Below, in pieces: positions 1 to 64,000 of a stretch of DNA of 64,000 nucleotides. The stretch spans positions 62,001 through 126,000 of the forward strand of contig NZ_WHVL01000007.1 of assembly GCF_020622355.1 (NCBI RefSeq), given 5' to 3'. Below the pieces are notes generated by a model. That model did no database searches, was not told where the DNA came from, and saw nothing but the letters and a program-made list of their open reading frames with translations. The position numbers and the translations under genes are program-made. This DNA comes from Vreelandella malpeensis (GTDB lineage: Bacteria; Pseudomonadota; Gammaproteobacteria; Pseudomonadales; Halomonadaceae). Position 1 is the stretch's first letter. Each line of letters starts with the position of its first letter.

Positions 1-1663
1 CCTGCGGGTGGGAACCCCGGAGCACGTGGCGGTGGGTGGTGCCGGAGTCGAACCAGACATCGAGGGTGTCCATCACCTTGTCGTAGTCATGGGCCTCGGC
101 GCCGAGCAGCGCCTGCGGATCGAGGCTGAACCAGGCGTCGATGCCCTGCTCTTCCACGCGCTTGGCGACTTCTTCCATCAGCTCGACGGTGCGCGGGTGC
201 AGCTCGCCGGTCTGCTTGTGCAGGAAGAACGGAATCGGCACGCCCCAGTTGCGCTGGCGCGAGATGCACCAGTCCGGACGGTTGGCGATCATGCTGTGCA
301 GCCGCGCCTTGCCCCAGGCCGGGGTGAACTGGGTGGCCTCGATCGCCTCCAGCGCCCGCTGGCGAAGGGTCTTGCCATCCTTGCCCGCGATGTCCATGCC
401 CACGAACCACTGGGCGGTGGCGCGGTAGATCACCGGGGTCTTGTGGCGCCAGCAGTGCATGTAGCTGTGGGTGATGGGCGTATGGGCCATCAAGGCGCCG
501 GCCTCGTCGAGAGCCGCGACGATCTTAGGGTTGGCCTTCCAGATCATCTGTCCGCCGAACAGCGGCAGATCATCCACATAAACGCCGTTGCCCTGCACCG
601 GGTTCAGCATGTCATCGAAGCTCATGCCGTAGGCGCGGCAGGTGTTGAAGTCGTCGACGCCATAAGAGGGCGCGGAGTGGACGATGCCGGTGCTGCCGAT
701 CTCGCTCTCGACGTAATCGGCCAGGTAGACCGGCGAGCGGCGATCATAGAGCGGATGGCGGAAATCGATCAGCTCGAGCGCCTGACCCTTGGCGGTGGCG
801 ATCACCTCGCCGTCGAGGCCAAAGCGCGCCAGGCAGCTCTCGACCAGCTCCTCGGCGAGCAGCAGCAGGCGCTCGCCGGTGTCGACCAGCGCGTAGGTGA
901 ATTCCGGATGGACGTTGAGCGCCTGATTGGCGGGAATCGTCCAGGGCGTGGTGGTCCAGATGACCACGGCGGCAGGCTTGGCCAGGCTCTCGAGGTCGAA
1001 GGCCGCGGCCAGCTTGTCGGCATCCTCCACCGGGAAGGCGACGTCGATGGCGTCGGACTTCTTGTCCTGGTACTCCACCTCGGCCTCGGCCAGGGCGGAG
1101 CCGCAGTCGAAGCACCAGTTGACCGGCTTGAGGCCCTTGAACACGAAGCCCGCTTCGACCATGTCGGCCAGCGCCCGGATCTCCCCGGCTTCGTTGGCGA
1201 AGTCCATGGTGCGATACGGGTGATCCCAGTCGCCGATCACCCCGAGGCGCACGAAGTCGGCAAGCTGGGTCTCGACCTGGGCGGCTGCGTACTCGCGGCA
1301 CAGCGCACGGGCCTTCGCGGGCTCCAAATGCTTGCCGTGGGTCGTCTCCACCTTGTGCTCGATGGGCAGGCCGTGACAGTCCCAGCCCGGCACGTAAGGC
1401 GCGTCGAACCCGGCCAGGTTCTTGGACTTGACGATGATGTCCTTGAGGATCTTGTTGAGCGCGTGACCGATATGGATGCTGCCGTTGGCGTAGGGAGGGC
1501 CGTCGTGAAGCACGAACAGCGGCGCACCCGCGCGCGCTTCGCGCAGACGCTGGTAGAGGTTCATGTCCTGCCACTGCGAGACGCGCCCCGGCTCCTGCTT
1601 GGGCAGCATGCCGCGCATGGGGAAGTCGGTGTCAGGCAGGTTCAACGTGTGCTTGTAGTCCAT
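1..1663 (-). CDS. ileS: Isoleucyl-tRNA synthetase, C-terminal part cut by the window start
   Basis: Charges tRNA-Ile with isoleucine in the cytoplasm and edits mischarged valine. About 554 N-terminal residues are present. The class I signature HIGH is at residues 64-67 (GSIHIGHAL), followed by [10 protein letters not shown] near 94-103. The editing (CP1) domain carries the threonine-rich WTTTPWTIP stretch near residue 240, and the conserved WFDSG motif lies close to the window edge. The KMSKS loop and C-terminal zinc region fall outside. The ATG start (1663-1661) gives the standard N-terminus [10 protein letters not shown]. It lies 7 nt after the ribF stop, so ribF and ileS are probably cotranscribed, as is usual in this family; lspA would be expected next, outside the window. 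Confidence 0.98.
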
Positions 1664-1670
1664 AGTCCGG

Positions 1671-2726
1671 TCAGCCGTCGTTAGCATCGGCGTCGTCCGC
1701 CGAAGGGAAATCAGAAGAAGCGGCCTCTCGCCCGAGCGGCGCCGAAGCCAGCCAGCCCTCGCCTGCAGGGCGTGCGAAAGTCGCGTTGGAAGTCGTGTTC
1801 GTCAAACCGAAGTAGCGCCGCGCCCGCGCCTGGTCACGCTGGATCTGCGCCTTCAGCGCCGCGAAGTCGTCGAACTTCACCTCGCCGCGCAGGCGCGCGC
1901 AGGGAATCACCGTCAGCCGCGTACCGTAGAGATCGCCGTCGAAATCGAACAGGTGCACCTCGAGGGTCGGCCGCGTGGCGCCTACCGTGGGCCGAAAGCC
2001 CACGTTGGCGACCCCGGGGTAGCGCCGGCCATCCTCGAGCTCGCCGATCACCGCGAACACCCCGCGTAGCGTCAAAGGCTTCGGCAGCAGCGGCAGGTTG
2101 GCCGTCGGCGCGCCGATGGTGCGCCCAAGCTGCTGGTCGCGCACCACCCGCCCGGCGAGCGAATAGGGCCGGCCCAGCAGGCGCTCGGCGGCGGCGAAGT
2201 TGCCGCTGGCGAGCAGCGTGCGCACCCGCGTGCTCGACACCCGCTCGTCGTCCAGGGTGAAAGTGCGGGTGTGCTCCACGCCGAACCCCTCGGCGTCGCC
2301 TACCGCCTTCAACAGCTCGAAATCGCCACGCCGGTCACAGCCGAAGCGAAAGTCGTCGCCAACCACCAAGTGCTTCACGCCGAGCCCCTCGATCAGCACC
2401 CGATCGATGAATTCACGCCCGGTGAGGCTTCGAAGCGCCTCGTTGAAGGCCAGGCACAGCACCCGTTCGGCGCCGAGCTCGCCCAGCAGGCGCACCTTCT
2501 CGCGCAGGCGCGTGAGCCTGGGCGGCGCCTGCTCGCCGGCGAAGAACTCCCGGGGCTGGGGCTCGAACACCACCACCGTCAGCGGCACGCCAAGGTGCGC
2601 GGCGTGCTCGCGGCACTGCTCGAGTATCGCCTGATGGCCGCGATGCACGCCGTCGAAGTTGCCGATGGTGGCAACGCAGCCGCGCGCGCTGGCGTCTAGA
2701 TTGTGCAGACCTCGTATAACGTGCAT
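1671..2726 (-). CDS. ribF: Bifunctional riboflavin kinase / FAD synthetase
   Basis: Makes FMN and FAD from riboflavin. The N-terminal adenylyltransferase half shows [10 protein letters not shown] at residues 22-31, a nucleotidyl-transferase HxGH-type motif. The C-terminal flavokinase half shows GAPTANLP, the usual phosphate-binding motif. The protein has 351 residues against roughly 310 for E. coli RibF. The extra length is a C-terminal tail of about 40 residues, low in complexity and acidic at the end ([10 protein letters not shown]), which is not part of either catalytic domain. ATG start at 2726. Downstream of murJ and immediately upstream of ileS on the same strand; a TATAAT box at 2782-2787 suggests its own promoter. 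Confidence 0.97.
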
Positions 2727-2781
2727 GGCCCCTCGGTCGGTTAATGCGTGCCAGTCAACGTGCCCGTCGATAAAGCCTTCG

Positions 2782-2787
2782 ATTATA
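2782..2787 (-). promoter_or_regulatory. -10 box for ribF-ileS
   Basis: A perfect TATAAT on the minus strand in the murJ-ribF gap, 55 nt before the ribF ATG. The best upstream hexamer, TTGACT at 2809-2814, sits 21 bp away, which is longer than optimal, so the -35 assignment is uncertain. Confidence 0.5.
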
Positions 2788-2827
2788 ACGAACGCGCCTC
2801 GAAGGTGCAGTCAAGATTGCCTGCGGC

Positions 2828-4399
2828 TCAGCTCTGGATCCTGAAATGGCGCGGCCGCAGCCCCAAGGCCCCCAGCCAGGCGAAATAGACCCCGCCGCCC
2901 AGCACCACCAGCCCCAGCGCCCAGCTCACCCGAAGTGAAAGGCCGACATCGAGCCAGGCCTGCCAGGGCGGCGCGGCCGCATGGAGCGCCGCCCCCATCA
3001 GGGCGCTGCCGCCCAGCAGCTGCACCGCGTAGCGCCCCCAGCCGGGCTGAAATACCAGCACCCGCTCGCGGTGCAGCAGGTAGCCGAGTAGTCCCGCGTT
3101 CAGAAACGCCGAGAGCGCCGTGGCCAGCGCCAGCCCCGCATGAGCCAGCGGCCAGATCAGGATCAGGTTAAGCACCATGTTGGCCACCATGGCAATGATG
3201 CCGACCTTGACCGGTGTCCTGGTGTCCTGGCGCGCGAAGAAGCCCGGCGCCAGCACCTTGATCAGCATGAAGGCCACCAGCCCCACGGCGTAGGCGCGCA
3301 GGCTCATCGCCGACATCTGGATGTCGCTGTCGGTCATCGCGCCGTAGTGGAACAGCGTGATCAGTAGCGGCTCGGCCAGTACCACCAGCGCCAGGGCGGC
3401 GGGCACACCGAGCAGCAGCACCATGCGAATGCCCCAATCGAGCATTCGCGCGAAGTGCTCGCCGGAGCGCTCGGCGTGGCGCTTGGAGAGAGCGGGCAGG
3501 ATCACCGTGCCGATCGCCACGCCGAACACCCCGAGCGGCAGCTCCACCAGGCGGTCCGAGTAGTAGAGCCAGGAGACGCTGCCCGCCGCCAGCAGCGAGG
3601 CCAATATGGTATCGAGCAGCAGGTTGATCTGGGACACCGAGACCCCGAACAGTGCCGGCGCCATCAGCTTGAGAATGCGCTTGACGCCGTCGTGGGCAAA
3701 GTTGGGCCAGGGCGTGGGCAGAAGCCCGAGGCGGTAGAGAAACGGCACCTGGAAGGCAAGCTGGGCGACGCCGGCGATCAGCACCCCCCAGGCCAGCGCC
3801 ATGGCGGGCTCCTCCATCAGCGGCATCAGAAAGAGCGCCGCGCCGATCAGCGACAGGTTCAAGAACACCGGCGTGAAGGCGGGAACGGCGAAGCGGTTCC
3901 AGGTATTGAGCACGGCGCCGGAGAACGCGGTCAGCGAGATCAGCAAGAGATACGGGAAGGTCAGCCGCAGCATGTCCGCGGTCAGCGCAAGCTTCTCCGG
4001 ATCGCGCCCGAAGCCCGGGGCGAACAGCCAGATCAGCCAGGGCGCGGCGAGCATGGCAAGGGCCGTGATCAGCGCCAGAAGCGCGGTGAGACTGCCCGCC
4101 ACGGCGTCGAGAAGCTCGCGGATCTCCTGCTTGTCGCGGCGTGTCGAGTACTCCGACAGCACCGGCACGAAGGCCTGGTTGAAGGCTCCTTCGGCGAACA
4201 GCCGGCGCAGGAAGTTGGGAATCTTGAAGGCGACGAAGAACGCATCCGCTCCGTTGCCCGCGCCGAGGAACATCGCCACCACCACGTCGCGTACCAGCCC
4301 CATCACGCGGGACAGCATGGTCATCGAGCTGACCACCAGCCCCGAGTGCATCAATCCGCGCTTGGCGACCTGGGTCGGTTCAGAGGAGGGTTCGGTCAT
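2828..4399 (-). CDS. murJ: Lipid II flippase MurJ
   Basis: Polytopic inner-membrane protein of the MOP/MVF superfamily that moves the peptidoglycan precursor lipid II across the cytoplasmic membrane. About 523 residues with many hydrophobic segments. The N-terminal segment (SSMTMLSRVMGLVRDVVVA) and the GNGADAFFVAFKIPNFLRRLFAEGAF region are characteristic of the family. I chose the ATG at 4399 (MTEPSSEP). The frame is open back to a TTG at 4462, but that extension would run through the rpsT terminator. It lies between rpsT and ribF, the usual gammaproteobacterial order. Confidence 0.96.
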   Translation of the reverse strand: MTEPSSEPTQVAKRGLMHSGLVVSSMTMLSRVMGLVRDVVVAMFLGAGNGADAFFVAFKIPNFLRRLFAEGAFNQAFVPVLSEYSTRRDKQEIRELLDAVAGSLTALLALITALAMLAAPWLIWLFAPGFGRDPEKLALTADMLRLTFPYLLLISLTAFSGAVLNTWNRFAVPAFTPVFLNLSLIGAALFLMPLMEEPAMALAWGVLIAGVAQLAFQVPFLYRLGLLPTPWPNFAHDGVKRILKLMAPALFGVSVSQINLLLDTILASLLAAGSVSWLYYSDRLVELPLGVFGVAIGTVILPALSKRHAERSGEHFARMLDWGIRMVLLLGVPAALALVVLAEPLLITLFHYGAMTDSDIQMSAMSLRAYAVGLVAFMLIKVLAPGFFARQDTRTPVKVGIIAMVANMVLNLILIWPLAHAGLALATALSAFLNAGLLGYLLHRERVLVFQPGWGRYAVQLLGGSALMGAALHAAAPPWQAWLDVGLSLRVSWALGLVVLGGGVYFAWLGALGLRPRHFRIQS

Positions 4400-4432
4400 C
4401 GTGGTCCGTCGATCCTGGGTGGGTACGGGCAC

Positions 4433-4458
4433 AAAAAAACCGGCCGTAGCCGGTTTTT
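4433..4458 (-). terminator. Intrinsic terminator after rpsT
   Basis: On the minus strand AACCGGC-TACG-GCCGGTT forms a 7-bp stem followed directly by a run of T. It lies 17 nt after the rpsT stop and before the murJ start, so part of rpsT transcription probably ends here. Confidence 0.85.
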
Positions 4459-4474
4459 CCAAGACGCTGCCGGC

Positions 4475-4741
4475 TTACGCTGCCAGCGCTTTAATTCGCT
4501 TGTTCAAGCGGCTTTTCAGGCGTGCGGCCTTCTTCTTGGACAGCACGTCCTTGTCGGCGATGCGGTCGACGACCGGCTGCATGGCCTTGAACTCTTCCAT
4601 TGCCTTGGCGTGGTCACCGGTACCGATCGCCTTGATCACGCGCTTGATGTAGGTGCGGACCATGCTGCGTTGGCTGGCTTTCAGGACGCGACGAGTCTCG
4701 GCCTGGCGGGCGCGCTTGCGAGCTTGCTTGCTGTTCGCCAC
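4475..4741 (-). CDS. rpsT: 30S ribosomal protein S20
   Basis: Small-subunit protein that binds the 5' domain of 16S rRNA. 88 residues, very basic, starting VANSKQARKRARQ and ending RLNKRIKALAA, which is typical S20. The start is GTG at 4741, preceded by a good AAGGAG site about 6 nt away. The frame is open further upstream, but that extension has no S20 similarity. E. coli rpsT also uses a non-AUG start (UUG) as part of autogenous translational control, so the GTG may have a similar role here (inference). Followed by a terminator at 4433-4458. Confidence 0.98.
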   Translation of the reverse strand: MANSKQARKRARQAETRRVLKASQRSMVRTYIKRVIKAIGTGDHAKAMEEFKAMQPVVDRIADKDVLSKKKAARLKSRLNKRIKALAA

Positions 4742-4975
4742 TGGTATCTCCTTGGAGAATAGGGTTGCCTGATCGGCAACGAATGAACTATGTGTCTGTC
4801 GACTGGCCGTGGCCAGTGCTCGACATTTCCGTAACAACCAATTGATCCGGCGAGCTTTTCTGCTCTGCCAGAGAGTGAAACGCGCAGCTTGATCGCTGCC
4901 CGTCCACGGATCTTGTCTGAGAGGATGGCGAAGTCTATCACGCAATGCCCTGCCTTGCCAGCGCTTGTCAACCGC
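4742..4975 (-). promoter_or_regulatory. rpsT upstream region
   Basis: The 234-bp gap between cysQ and rpsT holds no gene. On the minus strand there is a TTGACA hexamer at 4966-4971 and an extended -10-like TGATAGACT at 4932-4940. The two are 28 bp apart, too far to form one promoter, so they may belong to two weak promoters. The rest would be a long rpsT leader. Confidence 0.4.
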
Positions 4976-5746
<771 letters not shown>

Positions 5747-5749
5747 GGC

Positions 5750-6205
5750 CTAGTTCGCCTTGCGCCAGCCGCCGAGCACGCGGCTGTCCGGGCCGAAGAA
5801 CACCACCCGGTCGTGATCGATCAGGTAGCGGTAGGCGTTCTCGAGCATGCCGGTCACCCGCTTGGCGTCCTCGAGCTTGGCGCAGCCCATGCGCGTGGTG
5901 GCGAGCTCGCCCACTTCGATGCGCTGGCTCTCGCCCAGCCCGACCGTGCCGTTGAAGGTATTGCAGCCATCGCTGCCGGCAATCTTGCCGTCGCGCGTGA
6001 TCTGGAAAAACGCCGGCTGTGGCATGGACAGGCGTTCGTCGGTGCCCATCAGCAGCAGATTCCAGCGCGCGCCCACCAACGGCCCGGAAAGCCCGCCATC
6101 GCCTTGGGAGACCGGCGCGCGGGACGCGTTATCCGGCGTGCTGCTGCAAGCGGCGAGCACCAGCGCGGTGCTCACGGCCAAAACGCTCAACAAGTGTCTT
6201 TTCAC
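5750..6205 (-). CDS. META-domain lipoprotein (HslJ-like)
   Basis: A 151-residue predicted outer-membrane or periplasmic lipoprotein. The signal peptide ends in the lipobox LAAC with Cys20. The mature part is one META/HslJ domain: GARWNLLLMG, then DGKIAGSDGCNTFNGTVG, then TTRMGC with a second conserved cysteine. META-domain proteins such as E. coli HslJ are linked to heat-shock and drug tolerance, but no biochemical role is firm. The start is GTG at 6205. It lies between gloA and cysQ on the same strand with short gaps. Confidence 0.85.
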   Translation of the reverse strand: MKRHLLSVLAVSTALVLAACSSTPDNASRAPVSQGDGGLSGPLVGARWNLLLMGTDERLSMPQPAFFQITRDGKIAGSDGCNTFNGTVGLGESQRIEVGELATTRMGCAKLEDAKRVTGMLENAYRYLIDHDRVVFFGPDSRVLGGWRKAN

Positions 6206-6223
6206 CCCAAACGCTCCTATGCG

Positions 6224-6664
6224 TTACCAGCTGCCGCTGTTTTCCATGGAGGCCCAGGGCTCCTGGGCGGGCAGCGCCTCGCCTTTCTGCAGAAGCTCGA
6301 TGGAGATGCCGTCCGGCGACTTGACGAAGGCCATGTGGCCATCGCGCGGCGGGCGATTGATGGTGACGCCGGCCTGCTGGAGCTTGTCGCACAGCGCGTA
6401 GATGTCATCGACGCGGTAGGCGAGATGGCCGAAGTTGCGCCCGCCGTCGTACTCTTCCGGGTCCCAGTTGTAGGTCAGCTCGAGCTCCGGGGCGGTGAGG
6501 CGCTCGGAGCGCTCGGCGTCTTCCGGCGCGGCGAGGAAGATCAGCGTGAAGCGGCCCTTCTCGCTCTCCTTGCGACGCACCTCCTGAAGGCCCAGCAGAT
6601 CGCAGTAGAAACGCAGTGAAGCGTCGATGTCGCGAATACGCACCATGGTATGTAGAAACTGCAT
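6224..6664 (-). CDS. gloA: Lactoylglutathione lyase (glyoxalase I)
   Basis: Converts the methylglyoxal-glutathione hemithioacetal to S-lactoylglutathione. 146 residues, two VOC/glyoxalase modules. Likely metal ligands are His5 (FLHTMVRI), Glu62 (LELTYNW), His80 (FGHLAYRV) and Glu123 (GISIELLQ), matching the ligand pattern of E. coli GloA. ATG start at 6664. It is divergent from the YdjM-like gene across about 195 bp. Confidence 0.95.
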   Translation of the reverse strand: MQFLHTMVRIRDIDASLRFYCDLLGLQEVRRKESEKGRFTLIFLAAPEDAERSERLTAPELELTYNWDPEEYDGGRNFGHLAYRVDDIYALCDKLQQAGVTINRPPRDGHMAFVKSPDGISIELLQKGEALPAQEPWASMENSGSW

Positions 6665-6858
6665 AGAGACTCCCTTCTATCTATCGGTCGCGATAAGTGA
6701 AGATGCAAGCGGGATAATGGGAACAGAATAGCCGGGATTGAGCAATCGCTGAAGTGCAGCGCCAGCGTTTAATCTGTACAACACCGCTACACGCGACGGC
6801 GACAACAACAATGTCGCACAATAACGCCACTTTCCCGCTCTCTTACCAAGGAATCACC

Positions 6859-7935
6859 GTGGACTCGATCACACAAGCCGCCCTGGGGGCTGCCGTGGGC
6901 GGCGCCGTCATGGGCCGACGTCTGGGCCGCAAGGCGGTCTTGATCGGCGCGCTGCTGGGCACCCTGCCGGATCTCGATGTGGCGCTGGATTACGGCGACG
7001 CCATCGCCAACGTCACCGAGCACCGCGGTTTCAGCCATTCGCTGTTCGTGCTGACGGGGCTTGGCACCCTGCTGGCGCTGGTGTGCCGATACTTCGTCCG
7101 TCCACGCCTGTCGCTTGCCCGCTGGTGGTGCTTCTTCACCCTGGCGCTGGTCACCCACCCGATGCTCGACGCGCTGACCACCTACGGCACCCAACTGCTC
7201 TGGCCGCTGGACGTCGTCCCCGCCGCCTGGCCGATCGTGTTCATCATCGACCCGCTCTACACCCTGGCGCTGCTGGGCGGACTCGTCGCCGCCTGCGTGT
7301 CGCGCCGGGTCGTGCACTACTGCGCCCTCGGGCTTTTGTTCTCGAGTTTTTATCTGCTGATGGCAGCGGGCATGAAGGGCGTGGTCGAGGCACGCCTGGC
7401 GCCGGTGCTCGAGGCGCAGGAGCTGTCACAGGCGCCGCGCATCGTCCAGCCTACGCCCTTCAACATCCTGCTGTGGCGGGCCACGGTGGTGGAAAACGAG
7501 CGGTACGTCGAGAGTCTCGTCAGCGTCTTCGACAATGAGGCGCCGCGCCTCGAGACCTTCCAGCGCGAGCAGCAGCCGCTCGAGAAGATCGCCCTTGCGA
7601 CAGCCAAGGGAGAACGGCTCGCCTGGTTCAGCGGGATGTTCTTGCGCTACGACATCGAGTCCATCGACAGCATGGAAACGCTGACCGCCACCGACCTGCG
7701 CCTGGGATTTCCGGGCTTTCACCCGTTCACTTTCACCCTGGCGACCCGTGAGAACGGCGAGTGGCAAGCGGTGGCGGCGAGCGAGCAGCGCCCCTCGCAG
7801 CGAGGCCTGAGCCGTGAAGCGCTGGGGCAACTCGTCCGCCGGGCACTGGGCGACGAGAACGCGCTGTGTGCCAGTGCCTTGATCACGCCCGAATGGCGGG
7901 TGGCAAATACGCGCTACGGCTGTCAGGCGCCCTAA
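6859..7935 (+). CDS. YdjM-like membrane-bound metal-dependent hydrolase
   Basis: Inner-membrane protein of the YdjM/DUF457 family, annotated as predicted metal-dependent hydrolases; the substrate is unknown. 358 residues from a GTG at 6859 with AAGGA 6 nt upstream. The N-terminal half is polytopic and carries the family motifs DSITQAALGAAVGG, GTLPDLDVALDY, EHRGFSHS (putative metal ligands) and THPMLDALTTYGTQ. The C-terminal half (about residue 190 on) is a soluble domain of unknown role. The frame is open upstream to about 6754, but that part is not conserved-looking. The stop overlaps the stop of the facing lipoprotein gene (CTAA). No LexA box was found upstream, unlike E. coli ydjM. Confidence 0.85.
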   Translation: MDSITQAALGAAVGGAVMGRRLGRKAVLIGALLGTLPDLDVALDYGDAIANVTEHRGFSHSLFVLTGLGTLLALVCRYFVRPRLSLARWWCFFTLALVTHPMLDALTTYGTQLLWPLDVVPAAWPIVFIIDPLYTLALLGGLVAACVSRRVVHYCALGLLFSSFYLLMAAGMKGVVEARLAPVLEAQELSQAPRIVQPTPFNILLWRATVVENERYVESLVSVFDNEAPRLETFQREQQPLEKIALATAKGERLAWFSGMFLRYDIESIDSMETLTATDLRLGFPGFHPFTFTLATRENGEWQAVAASEQRPSQRGLSREALGQLVRRALGDENALCASALITPEWRVANTRYGCQAP

Positions 7936-8678
7936 GGCGCGATGCCCTGGCCACAGCCGCTGTACTGCTCGCCCTGATAGGTGAGCGTGACCCGGGCGGG
8001 GTACGGCGCGCCGCTCGCCTTGTCAAAGCAGGCGCCAGCGTCGATGCGCAGGCGAAAGAAGGGCTCGACGTCGGCGCTCTCGAGCACCACCCGCCCGGCC
8101 TGGTTGTCCAGCACGCTGATCATGTAGGGCTGGTGCGTAGCCGGCGCCGTAGCGGTCTCGATGGCAAGCGTCGGCACGTCGTGGGCAAGCGTCACCTGCC
8201 AAGAAGGCTCTCGCCCCTCGGCCTTGAACATCACGCCGGGATTACCGGCCCGGGTCAGCGCCTTGCGCTCGCCCGCCTGCTGGCACTGGAGCTGGCCACG
8301 CGGGGTTTCCACCAGCGCGCGCTCGCCGCGATCCCAGAAGCTGATGTCGCCGTCCTGATAGCGCGCGCCGTCGGCCACCACCGCCCGGGGCAACTGCCAG
8401 GCGCCGTGCAACGACCACAGCCGCAACGTCTGGCCGTTGTCGGCGCCGATGAGGTGCTGGTTGGCGGGTTGGCAGTGCCAGGCCTGGAAGCCGTCGGCGC
8501 TGCCGGGAAACAGCGCCGAGGGTAGAAATGGCGCGGCATTGTCGGCGATAGGGGTCGCCTGCGGTGGCGTCGGCGCGCTGGCGCAGCCGGCAAGGCCGGC
8601 CCCGAGGCAAAGCGCGCCCACGCCCTTGAGAAACGTCGCCCTGAAGAGAGTCGACTTGAGAAGGGTCGAATCGAGCAT
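7932..8678 (-). CDS. Lipoprotein with MliC-like and COG3650-like parts
   Basis: A 248-residue predicted lipoprotein. The lipobox LAGC places the lipidated residue at Cys32. Residues about 65-130 (WHCQPANQHLIGAD, then LRLWSLHGAW and ISFWDRG) resemble the MliC family of lysozyme inhibitors. The C-terminal part from about 150 on (VMFKAEGREPSWQV, ending YSGCGQGIAP) resembles the uncharacterised COG3650 family. If both assignments hold, it would be an envelope protein protecting peptidoglycan from lysozyme, with an accessory domain. Assignment is by motif recall, not search. ATG at 8678. Confidence 0.65.
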   Translation of the reverse strand: MLDSTLLKSTLFRATFLKGVGALCLGAGLAGCASAPTPPQATPIADNAAPFLPSALFPGSADGFQAWHCQPANQHLIGADNGQTLRLWSLHGAWQLPRAVVADGARYQDGDISFWDRGERALVETPRGQLQCQQAGERKALTRAGNPGVMFKAEGREPSWQVTLAHDVPTLAIETATAPATHQPYMISVLDNQAGRVVLESADVEPFFRLRIDAGACFDKASGAPYPARVTLTYQGEQYSGCGQGIAP

Positions 8679-8717
8679 GGGGGTTCCCTGTATTTTTCTG
8701 ACGGCAAGCGTTGCGCG

Positions 8718-9227
8718 CTAGTCGCGAGTGAAGGCGCCGAGATCGTTCGGATCGAAGCTTGCCGCCTGCTCGGGCATGCCGAGCGCACGGCGCCGCTCGG
8801 TGATCCGCGCCTTCTGCGCCTGGCGCTCGGCGTCCTGCGGGGCACGATCATTGAGCGCGACGACCTGATTGATCCCCGCGTGGTAGAAGCTCAGGATATC
8901 GAGCGCGGCGCGGTTGTCCTGCCCTGCCTCCCGGGTGAGCGCGCCCTGGTAGCCATTGATGCGCGACAGGTGGCTTTTGAGCTGCCAGACATAGTTGATC
9001 TCGGCCATCCAGGGGCGCTCCTTGAGCACCGCGAACAGGGCGCTGGTGGCAAGAAGCCCCAGCAGGATGCCGAGCCCGTGGGCCCACAGGGCGCTCTCCA
9101 GCACGCTGCTCAACAGAAGCGAGAACAGCATGCCGAAGATGATCAACTGGCCGACCATCATCACGCTGATCATGCGCGCCTTGCGCCGGTAGCGCGCGGG
9201 GCTCTGCTCTTGCAGGGTGAAGGCCAT
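8718..9227 (-). CDS. DUF3087-like membrane protein
   Basis: 169 residues, function unknown. After a basic N-terminus (LQEQSPARYRRKARMISV) there are two hydrophobic segments, about residues 22-43 and 48-66, so both termini probably face the cytoplasm. A charged helical C-terminal region follows, rich in Arg, Ala and Gln (QDAERQAQKARITERRRALGMPE). The layout fits the gammaproteobacterial DUF3087 family. ATG at 9227. Its neighbours give no functional hint. Confidence 0.6.
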   Translation of the reverse strand: MAFTLQEQSPARYRRKARMISVMMVGQLIIFGMLFSLLLSSVLESALWAHGLGILLGLLATSALFAVLKERPWMAEINYVWQLKSHLSRINGYQGALTREAGQDNRAALDILSFYHAGINQVVALNDRAPQDAERQAQKARITERRRALGMPEQAASFDPNDLGAFTRD

Positions 9228-9301
9228 CGCTCGTCTCCGCTCAAATAGCGCCCATCATACGGCGATGCCCGGCCTTGGCAAGCGCGCCCGCCAACGCAAG
9301 G

Positions 9302-10366
9302 TCACTGGCCGGCCAGGCGCTCGGCGGCGGTCTTGAGAAGATGCTCGGTGGTTTCCCAGCCCACGCAGGCATCGGTCACGGAGACGCCGTAGCGCAGCGC
9401 CCCGGCGTCGAGCGCCTGCTTGCCCTCGTGAAGATGGCTTTCGAGCATCAGCGCCACCAGGTCGGTATCGCCTTCGCGCCGCTGGTCGAGCACGTCGAGC
9501 ATCACCTCGCTCTGGCGGCGGTGATCCTTGCGCGCGTTGGCGTGGCTGCAATCGACCATCAGCCGCGGGTTCTGCCCCGCCTCGCGCAGCCGGGCGGTGG
9601 CGGCGCGCACGTGATGCGCCTGATAATTGGGCTCGCCGTGGCCGCCACGCAGCACCACGTGGGTGTGCGCATTACCGGCGCTCTGGCGCATCACCGGGCG
9701 GCCCTGGGCGTCCTGGGCGAAGCGCTGGTGCGGGTGGGCGGCGGACTGCATGGCGTCGATGGCCACCTGCAGGTCGCCGCTGGTGGCGTTCTTGAACCCC
9801 ACCGCAGCGCGCAGGTCGCTGGCGAGCTCGCGATGGAGCTGGGACTCGGTGGTGCGCGCGCCGATCGCCACCCAGCTCAGAAGATCCTCGAGATACGGCG
9901 CGAGCATGGGCTGCAAAAGCTCCGTGGCCACCGGCAGGCCGCGTGCGGCGACGGCGTGCATCAACTCCCGCGAGCGGGTCAACCCGCGCGCCATGTCGCC
10001 TTCGCCGTTCAGGTCCGGGTCGTAGGCCATGCCCTTCCAGCCAACGGTGGTGCGCGGCTTCTCGACGTAGACGCGCATCACCGGCAAAAGCTGCCCGCTG
10101 ACTGCCTCGCTGAGCGTGGCGAGCCGGTCGGCGTACTCGAGGGCGGCGTCCGGATCATGGATCGAGCAGGGGCCGACCACGACCAAAAGCCGCTTGTCGT
10201 CGCCGGCGAGGATGCGCTGGACGGCCTGGCGCTGCCGGTCGAGTCGCTCGCTCAGGGCGGCATCGACGCGAATGCGCTCGAGCAGCTCCGCTGGCAGTGG
10301 CAGGGGCGTGGACGCCGTAGCAGAAGCTTGGAGATGGGAAGGGGTGGCGGTCATCGGTGCGTTCAT
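9302..10366 (-). CDS. aroG: Class I DAHP synthase (3-deoxy-7-phosphoheptulonate synthase)
   Basis: First step of the shikimate pathway: phosphoenolpyruvate plus erythrose 4-phosphate to DAHP, feeding Phe, Tyr and Trp synthesis. 354 residues, AroF/G/H type. Motifs include VVVGPCSIHD, VEKPRTTVGWKG, KNATSGD and DCSHANARKDH. Which amino acid inhibits the enzyme cannot be read from the sequence, so the symbol aroG is by class only. The ATG at 10366 has a weak ribosome site and lies 4 nt after the stop of a short upstream frame (10371-10526), suggesting translational coupling. The 490-nt leader upstream holds two aromatic-rich short frames and two strong hairpins. Confidence 0.95.
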   Translation of the reverse strand: MNAPMTATPSHLQASATASTPLPLPAELLERIRVDAALSERLDRQRQAVQRILAGDDKRLLVVVGPCSIHDPDAALEYADRLATLSEAVSGQLLPVMRVYVEKPRTTVGWKGMAYDPDLNGEGDMARGLTRSRELMHAVAARGLPVATELLQPMLAPYLEDLLSWVAIGARTTESQLHRELASDLRAAVGFKNATSGDLQVAIDAMQSAAHPHQRFAQDAQGRPVMRQSAGNAHTHVVLRGGHGEPNYQAHHVRAATARLREAGQNPRLMVDCSHANARKDHRRQSEVMLDVLDQRREGDTDLVALMLESHLHEGKQALDAGALRYGVSVTDACVGWETTEHLLKTAAERLAGQ

Positions 10367-10370
10367 GGTT

Positions 10371-10526
10371 TCAATTCTCGTTCGGCAAGGGACATCGGGT
10401 TTCGGTTGTGCCACCCACGTTGGCCCGGCCGGAGGTGGCTGCCTGTTCCGACCGCGCGACGCTAAATCGCCAGCCATAACCATACCCCTGGATGAAGGCA
10501 GCGAAAGCGTTGGTGTAAGCGGTCAT
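10371..10526 (-). CDS. Candidate leader peptide 2 of the DAHP synthase gene
   Basis: A 51-codon frame starting at ATG 10526 with a strong GAGGAG site 9 nt upstream. Its first third is packed with aromatic residues: AFAAFIQGYGYGWRF contains three Phe, two Tyr and one Trp, with a further Tyr at position 4. The remainder (SVARSEQAATSG and on) is unremarkable. It ends TGA at 10371, just before the DAHP synthase ATG. Within the frame, GCTGCC (about 10502-10507) can pair with GGCAGC, which itself overlaps GCCACC that can pair with a downstream GGTGGC, so two structures would exclude each other. It could also be a genuine small protein. Confidence 0.6.
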   Translation of the reverse strand: MTAYTNAFAAFIQGYGYGWRFSVARSEQAATSGRANVGGTTETRCPLPNEN

Positions 10527-10572
10527 GGTGCAACTCCTCGATGAAAGTGTCGTGAATCCTCGGGTACCCGAA

Positions 10573-10614
10573 ACGCAAGAGCCCCGGCGGGTCGTCCCGC
10601 CGGGGCTCTTGCGT
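10573..10614 (-). terminator. Long hairpin between the two leader frames; candidate attenuator
   Basis: A perfect 19-bp GC-rich stem (ACGCAAGAG...CTCTTGCGT ends) with a 4-nt loop ACGA. On the minus strand it is followed only by TT then CGGG, so the U-tract is poor. It lies between leader frame 1 and leader frame 2, where an attenuator would sit. Termination is inferred from stem strength and position. Confidence 0.55.
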
Positions 10615-10634
10615 TCGGCAGGCAACCGGGTCTC

Positions 10635-10677
10635 GGTATGCCTGCGGGCGCGGCTAGGCGCCCGCCCTCGGCATACC
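10635..10677 (-). promoter_or_regulatory. Hairpin overlapping the end of leader frame 1
   Basis: GGTATGCC pairs with GGCATACC, and an inner GCGGGCG pairs with CGCCCGC, making a long stem. The loop CCTAGCCG contains the UAG stop codon of leader frame 1. A ribosome that reaches the stop would therefore melt this hairpin, while one stalled at the aromatic codons 7-20 nt upstream would influence only its 5' arm. This arrangement fits ribosome-mediated control. Confidence 0.6.
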
Positions 10678-10776
10678 GGGGCTAAACCAATAGACGTACT
10701 GACCGAACACGCACGCTGACCGCGCCGTCAAGCGAGGCGCGATGAGAGTCAGCGGTGCGTGAGTCAGAGAAGTCAT
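10654..10776 (-). CDS. Candidate leader peptide 1 of the DAHP synthase gene
   Basis: A 40-codon frame from ATG 10776 to TAG 10654. It begins MTSLTHAPLT and carries FGQYVYWF at residues 24-31: two Phe, two Tyr and one Trp codon within eight codons, at about 10684-10707. All three aromatic amino acids are represented, which matches the three end products of the pathway controlled by the gene downstream. The ribosome site is weak (GGACGACACC before ATG). A candidate promoter lies about 50 nt upstream and the stop codon sits in the loop of a strong hairpin. The role as an attenuation leader is inferred from composition and position. Confidence 0.65.
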   Translation of the reverse strand: MTSLTHAPLTLIAPRLTARSACVFGQYVYWFSPGMPRAGA

Positions 10777-10827
10777 GGTGTCGTCCGGTCAAGGCCAAAG
10801 GGCCTGCTCGATAAGCGTTGTAGCTCT

Positions 10828-10856
10828 ATCCTGCCTGCATCCGTGCCAAATGACAA
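10828..10856 (-). promoter_or_regulatory. Candidate sigma-70 promoter for the aromatic leader and DAHP synthase gene
   Basis: On the minus strand TTGTCA (10851-10856) is separated by 17 bp from CAGGAT (10828-10833). The -35 is good and the -10 weak. Transcription would start near 10821 and give a leader of roughly 455 nt before the DAHP synthase ATG. No clear TyrR or TrpR operator was recognised. Confidence 0.45.
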
Positions 10857-10893
10857 CTGCGCAGGCTGAAGGACTATCTTGCAGACAGAAGAA

Positions 10894-11688
10894 CTATTTC
10901 GCCGGGCGCGGGGCGTAGGCGAAGACATCCGAAAACAGCCGCTGCGCGCTCACCCCGTGAGCCTCGAGCACGTCCACGCAGGCGTAGACCATGCCCGGTG
11001 AGCCGGAGAGATAGACATCGCACTCGGCGACGGCCACGCGGGCATCGTCGAAGCCGAGCGTCGGCAGCGCCCGCTCGAGCACGTCGTCGATGCGCCCCTG
11101 GTGATGAGCGATGCGCGGGCTCTCGGCCAGCGGCCGGGCGAGTTCGAGCTCGGTGACCGCGTGAAAATGGACGTTATCGAAGCGCGCCGCCCAGTCGCTG
11201 GCAAGCTGCTCGGCGTAGAGGTCGTCGTGCTCGCGAGCCGCCCACCAGATGAACACGCCGCGCCTGGGCTGCGCTTCGAGCACCGCCTCGACGATCGCCT
11301 TCATCTGGGCAAACCCGGTGCCGGCGGCAATCAGCAGCAAGGGGCGCGTGCTCGTCATGTCGAGCACGCACTCGCCGCCGGGCAGGCGCACGTCGAGCTC
11401 GCCGGACAGGGTCAAGAGCCTGCGCAGTCGGGCGGAGTTTTCACGCTCCGGGCGGTGCTGGATGTGAAGTTCAATCACGCCATCCCCCCGACGGTGGCTG
11501 GCGATGGAAAACGGCACCCAGGTGTGTGAGTCGAGCGCGAGCTCGAGGTACTGGCCCGGCAGATGGTCTATCGCCGCCGGGTCGCCCTTGAGGGTGACAC
11601 CCAAAACGCTCGGGCTCAAGTCGACGACATCGATGATCTGACAGGTAACCGTTTGACGCGCGGGCGCGCTCGGCGTCGTTGTGCTCAT
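10894..11688 (-). CDS. fre: NAD(P)H-flavin reductase Fre
   Basis: Reduces free flavins with NAD(P)H and supplies reduced FMN. Ferredoxin-reductase-like fold, 264 residues. Visible motifs are WVPFSIAS (flavin-binding RxxS-type region), LLLIAAGTGFAQMKAI (nucleotide binding, GTG(F)AP-like) and CDVYLSGSPGMV near the C-terminus. ATG at 11688 with AAGAGG upstream. It follows ubiD on the same strand after 34 bp, as in E. coli. UbiD needs prenylated FMN made from reduced FMN, so the pairing is functionally sensible. Confidence 0.92.
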   Translation of the reverse strand: MSTTTPSAPARQTVTCQIIDVVDLSPSVLGVTLKGDPAAIDHLPGQYLELALDSHTWVPFSIASHRRGDGVIELHIQHRPERENSARLRRLLTLSGELDVRLPGGECVLDMTSTRPLLLIAAGTGFAQMKAIVEAVLEAQPRRGVFIWWAAREHDDLYAEQLASDWAARFDNVHFHAVTELELARPLAESPRIAHHQGRIDDVLERALPTLGFDDARVAVAECDVYLSGSPGMVYACVDVLEAHGVSAQRLFSDVFAYAPRPAK

Positions 11689-11722
11689 GAAAGCCTCTTG
11701 TGAAAATTCGTTCGCGATCGGT

Positions 11723-13219
11723 TCAACCGCCGTGGCGCGAGGCGGGAAGCTCGATGCCGATACCCAGCGACTCCCAGCGCTCGTCGACCCGCGCCTTGAC
11801 CGCCTCATCCATGACGATGGGCGTGCCCCACTCGCGGTCGGTCTCGCCGGGCCACTTGTTGGTGGCATCGAGTCCCATCTTGGAGCCGAGCCCGGAAACC
11901 GGCGAGGCGAAGTCCAGATAGTCGATCGGCGTGTTCTCGACCATCACGGTATCGCGGGCCGGGTCCATGCGCGTGGTGATCGCCCACATCACGTCTTCCC
12001 AGTTGCGCGCATCGACATCGTCGTCGAGCACGATCACGAACTTGGTGTACATGAACTGGCGCAGGAAACTCCATACCCCCATCATCACGCGCTTGGCGTG
12101 GCCGGGGTACTGCTTCTTCATGGTGACCACCGCCATGCGGTAGGAGCACCCTTCCGGCGGCAGGTAGAAGTCGACGATTTCCGGAAACTGCTTGTTGAGG
12201 ATCGGCACGAACACTTCGTTGAGCGCCACACCCAGGATCGCCGGCTCATCCGGCGGACGCCCGGTGTAGGTCGAGTGGTAGATCGCATCACGCCGGCGGG
12301 TCATGCGCGTGACGGTGAACACCGGGAAGGTGTCGACCTCGTTGTAGTAGCCGGTGTGATCGCCATAGGGGCCTTCCGGCGCCATATCGTCGGGGTAGAT
12401 GAAGCCTTCGAGGATGATCTCGGCGGAGGCCGGCACTTCGAGATCCGCGTGGTGACACGCGACCAGCTCGGTGCGCGAGCCTCTCAAGAGCCCGGCGAAG
12501 GCGTACTCGGAGAGCGAGTCCGGCACCGGAGTTACCGCACCCAGAATCGTCGCCGGATCGGCGCCGAGCGCCACCGCTACCGGGAAGGGTTCGCCGGGAT
12601 GCGCCTTCTGGAACTCCTGGAAGTCCAGCGCCCCACCGCGGTGGGAGAGCCAGCGCATGATCAGGCGGTTCTTGCCGAGCTTCTGCTGACGGTAGATGCC
12701 GAGGTTCTGGCGCTTCTTGTGCGGCCCCTTGGTGATCACCAGCGGCCAGGTAACCAGGGGGGCGGCGTCGCCGGGCCAGCAGTGCTGGATGGGAAGCGTG
12801 TCGAGATCGACCTCGTCGCCTTCGAACACCACCTCCTGCACCGGCGCCTTGCGCACCACCTTGGGTCCCATGCTCAGCACCTGCTTGAAGATGGGCAGCT
12901 TCTCCCAGGCATCCTTCAAACCTTTGGGCGGATCCGGCTCCTTGAGAAAGGCCAGGAGCTTGCCGACTTCGCGAAGCGCGCTCACCGACTCCTGCCCCAT
13001 GCCCAGCGCCACCCGTTCCGGCGTGCCGAACAGGTTGCCCAGCAGCGGCATGTCGTGGCCCTTGACGTTCTCGAACAGAAGCGCCGGGCCGCCGGCGCGC
13101 AGGGTACGATCGCAGATTTCGGTGATCTCCAGGTAAGGATCCACCTCCACCTGGATTCGCTTGAGTTCACCGCGCGCCTCGAGGGCGGCGATGAAATCTC
13201 GCAAGTCGTTATATTTCAA
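11723..13219 (-). CDS. ubiD: 4-hydroxy-3-polyprenylbenzoate decarboxylase
   Basis: Decarboxylates the polyprenylated benzoate ring in ubiquinone synthesis, using prenylated FMN. 498 residues, full length. It matches E. coli UbiD closely throughout: [14 protein letters not shown] at the start, [35 protein letters not shown] (catalytic glutamates) and [19 protein letters not shown] near the end. The start is a TTG at 13219 with AAAGG upstream; the N-terminal match to UbiD supports it. It lies between rho and fre on the same strand. Confidence 0.97.
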
Positions 13220-13252
13220 AAGCCTTTCCCCGTTCTTTCGCGCTGACCTGCC

Positions 13253-14512
<1,260 letters not shown>

Positions 14513-14943
14513 CGGTGTGTTAGAAACTTGCTCATGGAAGCTGGCGCCAGGCGCCGGGAATAAGACAGGAGGCGTTGACGTTCCGCCAGATGATGCGTTC
14601 AGATCCCGCTGGAAAGGTCGAGCGATAGAGCCGTTCACGCCAGGGCGCAGGCCATGCTCGACGAAGGTGCTTTACATCTGATTGGTACGACCTGACCCGG
14701 GTGCGGGCAGGGTCAACGGGCTCTGACGACTTGGAATTCCGGCCGGTGTTGGAAGGTTCCAGGCTGAAGCCTTGAATCGGGGGCGACGAAACGGTGCGCT
14801 GTTCGACGGGCCACCCGGTCAGCCGTTTGGAACGGGCCAGTAGTTCGATGGTAGTCAAGCCCCGCGACAAACGCAAGCCCCGGGCAATTGACAACGGTCG
14901 CGAGGCCACGCAACCTTGCCCTAGACCACTGGAAGGATCCCGC
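14513..14943. other. Intergenic region between divergent rho and ppx
   Basis: 431 bp with no convincing gene. The rho side contains a GGCGCC-A-GGCGCC element (about 14542-14556) and no good minus-strand promoter that I could place. The ppx side has a candidate promoter at 14888-14916. In many relatives trxA precedes rho; no thioredoxin gene is present here. Confidence 0.5.
14888..14916 (+). promoter_or_regulatory. Candidate promoter for ppx
   Basis: A perfect TTGACA at 14888-14893, a 17-bp spacer, then a weak CAACCT -10 at 14911-14916, about 28 bp before the ppx ATG. Confidence 0.4.
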
Positions 14944-16476
14944 ATGCCAAAGGATATGTCACTCGCCGCCGACGCGACCTCGACCCTCGAGAGCGCAGCG
15001 CCCACGCGCCTGGCCGCCATCGACCTCGGCTCGAACAGCTTCCATCTCCTGGTGGCCAACTACGCCAACGAGCGCCTTCAAGTGGTCGCCCGCCTGGGCG
15101 AAAAGGTTCAGCTCGCCGCCGGGCTCGACGACAGCGGCTACCTGAGCGAGGCCGCGATGCAGCGCGCGCTCGAGTGCCTGGCCCGCTTCGCGCCGTTTCT
15201 CAACGACATAGAAGCCACGAACCTTCGCGTAGTGGGCACCAACGCCCTGCGCGACGCCCACAACAGCCAGGACTTCATCGAGCAGGCCGAAGCGCAGCTC
15301 GGTCACCCCATCGAGATCATCGCCGGACGCGAGGAGGCGCGACTGATCTACCTGGGTGCGGCCCACGCGCTGGCGGAAAACGGGCGTCGCCTGATCGTCG
15401 ACATCGGCGGCGGCTCTACCGAGTTCATCATCGGCGAGGCCTTCGAGCCCAGGGCGCTCGAGAGCCTGCGCATGGGCTGCGTGACCTACACCAGCCGCTA
15501 CTTCCCCGATGGCGAACTCTCGGAAAAGCGCATGCGCCGTGCCGAGCTCGCCGCCCTCTCCGAGCTCGCCAACATCCAGCGCCCCTACCAGCGGCTGGGC
15601 TGGGACGACCCGGTGGGCTCCAGCGGTACCATCAAGGCGGCAGCGAGCGTCCTCCACGCCTACCAGGACACGCCCCAGGAGGGCGTGATCACCCGCGCCG
15701 GGCTCAAGAAGCTGCGCGAACGGCTGATCAAGTGCAAGAGCCTCGACAAGGTGGCACTGGATGGCCTCAAGCCGGACCGCGCCCGGGTGTTTCCCGCAGG
15801 CGTCGCGATCCTCGGCGCCATTTTCGAGGCGTTCTCGCTCGAAAAGATGCGCTTTGCCGACGGCGCGCTGCGCGAAGGCGTGCTGTTCGACATGGCCGGG
15901 CGCAACACCGCCGAGGATACCCGCGCCAAGACCCTGACCCATCTGCAGCGTATCTACGACGTCGATACCCGCCAGGCGGAGAACGTCGCGCGCACCGCCC
16001 GGCAACTGTTCGATCGAGTGAAGGGCCCCTGGCGACTCTCCGAGGAGCAGGGGCATTTTCTGCACTGGGCGTGCCTGGTGCACGAGATTGGCCTTGCGAT
16101 CTCCCACAGCCAGTTTCATCGCCATGGGGCGTACCTGCTCGAGCACTCGGACCTGGCCGGTTTCTCGCGCCCGGAGCAGCGGCTTTTGGCGCACCTGGTG
16201 CGCGCCCACCGGCGCAAGTTCCCGGTCAAGGAGTGGCAGGCGCTGCCGCCGGCCCAGCGTGACGCCGGCGCCCGCCTCGCGCGACTCCTGCGCCTAGCGG
16301 TACTGCTCAACCACTCGCGCCCGGAAGAACCACCGACGGTGCCCGGCGTGACCGCCAGCGAACAGACCCTGACGCTGACCCTGCCCGAAACCCGCGAGCC
16401 GACGCTCTTGAGCACCGACCTCGAACAGGAGCAGGCCTACCTGCAGGCAGCGGGCTTCTCGCTAACCCTCGTTTAA
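14944..16476 (+). CDS. ppx: Exopolyphosphatase
   Basis: Releases phosphate from the ends of polyphosphate chains; the family also hydrolyses pppGpp. 510 residues, ASKHA fold. Phosphate motifs are IDLGSNSFHLLVAN near residue 27 and VDIGGGSTEFIIGE near 151, and the C-terminal HD-like region contains WACLVHEIGLAISHSQFHRHG. ATG at 14944 with AAGGA upstream. The last 15 bp overlap the 3' end of the facing tilS gene. No ppk gene is beside it. Confidence 0.96.
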   Translation: MPKDMSLAADATSTLESAAPTRLAAIDLGSNSFHLLVANYANERLQVVARLGEKVQLAAGLDDSGYLSEAAMQRALECLARFAPFLNDIEATNLRVVGTNALRDAHNSQDFIEQAEAQLGHPIEIIAGREEARLIYLGAAHALAENGRRLIVDIGGGSTEFIIGEAFEPRALESLRMGCVTYTSRYFPDGELSEKRMRRAELAALSELANIQRPYQRLGWDDPVGSSGTIKAAASVLHAYQDTPQEGVITRAGLKKLRERLIKCKSLDKVALDGLKPDRARVFPAGVAILGAIFEAFSLEKMRFADGALREGVLFDMAGRNTAEDTRAKTLTHLQRIYDVDTRQAENVARTARQLFDRVKGPWRLSEEQGHFLHWACLVHEIGLAISHSQFHRHGAYLLEHSDLAGFSRPEQRLLAHLVRAHRRKFPVKEWQALPPAQRDAGARLARLLRLAVLLNHSRPEEPPTVPGVTASEQTLTLTLPETREPTLLSTDLEQEQAYLQAAGFSLTLV

Positions 16477-17745
16477 CGCTGCCCTGAAGGCCACCCCGCG
16501 CGCCGCGAACAGCACCTGTCCGAAGGCATCGATGGCACCCAGGCAGCGCTCAGCCTGCATGACAACCACTACCCGCTCGCGCTCCCAGGGCGGCACGTCC
16601 GCCTCCTGCAGTAGGCGCTTGAGATTGCGCCGCCCACGCCCGGCGAGCTCGATGACTTCCCCGCCCTGGCGATAGCGCAATGTCACCGCTCCCTCCGGGC
16701 ACATGGTCAGCGAAAGCGGCCCTTCGGGGGTGGTGACCGGCTCACGGCCGTTCCAGAGAGTCTCCCAGTGCGCGGGCTGCTCAAGCGGCATCATCAGATA
16801 GAGCCTCTGGCGCCAGAGCCTCGCCTCAGCACCGGGCCAGATGACGCGCACGGTGGCATCCGGTGCGGCGCCGAGCTGCGCCAGCAGGCTCTCGAGCCGC
16901 GCGGCGGGCGGGGTGGGCAGCGCCTGACGCTGACACAGCGTGCGCACCAATAGCCGCTGGCGCGCGGGCGCCATTCGCTTGAGCGCCAGCGCATCGATGC
17001 AGCCCGGCGCGACGGCCAGGGCGTCGAGGTCCTGGCCTGCGTACTGCGCCAGCAGCGTATCGGCTTCGCCCGCCAGCGTCGCGCTGCGCGCCAAGGCCGC
17101 AGTAGCGCCGGGCCAGCGCGAGGCGAGCGCGGGCAGCACGCCATGGCGCAGGTAGTTGCGATCGAAGGCGAGGTCGTCGTTGGTGGGGTCCCGGCACCCG
17201 TCCAGGCCGATGCGGCGGGCGGCGTCTTCGAGTTCGCGGCGAGAGACGCCGAGCCAGGGGCGCACCAGCGCAACGCCCTGCCAGAGGCGTCGACGAGGCA
17301 TGGCGGCGAGCCCGCGCACGCCGCTGCCGCGCAGCGCGCCGAGCAGAAACGTCTCGGCCTGATCGTTCTGGTGCTGAGCAAGCCATAGCGTGTCGCCCGC
17401 AGGCACGATGTCGGCGAAGGCCCGGTAGCGCGCCCGTCGGGCAGCGGCTTCCAGCCCCTCGCCCTGTGCCTCGACCGCCACTCGGGCGACGTGCAGGGGA
17501 ATGTCGAGATCGCGACACAGCGCCTGGCAGTGCGCGGCGAAGACGGAGGCGGCGGGCTGCAGGCCGTGGTCGACGTGCAGCGCGGCCAGCGCCCGCCCCG
17601 CCCGGCGACAGGCCGGGGCAGCGAGGCTCACCAGCAGCGAAGAGTCGAGCCCGCCGGAGAGGGCGACCCAAACGCGACGCCCCGGCGGGGTCTCCGCCAG
17701 GGCGTCGTCGAGCAGCCGCGAAAGATCAGGCGGCGGGGGCGCCAT
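16462..17745 (-). CDS. tilS: tRNA(Ile)-lysidine synthetase
   Basis: Modifies C34 of tRNA-Ile(CAU) to lysidine so that it reads AUA. 427 residues. The P-loop is [15 protein letters not shown] near residue 27, followed by [12 protein letters not shown] and [21 protein letters not shown], then the substrate region [22 protein letters not shown]. The usual AHHxDD segment reads AQHQND here, a mild deviation. C-terminal TilS domains follow. The ATG at 17745 overlaps the accA end by 20 bp, and the stop overlaps ppx on the other strand. Confidence 0.95.
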
Positions 17746-18682
17746 AGCTCATCAACCGCTCATAGCGGCGCTCGAGCAGCGCGTCGGTGTCCATGACCTT
17801 GAGTCGGTCGAGGCTCTCGGTGAGCGCCTGCTTGACCCGCTCGGCGGTGGTCTGAGGATGACGATGGGCGCCGCCCAGCGGTTCCTTGATCAGCTCATCG
17901 ACGAAGCCCAGCTCCTTCAGGCGCTCGGCGGTGATGCCCATCGCCTGGGCGGCGTCCGAGGCGCGCTCGGCGCTCTTCCACAAAATCGAGGCGCAGCCTT
18001 CCGGCGAGATCACCGAGTAGGTGGAGTACTGCAGCATGTGCAGCTCGTCACACACGCCGATGGCCAGCGCCCCGCCGGAGCCGCCCTCGCCCACCACGGT
18101 GGAGATGATCGGCGTCTTGAGCCGCGACATCACCGCCAGGTTGTAGGCGATCGCCTCGGATTGGCCGCGCTCCTCGGCGTCGATGCCGGGGTAGGCGCCG
18201 GGGGTGTCGATGAAGGTGAGCACCGGCATCTTGAAGCGCTCGGCCATCTCCATCAGACGACACGCCTTGCGGTAGCCTTCCGGGCGCGGCATGCCGAAGT
18301 TGCGGCGTACTTTCTCCTTCACGTCGCGGCCTTTCTGGTGGCCGATGACCATCACCGGGGCGTCGTCGAGGCGCGCCACGCCGCCGACCAGCGCGGCGTC
18401 GTCGGCGAAGTTGCGATCACCGTGCAACTCGTCGAAATCGGTGAAGACCGACGCGAAGTAGTCCAGCGCATAGGGGCGCTGGGGGTGGCGCGAAATCTGC
18501 GAGACCTGCCAGGGAGTGAGGTCCTTGAAGATCGATTCCGTCAGCTTGCGGCTCTTCTCCTCGAGCCGGGTGATCTCGTCGGAGAGGTTGACCTGGCTAC
18601 CGGAGCTCACCAAGCGCAGCTCTTCAATCTTCGCCTGAAGCTCGGCAATGGGCTGTTCAAAATCGAGATAATTGGGATTCAT
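17726..18682 (-). CDS. accA: Acetyl-CoA carboxylase carboxyltransferase subunit alpha
   Basis: Together with AccD transfers the carboxyl group from biotin to acetyl-CoA, forming malonyl-CoA for fatty acid synthesis. 318 residues, the standard length. Starts [19 protein letters not shown]. Conserved central segments are [51 protein letters not shown] and [18 protein letters not shown] at 18682. It lies downstream of dnaE, as in E. coli, and overlaps tilS. Confidence 0.98.
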
Positions 18683-18784
18683 CGGCTCTGCCTGTAAGCT
18701 GCCTGTAAAAAACCTGATCGAAGACGTCAGTCAAACGTGCATTATCGCACCTTGGCCTACGCGCGCAAGGCGCGCAGCCCAACG

Positions 18785-22294
<3,510 letters not shown>

Positions 22295-22326
22295 GGGAAA
22301 TTCACCACTGGTAAAAATGAGTGTGC

Positions 22327-22953
22327 CTAGAAAAGCGCCAGCTGCCGCTTGACCGGCCCGAAGCTTCTGCGATGCTCGTCGAGCGCCCCGTGGGCCGCGA
22401 GTGCCGCCAGGTGCTCCCGGGTCGGGTAGCCCTTGTGGCGGGCGAAACCGTAGTGCGGGTGGCGCGCGTCGAGCGCCACCATCTGGGCGTCGCGGGCCAC
22501 CTTGGCGAGGATCGACGCCGCCGCGATCGCCGGATGGCGAGCGTCGCCCTTCACCACCGCCTGTCCAGGCAACGCATGGCTGGGCAGCCGATTGCCGTCC
22601 ACCAGCAGATACTCCGCTTGCGGCGCGAGGCCGTCAACCGCCCGGCGCATGGCCAGATGCGTGGCGTGGTAGATGTTGAGCGCATCGACCTCGGCCGGGC
22701 TCGCCTCGGCCACGCAGAAGGCCAGCGCCCGCTCGCGAATCAGCGTGTCGAGCGCCTCGCGCCGCTTGGCGCTCAAGGTCTTTGAGTCGCCGAGCCCTTC
22801 GATCGGCCGCGCCGGATCGAGGATCACCGCCGCCGCTACCACGCTTCCCACCAGCGGCCCGCGGCCGACCTCGTCCACCCCGGCGAGACGTTCGCCGGCG
22901 TAGGGAATCTCCAGCGGCGGGTACTCGAGGGGCGTCTTCGCTCGCCTGGCCAT
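22327..22953 (-). CDS. rnhB: Ribonuclease HII
   Basis: Cuts RNA in RNA/DNA hybrids and removes single ribonucleotides from DNA. 208 residues. The signature [19 protein letters not shown] carries the first acidic pair (Asp-Glu), LVDGN the second site and [21 protein letters not shown] the third. The ATG at 22953 overlaps the lpxB stop (TGATG), so translation is probably coupled. The first 20 residues before the domain are a short extension. Confidence 0.97.
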
Positions 22954-24125
22954 CAGGCATCGCCCTCGCCAGGCAGTGCCAGGCCCGCCGCCACCGCCTC
23001 GACCGCCAGCGCCGCGCGATGGCTCGCGCCACGCTGCAGCGCGGCGTGCATCTGGGCGAAACGCATCTCGAGGGCCTGACGGGCGGTCTCGTCGGCCAGC
23101 AGATCGTCAAGCGCATCTACGATGGCTTCCGCCGTTGCCTCCTCCTGGATCAGTTCCTGGACGAGGGCTTCCTGGGCGATCAGGTTGGGCAGCGAGATCC
23201 AGCGCGTCTTGACCAGCCTCTTCGCCAGCCAGTGGGTGGCCGGCGCCATCTTGTAGGCCACCAGCATCGCCCGGTGGCACAGCATCGCCTCGAGGGCGGC
23301 AGTGCCGGAGGTCAAGAGCACCGCGTCGCTGGCCACCATCGCCTCGCGGGCACGCCCCTCGATCAGCGTGACTCGCTCGCTCAGCGCAGGGTAGCTCTCG
23401 AGCAGCGTGGAAAGCTCGCGCTGGCGGGACGCCGTGGCAGCGGGAATCACCACCCCAAGCGACGGATGACGGCGGCAAAGCGTTTCGATGGCATCGAGAA
23501 ACGTTGCACCCATGAAGCGGATCTCGTTGGCTCGCGAACCGGGAAGCACCGCCAGCAGCGGCCCCTCGGGCGCAAGATCGAGCGCCTGTCGAGCTGTCGC
23601 ACGGTCGGTGGCCAGCGGCATCTCGTCGGCCAGCGGATGACCGACGAAGGTGACGGGTACCCGGTGGCGCTGGTAGAAGTCCGCCTCGAAGGGCAAAAAC
23701 GTCAGCATGGCATCGACGGCGCGGGCGATTTTCTTCACCCGCCCCTGCCGCCAGGCCCACACTGAGGGGCTCACGTAGTGCACGGTCTTGATGCCCGCAC
23801 GGCGTAGTTTGAGTTCGAGGCCGGTGTTGAAGTCCGGCGCGTCGATGCCGATCATCACGTCCGGCTGCCAGGCGAGCGCTTCGCGGTAGAGGGTGCGGCG
23901 CACGCCGACCAGCTCCGGCAGATGCTTGAGCACCTCGACCAGCCCCATCACCGAGAGCGTCTCGAGCGGAAAACGGCTCTGCATGCCTTCGGCCTGCATC
24001 CGCGGGCCGCCGATGCCGCGAAACTCGACGTCCGGGTGGCGAGCACGCAGCGCGCGCATCAAGCCGGCGCCCAGAAGATCCCCCGAGAGCTCGCCGGCAA
24101 CGAGGAAGACACGCGTCAAGGCCAT
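22953..24125 (-). CDS. lpxB: Lipid-A-disaccharide synthase
   Basis: Joins UDP-diacylglucosamine and lipid X to form the lipid A disaccharide at the inner membrane. 390 residues, GT-B fold (GT19). Starts [20 protein letters not shown], with [23 protein letters not shown] and [17 protein letters not shown] as family landmarks and [13 protein letters not shown] near the nucleotide site. ATG at 24125. About 90 bp separate it from lpxA upstream. Confidence 0.97.
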
Positions 24126-24215
24126 GATCGATCGTCCTGAAGAGGCGTTTCGTGAAGCGAGAGCGAGCGGCGCATCGCGCCACTCGGGAATATCAAACGT
24201 CGACGACGGACGCCG

Positions 24216-24983
24216 CTAGCGGACAATGCCGCGGGTGGCGCGTTCGATCGAGTCGGCGAAGTGCTTGACCTCGTCGAGATCGAAGCGGTCGCGCATCTGC
24301 TCGACGGCCTGCTCGACGGTCAGCCCTTGGCGGTAGACCAACTTGTAGGCGACGGTCAGGGCACTGATCGCCTCGCGGCTGAAGCCGCGGCGCTTGAGCC
24401 CGACCAGGTTGAGCCCGCGCGCCTCGGCGGGATTGCCGTTGATCATCATGTAGGCCGGGGTGTCCTTGGTGATGATCGAGCCGCCGCCGGCCATGGCGTA
24501 GTCGCCGAAGTGGCAGAACTGATGTACCGCCGAAAGACCGCCGAGGATCGCGAAGTTGCCGACGGTGACGTGTCCGGCCAGCGTTACCTGATTGGCGAGG
24601 ACGCAGTCGTCGCCGATCACGCAGTCGTGGCCGACGTGGACGTAGGCCATGAAAAGGTTGCGCGAACCAATGGTGGTTTCACTGCGATCCTGGACCGTAC
24701 CGCGATGCAGGGTCACCCCTTCGCGCACCACGTTGTCGTCGCCCATCACCAGGCGTGTGGGTTCGCCAGCGTACTTCTTGTCCTGGCAATCCTCGCCGAC
24801 GGAGGCGAACTGGAAGATGCGGTTACGCTCGCCCAGCACCGTCGGCCCCTTGATCACCACGTGCGGGCCGATGACGGAGCCCGCGCCAATCTCGACGTCA
24901 GGGCCTATGACGCTGAACGGGCCAACCTCGACATCGTCGGCCAGGCGCGCCGCTTTATCGATCAGTGCAGTAGGATGTATCAA
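24216..24983 (-). CDS. lpxA: UDP-N-acetylglucosamine acyltransferase
   Basis: First step of lipid A synthesis: moves a 3-hydroxyacyl chain from ACP to UDP-GlcNAc. 255 residues. The left-handed beta helix shows regular hexapeptides ([20 protein letters not shown]), and the likely catalytic histidine is in [13 protein letters not shown]. The start is a TTG at 24983 (LIHPTALID) with GGAAGG 4 nt upstream. The TTG overlaps the fabZ stop as TTGA. Reading further upstream in this frame runs through fabZ out of frame and is not real. The chain length of the acyl donor cannot be judged by eye. Confidence 0.95.
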
Positions 24984-25423
24984 GCCACCTTCCTCTCGGC
25001 GCAGATGATTTCCGCCTCGCAGGCAAGCTCGCCATCGACCGTCGCCTTGCAGGCGAACTTCCAGATACCGCGCTTGCCCTTGATCACGTTGGCTTCCAGG
25101 CGCAGCTGGTCGCCGGGCATCACCGGGCGCTTGAAGCGCACGTTGTCGCTGCCGACGAGATAGTAGACATAGCCATCCGCGGGCAGCTTGTTGACCGTCT
25201 TGAAGCCGAGGATGCCGCAGGCCTGGGCCAGCGCCTCGACCACCAGCACGCCGGGCATGATCGGGTGATGCGGGAAGTGGCCGTTGAAGAAAGGCTCGTT
25301 GATGCTGACGTTCTTGAACGCAACGATGGTTTCGCCCACAGTCAACTGCGTCACTCGATCCACCAGCAAGAACGGATAACGGTGGGGCAAGTATTCGCGA
25401 ATCTCGTTGATATCCATAACCAT
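24980..25423 (-). CDS. fabZ: 3-hydroxyacyl-ACP dehydratase FabZ
   Basis: Dehydrates 3-hydroxyacyl-ACP in the fatty acid cycle and competes with LpxA and LpxD for the same substrate pool. 147 residues, hotdog fold. [22 protein letters not shown] at the N-terminus (two alternative ATGs, 25423 and 25417) and the active-site stretch [20 protein letters not shown] with catalytic His and Glu. The stop overlaps the lpxA start. A GAGGT site precedes the ATG. The leader contains a promoter-like box and a terminator (25444-25506). Confidence 0.97.
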
Positions 25424-25443
25424 CGTCAGACCTCAAAAAAGAC

Positions 25444-25466
25444 AAAAAACCCGATTCTCGATCGGG
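25444..25466 (-). terminator. Intrinsic terminator between lpxD and fabZ
   Basis: On the minus strand CCCGAT-CGAGA-ATCGGG is followed directly by six T. It lies 20 nt upstream of the fabZ start and inside what is normally one operon. It may end lpxD transcripts, attenuate fabZ transcripts, or both. Confidence 0.75.
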
Positions 25467-25470
25467 CAAA

Positions 25471-25506
25471 CGCCAGCACGCCCGCTGGTATCGTGGGCGA
25501 ATTATA
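25471..25506 (-). promoter_or_regulatory. Candidate fabZ promoter and leader hairpins
   Basis: A perfect TATAAT on the minus strand at 25501-25506 with no good -35. Just downstream, CCAGC/GCTGG (25473-25477 with 25484-25488) and CGCCC/GGGCG (25479-25483 with 25495-25499) are overlapping, mutually exclusive 5-bp stems. They are followed by the terminator at 25444-25466. Confidence 0.5.
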
Positions 25507-25556
25507 CCCCCGCCTTCGGGCCCAGAACCACCGATGGCCCCTTTTAAAACGATGGG

Positions 25557-26594
25557 TCATTCGCTTCTGCTATTTTTTTCCAACTTGTTCAAACGCTTGG
25601 CAATGTCGTCGAGCTGTTTGAAACGCACGGCGTTCTTGCGCCACTGGGTGTTGTTCATCGCCCCGGTGCCCGAGGAGTAGACGCCGGGCTCGAGAATCGA
25701 ATTGGTGACCAGGCTCATGCCGGTGACCTGAACCCCGTCACAGATGGTCAGGTGGCCCGAAAGACCGACACCGCCGCCGAGCATGCAGTGCTTGCCCACC
25801 CGGGTGGAGCCGGCAATGCCCACGCAGCCCGCCAGGGCGCTGTGATCGCCGATGGTGACGTTATGGGCGATCTGGACTTGGCTGTCGATCTTGACGTCGC
25901 AGCCAATCAGGGTGTCGCCGAGCGCCCCTCGGTCGATGCTCGAGCAGCTGCCCACCTCGACGTCGTCGCCAAGCACCACGCCGCCGAGCTGGGCGATCTT
26001 GTGCCAGCCGGCGCCATCGTGGGCGAAGCCGAAACCATCGCCACCGATCACGCAGCCGCTTTGCAGCACCACGCGCTTGCCGATCACCACCCCATGGCAG
26101 ACGGTGACGTTGGCGTGAAGGCGCGAGCCGTCGCCGATGGAGCTGTCCGCTCCCACCACGCTGCCGGCGCCGACCACCACGTGAGCGCCGAGCGTCACGC
26201 CGGATTCGATCACCGCATTGGCCTGGATCACCACGCCCTCGCCCAGCACCGCGTCCTCGGCGACCACGGCGGTATCGTGCACGCCGGGCACGTCGCGGGC
26301 GCGCAGCGGATCGAAGAGCTGGGAGATCCTGGCATAGCCAAGATAGGGGTTTTCCGTCTCGAGCCGCGGTACCGGGCAGTTCTTGCCGTGCTCCGGATGC
26401 AGCAGCACCGCGGCCGCCCGGGTCGAGGCCAGATCCTTCAGATAGGCACGGTTGGCCAGAAAGGCGACCTGGTCGGGCCCGGCCTCCTTGAGCGTCGCCA
26501 ATCCACGAATCGGCCGACTGGCGTCGCCGTCGAAGGCGATATCCAGGTGGCGAGCGATATCAGCCAGCGTGATGGGGTGAGAAGCGTGCGTCAT
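25557..26594 (-). CDS. lpxD: UDP-3-O-(3-hydroxyacyl)glucosamine N-acyltransferase
   Basis: Third step of lipid A synthesis, adding the N-linked 3-hydroxyacyl chain. 345 residues, close to E. coli LpxD (341). The N-terminal uridine-binding domain begins ITLADIARHLDIAFDG, a long hexapeptide beta helix follows, and the acyltransferase region contains VQIAHNVTIGDHSALAGCVG with the likely catalytic His. The C-terminal helix ends KRLNKLEKNSRSE. I chose ATG 26594; the frame is open to an upstream ATG at 26624 and neither has a strong ribosome site. It follows skp. Confidence 0.96.
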   Translation of the reverse strand: MTHASHPITLADIARHLDIAFDGDASRPIRGLATLKEAGPDQVAFLANRAYLKDLASTRAAAVLLHPEHGKNCPVPRLETENPYLGYARISQLFDPLRARDVPGVHDTAVVAEDAVLGEGVVIQANAVIESGVTLGAHVVVGAGSVVGADSSIGDGSRLHANVTVCHGVVIGKRVVLQSGCVIGGDGFGFAHDGAGWHKIAQLGGVVLGDDVEVGSCSSIDRGALGDTLIGCDVKIDSQVQIAHNVTIGDHSALAGCVGIAGSTRVGKHCMLGGGVGLSGHLTICDGVQVTGMSLVTNSILEPGVYSSGTGAMNNTQWRKNAVRFKQLDDIAKRLNKLEKNSRSE

Positions 26595-26647
26595 GGGAGC
26601 CCACAATAACGTTGGTGCGACCATGCCGCACCGTCCATTCGATGAGT

Positions 26648-27145
26648 TTAGAGCGAGTCGAAGATCTGGGTGACCTCGTTGGTCACATCCGGCAGATCCG
26701 TCGAGGAGTGCAGCACGCCGTTGGGCTCGACCAGCACGTCGAGATTATGGCGGGCAAGTACCTGTTCGACGGCCTGCTCGAGCTTGGTCTCGGCGCCTTG
26801 CAAGAACTGCTGCTCGGAGGCCTGCTGGGCTTGAAGCACCTCGCGGCGCAGTTGCTCGAAGCGGCTGCCCTTCTGCTGAAGCTCGGCGATCAGGGCGTCG
26901 CGCTGGGCCTGGCCCATGGTCTCGCCTTCGTTTTGCAGGCGCTGCTGAAGCTGCTGGAGTTCGTTGCCCAGGCCCTGGGCCTCGCGCTGCTGGCTACCGA
27001 TCTGGCTTTCGAGCTGGCTCAGCGAACTCTGTGCCGACTGGGTGTTCATCAAGGCGGCACGCCAGTCGAGCACGGCGACCTCGGCGGCGTAGGCAGGCAG
27101 CGCCATCGCCCCGAAAAGACACACCGCTGCCGTCAATTTACGCAT
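26648..27145 (-). CDS. skp: Periplasmic chaperone Skp (OmpH)
   Basis: Holds unfolded outer-membrane proteins in the periplasm on their way to BamA. 165 residues. A signal peptide ends near AYAAEVAVLD. The mature protein is mostly a long charged coiled coil rich in Gln and Glu (LESQIGSQQREAQGLGNEL, LQQRLQNEGETMGQAQ), as expected for the tentacles of the trimer. ATG at 27145. It lies 71 bp after bamA and before lpxD, the standard order. Confidence 0.94.
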   Translation of the reverse strand: MRKLTAAVCLFGAMALPAYAAEVAVLDWRAALMNTQSAQSSLSQLESQIGSQQREAQGLGNELQQLQQRLQNEGETMGQAQRDALIAELQQKGSRFEQLRREVLQAQQASEQQFLQGAETKLEQAVEQVLARHNLDVLVEPNGVLHSSTDLPDVTNEVTQIFDSL

Positions 27146-27216
27146 GTTAACTCCTTTTCAAGGCGAGAGGCGCACGGCGCCATCCATGTTAGAACGTCTG
27201 AGTTAGAGCGTCTGAA

Positions 27217-29568
27217 TTAGAACGTCTGACCCAGCGAGAACTGGAAGAACTGCGTGTCGTCGCCGCTTTCGTCGTTGAGCGGCTCGGCGACACTGAAGGT
27301 CAAAGGACCTACCGGCGTCAGCCAGGAGAGGCCGATACCTGCGCTGTAACGCAGATCGCCCATGTCCACGCCGGAGCTGCAGCGCTGACGGCCCGCATCC
27401 TCGTCGAGCACGTCGTAGCAAGAGCTCAGGAAGGTGTTACCCGCATCGACGAACAACGACGTCTGGATCGAGCGCTGGTCCTCGATGAAGGGCAGCGGGA
27501 AGAGCACCTCGGCGCTACCCTCGACCAGCACGTTACCGCCGAGCGTACGGTCGCGACCGCCCTCGCGGGCCGGCGTGGTGCGCTGACCCAGGGTATTGGA
27601 GGTAAAGCCACGCACCGAGCCGAGGCCACCGGCATAGAAGTTCTCGTAGAACGGGAACGGGTCGTTGGTGCCGAGCGTATCGGCATAGCCAAGATTACCC
27701 GAGAACTTCAGCGCCCAGGTCTGCTCTTCGTTGATCGGGAAGAGCTGCTGGGCGCGAGCGCGCACCTTGTAGTACTCAGCGTCGCTGCCCGGCACGCCGG
27801 TCTCGAGCGACAGGCGCTGGTAGCTGCCGGCAGTGGGCATGATGCCGCGGTTCAGGTTATTGCGCGTCCAGCTGGCGGTGAGCTTCAGGCTCTGGGCGTC
27901 CTCACCCTGCTCCTCGACGTAGCGACGGATTTCCGAGGCGGTGTCAAAGTAGGTCTTGACGGTCAGATCTTCGATACTGGCACCGAAGTTGAGCCGGGAG
28001 AGCTCGCTGACCGGGTAGCCGAAGTTGATGCCGGCGCCGTAGGCGTCGGTCGAGAACGTCGAGATGTCCGAGTCGGCGTAGTCGGTCTCGCGGTAGAAGA
28101 CGTTATAGCCGCGCGAGATGCCGTCCAGCGTCCAGTAGGGGTCGGTGAAGGCGAAGTTGACGCTGGTGAAAGTGTCGCTTCGCTGGGCGCCGATATTGAC
28201 GCGGTTACCGGTACCCAGGAAGTTGTTCTGGGCAAGCCCCACGCCGTAGATCACGCCGGCACTCTGAGAGAAGCCCACGCTCGCCGAGACCGAGCCCGAG
28301 GGCTGCTCCTCAACGTTGTAGGTAACGTCGAGCAGATCCGGCTGGCCGGGCACCGGCTGGGTGTCCACCTCCACCTGGCTGAAGAAGCCCAGGCGCTCGA
28401 GGCGCTGGCGCGACTGGGTGATCGACTCGGTAGAGGCAGGCGCGCCTTCCATCTGGGTCATCTCGCGACGCAGCACCTCGTCTTGCGTGGTGGTGTTGCC
28501 GTAGAACTCGATGCGGCGCACGTAAGCGCGCTGGCCCGGCTCGACGGCGATCACCAGATCCACCGCGTCGCCGCTGCCGGTCGGCTCGGGCACGCCTCGC
28601 ACCTCGGCGAAGGCGAAGCCCTCGGCGCCCAGGCGACTGCGTAGTGCCTCGGTGGAGGCATTGACCTGGGCACGCGAGAAGACGTCGCCGCTCTGCACTT
28701 CCAACAGGTTGCGCGCTTCGCTTTCGCCGATCTGAAGATCGCCGGCGAAGCGAATGTCACCCACTCGGTACTGTTCGCCCTCGTCGATGTTGAGGGTAAT
28801 GTAGATGTCCGACTGCTCCGGGCCGATGGAGACCTGGGTAGAGACGACGTCGAAGTTGATGTAGCCGCGGTCGAGATAGAACGAGCGCAGGCGCTCGATG
28901 TCACCGGACAGCGCCTCGCGGGAGTACTCGTCGTTGGAGAACCAGCCGAAGAAGCGTCCCGGACGATCCTCGAGCTCGAACACGTTGCGCAGGGTCTCTT
29001 CGTCGAAGGCCTCGTTGCCGACGATATTGATCTGGCGGATGGTCGCCACTTCGCCTTCGTTGATGTTGATGTTGACCTGCACGCGACCTTCGTCGATCTC
29101 CTCGACCTCGGTGCGGATCCGCGCGCTGTAGCGCCCCTGGGCTTGATAGACCCCTTCGAGCTCGCGCTGAATCTCCTCGAGAGTGGAAAGCTGCAGTACC
29201 TGTCCTTCAGACAGGCCGGACTCGCGCAGACCACGACGTAGATCCTCGGTGGAGATCTGGTCGTTGCCGGCGATGTTGAGTCGCGCGATGGTCGGGCGCT
29301 CGACGACCTGAATGACCAGTACACCGCCTTCACGGGCGAGCGAGACGTCCTCGAAAAGGCCCGTGGCGAACAGGCTGCGCGCCGCCTCTGCCAGTTGCTG
29401 CTCGCTGACGCGGTCGTTGGTGCTGACGGGGAAGGCATTGAAGACCGAGGCGGCAGATACCCGCTGAAGCCCTTCCACACGAATGTCCGAAACGTCAAAG
29501 GATTGTGCCTGGGCGCTACTTGCACCTGCCAGCAGCAGTGCCGCCATTCCAAGGGTCTTGATTTTCAT
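27217..29568 (-). CDS. bamA: Outer membrane protein assembly factor BamA
   Basis: Core of the BAM complex that folds beta-barrel proteins into the outer membrane. 783 residues. Signal peptide MKIKTLGMAALLLAGASSAQA, then five POTRA domains (FDVSDIRVEGLQRVS begins the first), then a 16-strand barrel containing GSVRGFTSNTLG and ending in the Phe-terminated FQFSLGQTF. I chose the ATG at 29568; an open frame runs further upstream but has no signal-peptide sense. It lies between rseP and skp, with a candidate promoter at 29616-29643. Confidence 0.98.
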   Translation of the reverse strand: MKIKTLGMAALLLAGASSAQAQSFDVSDIRVEGLQRVSAASVFNAFPVSTNDRVSEQQLAEAARSLFATGLFEDVSLAREGGVLVIQVVERPTIARLNIAGNDQISTEDLRRGLRESGLSEGQVLQLSTLEEIQRELEGVYQAQGRYSARIRTEVEEIDEGRVQVNININEGEVATIRQINIVGNEAFDEETLRNVFELEDRPGRFFGWFSNDEYSREALSGDIERLRSFYLDRGYINFDVVSTQVSIGPEQSDIYITLNIDEGEQYRVGDIRFAGDLQIGESEARNLLEVQSGDVFSRAQVNASTEALRSRLGAEGFAFAEVRGVPEPTGSGDAVDLVIAVEPGQRAYVRRIEFYGNTTTQDEVLRREMTQMEGAPASTESITQSRQRLERLGFFSQVEVDTQPVPGQPDLLDVTYNVEEQPSGSVSASVGFSQSAGVIYGVGLAQNNFLGTGNRVNIGAQRSDTFTSVNFAFTDPYWTLDGISRGYNVFYRETDYADSDISTFSTDAYGAGINFGYPVSELSRLNFGASIEDLTVKTYFDTASEIRRYVEEQGEDAQSLKLTASWTRNNLNRGIMPTAGSYQRLSLETGVPGSDAEYYKVRARAQQLFPINEEQTWALKFSGNLGYADTLGTNDPFPFYENFYAGGLGSVRGFTSNTLGQRTTPAREGGRDRTLGGNVLVEGSAEVLFPLPFIEDQRSIQTSLFVDAGNTFLSSCYDVLDEDAGRQRCSSGVDMGDLRYSAGIGLSWLTPVGPLTFSVAEPLNDESGDDTQFFQFSLGQTF

Positions 29569-29615
29569 GCAGTCAGTTCGCTCGCGTTGGTCTGCCGGTT
29601 TTTCCAAACAGGCAC

Positions 29616-29643
29616 CATATACATTTGTGCAGGCGGATGACAA
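29616..29643 (-). promoter_or_regulatory. Candidate promoter for bamA
   Basis: On the minus strand TTGTCA (29638-29643), a 16-bp spacer and TATATG (29616-29621), about 47 bp before the bamA start. A sigma-E promoter would be expected from E. coli, but I could not recognise one here. Confidence 0.35.
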
Positions 29644-29668
29644 GGCATCCCACGCGCTACACGCGTCA

Positions 29669-31027
29669 TTACCAGAGGCGCATCAGATCGAAGTAGAGAG
29701 CCATCACCATGAGCGTCCCTATCATGGCGAGCCCGATACGCAGTCCCATTGCCTGAGCTCGCTCCGACACTGGACGCCCACGTACGACCTCGATGAAATA
29801 GTAAAGCAAGTGGCCACCGTCGAGCACGGGAATCGGCAGCAGGTTCAATACACCCAGGCTGATCGAAAGGTAGGCCAGAAAGCCGACGAACGCTTCCATT
29901 CCCGCGCGGGCGGAGTCACCGGAAATCTGCGCGATGGTGATCGGCCCGGAGAGATTCGAGGGCGAGATCAACCCGACCAGCATCTTGCGTATCGCATCCA
30001 CGGTGAGCACGATCATCTCGCCGGTGCGAGAGAACGCCTGCCCTACGGCTTCGAGCGGGCCGTAGCGAACCTCGCGCAAGAGCGCCTCGGGCCAGTCGAC
30101 CGGCGTCACTCCTGCGCCAATGTACCCAACCTCGGCGCCGTTCTCCAGTGGTTTGCGTTGCGGCACCAGCGACAGCGCCATCGACGCGTCGTCGCGCTCG
30201 ACGCCAAGTTCCAGCGTGCGACCGCCGCTTTCGCGAATGATCGAGACGAACGCCGCCCAGTCCGTCACCGGCGCGCCGTCGATGGAGACGATACGATCGC
30301 CGGGTTCGAGCCCCGCCTCGGCGGCGGCGTCGCCGTCGACCACCTGGCCGATCACCGCCGGCACGCTCGGCCGCCAGGGCATGAACCCCAGGCTCTCGAG
30401 CGGCTGGGGCGGGTCCTGACGGGCAAGATAGCTCTGCACCGGCAAGGCATAGTCGCGCGCCTGGCTCGCCCCTTCCGGGCGCGCCTCGACGGCAAGCTCG
30501 CCGCTGTAGCCGATCAGCGAGATGAGCTTGAGGTTGACCTCTTCCCAGGAGCGCACGGGATCGCTCTGGATCGCGGTGATCTCCGCGCCTTCGGGAAGGC
30601 CTGCCTCGTAGGCGGGGGAGTCCGGGGTGATATCGCCGACGATCGGCGCGACAGTGGTGGTACCCGCCACGAACAGCGCCCAGTAGGCCACCAGCGCCAG
30701 CAGGAAATTGGCGAGCGGCCCGGCGGCGACGATGGCGATGCGCGCCCAGACGCTCTTGCGGTTGAAGGCCTGGTCGAGCTGGTCCTCCGGCACCGGCGCC
30801 TCGCGCTCGTCGAGCATCTTGACGTAGCCGCCCAGCGGTATCGCGGCCACGGCGAACTCGGTGCCGTGGCGATCGGTCGTCGACCAGAACGGCTTGCCGA
30901 ACCCCACCGAGAAGCGCAGTACCTTGACGCCGCAGCGCCGCGCCACCCAGAAGTGACCGAACTCGTGAAAGGTGACCAGCAGCCCCAGTACGACGAGCAC
31001 TGCCAGGATGTTCTGCAAAAGTCCCAC
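29669..31027 (-). CDS. rseP: Site-2 protease RseP
   Basis: Inner-membrane zinc metalloprotease that cuts anti-sigma factor RseA within the membrane and releases sigma-E. 452 residues. The zinc motif HEFGH is at residues 21-25 in the first membrane helix, and the third ligand is in LDGGHLLYYFIEVV near the C-terminus. Two PDZ domains lie between. The start is GTG at 31027 with AAGGAG 6 nt upstream, 3 nt after the dxr stop. Its place beside bamA and skp links envelope stress sensing to outer-membrane assembly. Confidence 0.97.
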   Translation of the reverse strand: MGLLQNILAVLVVLGLLVTFHEFGHFWVARRCGVKVLRFSVGFGKPFWSTTDRHGTEFAVAAIPLGGYVKMLDEREAPVPEDQLDQAFNRKSVWARIAIVAAGPLANFLLALVAYWALFVAGTTTVAPIVGDITPDSPAYEAGLPEGAEITAIQSDPVRSWEEVNLKLISLIGYSGELAVEARPEGASQARDYALPVQSYLARQDPPQPLESLGFMPWRPSVPAVIGQVVDGDAAAEAGLEPGDRIVSIDGAPVTDWAAFVSIIRESGGRTLELGVERDDASMALSLVPQRKPLENGAEVGYIGAGVTPVDWPEALLREVRYGPLEAVGQAFSRTGEMIVLTVDAIRKMLVGLISPSNLSGPITIAQISGDSARAGMEAFVGFLAYLSISLGVLNLLPIPVLDGGHLLYYFIEVVRGRPVSERAQAMGLRIGLAMIGTLMVMALYFDLMRLW

Positions 31028-31030
31028 AGG

Positions 31031-32251
31031 CTACTCCTTTGCCGACGTGACGTCCGCTGCATGTTCGCTCTCGAGCAGGCTCTGCGCCTGCTCCCGCGCC
31101 CAGCGATCGGCGGCCAGAATCTCTTCGATAGTGTCCGCGCGGTGCTCGCAGGGCAGTGCCATCACGTCTGCCACCACCTGGGCGATGGCGCCGAAGGCGA
31201 GCTCGCCGGACAGGAAGGCCTCCACCGCGACCTCGTTGGCCGCGTTCAGCACCGCCGGCGCGCTGCCGCCGCGCTGCATCGCCTCCCGCGCCAGACGCAG
31301 GCAGGGAAAGCGCGCTTCGTCCGGCGCCTCGAAGTCGAGCCGTGCGATCTGGAAGAGATCCAGCGTCTCGACGCCCGAGTCGATCCGCTCGGGCCAGGCC
31401 AGCCCATAGGCGATCGGCGTGCGCATGTCGGGATTGCCGAGTTGGGCGATTACCGAGCCGTCGCTGTAGGCAGCCATCGAGTGGATCACGCTCTGCGGAT
31501 GCACCACCACCTGGATCTGCTCGGGAGCGGCGTCGAACAGCCAGCACGCCTCGATCAGCTCGAGGCCCTTGTTCATCAGCGTGGCGCTATCCACGGAGAT
31601 CTTGCGCCCCATCGACCAGTTGGGATGCGCGCAGGCCTGCTCCGGGGTAGCCACGGCGATCTCTTGCGCGTCCCACTGGCGAAACGGACCCCCGGAGGCG
31701 GTGAGCAGCAGCTTGCGAACGCCGTGACGGTCGAGCCCGCCGCGGTGGCGAGGCGGCAGACACTGGTAGATGGCATTGTGCTCGGAGTCGATCGGCAGAA
31801 GCGTGGCGCCGGAGCGCTCGACCGCTTCCATGAACAGCGCCCCGCTCATCACCAGCGCCTCCTTGTTGGCAAGCAAAATCCGCTTGCCCGCCTCGGCAGC
31901 GGCAAGCGCCGGCAGAAGCCCCGCCGCGCCGACGATCGCCGCCATCACGGTATCGACCCGCGCGTCGCGAGCCACGGCGCACAGCGCCTCGACCCCGTAG
32001 GTCACGGTGGTGGCGAGGCCCGCGCGGGCGAGTTCGGCCTCGAGCCAGGCGGCATCCGCGGCGGCGTCGAGCACCGCCACGTCCGGCCGGTGCGTCAGAC
32101 ACTGCTCGAGCAGCGTCTCCTTCGAGGTGTGGGCGGTCAGCGCATGCACCCGGTAGCGCTCGGGGTGGCGCTCAATCACGTCGAGCGTGCTTTTGCCGAT
32201 AGAGCCGGTGGCGCCAAGTACGGTGATCCGCTGACGGGTCGAGGATGTCAT
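31031..32251 (-). CDS. dxr: 1-deoxy-D-xylulose 5-phosphate reductoisomerase
   Basis: Second step of the MEP isoprenoid pathway, making 2-C-methylerythritol 4-phosphate. 406 residues. NADPH-binding [20 protein letters not shown] at the N-terminus, [15 protein letters not shown] (substrate/metal site), TASGGPFR and [20 protein letters not shown]. The ATG at 32251 overlaps the cdsA stop (ATGA). The product ultimately feeds undecaprenyl phosphate made by uppS two genes upstream. Confidence 0.97.
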
Positions 32252-33069
32252 AGCGCCGCCACCCGGGCGCTGAGCACCTCGATGAACAACAGCGCGAAGA
32301 GCGGGATGGCGGCGGTCAGGCTGTCGATGCGATCGAGCACGCCGCCGTGGCCGGGCAGCAGGTTGCTCGAGTCCTTGATGTCGCGAAAGCGCTTGAGCAT
32401 GCTCTCGAAAAGATCACCGAGCACCGAGACGAAGGTGACCAGCGCCGTCATCAGCACGAGGATCACCCCGCCGCTCGCCCCCATCGGCTGCCAGAGGGCA
32501 AAGCCCACCGCCAGCACGAAGGTGGCCGTGAGCGCCCCGTACACACCCTCCCAGCTCTTGCCCGGGCTCACGCGCGGGGCGAGCTTGCGCCGCCCGAAGC
32601 GCCGCCCGGCGAAGTAGGCGCCGATATCGGCGCACCACACCAGCAGCAGCACGAACAGAAGCCACACCGCGCCGCTTTCGCGCAGCACGTTGAAGCCCAC
32701 CCAGCAGGGCAGAAGCACCCAAAGCCCCATGGCCAGACGCATCGCCTGGCCCTGCCACTGCTCACGTTTGTCCGGATAGCGGCTCACCCAGTAGAGGTTG
32801 ACCGCCCAGCCAAATGCGGCGAGCCACAGGGGCCAGGTGGCGAAGGCAGCCCCGCCGGCCCAGAGCGCGGCCATGAAGAGCGCCGTCAGGGCGACGAGCT
32901 TGAGCCGCGCCATCCGGTCTTGAACACCGGCCAGGTTGGTCCACTCCCAGGCGCCGAGCAGCACCACGCAAGCGGTGAACAGCGCAAAGGCGCCGCCTTG
33001 TAGTCCAAACAGGCCGATCAGCGTGACGGGAGCCAACCAGGCTGCTGTGATGATCCGCTGTCTAAGCAC
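32248..33069 (-). CDS. cdsA: Phosphatidate cytidylyltransferase
   Basis: Makes CDP-diacylglycerol, the precursor of membrane phospholipids. 273 residues with about seven or eight membrane segments. The C-terminal signature is [13 protein letters not shown] followed by [19 protein letters not shown], typical of CdsA. The start is GTG at 33069 with an AGAGG site upstream; it overlaps the 3' end of uppS by 8 bp, and its stop overlaps dxr by 4 bp. Confidence 0.96.
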
Positions 33070-33847
33070 CTTGCGCCTCTATTTGTTCGTCGGTCATGCC
33101 GAAGCGTCGGCGCCTCGTGCAGAAGTCGTTCAGAGCGTGGTCGAACGCCGCCGCGCCGAAGTCCGGCCAGTAAAGCGGAGAGAAGTAGAGTTCGGCGTAG
33201 GCGAGCTGCCAGAGCAGAAAGTTGGAGAGCCGCTGCTCGCCGCTGGTGCGGATGCACAGATCCACCGGCGGCACGTCACTCACGTTCATGGCGCGATCCA
33301 GGCACGCCTCGTCGATCTCAACCGGGTCGAGCGTGCCCGCCGCCACCTCCTCGGCAAGCTGACGGCTGGCGCGAGCGATGTCCCACTGGCCGCCGTAGTT
33401 GGCGGCGATTACCAGATGCATGCCGGTGTTGTCGGCGGTCAGCGCCTCGGCGCGCTGAATATGCTTCTGGATGGCGTGGGAGAAGCCCTGCTGCTCACCG
33501 ATGATCGAAAGGCGAATGTTGCGCTCGTTGAGTTTCTTGACCTCGCGCTTGAGCGCCATCAAGAAGAGCTCCATCAGCGCGTTGACCTCGGCGGCCGGAC
33601 GCTTCCAGTTCTCGCTGGAGAAGGCGAACAGGCTCAACGTCTTCACGCCGCGTTCGGCGGCGCGCTGGATGACCGCGCGCACCGCCTCGACGCCGGCCCG
33701 ATGGCCACGCACACCGGAGAGCCCGCGCGCGCGCGCCCAGCGGTTGTTGCCGTCCATGATGATGGCGACGTGCAGGGGGCTTGGCTCCCCGGCGAGAGAA
33801 GCGCGCGCGTCGCTTGGCGTACTGGCGGGAAACTGCGGCGACGTCAT
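33062..33847 (-). CDS. uppS: Undecaprenyl diphosphate synthase
   Basis: Cis-prenyltransferase that makes the C55 lipid carrier for peptidoglycan and O-antigen. 261 residues from ATG 33847; the frame also opens from a TTG at 33862. The motif HVAIIMDGNNRWARARG carries the catalytic Asp, then GHRAGVEAVRAV, FAFSSENWKRP, and the C-terminal DLCIRTSGEQRLSNFLLWQLAYAE. It lies between frr and cdsA. Confidence 0.97.
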   Translation of the reverse strand: MTSPQFPASTPSDARASLAGEPSPLHVAIIMDGNNRWARARGLSGVRGHRAGVEAVRAVIQRAAERGVKTLSLFAFSSENWKRPAAEVNALMELFLMALKREVKKLNERNIRLSIIGEQQGFSHAIQKHIQRAEALTADNTGMHLVIAANYGGQWDIARASRQLAEEVAAGTLDPVEIDEACLDRAMNVSDVPPVDLCIRTSGEQRLSNFLLWQLAYAELYFSPLYWPDFGAAAFDHALNDFCTRRRRFGMTDEQIEAQGA

Positions 33848-33932
33848 GGGTTCTCGCACCAACGTTCAGTCATAAATAGGCCATGCAGTCGCCCGGGTAG
33901 ACGAATCTTCCCGGGCTGGGTGAAGAAGACGA

Positions 33933-34490
33933 TCAGACCTGCATCAGGTCCTGCTCTTTGGCCGCCAGCGCCTTGTCGATCTCGGCGATGTACTTGTCGG
34001 TGAGCTTCTGGATCTCGTCCTCGCCCTGGCGCTGGTCGTCCTCGGTGATCTCCTTGTCCTTGAGCAGGGACTTGAAGTCGCCGTTGGCGTCGCGGCGCAC
34101 GTTGCGGATCGCCACACGGGCGCTCTCGGCTTCAGCGCGGGCTTGCTTGATGTAGGTCTTGCGGGTCTCTTCGGTGAGCATCGGCATCGGTACGCGGATC
34201 ACGTTGCCGGCACTCGACGGGTTGAGGCCCAGATCCGAGGTCATGATCGCCTTTTCGATCTTCGGCACCATGGGCTGCTCCCAGGGCGAGACGGTAAGGG
34301 TACGCGCGTCTTCCACGGTGACCGAAGCCACCTGGTTCAACGGCACCTGGCCGCCGTAGTACTCCACGGTCACCGCGTCCAGGATGCTCGGGTGCGCCCG
34401 TCCGGTACGGATCTTGTTGAAGTTGGTGTGCACCGCGTCGACGCTTTTCTTCATGCGCGTTTCGGCATCTTTCTTGATGTCGTTAATCAC
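33933..34490 (-). CDS. frr: Ribosome recycling factor
   Basis: Splits post-termination ribosomes together with EF-G. 185 residues, the standard length. Starts [17 protein letters not shown]; the tip region [24 protein letters not shown] and the arm [15 protein letters not shown] are conserved. The start codon is GTG at 34490 with GAGG 8 nt upstream. It follows pyrH after 4 nt. Confidence 0.98.
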
Positions 34491-34494
34491 GTGT

Positions 34495-35262
34495 TCATCC
34501 TCTGTCTATCAGCGTGCCTTCCTTGCCCCCGACGACGAGGTTGAGCAAGGCACCAGGCTTGTTCATGTCGAATACCCGTACCGGCATGTCATGGTCACGC
34601 ACCAGACAGATGGCGGTCAAATCCATCACGCCGAGCTTCTGCTCGAGGGCATCGTCGTAGGAGAGCTGGTCGTACTTGACCGCATCCGGGTACTTGACCG
34701 GATCCTTATTGTACACGCCGTCCACCTTGGTGGCTTTAATCACCACGTCCACGTCCACCTCGATGCCGCGCAGACACGCCGCGGAGTCGGTGGTGAAGAA
34801 CGGGTTGCCGGTGCCGGCGGAGAACAGCACGACGTCGCCGGAAGTCAGGTAGCGAATGGCCGTGCGGCGGTCGTAGTGCTCCACCACGCCGCTCATGGGA
34901 ATCGCCGACATCACCCGCGAGCGGATGTTGGAACGCTCCAGTGCATCGCGCATGGCGAGCGCGTTCATCACCGTTGCCAGCATTCCCATGTGATCGCCGG
35001 TCACCCGGTCCATGCCCGCCTCGTTGAGTGCCGCACCGCGAAACAGGTTGCCGCCGCCGATCACAAGCCCGACCTGCACGCCGATGCCGACCAGCTGGCC
35101 GATCTCGAGCGCCATGCGGTCGAGCACCGCCGGGTCGATGCCGAAATCGTGCTCGCCCATCAGCGCCTCGCCCGAGAGCTTGAGCAGAATGCGCTTGTAC
35201 TTGGACTTCGACTTGTCCATCTTGCCGGCGAGGGCGTTGGCTTCTGGAACTTCACGTGACAT
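34495..35262 (-). CDS. pyrH: UMP kinase
   Basis: Phosphorylates UMP to UDP; hexameric and feedback-regulated by UTP and GTP in bacteria. 255 residues. [15 protein letters not shown] starts the amino-acid-kinase fold, with [10 protein letters not shown] and [13 protein letters not shown] as nucleotide and substrate motifs, and [20 protein letters not shown] chose the ATG at 35262 with GGAGAG upstream; an internal ATG near 35220 would remove a 14-residue N-terminal extension. Confidence 0.97.
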
Positions 35263-35328
35263 GGCATCTCTCCACATAGCAAGGCAGGAATGCGCAGCGG
35301 ACCCATTTGCAGGAGCCGGATACGCGAA

Positions 35329-35350
35329 GGCGTGCGCTTGCGCGCACGCC
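35329..35350 (-). terminator. Hairpin between tsf and pyrH
   Basis: GGCGTGCG pairs with CGCACGCC around a 6-nt loop. There is no T run after it on the minus strand, so it is more likely a processing or stabilising hairpin, or a weak terminator. Confidence 0.4.
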
Positions 35351-35375
35351 CGTTTTCGAACTGGAACCTATGACC

Positions 35376-36245
35376 TTAGCGACGGCCAGCCTGTTCCATG
35401 ACTTCCTTGGCGAAGTCGACTTCTTCCTTCTCGATGCCTTCGCCTACTTCAAAGCGCGTGAAGCTGACCACTTCACCACCGGCCGCCTTGACGAACTCGG
35501 CGACGGACTGGTTGGGGTCCTTGACGAAGGGCTGCTCGGTCAGGCTGTTCTCGGCCAGGTACTTCTTGAGGCGGCCTTGAACCATCTTCTCGGCGATCTG
35601 CTCGGGCTTGCCGGCCATATCCGGCTGGGCCAGGATGATGGCCTTTTCCTGATCGAGCTGTTCCTGGGGCATGTCACCCGGATGTGCCACAGCAGGGTTG
35701 ATCGCCGCCACGTGCATCGCCACGTCTTTCGCGACGTCAGTGTTGCCACCCTTGAGCACGGTCAGAACGCCGATACGGCCGCCGTGAACGTACTCGCCGA
35801 CCAGGCCACCTTCGACGGCATTGACGACGACGGCACGACGCACGCCGATGTTCTCGCCGATCTTCTGGACCAGCTGCTCGCGCGCGGTCTCGATTTCACC
35901 GGCGGTCACGGCGGCCACGTCATCGCTCTTCGCCGCGTAAAAGGCGTCCACCACCTTGCTGGCGAAGTTGATGAAGTTGTCGTCACGGGCAACGAAGTCG
36001 GTCTCGGAGTTGATCTCGACCATCACACCGTAGCTGCCGTCCTCGGCCACGCGAGTGACCACGGTGCCTTCGGCGGCGGTACGACCGGCTTTCTTGGCCG
36101 CCTTGAGACCCGAGCTCTTGCGCAGGTTCTCGATCGCGACATCGATGTCACCATCGGCTTCGGTCAGTGCCTTCTTGCACTCCATCATGCCAAGGCCAGT
36201 ACGTTCGCGCAGTTCTTTAACCTGCGAGGCGCTGATAGCTGCCAT
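35376..36245 (-). CDS. tsf: Elongation factor Ts
   Basis: Nucleotide exchange factor for EF-Tu. 289 residues. The N-terminal UBA-like domain is [20 protein letters not shown], followed by the EF-Tu-contacting core motif [16 protein letters not shown], and [17 protein letters not shown] near the C-terminus. ATG at 36245 with an AGAGGTG site. It follows rpsB across a 187-bp gap that contains a terminator and two further hairpins. Confidence 0.99.
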
Positions 36246-36328
36246 GAGAATTCACCTCTGAAAAGATGCTTGAGAGTTAAACACGCTACACGCTAACAGG
36301 GCTTCGTGACCCTTTCACGGGAGCGCGG

Positions 36329-36348
36329 CGCCGGCTTCAAGCCCGGCG
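36329..36348 (-). promoter_or_regulatory. Hairpin in the rpsB-tsf gap
   Basis: CGCCGG and CCGGCG flank an 8-nt loop. A second small hairpin, CCCGC-TTG-GCGGG, sits at 36357-36369. Together with the terminator at 36370-36392 they make three consecutive hairpins between rpsB and tsf. Confidence 0.4.
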
Positions 36349-36369
36349 TGAATCTGCCCGCCAAGCGGG

Positions 36370-36392
36370 AAAAAGGGGGCCGGGGCCCCCTT
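36370..36392 (-). terminator. Terminator between rpsB and tsf
   Basis: On the minus strand AAGGGGGCC pairs with GGCCCCCTT and runs directly into TTT. It lies 40 nt after the rpsB stop and probably lowers tsf expression relative to rpsB. Confidence 0.75.
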
Positions 36393-36432
36393 GACGCAAT
36401 GCGACGCGACTGCCGCCGCATCCGTCGACGCC

Positions 36433-37179
36433 TTACTCGGCGGCGGCTTCGGCGGAAGCCTGCTCGTCGGTCACTTCGACGAACTCGTCCGGACGACCTT
36501 CCTTGGCACGACCACACGCATCGGCGATCGCCTTCACGTAGATCTGGATCGCGCGGATGGAGTCGTCGTTACCCGGAATGACGTAGTCCACGCCATCGGG
36601 GTTGGAGTTGGTGTCGACCACGCCGATGACCGGGATGCCCAGCTTGTTGGCTTCGTTGATCGCGATACGCTCGTGGTCGACGTCGATCACGAACAGCGCG
36701 TCCGGCAGGCCGCCCATGTTCTTGATACCGCCGATGGAGCGCTCGAGCTTCTCCTGCTCGCGCGTGGCCATCAGTACTTCTTTCTTGGTCAGCTTCTCGA
36801 ACGTACCGTCTTCGCGCATGGCTTCAAGCTCGCGCAGACGCTTGATGGACTGGCGAATGGTCTTGAAGTTGGTCAGCATGCCGCCCAGCCAGCGATGGTT
36901 GACGAACGGCTGGTTGACGCGATTGGCTTCTTCTTTGATGATCTTGCTGGCGCTGCGCTTGGTACCAACGAACAGAATCTTGTTGTTGGACGACGCCATC
37001 TTCTCGACCACGTCGATCGCTTCGTTCAGCGCCGGCAGGGTGTGCTCGAGGTTGATGATGTGGATCTTGTTGCGCGCGCCGAAGATGAACTTGCTCATCT
37101 TCGGGTTCCAGTACTTGGTCTGGTGACCGAAGTGGGCGCCCGCTTTGAGCAGGTCACGCATATTGACGTGTTGTGCCAT
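36433..37179 (-). CDS. rpsB: 30S ribosomal protein S2
   Basis: Late-assembling small-subunit protein needed for S1 binding. 248 residues. Starts [25 protein letters not shown] when read past the Met; [32 protein letters not shown] and [18 protein letters not shown] are all typical. The C-terminal tail is acidic ([12 protein letters not shown]). ATG at 37179. It is the first gene of the supercluster running to tilS. Confidence 0.99.
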
Positions 37180-37418
37180 GGTAAAACTCCTGAAACTCGG
37201 GTTAGGCCTCCACGCACCCCATGGATCCGACCGGTGGACTCAGCGCCATCAAAGCACCTTGCGAGGCCAGCGGCACCCGGGACCATGTGCCGGTGCATGT
37301 GTGTTTTCAAGGCTTGCTGTTCGGCGCCGCTTCTGGCGACGCCCTCAAATGAGCCTGACCGCCGTCTTTATTCCGCCGGGACGGGATCGAAGATTGCAGT
37401 AAAGCGCGCGGCTTTATA
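37180..37418 (-). promoter_or_regulatory. rpsB promoter and long leader
   Basis: The 329-bp gap to the divergent map gene holds no gene. A TATAAA box on the minus strand at 37413-37418 (TTCATC 17 bp upstream is a poor -35) would start a leader of about 225 nt. In gammaproteobacteria the rpsB leader carries an S2-binding structure for autogenous control (established for E. coli). I did not fold it, so the same role here is an inference. The map side of the gap has no clear promoter. Confidence 0.5.
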
Positions 37419-37508
37419 CCATAGATCATTGCCAAGATGAAGCCGCACCCGCCGAATTCGGGCCACTTTGCGGCTTCTCGCCGATTCAACACGCCATATC
37501 GAGACTTC

Positions 37509-38297
37509 ATGAACGTTCCCATCAAGACAGCGGAAGAAATCGAGAAAATGCGCGAAGCCGGTCGCCAGGCGGCGGCGGTTTTCGAGATGATCACCCCCTT
37601 CGTGACCGCCGGCGTCAGCACCGGCGAGATCGACAAGCGCTGTCACGACTTCATCGTCAACGAGCTCGGCTCGGTGCCCGCCACGCTCGGCTACCACGGC
37701 TACACCCACTCCTCCTGCACCTCGATCAACCACGTGGTGTGCCACGGTTTCCCGGACTTCGATAAGGCCCTGAAGAACGGCGATATCATGAATCTGGACA
37801 TCACCGTGAAGACGCCGGACGGCTACCACGGCGACTCGAGCATGATGTTCGTCATCGGCGAGACCATCCAGGGCGAGCGGCTCTGCCGCGTGACCCAAGA
37901 GTGTCTCTACAAGAGCATTGCCGAGGTCAAGCCCGGCGTTCGCCTCTCGCAGCTTGCCAGGGTGATCCAGAAGCATGCCGAAGGCCACGGCTACTCGGTG
38001 GTGCGCGACTTCTGCGGCCACGGCATCGGCGCGGACTTCCACGAGGACCCGCAGTTTCTGCACTACGACGGCTACGCCCCCTCCGCCGACATCGCGTTAG
38101 AGCCCGGCATGTGCTTCACCATCGAGCCGATGATCAATGTGGGTGGCTACAAGACCAAGGTGCTGCGCGATGGCTGGACCGCCGTGACCAAGGACAAGAG
38201 CCTCTCTGCCCAGTGGGAGCACACGCTGCTGGTCACCGAGACCGGCGTCGAGGTGCTGACCGCGCGCAGCGACGAAGACTTCAGCTTCTTGAACTGA
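37509..38297 (+). CDS. map: Type I methionine aminopeptidase
   Basis: Removes the N-terminal Met from new proteins. 262 residues. Metal ligands are in MNLDITVKTPDGYHGDSS (two Asp), CGHGIGADFHEDPQ (His), CFTIEPM (Glu) and QWEHTLLVTETG (Glu). The substrate His is in YHGYTHSSC. ATG at 37509 gives the standard start MNVPIKTAEEIEKMREAG; the open frame upstream is not conserved. Divergent from rpsB, and its stop overlaps the glnD start (TGATG). Confidence 0.98.
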   Translation: MNVPIKTAEEIEKMREAGRQAAAVFEMITPFVTAGVSTGEIDKRCHDFIVNELGSVPATLGYHGYTHSSCTSINHVVCHGFPDFDKALKNGDIMNLDITVKTPDGYHGDSSMMFVIGETIQGERLCRVTQECLYKSIAEVKPGVRLSQLARVIQKHAEGHGYSVVRDFCGHGIGADFHEDPQFLHYDGYAPSADIALEPGMCFTIEPMINVGGYKTKVLRDGWTAVTKDKSLSAQWEHTLLVTETGVEVLTARSDEDFSFLN

Positions 38298-40987
38298 TGC
38301 TTCTCCACCACCACCGGTTCGAGCCGGACACCACGCTTTTCGACCTCGCGGCGTTTCGCGCGGAACTCGCCGGCTCCCGCTCCCCCATCGCGCCGTTCAA
38401 GGCTGCGCTCAGGGAGATCCAGGCGCGGCTCGACGAGCGCTTTCGCGCCGGCAGTGACATTCGCGACCTGGTGCGCGGGCGCGCCTGGTATCTCGACCAG
38501 CTTCTGGCGATCGCCTGGGAGCGCCACGCCTGGCCGGACGACGGGATCGCCTTGATCGCCGTCGGCGGATACGGGCGCGGTGAGCTGCACCCGCACTCCG
38601 ATGTCGATCTTTTGCTGCTGCTGGAGCAGGACGACGACAGCGCCTACCGCGAGCCGCTCACCGCCTTCGTCACCTTCCTGTGGGACATCGGCCTCGAGAT
38701 CGGCCACAGCGTGCGCTCGCTGAATGACTGTGAGCGCGAGGCGAACGCCGACGTCACGGTGATCACCAACCTGCTCGAATCGCGCCTCATCAGCGGGCCC
38801 GAGCGGCTGCGAAACGCCATGCGCGAAAGGCTCTCGCCGGAGCACATCTGGCCAGCGGATCGCTTCTTCGAGGCCAAGTGGCAAGAGCAGATCAGCCGCC
38901 ACTACCGCTACAACAACTCCGAGTATCACCTCGAGCCGAACCTCAAGAGCTCGCCGGGCGGGCTTCGCGACATCCAGATGATCGGCTGGGTGGCCAAGCG
39001 TCACTTCGACACCGAGCAGTACGTCGACATCGTTGCCCGCGGCTTCATGAACGACGCCGAGCTTCGAATCCTGAGCCAGGGCCAGGCATTTCTGTGGCAG
39101 GTGCGCTACGCGCTGCACATGCTCACCGACCGCGCCGAGGATCGCCTGCTGTTCGATCATCAGCGCACCATCGCCGAGATGTTCGGCTTCAAGGACACGC
39201 CGGAGCGACTCGCCGTCGAGCAGTTCATGAAGCGCTACTACCGCCACGTGACGGCACTCGCCGGGCTCAACGACATGCTGCTCCAGCACTTCGACGAGGT
39301 GATCCTGCGCGCGCGCGCGAAGCTCGAGACGGTCACGCTCAACGAGCGCTTCGAGACCAAGGGCGGCTACATCCAGGTACGCTCGCGAACGCTTTTTCGC
39401 GACCACCCCGAGGCGATGCTCGAGCTGTTTTTGCTGATGGCCCGGCACCCCGAGATCGAGGGCGTGCGCGCCGATACCATCCGCCTGATTCGCGATCATC
39501 GCCACCAGATCGACGACCACTACCGGGAGGACCCGCGCCATCAGCGCCTGTTCATGGCGATCCTGCGCGCGCCGGGCAACGTGCCGCGCCAGCTCAGACG
39601 CATGAATCGCTACGGCATCCTCGGCAAGTATCTGCCGGAGTTCGGCCGCGCGGTGGGGCTGATGCAGCACGACCTGTTCCATATCTACACCGTCGATGCC
39701 CACACCTTGCGCCTGCTCAAGTTCCTGCACGGGTTCAGAAAGCCCGAGGCGCGGGCGGACTTCCCGGTCGCGGCCACGTTGATCCACCAGCTGCCCCGGC
39801 TCGACCTTTTGTGGATCGCCGGTCTCTTCCACGATATCGGCAAGGGGCGCGGCGGCGATCACTCGGAGATCGGCGCGCTCGACGTCGAGCAGTTCTGCCG
39901 CCGCCATCACGTCTCCCAGCACGATACCAACCTTGTGAGGTGGCTGGTGGAGCACCATCTCTTGATGTCGATGACCGCGCAGAAGCGCGACATCAGCGAC
40001 CCGGACGTCATTCGCGACTTCGCCCGCGTGGTGCGCAACGACACCCGGCTGGATTATCTTTACGTGCTCACCGTGGCGGACATCAACGCCACCAACCCGA
40101 CGCTGTGGAACGGCTGGCGGGCGTCGCTTCTGCGCCAGCTCCACGCCGAGACCAAGCGGGCGCTGCGCCGCGGACTCGAGAATCCGCCGGATCGCGACGA
40201 CTGGGTGCGCGAGACCCGCTGTGAGGCGCGCTCGCTGCTCTCGAGCCTGGGCGTCGATCGTCGCCAGATCGATGCGCTGTGGAAGTCCCTCGGCGAGGAC
40301 TACTTCCTGCAGTACGCGCCGAGCGAAATCGTCTGGCAGACCCAGGGCATTCTTGCTCATCAGAACCTCGCCCACGAGGGCTCGACGCTTCCACTGGTGC
40401 TGATCAGCGCGCCTACCGAGGACATGGCCGAAGGCGGCACCAAGGTGTTCATCCACACCCGCTCGGTGGATGACCTGTTCGCCGCCACCGCCGCGGCCAT
40501 GGAGCAGCTGGGGCTGTCGATCCACGATGCACGCATCGCCACCTCCCACAACGACTGGACGCTCAACACGTTCATCGTGCTCGACAGCCACGGCCAGCCG
40601 ATCCGCGAGCCGGCTCGCATCGAGGAGATGCGCCGGCACCTGGTCGAGGAGCTCGACGACCCGGACGACTATCCGGAGATCGTCACCCGCCACACGCCGC
40701 GCCAGCTCAAGCACTTCAAGGTGCCCACCGACGTGCTGATCGAGCAGGACCCGGCCAACGAGCGCACCCTCCTGGAGCTCACCGCCCCCGACCGCCCGGG
40801 GCTTCTGGCCCGGGTCGGGCGCATCTTCATGGAGCAGGACATCGCGCTCTCGGCGGCCAAGATCGCTACCCTCGGCGAGCGGGTCGAGGACGTCTTCTTC
40901 ATCACCACCAAGGCCGGCGAGCCGCTCACCGATCCGGCGCGCCAGCAGGAGCTGCGTCAGCGGCTGATCGAGGTGCTGAGCGTCTGA
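38297..40987 (+). CDS. glnD: Bifunctional uridylyltransferase/uridylyl-removing enzyme GlnD
   Basis: Primary nitrogen sensor: uridylylates and deuridylylates PII proteins in response to glutamine. 896 residues, close to E. coli GlnD (890). Nucleotidyltransferase motif VGGYGRGELHPHSDVDLLLL near residue 90, HD hydrolase motif LFHDIGKGRGGDHSEIGA in the middle, and two C-terminal ACT domains (the last around LLELTAPDRPGLLARVGRIF). I chose the ATG at 38297, which overlaps the map stop by one nucleotide; the frame is open inside map but not conserved there. Confidence 0.98.
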   Translation: MLLHHHRFEPDTTLFDLAAFRAELAGSRSPIAPFKAALREIQARLDERFRAGSDIRDLVRGRAWYLDQLLAIAWERHAWPDDGIALIAVGGYGRGELHPHSDVDLLLLLEQDDDSAYREPLTAFVTFLWDIGLEIGHSVRSLNDCEREANADVTVITNLLESRLISGPERLRNAMRERLSPEHIWPADRFFEAKWQEQISRHYRYNNSEYHLEPNLKSSPGGLRDIQMIGWVAKRHFDTEQYVDIVARGFMNDAELRILSQGQAFLWQVRYALHMLTDRAEDRLLFDHQRTIAEMFGFKDTPERLAVEQFMKRYYRHVTALAGLNDMLLQHFDEVILRARAKLETVTLNERFETKGGYIQVRSRTLFRDHPEAMLELFLLMARHPEIEGVRADTIRLIRDHRHQIDDHYREDPRHQRLFMAILRAPGNVPRQLRRMNRYGILGKYLPEFGRAVGLMQHDLFHIYTVDAHTLRLLKFLHGFRKPEARADFPVAATLIHQLPRLDLLWIAGLFHDIGKGRGGDHSEIGALDVEQFCRRHHVSQHDTNLVRWLVEHHLLMSMTAQKRDISDPDVIRDFARVVRNDTRLDYLYVLTVADINATNPTLWNGWRASLLRQLHAETKRALRRGLENPPDRDDWVRETRCEARSLLSSLGVDRRQIDALWKSLGEDYFLQYAPSEIVWQTQGILAHQNLAHEGSTLPLVLISAPTEDMAEGGTKVFIHTRSVDDLFAATAAAMEQLGLSIHDARIATSHNDWTLNTFIVLDSHGQPIREPARIEEMRRHLVEELDDPDDYPEIVTRHTPRQLKHFKVPTDVLIEQDPANERTLLELTAPDRPGLLARVGRIFMEQDIALSAAKIATLGERVEDVFFITTKAGEPLTDPARQQELRQRLIEVLSV

Positions 40988-41014
40988 GCGCCAGGCAAGC
41001 CCCTAGGCGCGGGT

Positions 41015-41043
41015 TTGAGGTGCCCGGAGGGCTTGCTTATAAT
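41015..41043 (+). promoter_or_regulatory. Sigma-70 promoter for the dap cluster
   Basis: TTGAGG at 41015-41020, a 17-bp spacer and a perfect TATAAT at 41038-41043, 53 bp upstream of the dapC ATG. This is one of the best promoters in the window. Confidence 0.75.
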
Positions 41044-41096
41044 CGCTGACTCACTCGACGCGCCTTCGCGCGGCCCGGCCCATCGACGGACACACC

Positions 41097-42293
41097 ATGA
41101 ACCCCGATCTCAACGCCCTGCACCCCTATCCGTTCGAGAAGCTCTCGGCGCTGAAAAAGGGCCTGACCCCGCCCGCCGGGCTCGACGCCATCGCCCTGAC
41201 CATCGGCGAGCCGCAGCACGCCCCGTACCCGGAGGCGCTGGCAGCCCTCGTCGCCCACCAGCACGAGATGGCTCGCTACCCGGCGACCAACGGGCTCCCC
41301 GAGCTTCGTCAGGCCATCGCCGACTGGGCGGTATCGCGCTTCGCGCTCGACGCCCTCGATGCCGAGCACGAGGTGATCCCGGTCAACGGCACCCGCGAGG
41401 CGATCTTCGCCTTCGTTCAGGCCGCCCTCGACCGCACCCGCGCCGCCAAGGTGGCGGTACCCAACCCTTTCTACCAGATCTACGAAGGCGCCACGCTCCT
41501 GGCCGGCGGCACGCCGCTGTATCTCGACTGCACCGCCGAGAACGGCTTTCGCCCGGATTTTTCCGCGGTGAGCGCGACGACCTGGCAGGACGTGCAGATC
41601 GTGTTTCTGTGTTCGCCGGGCAACCCGACCGGCGCAGTGACCACGATGGACGAGTTCAAGGCACTGATCAAACTTGCCGACGAGCACGATTTCATCATCG
41701 CCTCGGACGAGTGCTACTCGGAGCTCTATCTCGACGAGGCCGCACCGCCCCCGGGGCTTCTGCAGGCCTGCGCCGAGCTCGGCCGCGGCGACTTCCGCCG
41801 CTGCGTGGTGTTCCACTCGCTCTCCAAGCGCTCGAATCTGCCGGGGCTTCGCTCCGGGTTCGTGGCTGGCGACGCCACGCTTCTCGCTCCCTTCAAGCGC
41901 TACCGCACCTACCACGGCTGCGCGATGTCGCTGCCGGTTCAGCGCGCGTCCATCGCGGCCTGGCAGAACGAGGCGCACGTGCGCGCCAATCGCGACGCCT
42001 ACCGTGAGAAGTTCGCGGCGGTGACTAAGGTACTGGCGCCGGTGATGGATTTTCCCGCCCCAGAGGCGAGCTTCTATCTATGGCCCGCCGTGCCCGGTGG
42101 CGACGACATCGCCTTCACGAAGCGGCTCTATCGCGAGGAGCACGTAAGCGTTCTCCCGGGAAGCCTCATGGGCCGCGACAACGCCCAGGGCGTCAATCCC
42201 GGTGCCGGGCGCCTGCGGCTGGCGCTGGTAGCGGAACTCGAGCCGACGCTCGAGGCGGCCCGGCGCCTGCGCCGCATGATCGAGCGCGGCTAG
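41097..42293 (+). CDS. dapC: Succinyldiaminopimelate aminotransferase
   Basis: PLP enzyme that converts N-succinyl-2-amino-6-ketopimelate to N-succinyl-LL-diaminopimelate in lysine and peptidoglycan precursor synthesis. 398 residues, class I/II fold. FLCSPGNPTGAVTTMDEF, ASDECYSELYLDE (Asp and Tyr of the cofactor site) and HSLSKRSNLPGLRSGFVAG with the PLP lysine. ATG at 41097. The placement just upstream of dapD and dapE supports DapC over other aminotransferases. Confidence 0.93.
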   Translation: MNPDLNALHPYPFEKLSALKKGLTPPAGLDAIALTIGEPQHAPYPEALAALVAHQHEMARYPATNGLPELRQAIADWAVSRFALDALDAEHEVIPVNGTREAIFAFVQAALDRTRAAKVAVPNPFYQIYEGATLLAGGTPLYLDCTAENGFRPDFSAVSATTWQDVQIVFLCSPGNPTGAVTTMDEFKALIKLADEHDFIIASDECYSELYLDEAAPPPGLLQACAELGRGDFRRCVVFHSLSKRSNLPGLRSGFVAGDATLLAPFKRYRTYHGCAMSLPVQRASIAAWQNEAHVRANRDAYREKFAAVTKVLAPVMDFPAPEASFYLWPAVPGGDDIAFTKRLYREEHVSVLPGSLMGRDNAQGVNPGAGRLRLALVAELEPTLEAARRLRRMIERG

Positions 42294-42326
42294 AGCGCCC
42301 ACTACCACGACGCCCGCGGAGGCACC

Positions 42327-42674
42327 ATGCTGACACTCTACAAGATCGACACCTGCGACACCTGCCGCAAGGCGCGCCGCGCCCTCGACGAGAAAGGGCT
42401 GGCCTACACCACCCACGACCTGCGCAAGGATGGGCTGTCGGCGAGCCTGCTTGAGCACATCCTCGAGCAGGTACCGCTCTCGAAGGCGATCAACAAGCGC
42501 AGCAAGACCTGGCGCGAGCTCTCCACCGAGCAGAAGGAGAGCCTCGACGCCACCTCGGCACGCCGGCTGCTGCTCGAGCACCCGACGCTGCTCAAGCGCC
42601 CGCTGCTCGAACTCGACGGCCAGACCCTCTTGGTCGGCTATCAAGAGGGTGACTACGACGACCTCGCCCCGTAA
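42327..42674 (+). CDS. ArsC/Spx-family protein (YffB-like)
   Basis: 115 residues, thioredoxin-like fold of the ArsC/Spx/MgsR family. CDTCRKARRALDEKGLAY carries the N-terminal CxxC. The later RPLLELDGQTLLVGYQEGDY matches the family's cis-Pro region (KRPLLE). E. coli yffB lies next to dapE, and this gene lies between dapC and dapD, so a link to the dap genes is conserved, but no role has been shown. ATG at 42327 with GGAGG 3 nt before the start region. Confidence 0.88.
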   Translation: MLTLYKIDTCDTCRKARRALDEKGLAYTTHDLRKDGLSASLLEHILEQVPLSKAINKRSKTWRELSTEQKESLDATSARRLLLEHPTLLKRPLLELDGQTLLVGYQEGDYDDLAP

Positions 42675-42715
42675 CCGAACACCTCCCCACTGATGATTTG
42701 AAAGGAAGACGCTTT

Positions 42716-43741
42716 ATGCTGAGCTTCGCGCTTGGAATCGGCACGCAAAACACCCAGGGCGACTGGCTGGAAATCTACTACCCGGCCCCGCTTCTCGCCC
42801 CCGACGCCGCCCTCGTGGCCGCCGCGCAGCAGGCGCTCGACGCCCCGGCCGGCACCCAGGCAGTCAGCTTTCTGCCCGAGCAGTGCCGGGCGCTGGCAGC
42901 GGCGCTTGGCGAGGCTGGCCACCCCGAGCAGGCGGCCATCGCCGAGGCGTTTGCCGAGAGCAAGCGCCCGCTGGTGGCCATGTTCATCGACACCGACCAG
43001 GCGCCGCAGAGCGTGCCCGAGGTGTATCTCAAGCTGCACCTGTTGTCGCATCGCCTGGTCAAGCCCCACGGCATCGACCTGACCGGCATGTTCGGCCTGC
43101 TGCGCAACGTCGCTTGGTCGAGCGAAGGCGCCATCGACATCGAAGAGCTGCCCGAACGCCACCTGAAGGCGCGCCTGGCGGGCCGCCCGCTCTCCGTGGA
43201 CTGCGTCGACAAGTTCCCCAAGATGACCGACTACGTGGTACCCACCGGCATTCGCATCGGCGACACCGCCCGCGTGCGCCTGGGAGCGTATCTGGGCGAA
43301 GGCACCACGGTGATGCACGAAGGCTTCGTCAACTTCAACGCCGGCACCGAAGGCCCGGGCATGATCGAAGGGCGCATCTCGGCGGGCGTGTTCGTCGGCA
43401 AGGGGTCGGATCTCGGCGGCGGCTGCTCGACCATGGGCACACTCTCCGGCGGTGGCAACATCGTCATCAAGGTGGGCGAAGGCTGCCTGATCGGTGCCAA
43501 TGCCGGCATCGGTATTCCGCTCGGTGATCGCTGCACCGTTGAAGCGGGGCTCTACGTCACCGCCGGCACCAAGATCACCTTGCTCGACGACGCCAGAAAC
43601 GAGGTCAAGACCGTCTCCGGGCGCGAGCTCGCTGGCCAAAACGATCTGCTGCTGCGCCGCAACTCGCAGACCGGCCGTGTGGAGTGCCTGACCAACAAGA
43701 GCGCCGTGGCGTTGAACGAGGCGCTGCATGCCCATAACTGA
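42716..43741 (+). CDS. dapD: Tetrahydrodipicolinate N-succinyltransferase
   Basis: Adds succinyl from succinyl-CoA to tetrahydrodipicolinate in the succinylase branch of lysine synthesis. 341 residues, the longer DapD form with a large N-terminal domain, as in Pseudomonas. The hexapeptide beta helix includes [41 protein letters not shown] and [21 protein letters not shown] at 42716 with AAAGGAAG upstream. It overlaps dapE by 14 bp. Confidence 0.96.
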
Positions 43742-44900
43742 GCCCACGGGCTTGTCGCCGACCCTGGCGCTGGCCTTCGATCTGTTGAGCCGCGCCTCGG
43801 TCACGCCGGACGACGAGGGCTGCCAGGCGGTGCTGATCGAACGCCTGGCGGCGCTCGACTTCCACATCGAGCGCCTGCCCTTCGGCGACGTGGAGAATTT
43901 CTGGGCGGTGCGCGGCCACCACGGCCCGGTGCTGGCGTTTGCCGGCCACACCGATGTGGTGCCGAGCGGCCCGCACACGAGCTGGGAATTCCCGCCGTTC
44001 TCGCCCTGCATCGATGACGCCGGCATGCTGTGCGGACGCGGCGCCGCCGACATGAAAGGCAGCCTTGCGGCGATGGTCACCGCCGTCGAGCGCTTCGTCG
44101 AGCGCGCCCCGGAGCACGACGGGCGCATCGCCTTTCTGATCACCTCCGACGAAGAGGGTCCGGCCATCGACGGTACCCGTGCGGTGGTCGAGCATCTGCG
44201 CGAGCGCAACGAGCGCCTGGATTACTGCATCGTCGGCGAACCCTCCTCTACCGCCACGCTTGGCGACGTGATCAAGAACGGTCGGCGCGGCTCGCTCGGC
44301 GGGGTGCTGCACGTCAAGGGCGTGCAGGGCCATGTCGCCTACCCGCACCTGGCGAAAAACCCCATCCACCAGGCGCTGCCGGCGCTCGAGGCGCTGACCC
44401 GCGAGCACTGGGACGCGGGCAACGACTTCTTCCCGGCGACCAGCTTCCAGATCTCCAACTTTCGCGCCGGCACCGGGGCCACCAACGTGATTCCCGGCGA
44501 GATCGAAGTGGTGTTCAACTTCCGCTACTCCACCGAGGTGACCTGCGAGCAGCTTAAGGCGCGCACCGAGGCGATCCTCGATGCCCACGGGCTCGACGCT
44601 CACATCGACTGGACGCTCAATGGCGAGCCGTTTCTCACCGCCGAGGGCGCGCTGGTCGATGCCGTGATGACCGGAGTGGAAGCGGTCACCGCGCAGCGTC
44701 CCGCGCTCTCGACCAGCGGCGGCACCTCGGACGGGCGCTTCATCGCCACGCTCGGCGCCCAAGTGGTCGAGCTCGGCCCTTTGAACGACACCATCCACAA
44801 GGTGAACGAGCGCGTACGCGCCGAGGATCTCGAGTCGCTCAGCCGCATCTACGAGGCCACGCTGGAAGCACTGTTCACACCGGCAGGGAGCACGCCATGA
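43728..44900 (+). CDS. dapE: Succinyl-diaminopimelate desuccinylase
   Basis: Di-zinc hydrolase that releases LL-diaminopimelate. 390 residues, M20 family. Metal and catalytic residues are in [14 protein letters not shown] (His, Asp), [13 protein letters not shown] (Asp), [15 protein letters not shown] (Glu pair) and near the C-terminus [16 protein letters not shown] (His). [13 protein letters not shown] is a family landmark. ATG at 43728 inside the end of dapD; the stop overlaps the next gene (ATGA). Confidence 0.97.
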
Positions 44901-45286
44901 GCGAACGCTTTCCGGACATCGAGGTGTATCTGAAAACCGTCGACCAGCACACCCTCGAGGCGTGGCTCGGCCAGACGCTTGCCACGAGTGCCCTGGCACC
45001 GGCGGGCAAGGGCAAGTGGAAGACACGCGGGCGACACCTCGATCACGACGTGCCAATCCTGCTGGTGGAGAAGGCCGCCGACGGCTTCGCGAGCCTCTGG
45101 TTCGACAGCCCCCACACGCCCTGGGAGGACGACCGCGCCTGCGCGCAGGCCGTCGCGAAGGCCTTGGGCGTGGAAGTGCGCTGCTCGCTGGGCGGCTGGC
45201 ACCCGGGCGACGACCCCGACGCCTTCTGGCAGGTGCTGGCGGACGGTCGCGAGCAGGCGATCACCTGGCCGGACTCCGGGCGCTGA
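44897..45286 (+). CDS. Conserved-looking protein of unknown function, coupled to dapE
   Basis: 129 residues. I do not recognise the family. It is soluble, acidic and Trp-rich: [14 protein letters not shown] and [15 protein letters not shown] are likely conserved patches. The start overlaps the dapE stop as ATGA, so translation is almost certainly coupled. It is the last gene before a strong hairpin, so it belongs to the dap operon. A role in lysine synthesis or peptidoglycan is only suggested by position. Confidence 0.8.
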
Positions 45287-45301
45287 GCGACGCCCCAACG
45301 A

Positions 45302-45328
45302 CATCGGCCCCGCAAAGCGGGGCCGATG
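45302..45328 (+). terminator. Terminator-like hairpin between the dap operon and the cold-shock gene
   Basis: A perfect 12-bp stem (CATCGGCCCCGC with GCGGGGCCGATG) and a 3-nt loop, between two convergent genes. No U-tract on either strand, so it may act as a bidirectional barrier or mRNA stabiliser. Confidence 0.6.
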
Positions 45329-45353
45329 GCAGGGAGCGAGTCGTCTAAGCGAA

Positions 45354-45890
45354 CTACGATTCGATAATGCTCACGTCGTCGGCCTGCAGGCCGCGGTCGT
45401 TCTGGATCACGTGATAGCGCACGATCTGGCCCTCAGCCAGCATGCGCGGGCCACGGCCACGAATGGCGCGAAAGTGGACGAACACGTCCTCGCCATTATC
45501 GCGAGTGATGAAGCCGTAGCCCTTGTTGGTATTGAACCACTTCACCTCGCCCTCTTCGCGCCCGTCGTTGGGGTCGATCACGTCCTCGGGCTCCTCGTCC
45601 ACCATCGCGGCCGGCTGGCGAGCGGCGGGAACCGCACGCGCGTACTCGGCGGCGACGACCACCGGTGGCGCAAAAGCGGCCGCCGCGAGCGTGCCGACCA
45701 GCAGCATGATGAAGCTACCCAGCGCCACGGCGACATACACACCCGCCGTGCCGATGATGGCGAGTTCCGACAGCCACTGCTCGGCAAGCGGTGCGTCGGT
45801 CAGATGAACGAGACCGGCCAGCAGCAATGGCGTGGGCGCGGCGAGCAACACACTGATCAATAAACAGCGAACAACAACTTTTGGGTTCAT
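45354..45890 (-). CDS. Membrane-anchored cold-shock domain protein
   Basis: 178 residues. Two hydrophobic segments (about 7-29 and 43-73) are followed by a linker rich in Ala, Pro and acidic residues ([14 protein letters not shown]) and a C-terminal cold-shock domain. The nucleic-acid motifs are intact: RNP1 KGYGFI at 123-128 and RNP2 DVFVHF at 135-140, after GEVKWFN. It would tether single-stranded RNA or DNA binding to the inner membrane with the CSD in the cytoplasm (inference). ATG at 45890; a TTG at 45929 is also in frame. A TATAAT box lies 58 bp upstream. Confidence 0.85.
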
Positions 45891-45947
45891 AGATGTTAAA
45901 AGCTCTCTTGTTGTAGAAGTACCAAACAAAGGAAAATACTCGAAGCG

Positions 45948-45953
45948 ATTATA
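45948..45953 (-). promoter_or_regulatory. -10 box for the membrane cold-shock gene
   Basis: A perfect TATAAT on the minus strand with TTATCG 17 bp upstream. It gives a leader of about 50 nt that is AT-rich for this genome, as is common for cold-regulated transcripts. Confidence 0.5.
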
Positions 45954-46008
45954 GCAACCCCTCTCATTGGCGATAAATGCTGATGCGAACTCGATTTAAA
46001 CCACACGC

Positions 46009-46039
46009 CGGGCAGGCTCGTTCACACCGAGCCTGCCCG
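46009..46039 (+). promoter_or_regulatory. Strong hairpin in the slyX leader
   Basis: A perfect 12-bp stem (CGGGCAGGCTCG with CGAGCCTGCCCG) and a 7-nt loop, ending 19 nt before the slyX ATG. It may protect the mRNA or affect slyX initiation; no terminator U-tract follows. Confidence 0.55.
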
Positions 46040-46058
46040 ACGAGGAAACGATCTTACC

Positions 46059-46307
46059 ATGCCCGATCACGCCACGCCTGCCACGCTCGACCAACGTCTC
46101 GAGGCACTGGAAACCAGGCTCGCCTACCAGGAGCACTGGCTGGATACCCTGGATCAGGCCGTCGCCCAGCAGGAGCGCCGGCTCGACAAGCTCGAACAGC
46201 TCAGTGCCCTGATGCGCGAACGACTGCGGGAGCAGCACCAGGCCCTAAGCGCCCAGAACGATGGCGGGGCACATCGCCTGGAAGACGACGTACCTCCGCA
46301 CTATTGA
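46059..46307 (+). CDS. slyX: SlyX family protein
   Basis: 82-residue acidic coiled-coil protein. The N-terminal part (LDQRLEALETRLAYQEHWLD, LDQAVAQQERRLDKLEQ) is a heptad-like helix, and it ends in the family signature PPHY. The function is unknown; E. coli slyX lies near slyD and was once linked to lysis by phage PhiX174. ATG at 46059 with GAGGAAACG upstream. Confidence 0.9.
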   Translation: MPDHATPATLDQRLEALETRLAYQEHWLDTLDQAVAQQERRLDKLEQLSALMRERLREQHQALSAQNDGGAHRLEDDVPPHY

Positions 46308-46351
46308 TCTGTCGGTGAGGTTTACAGCGACATCGAGCGCGGTTTATCAGA

Positions 46352-46792
46352 TCACTCGGACTCGTCCACCACGGCTGCGCCGTACAGGCGCCGGTACTCC
46401 TCGGGCAGGCGCTTGGGTCGGCCGGTGGAGAGTGCCACGCAGGCAAAGCGCGTGCGGGCGGCGAGCAGCGTGCGGGCCTCACCCGCGCGCTTGAGCTCGA
46501 ATCGCCGGGTGAGGCTCGTGCGTCCGTCGCAGGCGACAATCCAGGTGGCCAACACCAGCGCGTCACCCGCAAAGGCCGGAGAAAGGTAGTCGAGCTCGTG
46601 GCGATGTACCACCATCGCCCGATCGAGCGCCCGATAACGGGCCAGATCCAGCCCCAGCGCCTCGGAGTGGGCCCAACTGATCTGCTCGACCCAGCGCAGG
46701 TATTCGCCGTTGTTGACGTGTCCAAAGGCGTCGATCGCCGACTCCTCGACGACGATCTCGAGCGTGAAGGGCGTCGGCAGACCCCACTCCAT
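46352..46792 (-). CDS. Acyl-CoA thioesterase (YbgC/FcbC type)
   Basis: 146-residue single hotdog-fold thioesterase. IVVEESAIDAFGHVNNGEYLRW contains the family motif with Asp at the expected catalytic position, and AMVVHRHELDYLSPAFAGD follows. Substrate unknown. I chose ATG 46792, which has AAGGAG 5 nt upstream, over an in-frame ATG at 46813. It lies beside rlmI on the same strand with no evident functional link. Confidence 0.82.
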   Translation of the reverse strand: MEWGLPTPFTLEIVVEESAIDAFGHVNNGEYLRWVEQISWAHSEALGLDLARYRALDRAMVVHRHELDYLSPAFAGDALVLATWIVACDGRTSLTRRFELKRAGEARTLLAARTRFACVALSTGRPKRLPEEYRRLYGAAVVDESE

Positions 46793-46822
46793 GGGTACTC
46801 CTTGCGGGCTCATAGGGCAGGA

Positions 46823-48031
46823 TCAGTCGCGGTAGACGCGCACGCCCAGCGCCTTGAGGTAGGCGGTTTCGGGAATCGCCGGATGCACCGGGTGATCCGG
46901 CCCCTGGTGGCCCTGGAAAATGAGCTGGCCGTGGCGGTCCTGGTGGCGCACTGCGCCGCGCACCACGTCGACCAGCCGGTCGTGCGCCAGGTGCATCGAG
47001 CAGGAGGCCGACAGCAGCAGGCCATCGCGGCCCAACAGGCGCATCGCCTCGCGGTTGAGCCGTGCGTAGGCGCGCTCGCCGTTGGGAATGTCCTTGCGCT
47101 TCTTGATGAACGCCGGCGGGTCGAGGATCACCACGTCGAACTGCTCGCCGTCGGCCTTGAGCGCGGCTAGCGCCTCGAAAGCATCGCCTTCGCCGATGGC
47201 GACCTGCTCCTGCACACCGTTGAGCTCGGCGTTGCGCGCCACCTGCTCGAGCGCCTTGCTTGATGCGTCCACGCAGAGCACCTCGGAGGCGCCGCTGGCC
47301 GCCGCCTGCACGCCCCAGCCGCCCACGTAGCTGAACACGTCCAGCACCCGCTTGCCCGCCACCTGGGCGTTGAGCCAGGCGCGGTTGACGCGGTGGTCAT
47401 AGAACCAGCCGGTCTTCTGGCCGTCGAGCACCGGCACCGCGAAGCGCACGCCGTTCTCCTCGATCAGTACCTCGTCGGGGAGCACGCCCTTGGCGACTTC
47501 GACCTGGGCCTCCAGCCCCTCCTGGCGACGCCCGCCGGTATCGTTGCGAAACACGATCACCTCGGGCTTGATCACCTTCTCGAGCGCGTCGACGATCTCG
47601 TCGGCCAGCGCCTGCATACCAGCGGTGTTGAGTTGCACCACCAGCACGTCGCCGAAGCGGTCGATGACCAGCCCCGGCAGCAGGTCACCCTCGCCGTGGA
47701 TCAGGCGGTAGAAGGGCTTGTCGAACATCCGCTGGCGCAGCGCCAGCGCCTGGTTGAAGCGGTGGACGAACAGCGAGCGGTCCAGGCGCATCTCCGGATC
47801 ACGCGACATGATGCGCGCGCTGATCAGGGAGTGCGGGTTCACGTAGGCGACCCCCAGGGCCTTGCCGTTGGAGGCCTCGATCAGCGCGGCCTCGCCGGCG
47901 GCGAACTCCTTGAGCGGGGTCGCCTTGGTATCCACCTCGTTGGAGTAGATCCAAAGATGCCCCGCCTTCAGGCGGCGATCGGCATTCTTGTTCAAGCGCA
48001 GGCGTTGGGTCACAGGTCTCTCCAAAAGCAT
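46823..48031 (-). CDS. rlmI: 23S rRNA m5C methyltransferase RlmI-like
   Basis: SAM-dependent methyltransferase that in E. coli modifies C1962 of 23S rRNA. 402 residues. N-terminal PUA domain (RLKAGHLWIYSNEV), SAM site VLDVFSYVGGWGVQAAASGA, then VVILDPPAFIKKRKDI and the catalytic-cysteine region SASCSMHLAHD. ATG at 48031; a TTG six bases upstream is also possible. No strong ribosome site is visible for either. Confidence 0.92.
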   Translation of the reverse strand: MLLERPVTQRLRLNKNADRRLKAGHLWIYSNEVDTKATPLKEFAAGEAALIEASNGKALGVAYVNPHSLISARIMSRDPEMRLDRSLFVHRFNQALALRQRMFDKPFYRLIHGEGDLLPGLVIDRFGDVLVVQLNTAGMQALADEIVDALEKVIKPEVIVFRNDTGGRRQEGLEAQVEVAKGVLPDEVLIEENGVRFAVPVLDGQKTGWFYDHRVNRAWLNAQVAGKRVLDVFSYVGGWGVQAAASGASEVLCVDASSKALEQVARNAELNGVQEQVAIGEGDAFEALAALKADGEQFDVVILDPPAFIKKRKDIPNGERAYARLNREAMRLLGRDGLLLSASCSMHLAHDRLVDVVRGAVRHQDRHGQLIFQGHQGPDHPVHPAIPETAYLKALGVRVYRD

Positions 48032-48052
48032 CGGCAAAGCATGAGGTTGAGT

Positions 48053-48871
48053 TTAACGCTGGCAGCCCGGACAGAAAACACTCGCCCGCTGGCCCAGGGT
48101 AATACGTTTGAGCCGCGTGTGGCAGCGCGGGCACGGCTGGTCGTGGCGCCCGTAGACGTTGAGCCGCTGGGCGAAGTAGCCGGGCTCGCCCTGGCCGCTG
48201 ACGAAGTCGCGAAGGGTCGTGCCACCCTGGGTGATGGCGGCGGCCAGCACCTCCTTGACCGCCGTCGCCAGATGATCGTAGCGCGCCCGCGAGATGCGCC
48301 CGGCGCTTCGGCGCGGATCGATCCCGGCGATGAACAGCGCCTCGGTGGCGTAGATGTTGCCCGCCCCGACCACCACCTTGTTGTCCATCAGAAACGGCTT
48401 GACCGCCACCCGCTTGCCGCGCGACAGCCGGTAGAGCCACTCGCCGTCGAAGGCCTCGCCCAAGGGCTCCGGGCCCAGATGAACGAGGCGCGGGTCACGG
48501 GTTTCGTCACCTTGCTGCCAGTCGACGAAGCCGAAGCGGCGCGGATCGTGGTAGCGAAGCACCGAGCCCTCGTCGGTGATCACGTCGACGTGATCGTGCT
48601 TCTTGGGCGTGTCGCCCACACGGGCGATACGCAGGCTGCCGGACATGCCCAGATGCCAGAGCAGCGTCCCCTGCCCTTCGATCGGCAGGCGCAGGTACTT
48701 GGCCCGCCGAGTGATCGAACCGACCCGAGCACCCACCAGACGCGCCTCGAGGTCTTCTGGTACCGGCACCCGCAGGCGGCGATTGCGCACGCGCACTTCG
48801 GTGATCTCGCGCCCTTCGAGGTAGGGTGCGATACCGCGACGGGTGGTTTCGACCTCGGGCAGTTCGGGCAT
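48053..48871 (-). CDS. mutM: Formamidopyrimidine-DNA glycosylase
   Basis: Removes 8-oxoguanine and formamidopyrimidines from DNA. 272 residues. The start must be ATG 48871 so that the catalytic proline follows Met (PELPEVET); GAGGTG lies upstream. The H2TH region contains [18 protein letters not shown], and the C-terminal zinc finger is [21 protein letters not shown] plus PGCQ (four cysteines). Its upstream region carries a hairpin (48906-48926) and an AT-rich tandem repeat, both unusual here. Confidence 0.97.
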
Positions 48872-48905
48872 GGGGCACCTCATGATGGCCATCGATCATG
48901 ACGGT

Positions 48906-48926
48906 GGCGTGGCGGCTTGCCACGCC
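48906..48926 (-). promoter_or_regulatory. Hairpin in the mutM leader
   Basis: GGCGTGGC pairs with GCCACGCC around a 5-nt loop, 34 nt upstream of the mutM ATG. It would form in the 5' leader if transcription starts in the AT-rich repeat above it. Confidence 0.45.
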
Positions 48927-48938
48927 GGATGTATAGAT

Positions 48939-48980
48939 ACAGATATGCAAATACAGATATGCAAATACAAATATATAAAT
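48939..48980. repeat. AT-rich 14-bp tandem repeat upstream of mutM
   Basis: Three consecutive 14-bp units: ACAGATATGCAAAT twice (48939-48952, 48953-48966), then the variant ACAAATATATAAAT (48967-48980), followed by the partial ACAAAG. About 20-30% GC in an otherwise GC-rich region. It lies between the rpmG terminator and mutM. Confidence 0.85.
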
Positions 48981-48983
48981 ACA

Positions 48984-49010
48984 AAGACCCGGCTTTCAGG
49001 GCCGGGTCTT
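48984..49010 (-). terminator. Terminator after rpmG
   Basis: AAGACCCGGC pairs with GCCGGGTCTT around a 7-nt loop; on the minus strand a T-rich stretch (TTGTATTTATAT) follows. It lies 45 nt after the rpmG stop. Confidence 0.85.
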
Positions 49011-49054
49011 CGACAGGCGCTCGCCTGCGGTGAAAGCCGATCATGCAACCGAGG

Positions 49055-49210
49055 TTACTTGATCTTGGCTTCCTTGTAGATCACGTGCTTGCGGACCACC
49101 GGATCGTACTTCTTGAACTCGAACTTGTCGGGGGTGTTCCGCTTGTTCTTGTCGGTGGTGTAGAAATGGCCGGTACCGGCGCTGGATACCAGACGAATCT
49201 TGTCGCGCAT
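49055..49210 (-). CDS. rpmG: 50S ribosomal protein L33
   Basis: 51-residue basic ribosomal protein, translation [20 protein letters not shown] followed by [18 protein letters not shown] and ending EAKIK. This is a cysteine-free L33 form. ATG at 49210. It follows rpmB by 47 bp, the conserved rpmB-rpmG order, and ends before a terminator. Confidence 0.97.
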
Positions 49211-49257
49211 GGTTCAATCTCCCAGAATAGGTCGCTAACAGATGGCGTTGAGCGTGC

Positions 49258-49494
49258 TTAGATGGCGTCGCCGCGCTTGCGGATGTCGGCCAGCACGGTT
49301 TCGATGCCTTTCTTGTCGATGATGCGCATGCCCTTGGAAGAGACGCGCAGCTTCACGAAACGGTTCTCGGATTCGACCCAGAAACGGTGCGTGTGCAGGT
49401 TCGGCAAGAAACGACGACGCGTCTTACGCTGGGAGTGTGAAACGTTGTTACCAGTTACCGGACGCTTGCCGGTAACCTGACATACTTTGGACAT
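49258..49494 (-). CDS. rpmB: 50S ribosomal protein L28
   Basis: 78 residues, starting [20 protein letters not shown] and containing [18 protein letters not shown], typical of L28. ATG at 49494; the open frame upstream adds unrelated sequence. A good promoter lies at 49632-49660. Confidence 0.98.
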
Positions 49495-49631
49495 GAGAGC
49501 CTCCAACCGCTTGGCCAGGGTATAAGCCTGAGTGTTCAAAACTGTCGGGCAAACCGGAAGGGAGGGAGTCGACGCAGTTAAGGCCTAGCTGTACCCAGAT
49601 CCGTTATTCAACCCAAGTTTAAAGGTGGCAC

Positions 49632-49660
49632 TTTATACCAGAGCGACCACCCGGCGGCAA
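49632..49660 (-). promoter_or_regulatory. Promoter for rpmB-rpmG
   Basis: On the minus strand TTGCCG (49655-49660), a 17-bp spacer and TATAAA (49632-49637). It gives a leader of about 130 nt before rpmB. Confidence 0.65.
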
Positions 49661-49720
49661 GCAAAAGCGTGCCCGAAGCGGCAAAAAGACCCGCTTGGCG
49701 GTCGAACGTCCGGCTTTTGG

Positions 49721-50398
49721 TTATAGCCAGCCGCGCTCGGCAAAAGAGATCACATCGGCATCACCCACCACGAAGTGGTCGAGCACGCGCACGTCGAAAA
49801 GCCCCAGCGCCTGGCTCAGGCGCTCGGTGATTCGCCGGTCGGCGTCGCTTGGCTCGGCTACCCCGGAGGGGTGGTTGTGCGCCAGAATCACGGCGCCGGC
49901 GTTGAGCTCCAGCGCCCGCTTGGCAACGTCGCGTGGATAGACCGATGCGCTGTCCAGTGTACCGCGAAACAGCGCCTCGTAGCGAATGATTCGATGCTGG
50001 GTATCCAGAAACAGCACCGCGAACTCCTCGTGGCCGAGGTGTCTGAGCTGCGAGCGCAGGTAGTGACGCACCAGCGCCGGGGAGGTCAAGGCGTTTCCTC
50101 GGGCGAGCTGGGCAGCCAGGTGGCGCCGCGAAAGCTCGAGGGTCGCCTGAAGCTGGGCGAACTTGGCCGCGCCTAGCCCGTGGGCCTGACAGAAAGCGCT
50201 CTGGTTCGCCTCCAGCAAGGGGCGCAGGCCGCCGAAGCGGGAAAGCAGGTCGCGGGCCAGGTCGACCGCCGAGCGGCCCTTCACGCCAACGCGCAGAAAG
50301 ATCGCCAGAAGCTCCGCGTCGGAGAGCGCCTGGGCACCCAGCGTCAGCAGCTTTTCCCGCGGGCGCTCGCCCTCGGGCCAGTGATTGATCCCCATCAC
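49721..50398 (-). CDS. radC: RadC family protein (JAMM/MPN+ domain)
   Basis: 225 residues. An N-terminal helix-hairpin-helix-like region ([20 protein letters not shown]) and a C-terminal JAMM metalloprotease-like domain with the zinc motif [16 protein letters not shown]. The old link to DNA repair was withdrawn; the role is unknown. ATG at 50398. Divergent from coaBC, sharing a mirror-symmetric control region. Confidence 0.94.
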
Positions 50399-50432
50399 CT
50401 CCCCCCCCCACTGTCCAAATCAAACCTCGATA

Positions 50433-50500
50433 CTCACCATACCTTGCCTGGAAGGCGGCGGGCAAATCTGCCAAAAGAGGCGCCCGAATGGTATGGTGAG
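50433..50500. promoter_or_regulatory. Mirror-symmetric divergent promoter region of radC and coaBC
   Basis: CTCACCATACC at 50433-50443 is the exact inverse of GGTATGGTGAG at 50490-50500. The centre holds GGCA-AATC-TGCC at 50461-50472 with the same axis (50466.5). Each arm supplies TATGGT, a plausible -10, pointing outward, with a TGCC-containing hexamer 17 bp inward (50469-50474 plus; 50459-50464 minus). Confidence 0.55.
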
Positions 50501-50555
50501 CACCTTTGGAGCGGGCTCGGCGCCCGGCTCGAGCGGGTCTCATCGTGGAGTGAAC

Positions 50556-51821
50556 ATGGCTTCGAACCAGGCATGGCCAAGCGCATCGCTTGTCGGCAAG
50601 CGTATCCTTCTCGGCGTCAGTGCCGGCATTGCCGCCTACAAGAGCGCCCAGATCGTCCGGCTGATCAAGCAGGCCGGCGGCGAGGTACGCGTGGTGATGA
50701 CCGACGGCGCCCAGGCGTTCATCACGCCGCTCACCTTGCAAGCCCTCTCCGGCGAGGCGGTGCGCACGTCGCTTCTGGACCCGGCGGCGGAGGCCGGCAT
50801 GGGGCATATCGAGCTCGCCCGCTGGGCGGACGCGCTGCTCGTCGCCCCGGCCACAGCGGATCTGATCGCCCGGCTCGTTCACGGCCTGGCGGATGACCTG
50901 CTCACCACCTTGAGCCTGGCCTGCGAGGCGCCCCGGCTGATCGCCCCGGCCATGAACCAGGCGATGTGGCGCCACCCGGCGAGCCGGCGCAACGCCTCCC
51001 TGCTCGGTGAGGATGGCTGGCAGGTGATCGGCCCCGCCGCCGGCGAGCAGGCCTGCGGCGATGTCGGCCCCGGACGCATGAGCGAACCCGAGGCGATTGT
51101 CGAGGCCCTCGCCCGACGCCTCGCCCCACCGACGACGACGCCCCGCCCGCGTGCGGTGATCACCGCCGGCCCCACCCGCGAGGCGCTCGACCCGGTGCGC
51201 TATCTCTCCAACCACAGCTCCGGCAAGATGGGCTACGCGCTGGCCGCCACCGCGGTGGAAGCGGGGTTCGATACCACGCTGATCAGCGGCCCGGTCAACC
51301 TGGCCACCCCGCCGGGCGTCACCCGCCTCGACGTGGAGAGTGCCCTCGAGATGCATGAGCAGGCGCTGCGTCTCGCCCCAAAGGCGGCACTGTTCATCGG
51401 CTGCGCCGCCGTGGCTGACTACCGCGCCGAGCACGCCGCCGAGCACAAGCTCAAGAAGGTGGATGAAGGCGACACGCTCACCCTGACCCTCACCAAAAAT
51501 CCGGACATCATCGCCGCCGTAGCCGCCCTCGAGCCTGGCGAGCGTCCCTTCGTGGTGGGCTTCGCCGCCGAGACCCGGGATGTTTCCCGCTACGCCACCG
51601 ACAAGCTCGCCCGCAAGAACCTCGATCTCGTGGTGGCCAACGACGTGGCACGCCAAGGCCTCGGTTTCGGCAGCGACGACAACGCCGCGATGCTTTTCTG
51701 GCGCACCCCGGCGGGCATCGAGAGCCTCGATGCAAAGGCGCAGCCCAAGCGCGCGCTGGCACGCCTGATCATCGACCACGCCCTTTCATTGACCGTCAAC
51801 CCCGATGGAGCCGCTCCATGA
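50556..51821 (+). CDS. coaBC: Phosphopantothenoylcysteine decarboxylase / phosphopantothenate-cysteine ligase
   Basis: Two steps of coenzyme A synthesis in one protein, 421 residues. The N-terminal CoaC flavoprotein half has [17 protein letters not shown] [20 protein letters not shown], the [19 protein letters not shown] region and [12 protein letters not shown]. The C-terminal CoaB half begins [19 protein letters not shown] with KLKK and KNPDIIA further on. ATG at 50556 with GGAG upstream. The stop overlaps dut (ATGA). Confidence 0.97.
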
Positions 51822-52285
51822 GCCTTACCGCGTCACAGCGCACCTTGAAGTGCAAGGTGCTCGACGAACGCCTGCATGATTACCTTCCCACCTACGGCTC
51901 CGCCGGCGCCGCCGGCATGGACCTGCGCGCGCTGCTCGACGCGCCGCTGACGCTGCCCCCCGGCGAGTGCCAATTGGTGCGCACCGGCCTTGCCATCCAC
52001 ATCGAGGATCCGACCCTGGCCGGCGTGATCCTGCCCCGCTCGGGGCTTGGCCACAAGCACGGCATCGTGCTCGGCAACCTGGTGGGGCTGATCGACTCGG
52101 ACTATCAGGGCGAACTCAAGATCTCGGTGTGGAACCGCGGCCAGGAGAGCTTCACTATCGAGCCCTTCGAGCGCCTCGCCCAGTACGTGCTGGTGCCGGT
52201 GGTCCAGGCGAGCCTCGAGATCGTCGACAGCTTCGAGCAGAGCGCGCGCGGCGACGGCGGCTTCGGCAGCACCGGGCGCGGCTGA
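51818..52285 (+). CDS. dut: Deoxyuridine 5'-triphosphate nucleotidohydrolase
   Basis: Splits dUTP to dUMP, preventing uracil incorporation into DNA. 155 residues, trimeric dUTPase family. Motifs: [31 protein letters not shown], and the C-terminal [12 protein letters not shown] that closes over the active site. ATG at 51818 overlapping coaBC, the conserved coaBC-dut order. Confidence 0.98.
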
Positions 52286-52319
52286 GCCCTTTCCCTTCGG
52301 CTGACTTCAGGAGTCGCCC

Positions 52320-53702
52320 ATGACGGTACCCGCTTCGATATTTCGCGCCTACGACATCCGCGGCGTGGTGGACGACACCCTCACCGAGGCGGGCACCGCC
52401 CTGATCGGCAAGGCAATCGGCAGCGAAGCGATCGCGCGCGGCGAGCGCGCGGTGATCGTGGCCTTCGACGGCCGCCTCTCCGGGCCTCGGCTCAAGAAGG
52501 CGCTGATCGCCGGGCTGACGAGCACCGGGGTCGAGGTGATCGACATCGGCCGGGTGCCCACCCCAGTGCTCTACTTCGCCACCCATACGCTCGGCGAGAC
52601 AAGCTCCGGGGTGATGATCACCGGCAGCCACAACCCGCCGGAGTACAACGGTTTCAAGATCGTCCTCGGCGGCGAGACGCTCGCCAACGCCGCCATCACC
52701 GCGCTCTACGAGCGCATCAGCCGAGGCGAACTCGTCGCAGGAGAAGGCCGCTGCCGCGAGGTCGACGTGCGCGCCGCTTACCTCGAGCGCATTCTTGGCG
52801 ACGTGAGCGTGAAGCGCCCGCTGCACGCAGTGGTGGATTGCGGCAACGGCGTGGCCGGAGAACTCGGCCCCGAGCTCGTTCGCCGTCTGGGTGTGACGAC
52901 CACGCCGCTGTTCGACGAGATCGACGGCCACTTCCCGAATCACCACCCGGATCCCGGCAAGCCGGAGAATCTGGTCGCGCTGATCGACGAGGTCGAGCGG
53001 ACCGGCGCGGACATCGGGCTCGCCTTCGACGGCGACGGCGACCGCCTGGGCGTGGTGACCCCGCGCGGGCGCATGATCTATCCGGATCATCTGCTCGCGG
53101 TGTTCGCCACCGACCTGCTCGAGCGCCAGCCGGGCGCCACGGTGATCTTTGACGTCAAGTGCAGCCGCACCCTGGCCCGGGTGATCAGTGATGCCGGCGG
53201 CGAGCCCGAGATGTGGCGTACCGGCCATTCGCTGATCAAGGCACGCATGCGTGAGACCGGCGCGCAGCTTGCCGGCGAGATGAGCGGACATATCTTCTTC
53301 AAGGAGCGCTGGTACGGTTTCGACGACGGCCTCTACGCCGCGGCGCGGCTGCTCGAGATCCTCGCCGGTTGCGGGGAAGATGCGGACACGTTGTTCGAGC
53401 GTTTTCCTCAGGAAATCAGCACCCCGGAGATCAACCTGACGGTACCGGACGAAGAAAAATTCGCCATGATCGAAGCGCTTGCCAGGGTCGGCGACTTCGG
53501 CGAAGGTATCAAGACCACCCTCGACGGCCTTCGCGTGGACTACCCGCAGGGCTTCGGGCTATGCCGGGCATCGAACACGACGCCGGCACTGGTGCTTCGC
53601 TTCGAAGGGGAAAGCGAAGCGGCATTGAACGAGATAAAGACGCGCTTCGCCGCCGCGCTCGCCAAGGCGGCGCCGACGCTCGATATCACCGCGCTGCACT
53701 GA
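52320..53702 (+). CDS. algC: Phosphomannomutase/phosphoglucomutase AlgC
   Basis: Interconverts hexose 1- and 6-phosphates for exopolysaccharide and lipopolysaccharide sugars. 460 residues, four-domain alpha-phosphohexomutase. FRAYDIRGVVDDTL starts it; the phosphoserine is in GVMITGSHNPPEYNGFK, the metal loop is AFDGDGDRLG, the sugar-binding loop is GEMSGHIFFKERW, and the C-terminal phosphate loop is RASNTTPALVLRFEG. ATG at 52320. The dut-algC-argB order is also seen in Pseudomonas (from memory). Confidence 0.95.
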   Translation: MTVPASIFRAYDIRGVVDDTLTEAGTALIGKAIGSEAIARGERAVIVAFDGRLSGPRLKKALIAGLTSTGVEVIDIGRVPTPVLYFATHTLGETSSGVMITGSHNPPEYNGFKIVLGGETLANAAITALYERISRGELVAGEGRCREVDVRAAYLERILGDVSVKRPLHAVVDCGNGVAGELGPELVRRLGVTTTPLFDEIDGHFPNHHPDPGKPENLVALIDEVERTGADIGLAFDGDGDRLGVVTPRGRMIYPDHLLAVFATDLLERQPGATVIFDVKCSRTLARVISDAGGEPEMWRTGHSLIKARMRETGAQLAGEMSGHIFFKERWYGFDDGLYAAARLLEILAGCGEDADTLFERFPQEISTPEINLTVPDEEKFAMIEALARVGDFGEGIKTTLDGLRVDYPQGFGLCRASNTTPALVLRFEGESEAALNEIKTRFAAALAKAAPTLDITALH

Positions 53703-53737
53703 TGGCGCGGATCGCGTGCGTCGCCATTAAAAGATAA

Positions 53738-54655
<918 letters not shown>

Positions 54656-54671
54656 GCGAGGGGTCACCACC

Positions 54672-55280
54672 ATGAGCGACGACCACAAACCTCGCCGCCG
54701 CGATCAGATTCTGCAGGCGCTGGCCATCATGCTCGAGGAGGACAGCGGCAAGCGCATCACCACCGCCGCGCTCGCTCGTCAGGTCGGCGTCTCGGAAGCG
54801 GCGCTCTACCGCCACTTTCCGAGCAAGGCGCGCATGTTCGAGGGGCTGATCGATTTCATCGAGGAGAGCGTGTTCGCCCGCATCACGCGCATTCTCGAGG
54901 ACAAGCCCGAGGCCGAGGCGCGCTGCGCGACGATCCTGGCGCTGCTGCTGGGCTTCGCCGAGAAGAACCCCGGCCTTGCCCGGGTGCTCGGCGGCGACGT
55001 GCTCACCGGCGAGACCGCCAGGCTCCGCCAGCGGGTCCATCAGCTCTTCGAGCGCCTGGAGACGCAGCTCAAGCAGATCCTGCGCGAGGCGGAGCTTCGC
55101 GAAGGGCTGCGCCCGAGCATTCCCGCCCCGGCGGCGGCGAACCTTCTGATCGCCCAGGCCGAAGGGCGCATCGCCCAGTACGTGCGTAGCGACTTCAAGC
55201 GCGCGCCCACCGAGTACTGGGAGGACCAGTGGGCCCTGATCTCGCGCCAGCTGCTGCGCCAGAGCGCCCAGCCCGCCTGA
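54672..55280 (+). CDS. slmA: Nucleoid occlusion factor SlmA
   Basis: TetR-family DNA-binding protein that blocks FtsZ ring formation over the nucleoid. 202 residues. The N-terminal HTH contains [31 protein letters not shown], typical of SlmA, and the C-terminal dimer domain ends in [18 protein letters not shown] at 54672, 17 bp after argB. A bidirectional terminator follows. Confidence 0.95.
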
Positions 55281-55300
55281 GCCGCTCGTGGCCAGGCACG

Positions 55301-55330
55301 AAAAAGCCCCGGCAGTGCCGGGGCTTTTTT
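55301..55330. terminator. Bidirectional terminator between slmA and rpoH
   Basis: AAAAAGCCCCGGC pairs with GCCGGGGCTTTTT around a short loop, with a T run on both strands (five A before, six T after). It serves the convergent slmA and rpoH genes. Confidence 0.92.
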
Positions 55331-55362
55331 ACGCGTCACTGCTTTACGCGTCACTGCCGACG

Positions 55363-56229
<867 letters not shown>

Positions 56230-56395
56230 GCAGAAGGTCTCCTTTCACCTATCTTGGTTGACCTGCTGTTGTCATCGACGTGGCCGGGTATGGCGCGGCG
56301 CGATCAACATGGCAGTGTCGGAATGTTCGTTATGACCATCAAATGCTTTCAAGGTTCATGTTGCCGGTCGACCGGCGCCGCGCGCATACCCTGAC

Positions 56396-57442
56396 TCAGC
56401 GCGGACGAATGCTGGCGAGGTGGCGCGACACCGCAAGCCATGCTCCCAACCAGCCTAACAGTGTACTGCAAGCGAGCAGAATTGTAGAGCCCGCAACGTC
56501 CAGTTGCGGCAGGCTGAAGTCCGCCCCGTAGCTCGCCGCCAGTGCCGCCACCGGCAGCGACAGCCAGTGGTTGCCAAGCCCCAGCAGCAAAAGCGCCAGC
56601 CCCCCGCCACCGAAGCCGTACCACGCCCCGCTGTAGAGAAATGGCCGACGCACGAAAGCGTGGGTAGCGCCGATCAGCATCACCACCTCGATCTCCCGGC
56701 GTCGGCTCTCCACCGCCAGCCGAATGGTGTTGCCGACCACCAGAAGCACGCCGAAGCCGAACAGCACGCCGAGCGCCAGCGCCACCCGCCGACCGAGATT
56801 GGCCAGATGGCGAAGCCGCTCGACCCAGGCGAGATCCAGGCGCACCTCGTCCACCCCGGCCAGCCCCTCGAGCTGCCCGGCGAGCGCCTCCATGGCACCG
56901 GGATCGACGCTTTGCGGGTGAATCACGATGCTCGCCGGCAGCGGATTCTCCTCGAGTCCCATCAGGGTATCATCGAGACCCAACGAGCGCTGGAACGTGG
57001 CCATGCCCTCCTCGGCGCTGATCAAGCGGGTCTCGCCGACGCCCGCCTCGGCGCCTACCGCCTCCTCGATGCGTTCGGCCTGGGCCTGATCCACTGCCGG
57101 TTCGAGATAGACGGTGAGCGTAGCGCTTTCGTCGAGCTCGGCATCCAGCAGCCGGGCGCTGTCGAGCGTCAGCCAGAGCGCGGCGGGCAGCACCAGGGCG
57201 ATGGCGATGGCAAGCATGGTGAGCAGACTGCCCAGCGGATGGCGCACCAGCCGCTGGAGGCTGTCGGCGAGCATCGCCCGGTGATGGCGCCCCCAGGCCC
57301 GTGCCCGGCTGCCAAGCCCTGGCCCGGTGGCACGCGGCTTGGGCTTGGGCGCGGGGGCGCGTCGGTCGGGGACGGCGCTCGCCCGGCGACGGCTGACCGC
57401 GCCTTGGCGGCGGGACGGCTCCGAAGGCGTCGGGCGCTTCAT
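56396..57442 (-). CDS. ftsX: Cell division protein FtsX
   Basis: Membrane subunit of the FtsEX complex, which activates peptidoglycan hydrolases at the septum through a periplasmic loop. 348 residues, slightly long because of a basic, low-complexity N-terminal tail of about 45 residues before HHRAMLADSLQRLVRHPLGS. One membrane helix, a periplasmic domain (about 90-205), then three helices near the C-terminus. The ATG at 57442 overlaps ftsE (ATGA). Confidence 0.96.
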   Translation of the reverse strand: MKRPTPSEPSRRQGAVSRRRASAVPDRRAPAPKPKPRATGPGLGSRARAWGRHHRAMLADSLQRLVRHPLGSLLTMLAIAIALVLPAALWLTLDSARLLDAELDESATLTVYLEPAVDQAQAERIEEAVGAEAGVGETRLISAEEGMATFQRSLGLDDTLMGLEENPLPASIVIHPQSVDPGAMEALAGQLEGLAGVDEVRLDLAWVERLRHLANLGRRVALALGVLFGFGVLLVVGNTIRLAVESRRREIEVVMLIGATHAFVRRPFLYSGAWYGFGGGGLALLLLGLGNHWLSLPVAALAASYGADFSLPQLDVAGSTILLACSTLLGWLGAWLAVSRHLASIRPR

Positions 57443-58107
57443 ACGGCCCCCTCGTCGGCGATCAGCCGCCCATCGCGCAGGCGCAGAATGCGGTGCTTGA
57501 GCCTGGCGATCAGCGCCAGGTCGTGGCTTGCGATCATCACCGTGGTGCCGATGCGGTTGAAATCCTCGAACAGGCCCATGATATCGGCGGACAGGTGCGG
57601 GTCGAGGTTACCGGTGGGCTCATCGGCAAGCAGCAAGGCCGGCTTGTTGACCACGGCGCGGGCAATGCCCACGCGCTGCTGTTCGCCGCCGGAAAGCTCT
57701 ACCGGCAGCGCCTTCTCGCGATGCAGGAGCCCCACCTTGTCGAGCGCCGCCCGCACCCGGCGCGCGGACTCGCGAGGCTCGAGCCCCTGGATCTCCAGCG
57801 GCAGCGCCACGTTTTTAAACACGCTTCTATCGAACAACAGCTGGTGGTCCTGGAACACCACGCCGATCTGGCGGCGATAGAACGGCACCTGGCTCGGGTG
57901 GAGCGTGGCGATGTCGTGGCCGGCAACAACGACCCGGCCCCGAGTGGGCTTCTCCAGGCGCATGATCAGGCGCAGAAGCGAGCTCTTGCCCGCGCCGGAG
58001 TGGCCGGTCAGGAATACCATCTCCCCCGGGGCGACGTGAAAGTTCAGGTGGGCCAGCGCCTCGAAGCGCCCGCCGTACCGCTTGCCGACGTGCTCAAAAG
58101 CGATCAT
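57439..58107 (-). CDS. ftsE: Cell division ATP-binding protein FtsE
   Basis: ABC ATPase partner of FtsX. 222 residues. Walker A GHSGAGKSSLLRLIM, signature LSGGEQQRVGIARAV, Walker B ALLLADEPTGNLDP, and the switch His in IASHD. Both ends overlap their neighbours by 4 nt (ATGA), giving the fixed order ftsY-ftsE-ftsX. Confidence 0.98.
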   Translation of the reverse strand: MIAFEHVGKRYGGRFEALAHLNFHVAPGEMVFLTGHSGAGKSSLLRLIMRLEKPTRGRVVVAGHDIATLHPSQVPFYRRQIGVVFQDHQLLFDRSVFKNVALPLEIQGLEPRESARRVRAALDKVGLLHREKALPVELSGGEQQRVGIARAVVNKPALLLADEPTGNLDPHLSADIMGLFEDFNRIGTTVMIASHDLALIARLKHRILRLRDGRLIADEGAV

Positions 58108-59585
58108 GCGCGGCCGTCATCCTCGGGCCGGTCAAAAAGCGCCGTGACGAATTCGTCGGCGACGAAGGGGCGCAAGTCATCGAGGCCCTCGCCGACGCCG
58201 ATGAAGCGAATCGGCGTTTCGAGCTGCTTGGCGAGCGCGAAGATCACCCCGCCCTTGGCGGTACCATCGAGCTTGGTCAGCGTGATGCCGCTGACCGGCA
58301 CCGCCTCGTTGAAGGTGCTGGCCTGGGAAATGGCGTTCTGGCCGGTGCCCGCGTCGAGCACCAGCATCACCTCGTGGGGCGCCGTGGCGTCGAGCTTCTT
58401 CATCACCCGATGGACCTTCTTGAGTTCCTCCATCAGGTGGCTCTTGTTGTGCAGCCGCCCTGCGGTGTCGGCGATCAGCACGTCGACGCCACGCGCCTTG
58501 GCCGCGGCCACCGCGTCATAGATCACCGAGGCGCTGTCGGCGCCGGTGTGCTGGGCGATGACCGGCACGCGGTTGCGCTCGCCCCACACCTTGAGCTGCT
58601 CGACCGCCGCCGCGCGGAAGGTGTCGCCGGCAGCGAGCATCACGCTCTTGCCCTCGCGCTGGAAGCGCTGGGTCAGCTTGCCGATGGTGGTGGTCTTGCC
58701 GGCGCCGTTGACGCCCACCACCAGGATCACGAAGGGGCCCTCGTCGGACTTGTCGAGGGTGAGCGGTGTCGATACCGGCGCGAGCAGACGTGCAAGCTCC
58801 TCCTGCAGCCCCTTGTAGAGCGCCTGCGCGTCGGCAAGCTCCTTGCGCGAGACTCTCGCCTGCAGCGATTCGATGATCTCGGTGGTCGCCTCGATGCCGA
58901 CATCGGCCATCAGAAGCTGGGTCTCGAGATCCTCGAGCAGCTCGTCGTCGATCTGCTTCTTGCCCAGAAACAGATCCGCCAGACCATCGGTCAGGTTGGC
59001 CCGGGTGCGTCCGAGCCCGGACTTGATGCGGGCAAACCACCCCTGTTTCTCGGCCACCGACTTCTCGACCGCCACCGGCTTTTCATCGGGGCTCGGGGCC
59101 GGCGTGGGGGTAGCCGGCTCGATTTCCGGTGCGGCAGGCGTGGGCGCGACTTCCGGCGGGGCGGGCTCGGGGTCGATTTCCGGGGTGTCAGGTACCGGCT
59201 CCACCTCTGGCGCAGGCTTTTCGGGCTCAACCTCCGGGGAGGCCGGTTCGGGCTCGATCTCGGGTGTTTTCGGGGTCGGCTCGACCTCGGGCTTTTCGGG
59301 TTCGGGCGTTTCGGGCTTGGGCGCGATCTCGGGCGTTTCGGGCCCGGGCTCGACTTCGGGCTTTGCGGGCTCCGGCTCAACCTCGGGCGTCTCCGGCGTC
59401 GGCGCTATCTCCGGCGTTTCGGGCTCGGGCCTGGCGGGCGCCGGCTCGGTCGGCGGCGTCTCGAGCAAAGGCTCTGGCCCCTGCTCGGGTTCCGGGGTCG
59501 AGGCGAGGTCTGGCGTGCGCGCCTCTTCCGGCGTCGGGTGCTGCTGAGAATCCTGCTTTTTCTTGCGCTTCAAGAAACCGAACAT
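58104..59585 (-). CDS. ftsY: Signal recognition particle receptor FtsY
   Basis: GTPase that docks SRP-bound ribosomes at the membrane. 493 residues. The N-terminal A domain begins MFGFLKRKKK and is then a long Pro-Glu repeat (about residues 27-180) built on units such as TPEIAPTPETPEVEPE. The NG domain follows (from about 190): GVNGAGKTTTIGKL, DTFRAAAVEQLKVWG, LIADTAGRLHNKSHLM and LTKLDGTAKGG. I chose ATG 59585; an ATG four codons upstream is also possible. Confidence 0.97.
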   Translation of the reverse strand: MFGFLKRKKKQDSQQHPTPEEARTPDLASTPEPEQGPEPLLETPPTEPAPARPEPETPEIAPTPETPEVEPEPAKPEVEPGPETPEIAPKPETPEPEKPEVEPTPKTPEIEPEPASPEVEPEKPAPEVEPVPDTPEIDPEPAPPEVAPTPAAPEIEPATPTPAPSPDEKPVAVEKSVAEKQGWFARIKSGLGRTRANLTDGLADLFLGKKQIDDELLEDLETQLLMADVGIEATTEIIESLQARVSRKELADAQALYKGLQEELARLLAPVSTPLTLDKSDEGPFVILVVGVNGAGKTTTIGKLTQRFQREGKSVMLAAGDTFRAAAVEQLKVWGERNRVPVIAQHTGADSASVIYDAVAAAKARGVDVLIADTAGRLHNKSHLMEELKKVHRVMKKLDATAPHEVMLVLDAGTGQNAISQASTFNEAVPVSGITLTKLDGTAKGGVIFALAKQLETPIRFIGVGEGLDDLRPFVADEFVTALFDRPEDDGRA

Positions 59586-59675
59586 GAGGGTATCCAACGA
59601 AAAAAGGGGAACATTGTGCCCATCCTACCACCGCCGACCAAGACTTTGGACAACGCGGCAGCTACAATCGCCCGC

Positions 59676-60278
59676 ATGAAACGACAACGCTCATCACGCA
59701 GGGCGGCGGCCCCCCGGGGCTCGTCCAAGGCCCTTGGCAAGCTACGTATTATCGGCGGCGACTACCGCCGCCGCCAGCTCCCCGTGCTCGACCTTCCCGG
59801 GCTTCGCCCGACGCCGGATCGTGTCCGCGAAACGCTGTTCAACTGGCTCGGCCCGACGCTTTCCGGCTGTCGCACGCTGGATCTTTTCGCGGGCTCCGGG
59901 GCGCTGGGCATCGAGGCGCTGTCGCGCGGGGCGCGAGAGACGGTGTTCATCGAGCGGGAGGCGGCGGTGGCCGAGCTGATCCGCGACAACCTCGCGACCC
60001 TGGGGGCAGAAAATGCCCGGGTGATCACGACGGATGCTGGCGGCTTTCTTGACCAAAGCGCCTCTGCGTTCGACTTGGTCTTCCTCGATCCGCCCTTCGG
60101 CCAGGGGCTGGCCGAGCCCTGCTGCCAGGCGCTGGAGCAGGGCGGCTGGCTCGGTGACGAGGCGCTGATCTATCTGGAGACCGAGCGCGCGCTCGCCCCG
60201 GTGGTGCCCGCCAATTGGCAGCTTCATCGGGAAACCGGCGCCGGCGAGAGCATCGCCCGACTCTATCGGCGCGGCTAG
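59676..60278 (+). CDS. rsmD: 16S rRNA (guanine966-N2)-methyltransferase RsmD
   Basis: Methylates G966 of 16S rRNA. 200 residues. LRIIGGDYRRRQLPV and LRPTPDRVRETLFNWLGP at the start, SAM motif TLDLFAGSGALGIEALSRGA, catalytic FDLVFLDPPFGQG. ATG at 59676; a TACAAT box at 59663-59668 lies immediately upstream, too close to serve this start normally. Divergent from ftsY, as in E. coli. Confidence 0.96.
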   Translation: MKRQRSSRRAAAPRGSSKALGKLRIIGGDYRRRQLPVLDLPGLRPTPDRVRETLFNWLGPTLSGCRTLDLFAGSGALGIEALSRGARETVFIEREAAVAELIRDNLATLGAENARVITTDAGGFLDQSASAFDLVFLDPPFGQGLAEPCCQALEQGGWLGDEALIYLETERALAPVVPANWQLHRETGAGESIARLYRRG

Positions 60279-60370
60279 GCTTGCCGCGGCCCAAACGCGG
60301 CGTTACGCTGCTGCCCTGACGCGTCACTCACCGTGGGCGATGCGTTCTGTCCCGTCTTCTGGAGGTAGGC

Positions 60371-60556
60371 ATGAGCCTTGAACTATTCAATCAGCTAGAG
60401 CAGAAAGTCACCGATACCGTCGAGGCGCTGGAGCTCCTCAAGCTCGAGAACGAAGAGCTGCGCCGCGAGAACGAGCAATTCAAGCAGGAGCACGAGGAGT
60501 GGGAGCGTCGCCTGCAGGGCGTGCTCGCGAAGTTCGAGTCCAGCGAAAGCGCCTAG
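60371..60556 (+). CDS. zapB: Cell division protein ZapB-like
   Basis: 61-residue coiled-coil protein. LEQKVTDTVEALELLKLENE followed by ELRRENEQFKQEHEEWERRL forms one continuous helix. ZapB supports the FtsZ ring through ZapA. ATG at 60371 with GGAGG. The stop codon TAG overlaps the rimI stop on the other strand (CTAG). ZapB and other short coiled-coil proteins are hard to separate by eye, so the name is probable rather than sure. Confidence 0.72.
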   Translation: MSLELFNQLEQKVTDTVEALELLKLENEELRRENEQFKQEHEEWERRLQGVLAKFESSESA

Positions 60557-60993
60557 AGCCCCCTCGACATCAAGAGTGCATCCTCCCGCCCGGCCGCCTC
60601 GATGGCCGGGTAGTACCCCTTGCGGCGGCCATCGATGCCGAACCCCAGGCGCTCGTAGAGCGTGATCGCCGCCAGATTGCCCGCCCGTACCTCCAGAAGC
60701 ACGCGCTCGCTTTGCCACGCGCGTGCCTGAACGATCACCGCTTGCAGCAGTGCTCGCCCCATCCCCTCGCCTCGCCGCTCAGGCAGCACGCCGATCGCCT
60801 GAAGCTCCGCCTCGAAAGGCAGGCGTGTCACCAGCGCATACCCCGTAAGCACTGTGCCGTCGTGATAGCCGAGCACCTCCTGGGTATCGCTTTCGAGCGC
60901 CTCTTTGAGCGTGCGCGCGCTCACCCCACTCCGGGCGCGCGTCTCCAGGGCGCAAAGCGCTTCTTCGTTGGCGCGCGTCAAGGGGTGAATCAA
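60553..60993 (-). CDS. rimI: Ribosomal protein S18-alanine N-acetyltransferase RimI
   Basis: GNAT acetyltransferase that acetylates the N-terminal alanine of S18. 146 residues. Acetyl-CoA loop in LPERRGEGMGRALLQAVI, then LEVRAGNLAAITLYERLGFG. The start is TTG at 60993, overlapping the holD stop as TTGA. Its position after a HolD-like gene matches the holD-rimI order of E. coli. Confidence 0.93.
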   Translation of the reverse strand: MIHPLTRANEEALCALETRARSGVSARTLKEALESDTQEVLGYHDGTVLTGYALVTRLPFEAELQAIGVLPERRGEGMGRALLQAVIVQARAWQSERVLLEVRAGNLAAITLYERLGFGIDGRRKGYYPAIEAAGREDALLMSRGL

Positions 60994-61802
60994 GGTGTTC
61001 TCGTGGAGCTGTCGGCCAGACGTGCAAGCGCCGGCCAGAGCGCGCGCTTGGCGGCCGAACCCTGGAGCAGGGTCGCCAGGCTCGGCGCCCGCCAGAGAGG
61101 GAGCTCCAGGGTTTGGCTTCGCTGTTCGTTGAGATCGAGCACCGTCGCGAGCGTACTGGCGGTATCGTCATCGTCGCCCCACCATAGCAGGCGCTCCAGC
61201 TGCCAGCCCTGGCGTGAAGCGGCGCCGGCAACGAAGGCGGCGAGTCCTTCGCGCGCTTCTTCCAGCGGGTCCTCGGGCGTGAACACCCCCGCCATGGGCG
61301 GCCAGGCGAAGGTGGTCGGCGCGGGCAATTCGCTTTCGAGCACGTCGGCGGCGGCGAGCAGGTTGCCGAGCAGGCGCTGCTCCAGGGCGGTGAGCTCGCC
61401 GGGGTGCAGGCTGAGCCAGCGACCGCCGATGCAAAGCCACGTCATCGTGAACACCACAGGCTCGGCCGAGGGAGCGCTTTCAGGGGCGGACGGCGTCTTG
61501 ACGGCGGGTACTGGCACTTCGCTCGCCTGATCCGGCAGGGCGATATCGCCGAGCAGCGCCCGGGCAGACTTGGCGGACCGGGTGGCGGTGTCGGCACCGG
61601 GCGCGGCGGGTGCTCTGGCAGGCGCCGGCGGGCTCGGCTCGTCGAGCAGCGCGTGCAGCTGCTGGCGTGGCGCCACGGCGTGCGTCGGCTCCTCCCACTC
61701 GCAGGCTGGCGTCGGGGCGGCGCCGGGCAACTGGTAGCGGCACGCCCAGGCGGTAATGCCCATGGCGTCCAGGTAGTGGCGTCGGGTGACTTCCGGAGTC
61801 AC
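60990..61802 (-). CDS. holD: DNA polymerase III psi subunit, long divergent form
   Basis: 270 residues from GTG 61802, which overlaps the bolA stop (GTGA). The N-terminal peptide RRHYLDAMGITAWACRYQLP resembles the start of E. coli psi (RRDWQLQQLGITQWSLR), the part that binds the clamp loader. An Ala/Pro-rich linker follows (about 50-125), then a folded domain (FTMTWLCIGGRWLSLHPGEL) and a C-terminal KRALWPALARL that resembles the end of psi. E. coli psi is only about 137 residues. The rimI neighbour supports the call. From memory, the Pseudomonas psi subunit is also long and next to rimI. Confidence 0.7.
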   Translation of the reverse strand: MTPEVTRRHYLDAMGITAWACRYQLPGAAPTPACEWEEPTHAVAPRQQLHALLDEPSPPAPARAPAAPGADTATRSAKSARALLGDIALPDQASEVPVPAVKTPSAPESAPSAEPVVFTMTWLCIGGRWLSLHPGELTALEQRLLGNLLAAADVLESELPAPTTFAWPPMAGVFTPEDPLEEAREGLAAFVAGAASRQGWQLERLLWWGDDDDTASTLATVLDLNEQRSQTLELPLWRAPSLATLLQGSAAKRALWPALARLADSSTRTP

Positions 61803-62119
61803 TTTCCGCTGCCGCGCTGACCGCCAAGACAGTCCGGCGAGTTCGGCCGCTGGCCACCGCGCGCCGACCACTCACCGGGCGTGTAAAGGTGCAGCGCCAG
61901 GGCGTGGACCGGGCCCGAGAGCTCGTCGGCCAGCAGCGCATAGATCTGCTGGTGGCGCTTGACCGGCATCATTCCCTCGAAGCTCTCGGACACCAGCGTG
62001 ACCTTGAAATGGGTCTCGGAATTGGCCGGCACGTTGTGCAGATGACTTTCGTTTTCCACCTGCAGCACGTTTGGCGAAAGCGTCGCCAACTTGTTCTCGA
62101 TATGTGTCTGCAGCGCCAT
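61799..62119 (-). CDS. bolA: BolA family protein
   Basis: 106 residues. THFKVTLVSESFEGMMPVKR with RHQQIYALLADEL and GPVHALALHLYTPGEW is the BolA core, including the conserved His that binds iron-sulfur clusters with monothiol glutaredoxin. The C-terminal tail is short and low in complexity. ATG at 62119 with AGGAGG; an in-frame upstream ATG at 62152 lacks such a site. First gene of a tightly coupled bolA-holD-rimI unit. Confidence 0.93.
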   Translation of the reverse strand: MALQTHIENKLATLSPNVLQVENESHLHNVPANSETHFKVTLVSESFEGMMPVKRHQQIYALLADELSGPVHALALHLYTPGEWSARGGQRPNSPDCLGGQRGSGK

Positions 62120-62161
62120 GGCGGGCCTCCTGGTTAGATAAACGCCTGCCATTGTACGCCC

Positions 62162-63562
62162 TTAGTCGCGCCTCGACGATGCCCGACGTTCAACGAGGGC
62201 GCGCCCGGCAAGCGATACCCGGGAGAGGCTCGCTACCAGGGCCAGCAAGGTGGTGAAGGCGCCGAACCAGAGCGTTGCCTGCACGGCGAGCCCCAGGGCG
62301 AGGGCGGCCCCCACCACGGCAACGCCGAAGGATTGCCCCACGGTACGCATGGTGCTCATCACCCCGGAGACGTTGGCACTGCGCGCAACCGGCAAACTCG
62401 CCATCATCTCGCGGTTGTTGGGCGGCTGAAAAAGCCCGAAGCCGATGCCGCACAGCGCCGTGCGCCAGAGGCTGCCCGCCGCCGAGGTGCTCTCGTCGAC
62501 CAGCGCCAGCGCTACCAGTCCGACGATCAGAAAAGCAAGGCCAACGCTCGACAGCACGCTCGGGTTGACCTTGTCCGCCAGGCGCCCGGCCAGCGGCCCC
62601 ACCACCATGATGGCCAGCGGCCAGGGAGTGAAGAGCCAGGCGGTCTCCAGCGGCGAGAGCCCCATCTGGTCCTGGTAGAAGAACGACAGCGCCACGAAAG
62701 TCAGTCCCTGGCCGATGAAGGCGAGCCCCGAGGCGGAGACCGCAAGCGTGAAGCGCATCTCGCTGAAGACGCTTAGCGGCAAAAGCGGATAGGCGGCGCG
62801 GCGCTGGCGGCGCACGAAGGCAAACGCCGCTACCACGCAGAGCGCGCTCCAGGCACCCGCCTCTAGATAGGCAGCGTGCCCCACGCCGTCCATGGCCAGA
62901 AAGAAGCTCGCCAGCATCGCCATCGAGTAGAGGGCGCCGGCCACGTCGAAGCTGCCCTGGCGCGCCGGGTCCCGGGGCAAGGCCTTGGCGGCGAAGTAGA
63001 GCGAGCAGAGCCCGAGCGGCACGTTGAGGGCGAAAAGCCACGGCCAGTCGGCAAACGACAGGATCACCCCGCTGAGTGTCGGGCCGGCGGCGTAGCCCCC
63101 TGCCACCACCAGCGCGCTCAGGCCCAGGGCGCTGCCCAGAAGGCGTGACGGAAAGATCAGCCGGTAGAGCGATGGCCCGATGGAGAGCGTGGCCGCCGCA
63201 CCGAGCCCCTGGAAGGCGCGAAACACCAGCAGCATCTCGAGATTGCGCGAAAGCGCCGCGCCCAGCGAGGCGACAACGAAGGTGGAAAGCCCCAGCAGGT
63301 AGAGCCTGCGCCGAGTGATCAGTTCGCTGAGCCCGGCGAACACAAGGAGAAAGGCCGCGCACACCACCTGGAAGATGTTGGTGATCCACACCGACCGCGA
63401 GGCGGAGGCGCCAAGATCGGCGGCGATGATGGGCAGGGCCAGGTTGATCATGGTGGTATCGACCACCGCCATCAGAGTGCCGGTCACCAACGCCAGCACC
63501 GCGAGGGCCCGTTCCGGCCCCGGCAGGCCGTCATCGCCGGGGCGGGTTTCGAAGAGTCGCAT
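62162..63562 (-). CDS. MFS exporter of the DHA2 (14-helix) type
   Basis: 466 residues with about 14 predicted membrane helices, proton-driven drug or metabolite efflux. VVDTTMINLALPIIAADLG near residue 35 is the DHA2 motif. RAFQGLGAAATLSIGPSLYRLIFP (motif B region) and GGYAAGPTLSGVILSF (motif C, antiporter) follow, with PPNNREMMASLP later. Substrate not predictable. ATG at 63562. It has a 43-bp gap to bolA but no evident link. Confidence 0.88.
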   Translation of the reverse strand: MRLFETRPGDDGLPGPERALAVLALVTGTLMAVVDTTMINLALPIIAADLGASASRSVWITNIFQVVCAAFLLVFAGLSELITRRRLYLLGLSTFVVASLGAALSRNLEMLLVFRAFQGLGAAATLSIGPSLYRLIFPSRLLGSALGLSALVVAGGYAAGPTLSGVILSFADWPWLFALNVPLGLCSLYFAAKALPRDPARQGSFDVAGALYSMAMLASFFLAMDGVGHAAYLEAGAWSALCVVAAFAFVRRQRRAAYPLLPLSVFSEMRFTLAVSASGLAFIGQGLTFVALSFFYQDQMGLSPLETAWLFTPWPLAIMVVGPLAGRLADKVNPSVLSSVGLAFLIVGLVALALVDESTSAAGSLWRTALCGIGFGLFQPPNNREMMASLPVARSANVSGVMSTMRTVGQSFGVAVVGAALALGLAVQATLWFGAFTTLLALVASLSRVSLAGRALVERRASSRRD

Positions 63563-63594
63563 GGGTGGGGGATTCCTTCAGGCCGCCGCTAAAC

Positions 63595-63622
63595 GCCAGA
63601 ACCGGCCGAGGCCGGTTCTGGC
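63595..63622 (-). terminator. Hairpin between the terminal gene and the MFS exporter
   Basis: A 12-bp stem (GCCAGAACCGGC with GCCGGTTCTGGC) with a 4-nt loop, 28 nt after the stop of the 63650 gene. On the minus strand it is followed by GTTTAGC, a short T run, so it is a moderate terminator. Confidence 0.6.
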
Positions 63623-63649
63623 AAACAGGAAAAGCGCGTGACGGCAACG

Positions 63650-64000
63650 CTAGTCTGGGTCGTTGTCGAGCAGCAACGCGTCGTCGACATCGGAAATTTC
63701 CAGTGCCGTCTCATCATCCAGGTCGATGGCCAGATAGCTGTGCTCGACGTTCAGAAACGTCTGGAACAGCGTCCAGTCCAGCGTCTGTGGCCACTGGCGC
63801 TCGTCCTCTTCCCAGGCGCGAAGCTCGGTCTCGAGGATCTCGACGCAGCGATCGCGCACGAGGGTCTCGAGCGCCTCCGGCGTATCCATTTCCGGAATCA
63901 GGTAGATGGTACTTTCACGTTCGACGTCGGCAAGCGTCAGGTCGTCGTCGCCCGTGGTGGGTTCCAGCGCGTTGATCCAGTCCACGAAGGGCTGGGTCGG
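63650..64000 (-). CDS. Unknown acidic protein, N-terminus cut by the window end
   Basis: At least 116 residues, open at the window edge. The frame continues upstream of the GTG at 63985 with PTQPF before VDWINALEP, and that stretch reads like coding sequence, so the true start is probably outside. The visible part is strongly acidic (DDDLTLADVERESTIYLIPE, DLDDETALEISDVDDALLLD) with a central Trp-rich helix (WEEDERQWPQTLDWTLF). I do not recognise the family, and no membrane segment is present. Confidence 0.75.
   Translation of the reverse strand, partial: PTQPFVDWINALEPTTGDDDLTLADVERESTIYLIPEMDTPEALETLVRDRCVEILETELRAWEEDERQWPQTLDWTLFQTFLNVEHSYLAIDLDDETALEISDVDDALLLDNDPD

Follow-up and report, generated by a model that had tools for sequence, protein, structure and literature searches.

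Tandem aromatic leader peptides with a predicted five-strand RNA switch and a pseudoknot upstream of DAHP synthase in Vreelandella malpeensis and relatives: a putative attenuator of shikimate entry

The 64-kb stretch of DNA analysed here (the window) comes from a Halomonas/Vreelandella-type genome and carries on its minus strand a class I DAHP synthase gene, separated by 527 nt from a flavin-reductase-like gene. The gene had already been taken for a DAHP synthase in the first-pass annotation, and the profile scores bear this out and place it in class I (NF009395, 482.9 bits; TIGR00034, 422.3 bits), with the ATG at 10366. Among the relatives found that bear a name, Halomonas sp. 707D7 (L034) is the nearest, with 96% identity in DAHP synthase. 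Besides this gene, the genome holds two more PF00793 matches, which are a second class I paralogue (L001) and what reads as a KDO8P-synthase-like protein (L003); no convincing leader was found upstream of either. On the 5' side of the first leader, the minus strand at 10894-14638 encodes a Rho-like protein, a UbiD-like decarboxylase and the flavin-reductase-like protein, the Rho and UbiD assignments being read from translations. Neither a T-box nor a known riboswitch reaches the Rfam gathering score at the leaders, and the only gathering-level Rfam match of the window lies elsewhere, a t44 RNA (RF00127, 37201-37321, minus strand, 68 bits). A simple scan for terminators and promoters, which demands at least five T in eight bases for a terminator, listed neither.

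The short frame proposed in the first-pass annotation is present as described. It runs for 40 codons from the ATG at 10776 to the TAG at 10656-10654, encodes MTSLTHAPLTLIAPRLTARSACVFGQYVYWFSPGMPRAGA with FGQYVYWF at residues 24-31, and has its stop codon within the loop of a strong hairpin. The hairpin consists of the outer arms GGUAUGCC (10677-10670) and GGCAUACC (10642-10635) plus an inner helix, and it is real and strong; its role, however, seems to be that of the upstream part of a five-strand switch, with the terminator lying elsewhere (10615-10572). That terminator-like strong hairpin and a second aromatic leader (10526-10371) had been missed in the first reading. The second frame has its own SD and reads MTAYTNAFAAFIQGYGYGWRFSVARS..., with the aromatic leader sequence MTAYTNAFAAFIQGYGYGWRF... 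The features are collected in Table 1, where the two frames are designated leaders 1 and 2. The U-tract of the window terminator is weak (UUGCGUUUCGGG); Pseudomonas-like copies have a strong one, the stem being followed by UUUUGUUUUUU.

Table 1. Positions of the genes, leader frames and putative RNA elements in the window
Feature	Position	Strand	Remarks
Class I DAHP synthase (aroFGH type), putative regulated gene	9302..10366	-	TIGR00034, NF009395, PF00793
Leader peptide 1, 40 codons, putative attenuator sensor	10654..10776	-	kept in 163/167 family upstreams, 0/501 shuffles
Strand 1 (GGUAUGCC), 5' outer arm of 1:2	10670..10677	-	covariation; starts 9 nt after first base of UUU
Strand 2 (GCAGGCAUACC)	10635..10645	-	GGCAUACC part pairs with strand 1, GCAGGCA part with strand 3
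Strand 3 (CGGUUGCCUGCCG)	10616..10628	-	10624-10618 pairs with strand 2, 10622-10616 with strand 4
Strand 4 (CGGCGGG), terminator 5' arm and putative antiterminator partner of strand 3	10596..10602	-	covariation, folding
Terminator hairpin 4:5, 20 perfect pairs, loop ACGA at 10595-10592	10572..10615	-	covariation, folding
Leader peptide 2, 51 codons, ...FIQGYGYGWRFSVARS..., SD GAGGAG	10371..10526	-	UGA stop abuts ATG of DAHP synthase
UGG CGA UUU A, in-frame W-R-F	10463..10472	-	exact in 62/64 Halomonadaceae rows, 90/90 Pseudomonas-like
Pseudoknot S1, 5' strand (CGCGGUCGG)	10448..10456	-	covariation
Pseudoknot S1, 3' strand (CCGGCCGGG)	10424..10432	-	covariation
Pseudoknot S2, 5' strand (GCCACC), within S1 loop	10434..10439	-	covariation
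Pseudoknot S2, 3' strand (GGUGGC)	10410..10415	-	covariation

Conservation was evaluated in 167 Halomonadaceae upstream regions, which represent two overlapping collections rather than 167 independent genomes; 80 of the matches from one search were fetched. L091-L113, labelled non-Halomonadaceae by number, were excluded, whereby the Halomonas sequences L092 and L094 were lost too; the window stands in for L004. Counts were made after merging identical segments (126, 145 and 122), and the alignments were picked for diversity: A2 with 44 of 166 sequences for the switch helices, A1 with 64 of 141, and A3 with 52 of the 64 in A1, from which the mis-anchored L183 was left out.

A YWF-type run near the stop codon, parsed as YWF, WYGYF, YWRWF or WYWF at 3-14 residues before the stop, occurs in 163 of the 167 upstream regions and in none of 501 dinucleotide shuffles or 167 reverse complements. 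Since the parser requires such a run, the presence of all three aromatic residues in every leader-1 frame is largely built in. The six codons preceding the last three of the run, which are independent of the parser, contain on average 2.43 Phe, Tyr or Trp codons with a minimum of 1 (145 distinct frames), and the same frames have 0.038 per codon farther upstream. Over the last nine codons, leader 1 has 5.35 aromatic codons, about three of them imposed by the parser, versus 0.67 in the other two frames. The alignment of family upstream regions suggested in the first-pass annotation was carried out and shows the aromatic run and the hairpin to be conserved while neighbouring positions drift. In the own and nearest genera (73 sequences), dN/dS is 0.52 for the codons preceding the aromatic run; after WF it is 1.23, which implies that RNA structure, not the peptide, is constrained there. 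The last aromatic codon, UUU (10686-10684 in the window), is identical in all 44 rows of A2, and its spacing to strand 1 is fixed, with no gap across these rows. A single leader with YWRWF, assigned by the parser to leader 2, precedes DAHP synthase in L142, L144 and L145 (f1 g19).

An unguided helix scan of the 44 diverse sequences returned the switch helices as its five top-ranked helices, with 1:2 appearing as an outer and an inner one. They form a chain of four mutually exclusive helices, namely 1:2, 2:3, 3:4 and the terminator 4:5. For the termination set (2:3 and 4:5), 90.7% of the cells are paired versus 82.9% in shuffled alignments, with a score of 0.272 versus 0.143; the antitermination set (1:2 and 3:4) gives 88.2% versus 80.0% and 0.289 versus 0.157. 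None of 500 shuffles, a control that leaves relatedness among the sequences in place, matched the percentage or score of either set, and one of 500 matched the pair-type count of 2:3 and 4:5. When the partner strands were slid, the scores were at most 0.107 for 2:3 and 4:5 and at most 0.088 for 1:2 and 3:4. The putative mutually exclusive antiterminator is, in this sense, backed by covariation, with the 3:4 pairing of the window in a register shifted from the consensus register that was counted. A six-strand his-like model with a 0:1 hairpin, derived from single folds, was dropped because that hairpin is absent from the helix scan.

The parser for leader 2 asked for W-R/S together with four or more aromatic residues. 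The UGGCGAUUUA-like anchor of this leader is found in 141 of the 167 family upstream regions, and both leaders in 138; among the controls, the parser accepted 5 of 501 shuffles and none of 167 reverse complements, and TGGCGATTTA occurred in 2 of 501 shuffles. The CGA codon is near-invariant in leader 2, yet DAHP synthase and three genes nearby use it for just 5 of their 120 Arg codons. An H-type pseudoknot of 9 + 6 pairs is predicted 7 nt downstream of the UGG-CGA-UUU-A 10-mer, a distance that stays gapless in 63 of 64 rows. In Halomonadaceae, 95.4% of its cells are paired versus 85.5% in shuffled alignments (score 0.323 versus 0.140; 0 of 500 shuffles), 11 pairs have changes on both sides, and slid partners score at most 0.094; both crossing helices of the putative pseudoknot are thus supported by covariation in this family. 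Past UUU, the leader-2 frame continues without a stop for 28 codons or more in 135 of 142 sequences, compared with 58 and 73 in the other frames. In 45 of 57 loci its stop is placed between -1 and +10 nt relative to the start codon of DAHP synthase; this set excludes L166 and L065, where no DAHP synthase start was found, and some of its starts may be mis-set (for example L143, L169). The open frame and the proximity of its stop to the ATG therefore make translational coupling of leader 2 and DAHP synthase likely, as far as can be judged from sequence.

Two further observations concern the codons of leader 2. A second in-frame CGA is often conserved near the stop (10397-10392 of the minus strand in the window), as CGA UGU in many Halomonadaceae and as CGA ACA in Pseudomonas-like copies. 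The leader 2 of L267 (f38 g139) contains a direct duplication, UGG CGA UGG CGA UUU, that is, W-R-W-R-F.

When the order was searched with a covariance model built on leader 1, 75 of 390 genomes gave a match, spread over 26 of 142 genera. DAHP synthase is present in 37 of the 38 inspected loci of the order that have leader 1, including the window and other Halomonadaceae. Across the class, 10 of 369 genomes matched: four of the own order, two of f207 at full length and four partially. The two f207 sequences (L280 and L281, another order) have DAHP synthase in the locus, and leader 2 was not found there; the full-length matches suggest either deeper ancestry or transfer. Loci having leader 2 with an in-frame W-R-F number 14 of 15 in the own family, 13 of 13 in f21, 4 of 9 in f43, 2 of 4 in f20 and 3 of 5 in f38; the six loci of f39, f36, f7 and f207 yielded none. 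The W-R-F triplet occupies the same relative place in the five families, its presence itself following from the searched anchor.

Of 109 genomes from a single Pseudomonas-like genus, 90 were read upstream of DAHP synthase, mostly the better-scoring ones, and those with a paralogue of about 50% as best match were excluded. Leader 1 is present in 89 and leader 2 in 90, always with TGGCGATTTA (90/90), W-R-F again following from the searched anchor; in the controls, leader 1 was found in 0 of 180 and TGGCGATTTA in 2 of 180. A GGTGGC-like strand stands at the pseudoknot position in 79 of the 90 leaders, and the other 11 are different, often shorter, and lack one. The 79 are too conserved for covariation, S1 being seen as five pairs with one double change and S2 falling outside the top 18 helices. 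A covariance search for leader 2 matched 3 of 369 genomes of the class, all of them Halomonadaceae, 22 of 390 of the order and 18 of 198 of f21; the last value is an undercount, because direct reading gave leader 2 in all 90 loci of one genus. The tandem leaders are old and are not confined to Halomonadaceae. Leader 2 was not found in 14 Salinicola-type copies (L085-L087 and L151-L161; Salinicola, f1 g4), which retain leader 1 and could serve as natural single-leader controls.

To evaluate how a translating ribosome may influence the switch, we folded the leader RNA with the ribosome taken to occupy 9 nt starting at the first A-site base; 11 and 13 nt were also tried. With 9 nt covered and the window RNA extended to the end of strand 4, an A-site at Phe24, Tyr27, Tyr29 or Trp30 yields 0.77-0.98 for 1:2 and 0.73-0.96 for 3:4. 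An A-site anywhere from Ser32 through the stop yields 0.00 for 1:2 and 0.85-0.99 for 2:3, except for 0.64 at Met35. The 44 sequences, folded to strand 3 at the same cover, give 0.73 for 1:2 and 0.03 for 2:3 with the A-site on UUU, and 0.01 and 0.69, respectively, two codons beyond it. The boundary of the flip in the window is Phe31 at 9 nt; Phe31 is already past it at 11 nt and Trp30 at 13 nt, and over the 44 sequences 2:3 at UUU amounts to 0.03, 0.27 and 0.59 for 9, 11 and 13 nt. Therefore Phe31, and perhaps Trp30, may not be stall sites, as the flip depends on the assumed cover.

The equilibrium switch is not clean. At 9 nt, 33 of the 44 sequences still have 3:4 above 0.5 when the ribosome is one codon beyond UUU, as do 19-24 of them at later positions, and in the window 3:4 is about 0.62 at Met35 (9 nt), Gly34 (11 nt) or the stop (13 nt). 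Before strand 4 is made, 2:3 outcompetes 1:2 in the window RNA when naked and at most early stalls, implying that a rearrangement would be needed. The complete window RNA adopts the terminator fold in every state (0.95-0.99), and the choice of fold must therefore be kinetic. Naked RNA extending to strand 4 gives 0.86 for 1:2 and 0.84 for 3:4 in the window, and 0.75 and 0.70 over the 44 sequences. An untranslated leader 1 is thus predicted by the folding model to read through, unlike that of E. coli trp.

We consider that leader 1 is very probably a ribosome-mediated attenuator that ties entry into the shikimate pathway to the charging of tRNA-Phe, tRNA-Tyr and tRNA-Trp, with leader 2 as a second checkpoint, a reading drawn from sequence and folding models. 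The attenuator part is favored because the leader frame, the covarying exclusive helices and the position before DAHP synthase are all conserved. A ribosome stalled at an aromatic codon would halt just short of strand 1, so that hairpin 1:2 would be kept, strand 3 would be free to pair with the 5' arm of the terminator (3:4), and transcription would read through. A ribosome that has moved beyond the aromatic run would melt 1:2, whereupon strand 2 would capture strand 3 and the terminator would form. The first-pass annotation had proposed that a ribosome senses all three aromatic amino acids; frame conservation and the covarying helices support it, and the sensing itself we infer from codon content and geometry. 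Leader 2 may represent a further checkpoint on the same mRNA, at which a ribosome would decode Tyr, Trp and Phe codons, including UGG-CGA-UUU, and melt the pseudoknot. Termination of this ribosome would take place right on the start of DAHP synthase, so that the two translations are probably coupled.

What leader 2 contributes can be worded more specifically. We tentatively put forward, as quite possible, a two-stage sensor of aromatic tRNA charging, ancestral in Pseudomonadales, that combines a default-on attenuator, whose terminated product is P15 (see below), with a pseudoknot-gated leader 2. UGG-CGA-UUU-A would set the ribosome at the mouth of the pseudoknot, and its passage and the unfolding would set DAHP synthase translation via the overlapping stop. 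It is also possible, though somewhat less likely than not, that leader 1 acts as proposed and that leader 2, translated but sensing nothing, is only a spacer through which the translation of DAHP synthase is coupled to a pseudoknot that stays folded permanently. The predicted accessibility of the start region is 0.43-0.51 in all seven pseudoknot and ribosome states (56 sequences, folding only). This independence of pseudoknot and ribosome position fits a spacer, as does the near-neutral dN/dS of 0.86 after W-R-F; dN/dS before W-R-F is 0.51, however, a Tyr codon lies within the 11 codons ending with W-R-F in 122 of 122 distinct frames although the parser does not demand it, and W-R-F keeps its relative place across five families, all of which argue against a non-sensing role. 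Masking of the SD by the pseudoknot was rejected as a candidate mechanism, since the equal accessibility in all states leaves simple sequestration unsupported.

With regard to leader 1, it seems unlikely that the attenuator follows the E. coli trp scheme, with the stall blocking 1:2, and that the covarying helices have been misassigned. In the Pseudomonas-like copies, the 5' arm of the hairpin holds the Gly-Tyr-Trp codons GGG UAU UGG, as in trp, and hence the geometry of the switch is not uniform; in the window, moreover, 1:2 is blocked as early as Trp30 when the ribosome is taken to cover 13 nt. In Halomonadaceae, by contrast, the last aromatic codon precedes strand 1, at a spacing fixed in 44 of 44 rows, and four chained helices covary rather than three. 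Neither termination of the untranslated leader nor blocking of 1:2 by the stall, which define the trp sub-type, was found in the folding.

That leader 2 serves for programmed frameshifting or bypassing, with UGG-CGA-UUU-A as shift site and the pseudoknot as stimulator, we also consider improbable. The near-invariant 10-mer in E/P/A frame and the gapless 7-nt distance to the pseudoknot in 63 of 64 rows would suit such a cassette, and the title of one paper reports a frameshift in B. subtilis cdd at CGA AAG. The 10-mer is, however, no X-XXY-YYZ heptamer, frames +1 and +2 end anywhere, and the 10-mer is kept in short leaders that have no recognisable pseudoknot. DAHP synthase has no fixed frame with respect to leader 2 (27, 17 and 13 of 57), and a fusion of the two by frameshifting was therefore rejected.

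The attenuator reading offers an answer to the identity of a catalogued RNA. In Pseudomonas-like loci, the stretch that reaches from the end of leader 1 across the terminator stem is matched by Rfam family RF00627, 'Pseudomonas sRNA P15'. This holds for 20 of 20 taken from the 90 loci above, all of them scoring above the gathering threshold, and for 8 of 8 belonging to a separate scan of 18 loci from several families. In that scan P15 exceeds its gathering score in 11 loci, namely 8 of 8 Pseudomonas-like, 3 of 6 f43 and none of the other four. The seven below it are three of f43, one of f20, one of f207, the Salinicola-type copy and the window, which scores 21.9 bits where the gathering score is 70 and is therefore not filed as P15. 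The P15 consensus UauUuuGGGuauuGG reads Tyr-Phe-Gly-Tyr-Trp. P15 has been confirmed by Northern blot, and to our knowledge no function has been assigned to it. A passage of Livny 2008 (PMC2527527) suggested, on grounds of synteny, a possible riboswitch role for P15. Most simply, P15 can be read as the transcript that results from termination at the leader-1 attenuator. That it is a free-standing trans-acting sRNA, as its typing as a gene in RF00627 and the extent of that family over leader 1 and the terminator stem would have it, with the short frame incidental, is very improbable in view of the aromatic frame in 163 of 167 upstream regions and 0 of 501 shuffles, the covariation of alternative helices instead of one fixed fold, and DAHP synthase in 37 of 38 inspected loci.

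If the preferred reading is true, the first committed step of the shikimate pathway is under a testable control that reads three end products, also in Pseudomonas-like genera, and the engineering of strains for aromatic products in Pseudomonas and Halomonas would gain a clear target. Leader 2 would be a conserved ribosome-facing element, with a near-invariant triplet and, in Halomonadaceae, a pseudoknot, for which we found no name. Ribosome-mediated attenuation is textbook knowledge, and a DAHP synthase leader is already known in Corynebacterium. In the open-access literature, outside which many of the older attenuation papers lie, we did not find the tandem, sensing of three aromatic amino acids, a five-strand switch with default read-through, or the identity of P15; DAHP is not mentioned in the main texts of PMC2965389 and PMC1262725.

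Among known systems, P15 shares its locus with leader 1 in Pseudomonas-like copies, but it is typed as an sRNA gene. IncI-type plasmids have the RepY/RepZ arrangement of a leader frame, a pseudoknot and a translationally coupled gene, which are the features shared with leader 2; control of the SD by the pseudoknot, as in RepY/RepZ, is not seen in leader 2 at the accessibility of 0.43-0.51 given by folding only. DAHP synthases of E. coli are controlled by TyrR, TrpR and feedback, and the first-pass annotation had regarded a leader of this kind before a DAHP synthase as unusual. E. coli trpL, pheL and hisL are leader-peptide attenuators; leader 1 shares with them the control codons, the competing helices and the intrinsic terminator. 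The trp and phe cases also appear in the passages seen of a review (PMC11802643), and these contain a precedent for a DAHP synthase leader: the aroR leader of the C. glutamicum aroF (DAHP synthase) operon, which has Phe-Tyr-Phe codons and reads through on Phe limitation. Compared by this description, aroR is like leader 1 in being an aromatic-codon leader peptide before DAHP synthase; it differs from the tandem in that the passages mention neither Trp nor a second leader, and it belongs to another phylum. According to the same passages, aroR is unaffected by the availability of Tyr in spite of its Tyr codon, so that the presence of Phe, Tyr and Trp codons is no proof that each is sensed.

Of the traits by which attenuators of the trp, phe and his type are recognised, leader 1 shows clustered codons for the product, a pathway gene downstream, an intrinsic terminator and a covarying antiterminator. 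In E. coli trp, the stall blocks 1:2 and the untranslated leader terminates, whereas leader 1 is predicted by folding to behave in the opposite way on both points. The E. coli attenuators each have one leader for one amino acid, in contrast to the three amino acids putatively sensed and the fifth strand at the present locus.
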